The notes beneath the pieces are model-generated. The model saw only the letters and a program-made list of their open reading frames with translations, did no database searches and was not told where the DNA came from. A program made the translations under genes and the position numbers. This document shows positions 1 to 17,335 of a stretch of 17,335 nt of DNA, in pieces. The stretch lies in assembly GCA_002441865.1 (NCBI GenBank), contig DJNY01000004.1:10841-28175 (forward strand), in the 5' to 3' direction. The first letter of the stretch is position 1, and every line of letters starts with the position of its first letter. The DNA is from Lachnospiraceae bacterium UBA6452 (GTDB lineage: Bacteria > Bacillota > Clostridia > Lachnospirales > Lachnospiraceae).

Positions 1-714
1 AACAACATGGTGCGTATCGATATGAGTGAGTACATGGAGAAATACTCTGTGTCCCGTCTGATCGGAGCGCCTCCGGGATATGTTGGTTACGAAGAAGGCG
101 GTCAGCTGACAGAAGCGGTTCGTCGCAGACCTTACAGTGTTGTTCTGTTTGATGAGATCGAGAAAGCACATCCTGATGTATTTAATGTGCTTTTGCAGGT
201 GCTTGATGATGGACGTATCACAGATTCACAGGGCAGAACGGTAGATTTTAAGAATACCATTCTGATCATGACATCCAATATCGGTGCATCCTATCTGCTG
301 GATGGTATCAATGAAGATGGCACGATCAAACCGGAAGCAGAGGCTGCGGTTATGAATGACCTGCGTAATCATTTCAGACCTGAATTTCTGAACCGTCTGG
401 ATGAAACAATCCTGTTTAAACCTCTGACAAAGAGTAATATCAGTGGTATCATCAATCTGCTTGTAGACGATCTGAACAAACGTCTTGCCGACAAGGAGAT
501 CTCCATCAGACTGACGGATGCTGCAAAACAGCACATTGTGGAAAATGGATATGATCCTGTTTATGGTGCAAGACCGCTGAAGCGTTATATGCAGAAATAT
601 GTGGAAACACTGTCTGCAAAACTGATTCTGGAGGATAAAGTAAAACCGAAAGATACGATCGTGATCGATGAAAAAGACGGTGCGCTGACAGCCAGCTGTG
701 AGAGTCACTCTTAA
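1..714 (+). CDS. clpB: ATP-dependent disaggregase ClpB, C-terminal part (5' truncated by window edge)
   Basis: Hsp100 AAA+ chaperone that threads aggregated proteins through its hexameric pore together with DnaK. The frame is open from base 1, so only the second AAA domain, after its Walker A, and the C-terminal domain are present. Visible are the pore loop GYVGYEEG, Walker [12 protein letters not shown], the sensor-1 region ending MTSNIG, the arginine-finger segment [11 protein letters not shown] and the sensor-2 motif GARPLKR. The C-terminus fits ClpB better than ClpC or ClpE. The gene ends with TAA at 712-714 and is followed by a strong intrinsic terminator. Heat-shock control (CtsR or HrcA sites) would lie upstream, outside the window. 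Confidence 0.97.
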
Positions 715-781
715 GCGAAAAAATGGGAAGAAAATCAGCTGATCATCTTTTAAAATCAGTGGTTTCATGGTAATCTATAAG

Positions 782-828
782 AGAGCCTTAGCTATTTATG
801 CGGAAGCGTTATGGCTAAGGCTCTTTTT
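782..828 (+). terminator. Rho-independent terminator of clpB
   Basis: The perfect 11-bp stem AGAGCCTTAGC (782-792) pairs with GCTAAGGCTCT (814-824) and runs into a T tract (824-828, followed by GATATTTTTTT). The 21-nt apical region can fold again into a small stem closed by a GGAA (GNRA-type) tetraloop at 802-805. It separates clpB from the DUF4250 gene. Confidence 0.93.
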
Positions 829-861
829 GATATTTTTTTCAGAATGAACAGGGGTGAGATG

Positions 862-1035
862 ATGATACCAAAGGATCCGGTTATGCTGCTGAGTTTTGTG
901 AATCTGAAGCTGCGGGACTATTACAGCAGTCTTGATGATATGTGTGACGGACTGGATGTCAGTAAGCAGGAGATCACAGAAAAACTGGCACAGATCGATT
1001 ATCATTATGATGCGGACAGGAATCAGTTCTGTTAA
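862..1035 (+). CDS. DUF4250 family small protein (57 aa)
   Basis: Function unknown. The N-terminus MIPKDPVMLLSFVNLKLRD followed by YSSLDDMCDGLD matches my memory of DUF4250, a family of roughly 55-60 residues common in Clostridia. The sequence suggests a compact helical fold resembling a minimal helix-turn-helix (the LDVSKQEITEKLAQI segment), but no function is established. The frame is open back to ATG 811, but that start lies inside the clpB terminator. GGGGTG at 851-856 points to ATG 862, or less well to ATG 859. No convincing separate promoter is visible after the terminator, so expression may be by read-through or from a weak promoter I cannot see. The RACE-like gene follows after 25 nt. 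Confidence 0.85.
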   Translation: MIPKDPVMLLSFVNLKLRDYYSSLDDMCDGLDVSKQEITEKLAQIDYHYDADRNQFC

Positions 1036-1060
1036 TTGAGTTTGATGTATAGGGTGAGTT

Positions 1061-2533
1061 ATGGGAGAGAAAAAAATGCAGATGGTAGTAAAAAACGGAG
1101 GAACGTTTTCTCTTAATGCAGGGGAAAGCGTTCTTTCTGTACTGAAAAAGAGGAATCTTGCGACATTTTCCAATTGCGGCGGGCACGGAACGTGCGGAAA
1201 ATGTGCGGTGCGTTTTCTGAAAGGGGCACCGCTTCCGCTGCCGGCAGACCGCAAACGGTTTTCGCCGTCGCAGCTCAGGGAAGGATACAGGCTGGCATGT
1301 CTGGCAAAGCCTGCGCAGGATTGCATTGTGGAGATGGCATTTGAAAAGGAGAAGGAATTTATTCTGACTTCCTCAGCCCTTCCGTCGGATGCGCTTTCTT
1401 CGCAGATGAAGTCACAGGTGCTTCTGCGGGAAGATCCGGGGCAGTACGGAGAGACATTTGTGATCGCCGATCTGGGTACGACAACGATCGTCCTGCAGCT
1501 TGTGGAGGCTGAGAGCGGGCATGTGATCGACACTTATCGGGCACTCAATCCGCAGAGACAGTACGGAAGTGATGTGATCAGCCGTATGGAATATGCCCTT
1601 TCCGGAATGGATCATCTGCTGGCAGACTGCGTACACTATCTTTTGGAAGGTGCGGTGGAAAAGTGGCTGCAGGCCGGTTTTTCCCCTTTGTTTATTGTGC
1701 TTGCGGGGAATACCGTTATGGATCATCTGCTGCTGCATATGGACGTAAGCGGACTTTCCCATGCACCGTTTACACCGGTAACGACTGATCTGGCAGTCAC
1801 GGACATTGCAATGGTAAAATGCTATGTGATGCCCGGTATTTCTGCATTTGTCGGCGGTGATATCATGGCTGGCATGTTGTCCGTGCGGGAACAGATGCAG
1901 AAAGAGAAGGTAGAAAAAGCGCTTTTTATTGATCTTGGAACAAACGGAGAGATGGCGCTGATCGGTAAGGACAGGACAGTATGTACGGCGACGGCAGCGG
2001 GGCCTGCTTTTGAGGGCGGCGCGAGTGCTAACGTACCGGGAACGGATATGATCGCGCTGGTAGCCCGTATGTTATCCGGTGGTATTATAGATGAAACAGG
2101 GCTGATCTGTGAGGAATACTTCCATAATGGCGTGACTGTGGATCATGTCTGCATCAGGCAGGAGGATGTGCGTGGACTGCAGATCGCAAAGGCTGCTGTT
2201 TATGCGGGGATTCATGTATTGCTGGAAACAGCCGGCTGCAGAATAGAGGAGATCGAACAGGTCTATCTGGCAGGCGGATTTGGCTATCTGCTGGACGGAG
2301 AAAGTGCGATCAGGATCGGACTATTGCCTGCGCAGCTGCGGGGAAAGATCACAGCAGTCGGAAATACAGCACTTTCCGGTGCTTATGCATATGGCAGACT
2401 GCTTCTGAATGGACATGCAGAGCAGGAAACCGCTATGATCAAGGAGCAGACGGAAAGTATTAACCTGGCAGAGCAGGATGCTTTCCAGGCATGCTATCTG
2501 CAGGCAATGTCACTGGCGGAAATGGCAGAATAA
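1061..2533 (+). CDS. Ferredoxin/ASKHA-domain protein, RACE-type (RamA-like, DUF4445) corrinoid activation ATPase
   Basis: Proteins of this type reductively reactivate Co(II) corrinoid cofactors of methyltransferases with ATP. Residues 1-95 form a plant-type [2Fe-2S] ferredoxin domain with C39, C45, C48 and a distal C80 (pattern CGGHGTCGKC). An ASKHA ATPase core follows: phosphate-1 motif IADLGTTTIVLQL near 137-149, GGDIMAGML near 267, a second phosphate loop LFIDLGTNGEMALIG near 289, CTATAAGPAFEGG near 309, and adenosine motif AGGFGYLLDGE near 405. At about 490 aa it is shorter than RamA and I see no C-terminal [4Fe-4S] dicluster motif. ATG 1061 is preceded by AGGGTGAG (1051-1058). A second ATG at 1076 has GGAGAG six nt upstream and would drop five residues. 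No corrinoid methyltransferase gene is in the window, so its substrate is unknown. Confidence 0.9.
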   Translation: MGEKKMQMVVKNGGTFSLNAGESVLSVLKKRNLATFSNCGGHGTCGKCAVRFLKGAPLPLPADRKRFSPSQLREGYRLACLAKPAQDCIVEMAFEKEKEFILTSSALPSDALSSQMKSQVLLREDPGQYGETFVIADLGTTTIVLQLVEAESGHVIDTYRALNPQRQYGSDVISRMEYALSGMDHLLADCVHYLLEGAVEKWLQAGFSPLFIVLAGNTVMDHLLLHMDVSGLSHAPFTPVTTDLAVTDIAMVKCYVMPGISAFVGGDIMAGMLSVREQMQKEKVEKALFIDLGTNGEMALIGKDRTVCTATAAGPAFEGGASANVPGTDMIALVARMLSGGIIDETGLICEEYFHNGVTVDHVCIRQEDVRGLQIAKAAVYAGIHVLLETAGCRIEEIEQVYLAGGFGYLLDGESAIRIGLLPAQLRGKITAVGNTALSGAYAYGRLLLNGHAEQETAMIKEQTESINLAEQDAFQACYLQAMSLAEMAE

Positions 2534-2560
2534 AAAGAAATACAGGGTTGGAGAAAGAGT

Positions 2561-4399
2561 ATGTTATTTCAGGATTTTTACAAAGGACGGGCATTTGATG
2601 CGTATACATATTTTGGAGCTCATATCGAAGGAAAAGGCGTCTGGTTCCGCGTGTATGCACCGGCGGCAAAAGCAGTTTATGTGATCGGTGATTTTTCGGG
2701 CTGGAACAGGATTCGGATGGATCACGGGTATGATGGCGGTGTCTTTACTGCTTATGTAGAGGGTGCAAAGGCAGGACAGATGTATAAATACCTGGTGGAA
2801 GAACAAAGCGGAGTGGTGCGCGAACATTGTGATCCGTATGGCTTTGCAATGGAAAAACGCCCGGCATTTGCATCGATCATTACTGATCTGTACAAGTACC
2901 GGTTTGCGGACCGGGAATGGATGGCGAAACGGGATAAATCCTATGATAAGCCGATGAACATATATGAACTGCATCTGGCATCCTGGAAAAACAAAAAAGC
3001 CACCAGGGAGCGGAAAGAGGGGGAAGAAATGCATTTCCCGGCCTATGAGGAAATCGCGGAGGAGCTGATCCCTTACCTGAAAGAAAATCATTTTAATTAT
3101 ATTGAAATGTTACCGCTTGCGGAGCATCCGGCAGATTGTTCCTGGGGATATCAGGATACCGGATTTTATGCGCCAACAGCAAGATACGGCAGCCCGGACG
3201 GACTCAAAAAGCTGATCGACAGCTGCCATCAGAATGACATTGGCGTCATTCTTGATTTTGTGCCGATCCATTTCGCAATGGATGACTATGGATTACGGCG
3301 GTTTGACGGAACGGCACTTTATGAATATGACAATAAGGATGTCGGCGAGAGTGAGTGGGGCACATGCAATTTTAACCATTCCCGCGGAGAGGTGGCAAGC
3401 TTCTTACAATCCAATGCAAATTACTGGCTGCAGGAGTTTCATTTTGATGGAATCCGTATGGATGCGATCAGCCGTGCCATTTACTGGATGGGAGATCCGA
3501 AACGTGGCATAAATGACAGAAGTGTCGCATTCATAAAGGAGATGAATGCAGGGCTGCACAGCTTAAATCCTACCGCAATTCTCGTGGCAGAGGATTCCAC
3601 CAATTATCTGAAAGTAACAGCACCTGTGGAATATGACGGACTGGGTTTTGATTACAAATGGGACATGGGCTTTATGAATGATACACTGGATTATTTCCGC
3701 TTAGAACCGGTACACAGACCGGCAAATTATGATAAGCTTGCCTTTTCCATGCAGTATTTTTATAACGAATTATACCTGCTGCCGTTTTCACATGATGAGG
3801 TAGTCCACGGAAAGGCAACGATCGTCCAGAAAATGTGGGGCGATTATGAGCAGAAATTTCCACAGGCAAGAGCCTTATATGCCTATTTTTATACCCATCC
3901 GGGCAAAAAACTGAATTTCATGGGCAATGAGATCGGGCAGCTCCGGGAGTGGGATGAAAACCGCCAGCAGGACTGGGATATGCTGAAGTATCCGATGCAT
4001 GACAGTTTTTATCATTATTACAGAGAGCTTAGCCGGATCTATACCACCTATCCTGCTTTATATAATGGGGAATACAATCCGAACTGTTTCCGTTGGCTGC
4101 AGGTGCATGCAGCACAGTTTTCCACCTATGTATATGAAAGACGCGCCGAGGGACAGTCGGTTATCGTGATGTTAAACTTCTCAGATCAGTACTGGAGCAG
4201 CTTCTCATTTGGATATGACAGAAATGTCACACTGAAAGAGCTGATCAACAGTGACTGGGAAGCGTACAGTGGCAAAACAAAACATTCAGATATGAAGGTG
4301 CATGTACAGGCGCAGGTGTATGATGGAATGCCATACCGCATCAGCACAGATATTGCACCATTTTCTGCCAGAATATTTTTGGTGAAAAAGGACTTGTAA
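2561..4399 (+). CDS. glgB: 1,4-alpha-glucan branching enzyme (GH13)
   Basis: Cuts alpha-1,4 glucan chains and rejoins them as alpha-1,6 branches during glycogen synthesis in the cytoplasm. An N-terminal CBM48-like beta-sandwich (about 18-105, with VIGDFSGWN) precedes a GH13 barrel. Region I is DFVPIHF (232-238). The expected catalytic residues are nucleophile D301 in DGIRMDA, acid/base E344 in LVAEDS, and the third carboxylate D412 in SHDEVVHGK. The C-terminal all-beta domain runs from about 510 to the end. At 612 aa it is on the short side for GlgB but complete. GGAGA at 2550-2554 is 6 nt before the start. It follows the RACE-like gene by 27 nt with no terminator between, and no other glycogen gene is adjacent. 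Its stop codon overlaps the -35 box of the next promoter. Confidence 0.95.
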   Translation: MLFQDFYKGRAFDAYTYFGAHIEGKGVWFRVYAPAAKAVYVIGDFSGWNRIRMDHGYDGGVFTAYVEGAKAGQMYKYLVEEQSGVVREHCDPYGFAMEKRPAFASIITDLYKYRFADREWMAKRDKSYDKPMNIYELHLASWKNKKATRERKEGEEMHFPAYEEIAEELIPYLKENHFNYIEMLPLAEHPADCSWGYQDTGFYAPTARYGSPDGLKKLIDSCHQNDIGVILDFVPIHFAMDDYGLRRFDGTALYEYDNKDVGESEWGTCNFNHSRGEVASFLQSNANYWLQEFHFDGIRMDAISRAIYWMGDPKRGINDRSVAFIKEMNAGLHSLNPTAILVAEDSTNYLKVTAPVEYDGLGFDYKWDMGFMNDTLDYFRLEPVHRPANYDKLAFSMQYFYNELYLLPFSHDEVVHGKATIVQKMWGDYEQKFPQARALYAYFYTHPGKKLNFMGNEIGQLREWDENRQQDWDMLKYPMHDSFYHYYRELSRIYTTYPALYNGEYNPNCFRWLQVHAAQFSTYVYERRAEGQSVIVMLNFSDQYWSSFSFGYDRNVTLKELINSDWEAYSGKTKHSDMKVHVQAQVYDGMPYRISTDIAPFSARIFLVKKDL

Positions 4400-4421
4400 T
4401 TTTCGAACACATGTTTATAAT
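4394..4421 (+). promoter_or_regulatory. Sigma-A promoter of the SOS-type DNA repair unit
   Basis: -35 TTGTAA at 4394-4399 (overlapping the glgB stop codon), 16-bp spacer, perfect -10 TATAAT at 4416-4421. The predicted transcription start is near 4428. LexA box 1 fills the spacer and touches the -10, and LexA box 2 lies just downstream of the start, a layout suited to repression. Confidence 0.82.
4404..4417 (+). promoter_or_regulatory. LexA (SOS) operator box 1
   Basis: CGAACACATGTTTA matches 13 of 14 positions of the Gram-positive LexA/DinR consensus CGAACRNRYGTTYG; only the last base differs. It sits between the -35 and -10 elements. Among the CGAAC/GTTCG half-sites I noticed by eye in the window, only this one and box 2 have a recognisable partner half-site. 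Confidence 0.82.
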
Positions 4422-4433
4422 AAGAATATAACT

Positions 4434-4447
4434 CGAACAAACGTTCT
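4434..4447 (+). promoter_or_regulatory. LexA (SOS) operator box 2
   Basis: CGAACAAACGTTCT also matches 13 of 14 consensus positions, with the dyad GAAC-N4-GTTC intact. It begins exactly 30 bp after box 1, close to three helical turns, so two LexA dimers could bind on the same DNA face. It lies just downstream of the predicted start site and upstream of the AGGTGG ribosome binding site (4458-4463). Confidence 0.85.
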
Positions 4448-4470
4448 TTGTATAAACAGGTGGGAAGATT

Positions 4471-5880
4471 ATGATCGTTTTAGAAGATTTGGAAATTGAA
4501 AAGAAGCTGGAGATCTTATCCGATGCGGCAAAATACGACGTGGCTTGTACTTCAAGCGGCGTAGAGCGCAAGGGCAGACAGGACGACATGGGAAATGCGA
4601 CGCACTGTGGCATCTGCCACAGTTTTGCGGCTGATGGCAGGTGTATTTCTCTTTTGAAGGTTCTGATGACCAATGAATGCATCTATGACTGTAAATACTG
4701 CATCAACCGCCGCTCGAATGATACAGTCCGTACATCGTTTACGCCGCAGGAGCTCTGTGAGCTGACGATCCAGTTTTATCGGCGCAATTACATTGAGGGG
4801 CTCTTTCTGAGCTCCGGGATCAGACGTTCGCCGGATGAAACGATGGAGCAGATCTACCGGGTTCTTTTTTTGCTGCGCAGGCAGTATCATTTCAACGGAT
4901 ATATCCATGTGAAAGGAATCCCGGGTGCATCTGCAGAGCTTGTGCAGGCAGTCGGGTATCTGGCAGACCGCATGAGTCTGAATCTGGAGCTTCCGACTGC
5001 ACAGGGGCTGCAAAAGCTGGCACCGGGCAAGACGCGGGAAAAGATCCTGACGCCGATGCGCCAGATCCAGAATGGTATTCGGGAGCAGAAGCTTTTGCTG
5101 ACGGATGGTGGCCGGATAGCAAAGAAGCAGGAGAATGGAAGCAGCCTGTATCTGCCCGGGAATGGGCAGCTTTTACGCGAAAGGAGCAGCTATGGTGTCA
5201 GTGAGATTCGTGGAAAGCAGGCGCAGTTTGTACCGGCGGGACAGAGCACCCAGATGATCGTAGGGGCAACGCAGGAGAACGATTATCAGCTCCTCACGAT
5301 CGCAGAGTCCTTATACCGGAAGTTTGAACTGAAGCGTGTCTTTTACTCTGCCTATGTGGCACTGAATGAAGACAGAGATCTGCCGCAGGTAGGGACAAAG
5401 CCGCCGCTGCTCCGTGAGCACCGTCTGTATCAGGCAGATTTTTTACTGCGCTTTTATGGGTTCGAGGCAAAGGAACTCCTGTCAGAGGAAAAACCGAACT
5501 TTAATGTGTACCTCGATCCGAAGTGTGACTGGGCGATCCGGCATCTGGAATATTTCCCGGTTGAGATCAACCGCGCAGGCTATGAATTGCTGCTCCGTGT
5601 TCCGGGGATCGGTGTCAAGTCCGCCCAGCGGATCATACGGGCGCGCAGATCTGCAAAGCTGGATTTTGACCAGTTAAAACGGATCGGTGTGGTACTGAAG
5701 CGGGCGCATTACTTTATCACTTGTAACGGGAAAATGCTTTATCATACAAAGATCGAAGAAGATTACATCACCAGAAGGATCTTAGAGCTCGATCATGCCA
5801 AAAACTGGCAGATGGAGTATCAGATGACTTATCAGCAGCTTTCACTTTTTGATGACCGGAAGGAGGGGATGACAGGATGA
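4471..5880 (+). CDS. Putative DNA modification/repair radical SAM protein (TIGR03916-like)
   Basis: Predicted radical SAM enzyme acting on DNA; the reaction is unknown. The cluster motif is C70-X3-C74-X2-C77 (NECIYDCKYC), preceded by another cysteine group at C46, C49 and C58 (CGICH...C) that could hold a second metal or cluster. Residues about 369-392 form a helix-hairpin-helix motif (LLLRVPGIGVKSAQRIIRAR), typical of non-sequence-specific DNA binding, followed by the family-typical RAHYFITCNGKM. The C-terminal tail carries QLSLF (456-460), the canonical beta-clamp-binding pentapeptide. AGGTGG at 4458-4463 is 7 nt before ATG 4471. The stop overlaps the next start by 4 nt (ATGA), so the two proteins are probably made together. 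Two LexA boxes in the promoter predict DNA-damage induction. The closest chemical precedent among radical SAM enzymes is spore photoproduct lyase, but this is a different family. Confidence 0.92.
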   Translation: MIVLEDLEIEKKLEILSDAAKYDVACTSSGVERKGRQDDMGNATHCGICHSFAADGRCISLLKVLMTNECIYDCKYCINRRSNDTVRTSFTPQELCELTIQFYRRNYIEGLFLSSGIRRSPDETMEQIYRVLFLLRRQYHFNGYIHVKGIPGASAELVQAVGYLADRMSLNLELPTAQGLQKLAPGKTREKILTPMRQIQNGIREQKLLLTDGGRIAKKQENGSSLYLPGNGQLLRERSSYGVSEIRGKQAQFVPAGQSTQMIVGATQENDYQLLTIAESLYRKFELKRVFYSAYVALNEDRDLPQVGTKPPLLREHRLYQADFLLRFYGFEAKELLSEEKPNFNVYLDPKCDWAIRHLEYFPVEINRAGYELLLRVPGIGVKSAQRIIRARRSAKLDFDQLKRIGVVLKRAHYFITCNGKMLYHTKIEEDYITRRILELDHAKNWQMEYQMTYQQLSLFDDRKEGMTG

Positions 5881-6686
5881 TCACTTATCTTTGTGAGGAT
5901 ACACCGGAAGGCATTTTTACGGCGGTCTATGATGCCTGGGCAGCAAGGATTCCGGATGACCGGCTTCATCTGATGACGGAGCAGGAGATGAATTTCAGCC
6001 TGTTTACGGAATACCGGCAGGTAGAGACGGATCAGGAAAAAGCAGTCAGGGTGGCACGTTCTATCCGGCAGAAGATCGCAGATGAGGCATATGTGCAGGT
6101 ATATTACGCATCCCTGTCGGACGAAGAGGACAAGGTGGATGCCATCTATCACTTTTTAAAACAGGGCTTCCGGTATGGTGCCCGTGTTCTGGATATGCAT
6201 GGGCTTGCACAGGTGTGCAGGGTATATGAGCTGTACCGGGCGGTGAGCAATGAAAATCAGAAATACAGAGGCTTTGTAAGGTTTGCGGAGATCGGCAGAC
6301 AGGGGCAGAAGATACTGCTTGCCAGGATCCGACCGAAGAATCAGCTTCTTCCGCTTTTAGGACAGCATTTTGCAGACCGGTTTGGACAGGAAAATTTTGC
6401 CATTATAGATGATGAAAGGGCAATGGGCTATTTTCACGGGGAGACGGCTTTTCTGTCCAAGGTGGATATCGCGCAGATAGACAGACTGTGGCGGGAAAAG
6501 CGTGACACGGCATATGAAGAGTTGTTTCGGACATTCTTTCACAGCATTGCCATCAAAGAACGGGAAAACTATGTCTGTCAGCGGACGATGTGTCCGATCC
6601 GTTACCGCGATTATATGGTGGAATTTTCAAAGACAGGCACAGATCAGACGGCACTGCATAAGATACAGGAAGAACACAGAGCGTAG
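5877..6686 (+). CDS. TIGR03915/DUF4130-like partner of the radical SAM DNA repair protein
   Basis: Probable DNA metabolism protein of unknown activity. The N-terminus (YLCEDTPEGIFTAVYDAW), the segment ENQKYRGFVRFAEI near 126-139, LLARIRPKNQLLPLLGQHFADRF near 147-169 and the C-terminal IAIKERENYVCQRTMCPIRYRDYMVEF region match my recollection of TIGR03915 (DUF4130). That family is genetically linked to radical SAM TIGR03916 and in other bacteria is fused to a UdgX-type uracil-DNA-binding domain. At 269 aa it is full length. C234 and C239 lie in the conserved C-terminal block. It starts inside the stop codon of the radical SAM gene (ATGA overlap), which implies translational coupling and stoichiometric production. 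It shares that gene's LexA-controlled promoter, and the deacetylase gene starts 11 nt downstream. No glycosylase domain is seen in this protein. Confidence 0.9.
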   Translation: MITYLCEDTPEGIFTAVYDAWAARIPDDRLHLMTEQEMNFSLFTEYRQVETDQEKAVRVARSIRQKIADEAYVQVYYASLSDEEDKVDAIYHFLKQGFRYGARVLDMHGLAQVCRVYELYRAVSNENQKYRGFVRFAEIGRQGQKILLARIRPKNQLLPLLGQHFADRFGQENFAIIDDERAMGYFHGETAFLSKVDIAQIDRLWREKRDTAYEELFRTFFHSIAIKERENYVCQRTMCPIRYRDYMVEFSKTGTDQTALHKIQEEHRA

Positions 6687-6697
6687 AGAAGCCTGAC

Positions 6698-7378
6698 ATG
6701 GGAAAAAGCGGAAAACGGAAATTATTTCTGGGAGCGGGCGTTCTGGCAGTGTATGTACTTGCCAGTCTGCTTGCGTTTTGGCGTATGCCTGAAAGAACCG
6801 TCGCATGGTCGGAAGATACGGTACCAAAGCGCATAGCGCTCACCTTTGATGACGGTCCTTATCCGAATCTGACGAGACAGCTTTTGGACGGACTGCGCGA
6901 GCGTGGCGTAAAAGCCAGCTTTTTTGTGGTGGGCGAAAATGCGAAAGCTTATCCGGATGTCATAGAAACGATGTATGAGGATGGTCATCTGATCGGGAAT
7001 CATACATACCATCATGTACAGCTGACGGAGGCTGGAGAGGAGAAGTTCAAAGAAGAGATCCTTATGACAAATGAGGTGCTTTATGAGATTACCGGAGAAA
7101 CACCGACCTTTATCAGACCACCGTATGGCAGCTGGAATAAAAAGTACGAGGAAGAATTAAATCTCTTTCCTGTTTTATGGACAGTGGATCCGCTTGACTG
7201 GTGCTGCAACAGCAGCCAGTGTGTTTATCAAAGAGTAGTGACGACTGTGAAGGAAAATGATATTATATTGTTGCATGATTGCTATGAGACTTCTGTGACC
7301 GCGGCGCTTTCCATTGTAGACAGCCTGCAGGCGCAGGGCTACGAGTTTGTCACAGTAGACGAACTGCTGCTGGAGTAG
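6698..7378 (+). CDS. Membrane-anchored polysaccharide deacetylase (CE4/NodB domain)
   Basis: Predicted metal-dependent deacetylase of N-acetylated polysaccharide, probably cell-wall peptidoglycan or a surface glycan, acting outside the membrane. A basic N-terminus (MGKSGKRK) and one hydrophobic segment (about 9-27) form a signal anchor. The CE4 motifs are all present: TFDDGP (49-54, catalytic D51 and metal D52), HTYHH (metal H102 and H106), RPPYG (140-144), VDPLDW (163-168) and ILLHD (190-194, H193). At 226 aa it is essentially a NodB domain plus an anchor. The ribosome binding site upstream of ATG 6698 is weak (AGAGAAG at 6685-6691), so it may depend on coupling to the preceding gene 11 nt away. 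Its place inside a predicted SOS unit is unexpected. The exact substrate cannot be read from the sequence. Confidence 0.92.
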   Translation: MGKSGKRKLFLGAGVLAVYVLASLLAFWRMPERTVAWSEDTVPKRIALTFDDGPYPNLTRQLLDGLRERGVKASFFVVGENAKAYPDVIETMYEDGHLIGNHTYHHVQLTEAGEEKFKEEILMTNEVLYEITGETPTFIRPPYGSWNKKYEEELNLFPVLWTVDPLDWCCNSSQCVYQRVVTTVKENDIILLHDCYETSVTAALSIVDSLQAQGYEFVTVDELLLE

Positions 7379-7408
7379 GCAGCAGAGCATGCAGAGAGAA
7401 GGAATAGA

Positions 7409-8731
7409 ATGGATTTATTTGAATACATGAGACAAAATACAATGGAAAAGGAATCTCCGCTGGCGGCGCGTATGCGGCCGACAACACTGTCGGAAATCGT
7501 GGGACAGCGACATATCCTGGGAGAGGACAAGCTGCTGTATCGTGCGATCAAGGCTGACAAGCTCAGTTCTCTGATCTTTTACGGCCCTCCGGGGACAGGA
7601 AAAACGACGATCGCCAAAGTGATTGCCAATACGACGAGCGCAGAATTTACACAGATCAATGCGACTGTGGCGGGTAAAAAGGATATGGAGGACGTCGTCG
7701 CAAAAGCAAAGGATACGATGGGGATGTATCAGAAAAAGACAATCCTCTTTATTGATGAGATCCATCGTTTTAACAAAGGACAGCAGGACTATCTGCTTCC
7801 GTTTGTAGAGGACGGAACGATCATTCTGATCGGCGCAACAACAGAAAATCCATACTTTGAGGTAAACGGCGCTTTGTTGTCACGTTCCATCATTTTTGAA
7901 CTGAAGCCTTTGGAGCAGGAGGATATCAAGGATCTGATCAGGCGTGCGTTGACAGACGAGAAAAAGGGGCTTGGCAGTTATCAGGCAGAGATTGATGCGG
8001 ATGCACTGGAATTTCTGGCAGATATGGCAGGCGGCGATGCAAGGCATGCACTGAATGCAATCGAGATCGGTGTTCTGACCACGCAGCGCAGCGAGGACGG
8101 AAAAATCCACATTACATTGCCGGTTGCTTCCGAATGTATCCAGAAGCGCGTTGTAAAGTATGACAAAACAGGAGACAATCATTACGATACAGTATCCGCA
8201 TTTATCAAGAGCATGCGCGGTTCAGATCCGGACGCGGCAGTTTATTATCTGGCAAAGATGCTGTATGCGGGAGAGAGTGTTACGTTTATATCGCGCCGCA
8301 TGATGATCTGTGCGGCGGAAGATGTTGGGATGGCAGATCCGAATGCTATTCAGGTCGCAACCAGTGCGGCACTTGCGGTAGAACGTGTCGGAATGCCTGA
8401 AGCGCAGATCATTTTATCGGAAGCGGTGATCTATATTGCAACTGCGCCCAAGAGTAACAGTGCCAACAATGCGATTGTTGCTGCGATGGACTGTGTCAGA
8501 AAGACCGGAAATCTGAAAGTGCCGACGCACCTGCAGGATTCTCATTATAAGGGTGCTGTAAAGCTGGGGCATGGTCTGGGCTATCAATATGCGCATGATT
8601 TTGATAAACACTATGTAAAGCAGCAGTATCTGCCGGACGAACTGACAGATTCTGTTTTTTATGAACCGTCAACAATGGGCTATGAAAGTAAAGTACAGGA
8701 GCATATGAAATGGTTAAAAGAAGAAAAATAG
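7409..8731 (+). CDS. rarA: Replication-associated recombination protein RarA/MgsA (AAA+ ATPase)
   Basis: AAA+ ATPase of the RarA/MgsA/WRNIP1 family that acts at stalled or gapped replication forks and is related to clamp-loader subunits. Visible motifs are the family-typical PLAARMRPTTLSEIVGQ (17-33), Walker A GPPGTGKTT (59-67), Walker B ILFIDEIHRF (112-121), sensor 1 GATTENP (142-148) and arginine finger SRS (R160). The C-terminal tetramerisation region includes YLAKMLYAGE and the conserved HLQDSHYKGAVKLGHGLGYQY. At 440 aa it is full length. GAAGGA (7398-7403) is 5 nt before ATG 7409. It lies 30 nt after the deacetylase with no terminator and overlaps the next gene by 22 nt. It probably shares the LexA-controlled transcript, which fits its role in replication-fork rescue. 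Confidence 0.96.
   Translation: MDLFEYMRQNTMEKESPLAARMRPTTLSEIVGQRHILGEDKLLYRAIKADKLSSLIFYGPPGTGKTTIAKVIANTTSAEFTQINATVAGKKDMEDVVAKAKDTMGMYQKKTILFIDEIHRFNKGQQDYLLPFVEDGTIILIGATTENPYFEVNGALLSRSIIFELKPLEQEDIKDLIRRALTDEKKGLGSYQAEIDADALEFLADMAGGDARHALNAIEIGVLTTQRSEDGKIHITLPVASECIQKRVVKYDKTGDNHYDTVSAFIKSMRGSDPDAAVYYLAKMLYAGESVTFISRRMMICAAEDVGMADPNAIQVATSAALAVERVGMPEAQIILSEAVIYIATAPKSNSANNAIVAAMDCVRKTGNLKVPTHLQDSHYKGAVKLGHGLGYQYAHDFDKHYVKQQYLPDELTDSVFYEPSTMGYESKVQEHMKWLKEEK
8697..8701 (+). promoter_or_regulatory. Ribosome binding site deciding the phosphodiesterase start
   Basis: AGGAG lies inside the end of rarA, 8 nt before ATG 8710. The later in-frame ATG at 8740 has no comparable site, which favours the upstream start and a 22-nt overlap with rarA. 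Confidence 0.75.
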
Positions 8732-10026
8732 ACCAGCGGATGGTTGTTATTTCGCTGGATGCAGTCGGAGCAAGAGATCTTGCTTATTTAAAAACATTAC
8801 CAAATTTCCAAAAACTGCGTGCACAGAGCGGTTATTGTGATCATGTGGAAAGTGTGTATCCGTCTATTACCTATCCGGCGCATACATCGATCGTGACAGG
8901 AAAAAAACCGCTGCATCACGGTGTTATCAATAATCTGCAGCTGCAGCCCGGCAGAAAGAGTCCGGACTGGATGTGGCAGAAGCATTTTATCCATGGAAAG
9001 ACTTTATATGAAGCGGCGGCGGAAAAGGGATATGTCACAGCGTCTGTTTTATGGCCTGTGACAGGAAAAAGCGGGATCCGATACTGCGTTCCGGAGATTT
9101 TTGCCAATCACTGGTGGCAGAATCAGGTCACAGTATCGGCTGCAAACGGTCCACTGCTGTACCAGATCGAGCTGCTAAAGAAGTTCGGACATCTGATCGA
9201 TGGGATCAAACAGCCGCAGCTTGATAACTTTGCTTATGCGGCGGCAGATTATACGATCCGCAAGTATGATCCGCAGCTGTTTCTGATCCATCTGACGGAT
9301 GTGGATACAAACAGGCACCTGTACGGACTGGATGCACCGCAGATCAAAGAAGCACTGGAACGTCATGATGAAAGACTGGGTGGCATCTGCAGGGCACTTG
9401 CCGAAACGGGAGATATGGAGAAAACGACGATCGTTGTGCTCGGAGATCATTGTCAGATCGATACCCATACAGTGCTGTATCCGAATTATTACCTGAAAAA
9501 AGCAGGGCTGATCCGGGCTGCGGCGGACGGAAAGATAAAAGATTATGATTTTATTGCGCAGCATTGCGATGGCAGCTGTTATATTTATGCCGGAAAGAAG
9601 CTGAAAAAGCAAATGACAGATATGTCGGAAGAAGAAAAGAAAGCCGTAATGAAGCGTTTGAGAGGCTGCCTGCAGCAGATTCCGCACCTGCATGAGATCT
9701 TTTCGAGAAAACATGCGGCCGCTCTTGGGGCAGATGGTGACTGTATCTGTATGCTGGAAGCTGAGCCAGGATATTATTTCCAGAATGGCATGGAAAAACC
9801 ACAGGAAGAAGTCAGCCAGATGCAGGGGGAAAGAATGCTGGCAACTCATGGGTATCTGCCAACATTGCCGGAATATGAAACCTTCTTTATGATGAGTGGA
9901 TATGGTGTCAGACAGGGAGAAATCCCTGAGATGTATTTATGGGACGAAGGCCCGACACTTGCGTCGGTTTTGGGCGTATCCCTGCCGGATGCAGATGGCA
10001 AAATAATAGAGCAGCTTTTAAAATAG
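8710..10026 (+). CDS. Alkaline-phosphatase-superfamily nucleotide pyrophosphatase/phosphodiesterase (NPP-like)
   Basis: Predicted two-metal phosphodiesterase or pyrophosphatase of the type I phosphodiesterase/NPP group. Sequence order matches the family: D17 in VISLDAVG (metal 1), T54 in YPSITYPAHTSIVTG (nucleophile), D199 and H203 in DVDTNRH (metal 2, DxxxH), D246 and H247 in LGDHCQID (metal 1), and H380 in ATHGYLP (metal 2). There is no signal peptide or membrane segment, so it is probably cytoplasmic, unlike many secreted relatives. The start at 8710 overlaps rarA by 22 nt and has AGGAG 8 nt upstream. It ends in a hairpin that also contains the stop codon of the converging DUF4364 gene. 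The substrate is unknown; a nucleotide or sugar-nucleotide phosphodiester is an inference. Confidence 0.88.
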   Translation: MVKRRKIDQRMVVISLDAVGARDLAYLKTLPNFQKLRAQSGYCDHVESVYPSITYPAHTSIVTGKKPLHHGVINNLQLQPGRKSPDWMWQKHFIHGKTLYEAAAEKGYVTASVLWPVTGKSGIRYCVPEIFANHWWQNQVTVSAANGPLLYQIELLKKFGHLIDGIKQPQLDNFAYAAADYTIRKYDPQLFLIHLTDVDTNRHLYGLDAPQIKEALERHDERLGGICRALAETGDMEKTTIVVLGDHCQIDTHTVLYPNYYLKKAGLIRAAADGKIKDYDFIAQHCDGSCYIYAGKKLKKQMTDMSEEEKKAVMKRLRGCLQQIPHLHEIFSRKHAAALGADGDCICMLEAEPGYYFQNGMEKPQEEVSQMQGERMLATHGYLPTLPEYETFFMMSGYGVRQGEIPEMYLWDEGPTLASVLGVSLPDADGKIIEQLLK

Positions 10027-10035
10027 CTGCTCTAT
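10006..10035. terminator. Shared hairpin between convergent genes (terminator, better on the minus strand)
   Basis: A perfect 11-bp inverted repeat, ATAGAGCAGCT at 10006-10016 and AGCTGCTCTAT at 10025-10035, has an 8-nt AT-rich loop. On the minus strand it is followed by TATTATTTTG, a modest T tract, so it can terminate the malic enzyme-DUF4364 unit. On the plus strand it is followed by CAGAAACTG with no T tract, so termination there is less certain. The TAG of the phosphodiesterase (10024-10026) and the TAA of the DUF4364 gene (10018-10020, minus) both lie within it. Confidence 0.75.
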
Positions 10036-10533
10036 CAGAAACTGATATACATCCTGGCTTTTGCGTTCCCATTTTTCACAGATCGACTGCGCAATCGCTT
10101 CTGTCGGAACGGAAATAGTCAGATCAAGCAGTGTCACATGTTTTTCTCTGGCGATCAGATGGGCTTTGTATTCTCCATCCGTACCTTTGAAAAACTCACT
10201 GCTTAAGGATGCTTCTTCTTTTAAGGAAATAGATTTCTCCCGCAGATAAGTTTCGATATCTTTTTTGATCTCCGGGGAGATCCTGTTTTCGAAAAATCCC
10301 AGTGTTGTTTTTCCTTCCTCTGTGATCAGAAGCTGTGTCCGGTTCCGGATTGTGCGTTCCGCGATCATATTGCTGTCTCTCAGCTGCGCCAGAACGGATT
10401 GCAGATTCATATAAGTCGTATATTCTTTTTCTAATATAAAGTCAGTGATCTGTGCTTTTGTCAGCGGAAAATCTACGCGGTTCAGCATATAAAGCACGAT
10501 CAGTTTATAAAGTGTCAACGGATCCTGTGTCAT
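10018..10533 (-). CDS. DUF4364 family protein (winged-helix-like)
   Basis: Function unknown. The N-terminus (LTLYKLIVLYMLNRVDFPLTKAQITDFILEKEYTTY) matches DUF4364, a family I recall from Clostridia. Residues about 1-85 look like a winged helix-turn-helix, with the helical TKAQITDFI segment, a NLQSVLAQLRDSNMI recognition-like helix and an RNRTQLLITEEGKTTL wing, resembling PadR/MarR-type regulators. The C-terminal half (about 100-171) is an alpha/beta domain with no motif I know. The start ATG (10531-10533) has AAAGGAAG upstream on the minus strand. It overlaps the end of the YhcC-like gene by 29 nt and the end of the convergent phosphodiesterase by 9 nt. DNA binding is an inference from the fold pattern only. 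Confidence 0.88.
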   Translation of the reverse strand: MTQDPLTLYKLIVLYMLNRVDFPLTKAQITDFILEKEYTTYMNLQSVLAQLRDSNMIAERTIRNRTQLLITEEGKTTLGFFENRISPEIKKDIETYLREKSISLKEEASLSSEFFKGTDGEYKAHLIAREKHVTLLDLTISVPTEAIAQSICEKWERKSQDVYQFLIEQLF

Positions 10534-11473
10534 GGATACTCTTCCTTTCTATATAATCCCTTCCCTGATAATGTCCGCCTGCCTTTAGTGCCTTGTGCAG
10601 ACTGTTTAAAACATTGCGCTTCTGCAGACTCCAGGTTGGTGCGATCAGCAGATCCTTCGGCCCGTCGCCGGTAACTCTGTGCAGAATGATTGCAGGGTTT
10701 AAATGATCGATGCAGCTGCAGAGCAGGTCAATATAAGCCTCCTTTGAGAGACAGGAAAAAGCCCCCTGTTCATATTCTGCCGCCAGATCCGTACCATGCA
10801 GAACATGCAAAAGCTGCAATTTGATGCCAAAGATATTTTTCTGACTTAAGTAGTCGATCGTAGCGAGCATATCAGCCTGTGTTTCTCCCGGAAGTCCCAG
10901 GATGACATGGACGATCACCGGGACGGATAATACCTGCAGTGCTGTAAGCGCTTCTTCAAAACAGGAGAGCGGATAGCCACGGCGTATATAAAGAGCTGTT
11001 TTTTCATGCATGGATTGCAGTCCCAGCTCAATCCAGATGAATTTATCAGGAAATTCCATCTGGCATTGCTTTATCACATCGAGAACAGGTATGGGCAGAC
11101 AATCCGGTCTTGTGGCAATGGAAATTCCAACGATATTCGGATGGGAGAGCGCCATGTGATACAGGGTATACAGCCGCTCAGGCTCGGCATATGTACCGGT
11201 ATAGGCCTGAAAATAGGCAATAAAACGCTGCCCGGTCTGTTTGTCGCCAAAACGGGCAAGTGCCTGCCTGATCTGCGCATCGATGGAACTGTTCTGACGA
11301 ATAGCAGTGGCGAATTCACCACTGCCGCCGGCAGAGCAGAAGATGCAGCCGCGTGTGCCACATATTCCGTCTCTGTTGGGGCAGGTAAATCCGCCATCCA
11401 GTGCAATCTTATATATTTTCTCGCCATATTTCTTTTTTAAATAGGCATTCAGGCTCCGGTACGGCTTATACAT
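10505..11473 (-). CDS. YhcC-like (TIGR01212 family) radical SAM protein
   Basis: Radical SAM protein of the YhcC/TIGR01212 family, related to the Elp3 branch; its substrate is not established. The family signature ALDGGFTCPNRDG with the wide cysteine spacing is present: C31, then C43 and C46 (CIFC), with C38 in between. Other matching blocks are ISIATRPDCLP (118-128), IWIELGLQSMHEKT (147-159), VHVILGLPGET (188-198) and the C-terminal HRVTGDGPKDLLIAPTW (265-281). The reading frame is open 53 codons further upstream, but that would run into the malic enzyme gene. ATG 11473 begins MYKPYRSLNAYLKKKYG, where the family starts, and has GGGAAGAGG just upstream, giving 322 aa. It follows malic enzyme after 31 nt and overlaps the DUF4364 gene by 29 nt. 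Confidence 0.92.
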   Translation of the reverse strand: MYKPYRSLNAYLKKKYGEKIYKIALDGGFTCPNRDGICGTRGCIFCSAGGSGEFATAIRQNSSIDAQIRQALARFGDKQTGQRFIAYFQAYTGTYAEPERLYTLYHMALSHPNIVGISIATRPDCLPIPVLDVIKQCQMEFPDKFIWIELGLQSMHEKTALYIRRGYPLSCFEEALTALQVLSVPVIVHVILGLPGETQADMLATIDYLSQKNIFGIKLQLLHVLHGTDLAAEYEQGAFSCLSKEAYIDLLCSCIDHLNPAIILHRVTGDGPKDLLIAPTWSLQKRNVLNSLHKALKAGGHYQGRDYIERKSIHDTGSVDTL

Positions 11474-11504
11474 TGCCTCTTCCCGAAGCTGGTTTTCTAT
11501 TGGA

Positions 11505-12653
11505 TCAGATATGGGATTTGACAGCATTTGCAACAACCTCTGCAACGCGCGGATCAAAAGCTTCCGGCATGATATTGTCATCGCTGAGCTCATCATCTGA
11601 AACAAGAGAAGCAATGGCAAGCGCAGCGGCAAGCTTCATATCCTCTGTGATCTGGGTAGCGCGGCCTTCCAGTGCGCCTTTGAAGATACCCGGGAATGCA
11701 ACGACGTTATTGACCTGATTCGGAAAATCGGATCTGCCTGTACCAACGACTCTGGCACCTGCGGCTTTTGCAACATCAGGCATGATCTCCGGAACCGGAT
11801 TTGCCATGGCAAATAAGATGGCATCATGATTCATGGATTTTACCATTTCAGGCGTTACGATGTTCGGAGCGGAAACACCGACAAAAATATCTGCACCCTT
11901 TAAGGCATCGGCAAGGGAGCCTGTCTCATTATTCGGGTTGGTTACTTCTGTCATTTTCTGCTGCATCCAGTTCAGATTTTCGGAATCCTTTGAAATGATA
12001 CCTGCTTTGTCGCACATGATCACATTTTTAAAACCATAGGTAAGGAGAAGCTTGGTGATCGCAATACCGGCGCTTCCCGCACCGTTGATAACAACTTTAC
12101 AATCTTCTTTTTTCTTATTTACAACCTTTAAGGCATTGATGATACCTGCAAGTACAACGATAGCTGTACCGTGCTGGTCATCGTGGAAAACGGGAATGTT
12201 TAAGGTCTGTTTCAGGCGTTCCTCGATCTCAAAACATCTTGGTGCACTGATATCCTCTAAATTGATACCGCCGTAGTTTGGAGCAAGGTAGGTGATTGTT
12301 TTGATCAGTTCTTCCGTATCCTGTGTATCCAGACAGATCGGAACGGCATTGACATTGCCAAATTCCTTGAACAGAACGCATTTTCCTTCCATGACAGGCA
12401 TGGCGGCAAGCGGACCGATATTACCAAGACCGAGAACTGCACTGCCATCTGAGATAACAGCTACCGTATTTGCTTTCATCGTATATTTATAGGCGGCTTC
12501 CGGATCCTCTGCGATCACCTTACACGGCTCTGCAACACCCGGGGTATAGGCAAGCGCAAGGTCTTCTCTTGATTTGACAGATGCCTTTGCAGTGGTTTCC
12601 AGTTTACCGTTCCATTGTTCGTGAAGCTTTAACGCCAGCTCTTTTGATGCCAT
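11505..12653 (-). CDS. NAD(P)-dependent malic enzyme (short form)
   Basis: Oxidatively decarboxylates malate to pyruvate, linking C4 acids to pyruvate and supplying NAD(P)H. Family residues are visible: YTPGVAEPC with Y36, the SDGSAVLGLGNIGP nucleotide-site segment (68-81), K91 in MEGK, metal ligands E133/D134 in LEDI, HDDQHGTA (157-164), the Rossmann glycine motif GAGSAG (191-196) and FAMANPVPEI (281-290). At 382 aa it is the short bacterial form without the C-terminal phosphotransacetylase-like domain. The frame extends 29 codons further upstream, but ATG 12653 is preceded by GAGG 8 nt away and gives the normal N-terminus MASKELALKLHEQW. It is the first gene of the leftward unit and has a candidate promoter upstream. 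Cofactor preference cannot be decided by eye. Confidence 0.96.
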   Translation of the reverse strand: MASKELALKLHEQWNGKLETTAKASVKSREDLALAYTPGVAEPCKVIAEDPEAAYKYTMKANTVAVISDGSAVLGLGNIGPLAAMPVMEGKCVLFKEFGNVNAVPICLDTQDTEELIKTITYLAPNYGGINLEDISAPRCFEIEERLKQTLNIPVFHDDQHGTAIVVLAGIINALKVVNKKKEDCKVVINGAGSAGIAITKLLLTYGFKNVIMCDKAGIISKDSENLNWMQQKMTEVTNPNNETGSLADALKGADIFVGVSAPNIVTPEMVKSMNHDAILFAMANPVPEIMPDVAKAAGARVVGTGRSDFPNQVNNVVAFPGIFKGALEGRATQITEDMKLAAALAIASLVSDDELSDDNIMPEAFDPRVAEVVANAVKSHI

Positions 12654-12711
12654 TTTATTTTCCTCTTTCTTTACTGTAATATAATATTTGATTGATTCGC
12701 GATTACCTATA

Positions 12712-12740
12712 ATGATATAACATCTTTTTGAGGTCTGCAA
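12712..12740 (-). promoter_or_regulatory. Candidate sigma-A promoter of malic enzyme unit
   Basis: On the minus strand, TTGCAG (12740-12735), a 17-bp spacer, then TATCAT (12717-12712, five of six matches to TATAAT). The predicted start is near 12705, leaving a leader of about 50 nt. The -35 is weak outside TTG. Confidence 0.5.
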
Positions 12741-12770
12741 TCCTTTACCACAAGAAAATATAAAAAGTAC

Positions 12771-12798
12771 TTTACTATTTAAAGTTATTTGTTATACT
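12771..12798 (+). promoter_or_regulatory. Candidate sigma-A promoter of rho
   Basis: TTTACT at 12771-12776, 16-bp spacer, TATACT at 12793-12798. The -35 overlaps a perfect 10-bp palindrome AAAGTACTTT (12764-12773), a possible operator. Confidence 0.5.
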
Positions 12799-12946
12799 AT
12801 AGAAGCAAATCGTAATGCGGAATGTTCTTTCTTATTTCATATTGTAGATGTGTGCGGTTATATGCAGACGAAATCCCCAATGAGTTTAGAATCGAATATA
12901 ATATGGAAATAACGGAGCAGATGACGGGATAAAATCTGGCTGGAAC

Positions 12947-12952
12947 AGGAGG
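12947..12952 (+). promoter_or_regulatory. Ribosome binding site of rho
   Basis: Perfect AGGAGG. It lies 8 nt before TTG 12961 and 11 nt before ATG 12964, so spacing favours the TTG while codon identity favours the ATG. The proteins differ by one methionine. Confidence 0.85.
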
Positions 12953-12960
12953 TAATAAAT

Positions 12961-14256
12961 TTGATGAGAGAAAAGTATGAATCTCTGGCATTAGCGGATT
13001 TAAAAGAAATTGCAAAATCCAGAGGAATCAAAGGCGTTTCCACGATGAAAAAAGCGGATGTTGTGGAAGCAATGCTTGCAGAAGATGAAAAAAGCAAAAT
13101 AAATCCGGAAAAACTCAGCTCGGATCTGGACAGCGGAATGGAAGTCGGCGGAATCCTGGAGGTAATGCCGGACGGATACGGATTTATCAGAAGTGCAAAT
13201 TATCTGCCGGGTGAAAATGATGTATATGTGGCACCAAGCCAGATCCGTAAATTTGGACTGAAGACTGGTGACATTATTACCGGCAATACAAGAGTGAAAA
13301 CGCAGGGAGAAAAGTTCAGCGCACTGTTATATGTCAAAAAGATCAACGGACTGCATCCGGCGGAACTGGAGCACAGGGTCAGCTTTGAAGACCTGACACC
13401 AATCTTCCCGGATGAAAGACTGAAGATGGAAACAAAGGGGTCTTCCATTGCCATGCGTATCATGGATCTGATCAGTCCGGTCGGCAAAGGACAGCGTGGT
13501 ATGATCGTATCACCGCCCAAGGCAGGTAAGACAACCCTTTTAAAAGAGGTGGCCAAGTCCATTAAAGCAAATAATCCGGATATGCATCTGATCATTCTTC
13601 TGATCGATGAAAGACCGGAGGAAGTAACAGATATCAGGGAAGCAATCGAAGGACCGAATGTAGAAGTGATCTACTCTACATTTGATGAATTGCCGGAGCA
13701 TCATAAAAGAGTATCTGAAATGGTAATTGAGCGTGCAAAGAGACTGGTTGAGCTGAAAAAAGATGTCACGATCCTGCTTGACAGTATCACCAGACTGACA
13801 CGGGCTTACAACCTGACTGTACCACCGAGTGGCAGAACCTTATCAGGTGGTCTGGATCCGGCGGCGCTGCATATGCCAAAGCGTTTCTTTGGTGCGGCCA
13901 GAAATATGAGAGAGGGCGGAAGCCTTACTATACTGGCAACTGCACTTGTAGAGACAGGTTCCAAGATGGATGATGTTGTATACGAAGAATTCAAAGGAAC
14001 CGGTAACATGGAAATGGTGCTTGACCGTAAACTTTCCGAAAAACGTGTATTCCCGGCAATCAGTATTCCGAAGTCCGGTACAAGGCGTGAGGATCTTCTC
14101 CTTTCGGAAGAAGAACTGCAGGCGATCAATGTGATCCGTAAAGCACTGAACAGCATGAAGCCGGATGAAGCAGTGGAAAAGGTCATCGATATGTTTGTCA
14201 GAACAAGAAATAATGATGAATTTGTCAAGATGATACAGAAAATTAAATTTATTTAA
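12961..14256 (+). CDS. rho: Transcription termination factor Rho
   Basis: Hexameric RNA-dependent ATPase and helicase that ends transcription. An N-terminal SAP-like helical domain (about 1-45) is followed by the primary RNA-binding cold-shock-like domain with RNP1-type DGYGFIR (71-77). The ATPase core has Walker A PPKAGKTT (185-192), the LLIDERPEEVTD catalytic segment (213-224), Walker B VTILLDSITR (269-278), the Q-loop/R-loop region around SGGLDPAALHMPKRFFGAARN and TALVETGSKMDDVVYEEFKGTGN. At 431 aa it lacks the long insert seen in some Gram-positive Rho proteins. The start is TTG 12961 or ATG 12964. A leader of about 155 nt is long enough to carry autoregulation, as known for rho in other bacteria, but no specific structure was identified. 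The rpmE promoter begins 10 nt after its stop. Confidence 0.97.
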   Translation: MMREKYESLALADLKEIAKSRGIKGVSTMKKADVVEAMLAEDEKSKINPEKLSSDLDSGMEVGGILEVMPDGYGFIRSANYLPGENDVYVAPSQIRKFGLKTGDIITGNTRVKTQGEKFSALLYVKKINGLHPAELEHRVSFEDLTPIFPDERLKMETKGSSIAMRIMDLISPVGKGQRGMIVSPPKAGKTTLLKEVAKSIKANNPDMHLIILLIDERPEEVTDIREAIEGPNVEVIYSTFDELPEHHKRVSEMVIERAKRLVELKKDVTILLDSITRLTRAYNLTVPPSGRTLSGGLDPAALHMPKRFFGAARNMREGGSLTILATALVETGSKMDDVVYEEFKGTGNMEMVLDRKLSEKRVFPAISIPKSGTRREDLLLSEEELQAINVIRKALNSMKPDEAVEKVIDMFVRTRNNDEFVKMIQKIKFI

Positions 14257-14266
14257 TAAAAAAGAC

Positions 14267-14295
14267 TTGCCATAGCGGAAAGCCTATGCTACAAT
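14267..14295 (+). promoter_or_regulatory. Promoter of rpmE (extended -10)
   Basis: TTGCCA at 14267-14272, 17-bp spacer, TACAAT at 14290-14295 with TG at 14287-14288 giving an extended -10. The predicted start is near 14302, leaving a leader of about 48 nt. This gives L31 its own transcript separate from rho. Confidence 0.82.
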
Positions 14296-14349
14296 AATAA
14301 AGCTGTTTATGTAGAAACGAAAGTAAATTCATATAGAGAGGTGAAAAAG

Positions 14350-14556
14350 ATGAAAGAAGGAATCCATCCAAACTACTATCAGGCAACTGTAACCTGTAAC
14401 TGTGGCAATACATTCGTAACAGGTTCAACAAAAGAAGATATCCACGTTGAAATTTGTTCTAAATGCCATTCATTCTATACAGGCCAGCAGAAATCAGCTA
14501 GAACTGATGGACGTATTGATAAGTTTAATAAGAAATACGGCGTTGTTAGTAAATAG
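14350..14556 (+). CDS. rpmE: 50S ribosomal protein L31, zinc-binding form
   Basis: Large-subunit ribosomal protein bridging to the small subunit. The 68-aa sequence from ATG 14350 ([20 protein letters not shown]) is the standard length. The zinc ligands C16, C18, C36 and C39 are present (CNC and CSKC), so this is the C+ form rather than a zinc-free paralogue. The frame also opens with a GTG at 14341, but AGGTGA (14339-14344) is the ribosome binding site for ATG 14350 and the GTG lies inside it. The gene is a single-gene unit with its own promoter upstream and a strong terminator downstream. Confidence 0.97.
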
Positions 14557-14564
14557 TTTGACGT

Positions 14565-14597
14565 AAAAGGTTGAGATTTCTTATCTCAACCTTTTTT
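14565..14597 (+). terminator. Rho-independent terminator of rpmE
   Basis: A perfect 13-bp stem, AAAAGGTTGAGAT (14565-14577) with ATCTCAACCTTTT (14583-14595), has a 5-nt loop and a T run at 14592-14597. It begins nine bases after the rpmE stop codon. Confidence 0.95.
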
Positions 14598-14637
14598 GTG
14601 TTATGGTGACGAGGAAGTTTCATCTGATATGCATCGA

Positions 14638-14694
14638 GAAAATCAGAAGTAGAGAAGCTGCATCGCTATGAAGCAGCGGGATTTTCGAGAGGAG
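14638..14694 (+). promoter_or_regulatory. Possible structured leader of yqhQ
   Basis: GAAAATC (14638-14644) can pair with GATTTTC (14680-14686), enclosing GCTGC (14657-14661) paired with GCAGC (14673-14677). The outer arm ends three bases before the ribosome binding site AGGAG (14690-14694). It is not a riboswitch class I recognise. No clear promoter was found between the rpmE terminator and this element. Confidence 0.3.
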
Positions 14695-14702
14695 ATATAG
14701 AA

Positions 14703-15785
14703 ATGGCTAAGAAAAAAACAATTGATCATTACTCCGGTATTGGTGGACAGGCGGTTTTGGAAGGTGTCATGATGAAGAATCAGGATACCTATGCAGTTGC
14801 AGTCCGTAAGCCGGATGGAAAGATAGAAATCAAGAAAGAGGAATACAAACCAAGAACCGCAAAATGGACAAAACTTCCGTTTATCCGTGGTGTTTTCAGT
14901 TTCTGGGATTCGCTTGTACTTGGCATGAAATGCATGACTTATTCCGCTTCTTTTTATGAGGAAGAAGAGGAGGAAGATACTGCTCTGGATAAGCTGGGAG
15001 ATAAGCTCTTTGGCGAAAAGGCGGAAAATGTACTGATGGGTATTACTGTTGCATTGTCTCTTGTGATCGCGGTTGCACTGTTTATGCTGCTTCCGTATTT
15101 TCTGGCAGGCTTTCTGGCAAAGGTAGTTGCCAATGAAACATTACTGGCATTATTTGAAGGACTGATCCGGCTGATCATTTTCCTTTTGTATGTATCTTTG
15201 ATCTCCCTGATGAAAGATATCAGAAGGGTTTACCAGTATCATGGTGCAGAGCATAAATGCATTAACTGTATCGAAAAGGGCAGAATCCTGAATGTGGGGA
15301 ATGTCAAGAAAAGCTCCAGACAGCATAAACGCTGTGGTACAAGCTTTCTGCTGTTTGTTATGCTGGTCAGCATTATTCTGTTTTTCTTCATCCGCGTGGA
15401 GCAGCCTGTTTTACGTGTGGTTCTCCGTATTTTACTGATCCCTGTGATCGCGGGCATCTCTTATGAGATCATCCGTCTTGCGGGCAGAAGCAACAACATC
15501 ATCGTTCGGGTCATTTCGGCACCGGGGCTCTGGCTGCAGAAGCTGACAACGAAAGAGCCTGATGAAGATATGATCGAGGTGGCGATCGCATCGGTAGAAG
15601 CTGTATTTGACTGGAAGGCTTATTTCAAGACAGAGTTCGGCTATGATGTGGAAGAAGCGATGGAAGTAGAAGCAGAGTCCGAGAAGATCGCGGAAGAGCT
15701 TGTGACTGAAACTGCAGATGGTGCTACGCAGGATGCGACTGCAGATGTTGTAGAATCAGATACAGAAAACGGGAAAGCAGAATAA
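14703..15785 (+). CDS. yqhQ: DUF1385 family membrane protein (YqhQ-like)
   Basis: Conserved membrane protein of Gram-positive bacteria with no established function known to me. The N-terminus has the family hallmark GGQAVLEGVMM (14-24). Hydrophobic segments lie near 108-138, 145-169, 212-230 and 236-257. Between the second and third is the conserved HGAEHKCINCIE (180-191) followed by HKRCGTSF (208-215), a His/Cys arrangement that could bind metal. A short acidic run (86-91) precedes the membrane part. An acidic, low-complexity tail of about 45 residues (from 316) ends the protein. AGGAG at 14690-14694 is 8 nt before ATG 14703. It lies 15 nt upstream of prmC, and the yqhQ-prmC-prfA order recurs in Clostridia to my recollection, so it is probably cotranscribed with the release-factor genes. 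Confidence 0.92.
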   Translation: MAKKKTIDHYSGIGGQAVLEGVMMKNQDTYAVAVRKPDGKIEIKKEEYKPRTAKWTKLPFIRGVFSFWDSLVLGMKCMTYSASFYEEEEEEDTALDKLGDKLFGEKAENVLMGITVALSLVIAVALFMLLPYFLAGFLAKVVANETLLALFEGLIRLIIFLLYVSLISLMKDIRRVYQYHGAEHKCINCIEKGRILNVGNVKKSSRQHKRCGTSFLLFVMLVSIILFFFIRVEQPVLRVVLRILLIPVIAGISYEIIRLAGRSNNIIVRVISAPGLWLQKLTTKEPDEDMIEVAIASVEAVFDWKAYFKTEFGYDVEEAMEVEAESEKIAEELVTETADGATQDATADVVESDTENGKAE

Positions 15786-15800
15786 GGATAGGGTGATCAG

Positions 15801-16652
15801 ATGCAGTACGCAAAGCTCTATCAAACCGGAAAAGAACAATTACAAAAAGCAGGCATTACAGATGCAGAGCTTGATGCCAGACTTTTGCTTGAATTTATAT
15901 GTCATACAGATCGAAATGCCTTATATGCGCATGGCGATCTGGAAATAGAAGAGGAAAAAATGCAGGATTTCCTGCAGCTGATCGAGAAACGGGCAGCCCA
16001 CATTCCACTGCAGCACCTGACGGGGGAGCAGAATTTTATGGGACTGGATTTTCTGGTCAATGAACATGTGCTGATCCCCAGACAGGATACGGAGATTCTG
16101 GTGGAAGAGATCATGCGTGATCTGCATGATGGGATCCGGATTCTGGATATGTGTACAGGCTCCGGTTGTATTTTGTTGAGCCTTTTGCATTATTCCAATG
16201 ATTGCAGCGGCGTTGGCGTGGATGTATCCGGGGATGCACTTGCAGTTGCCAGACAGAATGCAGACAGGCTTGCGGAAGAGCAGGCGGTGTTTATACAGAG
16301 TGATCTGTTTGAAAAGGTAGAGGGCAGCTTTGATCTGATTGTTTCCAATCCGCCTTATATCAGATCGCAGGAGATCGCAGGGCTGATGCCTGAGGTGCGT
16401 GAGCATGAACCGCATCTGGCACTGGATGGCAGAGAAGACGGTCTGCATTTTTACAGAGAGATCATAAAGGGGGCAGCGTCTCATCTGAAACGAGGTGGTC
16501 AGCTCTTTTTTGAAATCGGTTGTGATCAGGGAGAGGCTGTAAAAGCACTTCTTGCAGCAAACGGATATACAGAGATTGCAGTAGTAAAAGATTATGCCGG
16601 GCTCGACAGAGTCGTATATGGCACATTTCTTGGAGGAAGTTCAAATGTTTGA
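15801..16652 (+). CDS. prmC: Peptide chain release factor N5-glutamine methyltransferase
   Basis: SAM-dependent enzyme that methylates the glutamine of the GGQ motif in release factors, raising peptide-release activity. An N-terminal helical substrate-binding domain (about 1-85) is followed by a class I methyltransferase fold. Visible are IPRQDTE (92-98), the SAM-binding loop LDMCTGSGC (115-123), acidic residue D141 in GVDVS, SDLF (167-170) and the catalytic NPPY (183-186). At 283 aa it has the usual length. AGGGTGAT upstream supports ATG 15801. Its end overlaps the start of its substrate gene prfA by 8 nt, so enzyme and substrate are translationally coupled. Confidence 0.96.
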
Positions 16653-17335
16653 TAAGTTAGAAGATTTATTGATCCGATATGAAGAGATCATGGGAGAACT
16701 TAGTTCTCCGGGTATTGCGGATAATCAGGCAAGATTCCGCAAGCTGATGAAGGAGCAGAGTGATCTGACACCTATCGTCAATGCTTATAAGGAATATAAA
16801 GAATGCAAGGAAACTGTTGCAGATTCTCTTTCCATGCTGGAGGGAGAAAGCGACGAGGAAATGCGTGAAATGCTGAAAGAAGAGATGAACACAGCAAAGA
16901 AACGTATTGAGGAATTAGATCATGAACTGAAGATCCTGTTACTTCCAAAGGATCCGAATGATGATAAAAACGTAATCGTAGAGATCCGTGCAGGCGCGGG
17001 TGGTGACGAAGCAGCTCTGTTTGCTGCAGAAATTTACCGTATGTATGTGCATTATGCGGAAAGCAAGCGCTGGAAGGTCGAGACGATGGAAATGGAAGAG
17101 ATCGGTATCGGCGGTATGAAGTCCGTTACTTTCATGGTAACAGGACAGGGTGCATATTCCGTACTGAAATATGAATCCGGTGTACATCGTGTACAGCGTG
17201 TTCCGGAAACGGAATCCGGCGGACGTATCCACACATCTACGATCACCGTTGCGGTAATGCCGGAGGCAGAGGAAGTGGACGTTGTCATTGATGATAAGGA
17301 TATCAGAATTGATGTCTGCCGTTCTTCGGGAGCAG
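16645..17335 (+). CDS. prfA: Peptide chain release factor 1, N-terminal part (3' truncated by window edge)
   Basis: Class I release factor reading UAA and UAG. The first 230 residues are present: the helical N-terminal domain with [15 protein letters not shown], then [24 protein letters not shown] (111-134), [19 protein letters not shown] (181-199), and the sequence leading into GGQ, which is cut off at RSSGA. The codon-recognition PVT motif should lie near 190; at that place the visible text is PETE/SGGR, and the recognition loop is in the part just downstream, so RF1 rather than RF2 is assigned from the N-terminus, the absence of the RF2 frameshift signal near the start, and adjacency to prmC. 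GGAGG (16632-16636) is 8 nt before ATG 16645. The start lies within the last codons of prmC. Confidence 0.95.

Follow-up and report, generated by a model that had tools for sequence, protein, structure and literature searches.

Two LexA-type boxes at the promoter of a radical SAM and DUF4130 gene pair point to SOS control of a candidate DNA repair operon in Clostridia

The window analysed here is a 17,335-nucleotide stretch of DNA from Lachnospiraceae bacterium UBA6452 (contig DJNY01000004.1, positions 10,841 to 28,175 of the forward strand). It contains a short promoter region between glgB and a run of genes on the same strand, which begins with a radical SAM gene and its DUF4130 partner. In the following list the matrix scores are those of the LexA weight matrix described below, and the ribosome-binding site is a reading of the sequence.

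2561-4399: glgB; its stop codon (4397-4399) lies inside the promoter -35 hexamer TTGTAA (4394-4399)
4394..4421, + strand: promoter, TTGTAA 4394-4399, 16-base spacer, TATAAT 4416-4421; overlaps the end of glgB
4404..4417, + strand: LexA box 1, CGAACACATGTTTA, predicted operator; 13/14, matrix score 13.1
4434..4447, + strand: LexA box 2, CGAACAAACGTTCT, predicted operator; 13/14, matrix score 17.7
4458..4463, + strand: AGGTGG, probable ribosome-binding site
4471..5880, + strand: TIGR03916 radical SAM protein; NCBIfam 683.1 bits, cut-off 343.5
5877..6686, + strand: TIGR03915/DUF4130 partner; NCBIfam 234.5 bits, cut-off 112.25; PF13566, 156 bits
6698..7378, + strand: polysaccharide deacetylase (PF01522), 11 bases after the pair
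7409..8731, + strand: RarA/MgsA-type AAA+ ATPase (PF12002, MgsA_C)
8710..10026, + strand: type I phosphodiesterase/nucleotide pyrophosphatase family protein (PF01663), overlapping rarA by 22 bases

The first-pass annotation had described two LexA boxes around a TTGTAA-16-TATAAT promoter, and both the boxes and the promoter are found in the sequence at 4404-4417, 4434-4447 and 4394-4421. Each box agrees at 13/14 positions with the Gram-positive LexA operator consensus CGAACRNRYGTTYG, against which they were scored. Box 1 lies within the promoter spacer and reaches two bases into the -10 hexamer. The promoter is the top match (10/12) among 14 promoter-like sites listed in 4300-10700. Transcription would start at about 4428, and since 12 bases separate the -10 hexamer from box 2, the second box would begin just past the expected start, as had been predicted. 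The claim that the boxes are exactly 30 bp apart holds for their starts; the spacing itself is neither conserved nor special. It occurs once among 78 close relatives, in the nearest of them (L001), and as the commonest box spacings in this set are 24 and 57-58 bp, it was rejected as a signal.

When 4391-4470 was shuffled 20,000 times with dinucleotides preserved, two separate boxes of at least 13/14 never arose. A search of the whole window with up to two mismatches gives 6 matches where 3.5 are expected, and 34 of 200 shuffles reach 6. This count is near chance, and the loose pattern alone therefore says little. It is the occurrence of a pair of boxes at one promoter, together with conservation, that carries the weight of the case.

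The LexA motif was taken from the lexA and recA promoters of relatives. The nearest relative is Kineothrix sp. MSJ-39 (L001), which shares 89.7% DNA identity over 9.4 kb and has a radical SAM protein 94% identical to that of the window. Among the relatives' genomes lexA is found over the cut-off in 17/19, including the genome of the nearest relative (G001), and recA in 19/20. At least one box of at least 12/14 precedes 17/17 lexA and 19/19 recA genes in the upstreams examined. Several boxes are usual before lexA, and in the lexA upstreams of Lachnospiraceae relatives (L081-L097) LexA-type boxes form arrays with as many as six members. In 6/19 recA promoters two boxes are spaced 28-32 bp apart, the distance in Kineothrix sp. 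MSJ-39 being 29 bp. These promoters carry the same operator as the window, often in pairs or arrays, but they regulate the SOS regulators rather than a repair pair.

A weight matrix was built from 84 lexA/recA sites, none of which came from the radical SAM operon. Held-out lexA promoters contain a site by this matrix in 14 of 17 cases, and recJ upstreams, which served as a control, in 2 of 25. Across the whole window this matrix ranks box 2 first and box 1 second; the third-best site scores 9.8, at 12373, inside an ORF (11505-12740). Box 1 is weak by the matrix, and its counterpart in Kineothrix sp. MSJ-39 is weaker still (12.2, 12/14). A box aligns with box 2 in each of the four nearest relatives (L001-L004); for box 1 this is so in L001 only, and L002-L004 have no box at that place.

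In the genome of the nearest relative the pattern with one mismatch is not enriched, with 19 matches against 44 for a reversed control, and many of the 19 fall inside ORFs. They include the upstreams of lexA, recA, the operon and uvrB (L140, assigned by family search), and a further match falls at the beginning of a pcrA/uvrD-type helicase ORF (L154). The other matches precede or fall in genes with no evident link to the SOS response.

Conservation was examined in two sets of loci. The close set consists of the 80 loci nearest to the window's radical SAM gene, for 78 of which 200 bp or more of upstream sequence is available. A box of at least 12/14 is present within 250 bp upstream in 74/78 of these, and two separate boxes in 45/78. 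Control windows elsewhere in the same loci (n=20,000) have one box in 2.5% and two boxes in 0.01% of cases, and a box of at least 12/14 arises in 3.5% of 3,900 shuffles, the control for the 74/78.

The class set is drawn from 391 Clostridia genomes, in 147 of which TIGR03916 is found over the cut-off. It comprises 143 loci, namely 140 places that exceed the cut-off, drawn from 139 of these 147 genomes, and three that fall below it (L297-L299); the choice that left out 8 of the 147 genomes was made before boxes were looked for. The set is slightly redundant, as L159 and L001 represent one locus and the protein cores of L175 and L176 are identical. Start positions were projected from the alignment and are not annotated ones, and a site was counted at a matrix score of at least 10 within -300 to +30. 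The first-pass annotation had suggested such a weight-matrix scan of TIGR03916 upstreams across Clostridia, and it places sites before 131/143 of the genes, compared with 60/2257 control windows and 21/715 base-shuffled upstreams. A lack of LexA-like sites upstream of orthologous loci had been named in that annotation as a refutation, and the comparison came out the other way. Most radical SAM proteins of this set share 46-63% identity with that of the window, and when the loci are aligned on their boxes the flanks are little conserved except for the promoter. Common descent alone therefore does not explain the boxes.

The boxes might be chance matches or relics without a regulatory role, in which case the operon would be constitutive. 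In favour of this reading, matches to the loose pattern are about as frequent as chance predicts, both in the window and in a genome, and 12/143 orthologues have no site. The enrichment before orthologues is about 30-fold over control windows, and the placement of the site relative to the promoter is fixed in 58/131 loci; we consider a chance or relic origin extremely improbable. LexA control of the TIGR03916-TIGR03915 pair, as the first-pass annotation proposed, is supported by the likeness to lexA/recA operators, by the sites before orthologues (131/143 and 74/78) and by their rarity before recJ (2/25).

The fixed placement is as follows. In 58 of the 131 site-bearing class loci the best box starts exactly 34 bp before a TATAAT-like -10, whereas 60 of 2620 random positions match TATAAT equally well. 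A TG is found one base before the -10 in 55/58 of these loci. The end of the box falls at the expected -35, with at most two mismatches to TTGACA in 35/58. Only three of the 78 loci close to the window have this layout, and the window itself has one box in the spacer and one past the start. Box 2 is kept in L001-L004, box 1 only in L001, and the layouts differ between lineages; control thus appears to be kept while the placement of the operator shifts.

No site is present in the set search range in 12/143 class loci and 4/78 close loci. Two of the four close loci have sites beyond the 250-bp limit, at -388/-364 in L018 and at -257 in L031. The other two, L015 (338 bp of upstream searched) and L069, have no matrix site. 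The genome of L069 (G017) contains a lexA gene and has no site to -700; G024 contains a lexA gene and has no site in the 216 bp of upstream available. Among the 12 class loci without a box, three (L269, L284 and L285) have a weaker AAAAC-N4-GTTTA site before the gene, and the lexA promoters of the same genomes (L375, L377 and L378) have no or few strong standard boxes. Drift of the LexA motif is therefore possible in these three genomes.

The presence of lexA was compared between box-bearing and box-less genomes in a comparison devised after the box-less list had been seen and with hand-picked box-bearing genomes. lexA is over the cut-off in 34/36 box-bearing and 7/14 box-less genomes (Fisher p 9e-4); in the first genome set alone the counts are 19/19 and 5/12 (p 3e-4). 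Many of the genomes are metagenome bins, so that a missing lexA can be missing sequence, and two box-bearing genomes (G002 and G003) have no lexA over the cut-off. Sites tend to be absent where lexA is absent. This tendency bears on whether the boxes are bound by another repressor that recognises a similar palindrome, for example a LexA-like protein of a prophage or mobile element, so that the operon answers a different signal. Several genomes do contain LexA-like paralogues below the cut-off. The sites nevertheless tend to vanish together with lexA, and the matrix that recognises them also fits the lexA and recA promoters of these genomes, which makes a different repressor very improbable.

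The first two genes of the run form a conserved pair, the DUF4130 gene overlapping the radical SAM gene by 4 bases. The two are adjacent in 77 of the 80 close loci, in reversed order in one (L039), and the remaining three loci are cut by contig ends. In the class set the DUF4130 partner is found by tblastn in 122/143 loci, and the remainder are not all cut by contig ends. The cluster-binding cysteines of the CX3CX2C motif (C70, C74 and C77) are invariant in 64/64 aligned radical SAM proteins. An AlphaFold2 model of the product of 4471..5880 has a radical-SAM fold, and an HHH_3 domain is present at residues 364-394. A search of solved structures by sequence gives only a weak match to ComEA/RuvA helix-hairpin-helix regions for the radical SAM protein, and nothing for DUF4130. 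Most likely the pair mends a damaged DNA base, or helps to remove it, by radical chemistry.

No UDG family is present in the NCBIfam results for the operon, and the uracil-DNA glycosylase gene or domain that marks a COG1573-COG4277-type operon was not found. TIGR03914 was found in 0/20 of the relatives' genomes searched. The 191 closed partner ORFs are approximately 220-319 aa long, with no long fusion among them.

A distant radical SAM/helix-hairpin-helix relative, scoring about 319-325 bits to TIGR03916 and thus under its cut-off, is encoded at L297-L299, where no DUF4130 neighbour was detected. A strong LexA-type site is located close to the start in two of these three loci, in L298 within the called ORF; in L299 the box is at 2887-2900 and the ORF at 1514-2866 on the minus strand. 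This sister family may therefore also be SOS-controlled. The window contains a second radical SAM gene near the run (10505-11632, minus strand), which belongs to TIGR01212 (tRNA modification, MnmL/YtqA); no link between this gene and the SOS boxes was seen.

How far an SOS transcript would extend beyond 6686 is judged from the arrangement of the genes. The deacetylase gene is probably in the same transcript as the pair, and rarA is possibly read from the LexA-controlled promoter in the window's lineage. It is also quite possible, if somewhat short of an even chance, that only the two-gene core is under LexA and that rarA and the flanking genes are transcribed mainly from promoters of their own. 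Of the 80 loci, only four (L001-L004, where the gene order is conserved) have the deacetylase, rarA and phosphodiesterase genes downstream of the pair, and a weak promoter-like site is found before rarA at 7238-7266. Against such a short transcription unit, the gaps are only 11 bases between pair and deacetylase and 30 bases between deacetylase and rarA, the phosphodiesterase gene overlaps rarA by 22 bases, and the eight terminator-like hairpins listed all fall outside the + strand gaps of the run.

LexA control of the genes from 4471 onward is very likely. The sequences themselves show the sites, how closely these resemble lexA/recA operators, that they are conserved before orthologues, the pairing of the two genes and the domains of their products. 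We are highly confident in the explanation as a whole, in which the two boxes are LexA operators and the genes from 4471 form a damage-inducible repair operon. A LexA dimer on box 1 would cover the spacer and the -10, and one on box 2 would cover the start region, so that binding at these boxes would keep expression of the operon low. Upon DNA damage, RecA filaments would trigger the self-cleavage of LexA, the operators would be vacated and the operon would be transcribed. Its products, the DUF4130 protein and a radical SAM enzyme whose helix-hairpin-helix tail would bind DNA, would then act on a damaged base.

We take COG4277 to be the same family as TIGR03916. An operon in which COG4277 is joined to a uracil-DNA glycosylase gene (UDG-COG4277, or COG1573-COG4277) is predicted to be SOS-controlled in Bacteroidetes, and Verrucomicrobia and Alphaproteobacteria are cited for the same control (PMC8565304). 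It resembles the operon in the window in having a radical SAM/helix-hairpin-helix gene under damage regulation, but as described there it includes a uracil-DNA glycosylase and has other operator motifs, whereas the partner in the window is UDG-free. DUF4130 has been linked with radical SAM and UDG genes (PMC3765255). CAC3343-CAC3344 of Clostridium acetobutylicum was predicted to be a member of the LexA regulon in 2013, with matching expression clusters (PMC3828012); this pair belongs to another species and is equated with TIGR03916/TIGR03915 by name only, and the passages devoted to it contain no double box or class-wide survey. The pair is not listed in the section of PMC4234289 that tabulates the C. 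difficile regulon.

Spore photoproduct lyase (SplB) repairs DNA by radical SAM chemistry, and in several species it is reported to be under SOS regulation (PMC8565304). It is like the enzyme of the window in its radical SAM chemistry, its role in DNA repair and its SOS link, but it is a different family by NCBIfam, TIGR03916 being the only family listed for the window's protein. No SplB structure is among the 50 matches listed for the AlphaFold2 model, and the two may still be kin.

The first-pass annotation knew of no description of SOS control for the pair; this statement is overtaken by the accounts of CAC3343-CAC3344 (PMC3828012) and of the related operon (PMC8565304). Since PMC3828012, PMC8565304 and PMC3765255 precede this work, SOS control of the TIGR03916 pair is of an already known kind and not a new system. 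Among open-licence PMC papers we found no report of its class-wide extent, the two promoter layouts, the UDG-free partner or the rarA extension.

A bolder proposal is that the pair is, across the Clostridia, a core SOS repair machine of anaerobes that is UDG-free. The radical SAM enzyme would reverse or open the lesion directly on DNA, DUF4130 would hold the damaged strand as a RecJ/Cdc45-like (DHH-fold) subunit that has lost catalytic activity, and rarA would have been captured by the SOS transcript in the window's lineage. A profile comparison of DUF4130 with RecJ gives no link, and a control comparison with the radical SAM alignment is equally negative; the DHH triad and a GGGH-type motif are absent among the columns more than 60% conserved in 109 DUF4130 sequences. 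Taken jointly these proposals are speculative and unlikely to hold in full. If they did, fork repair would be tied to the same SOS switch.

Most of the Clostridia loci compared here, a good many of which come from gut anaerobes, link a nearly unstudied radical SAM pair to LexA with what appears to be the regularity of the classical SOS genes, and SOS control seems to be conserved despite the different placement of the operator in different lineages. The pair of TIGR03916 and TIGR03915 proteins ranks as a strong candidate for an anaerobic activity dedicated to the repair of DNA lesions, and the LexA link points experimenters to inducing conditions and mutants with which the pair may be studied.
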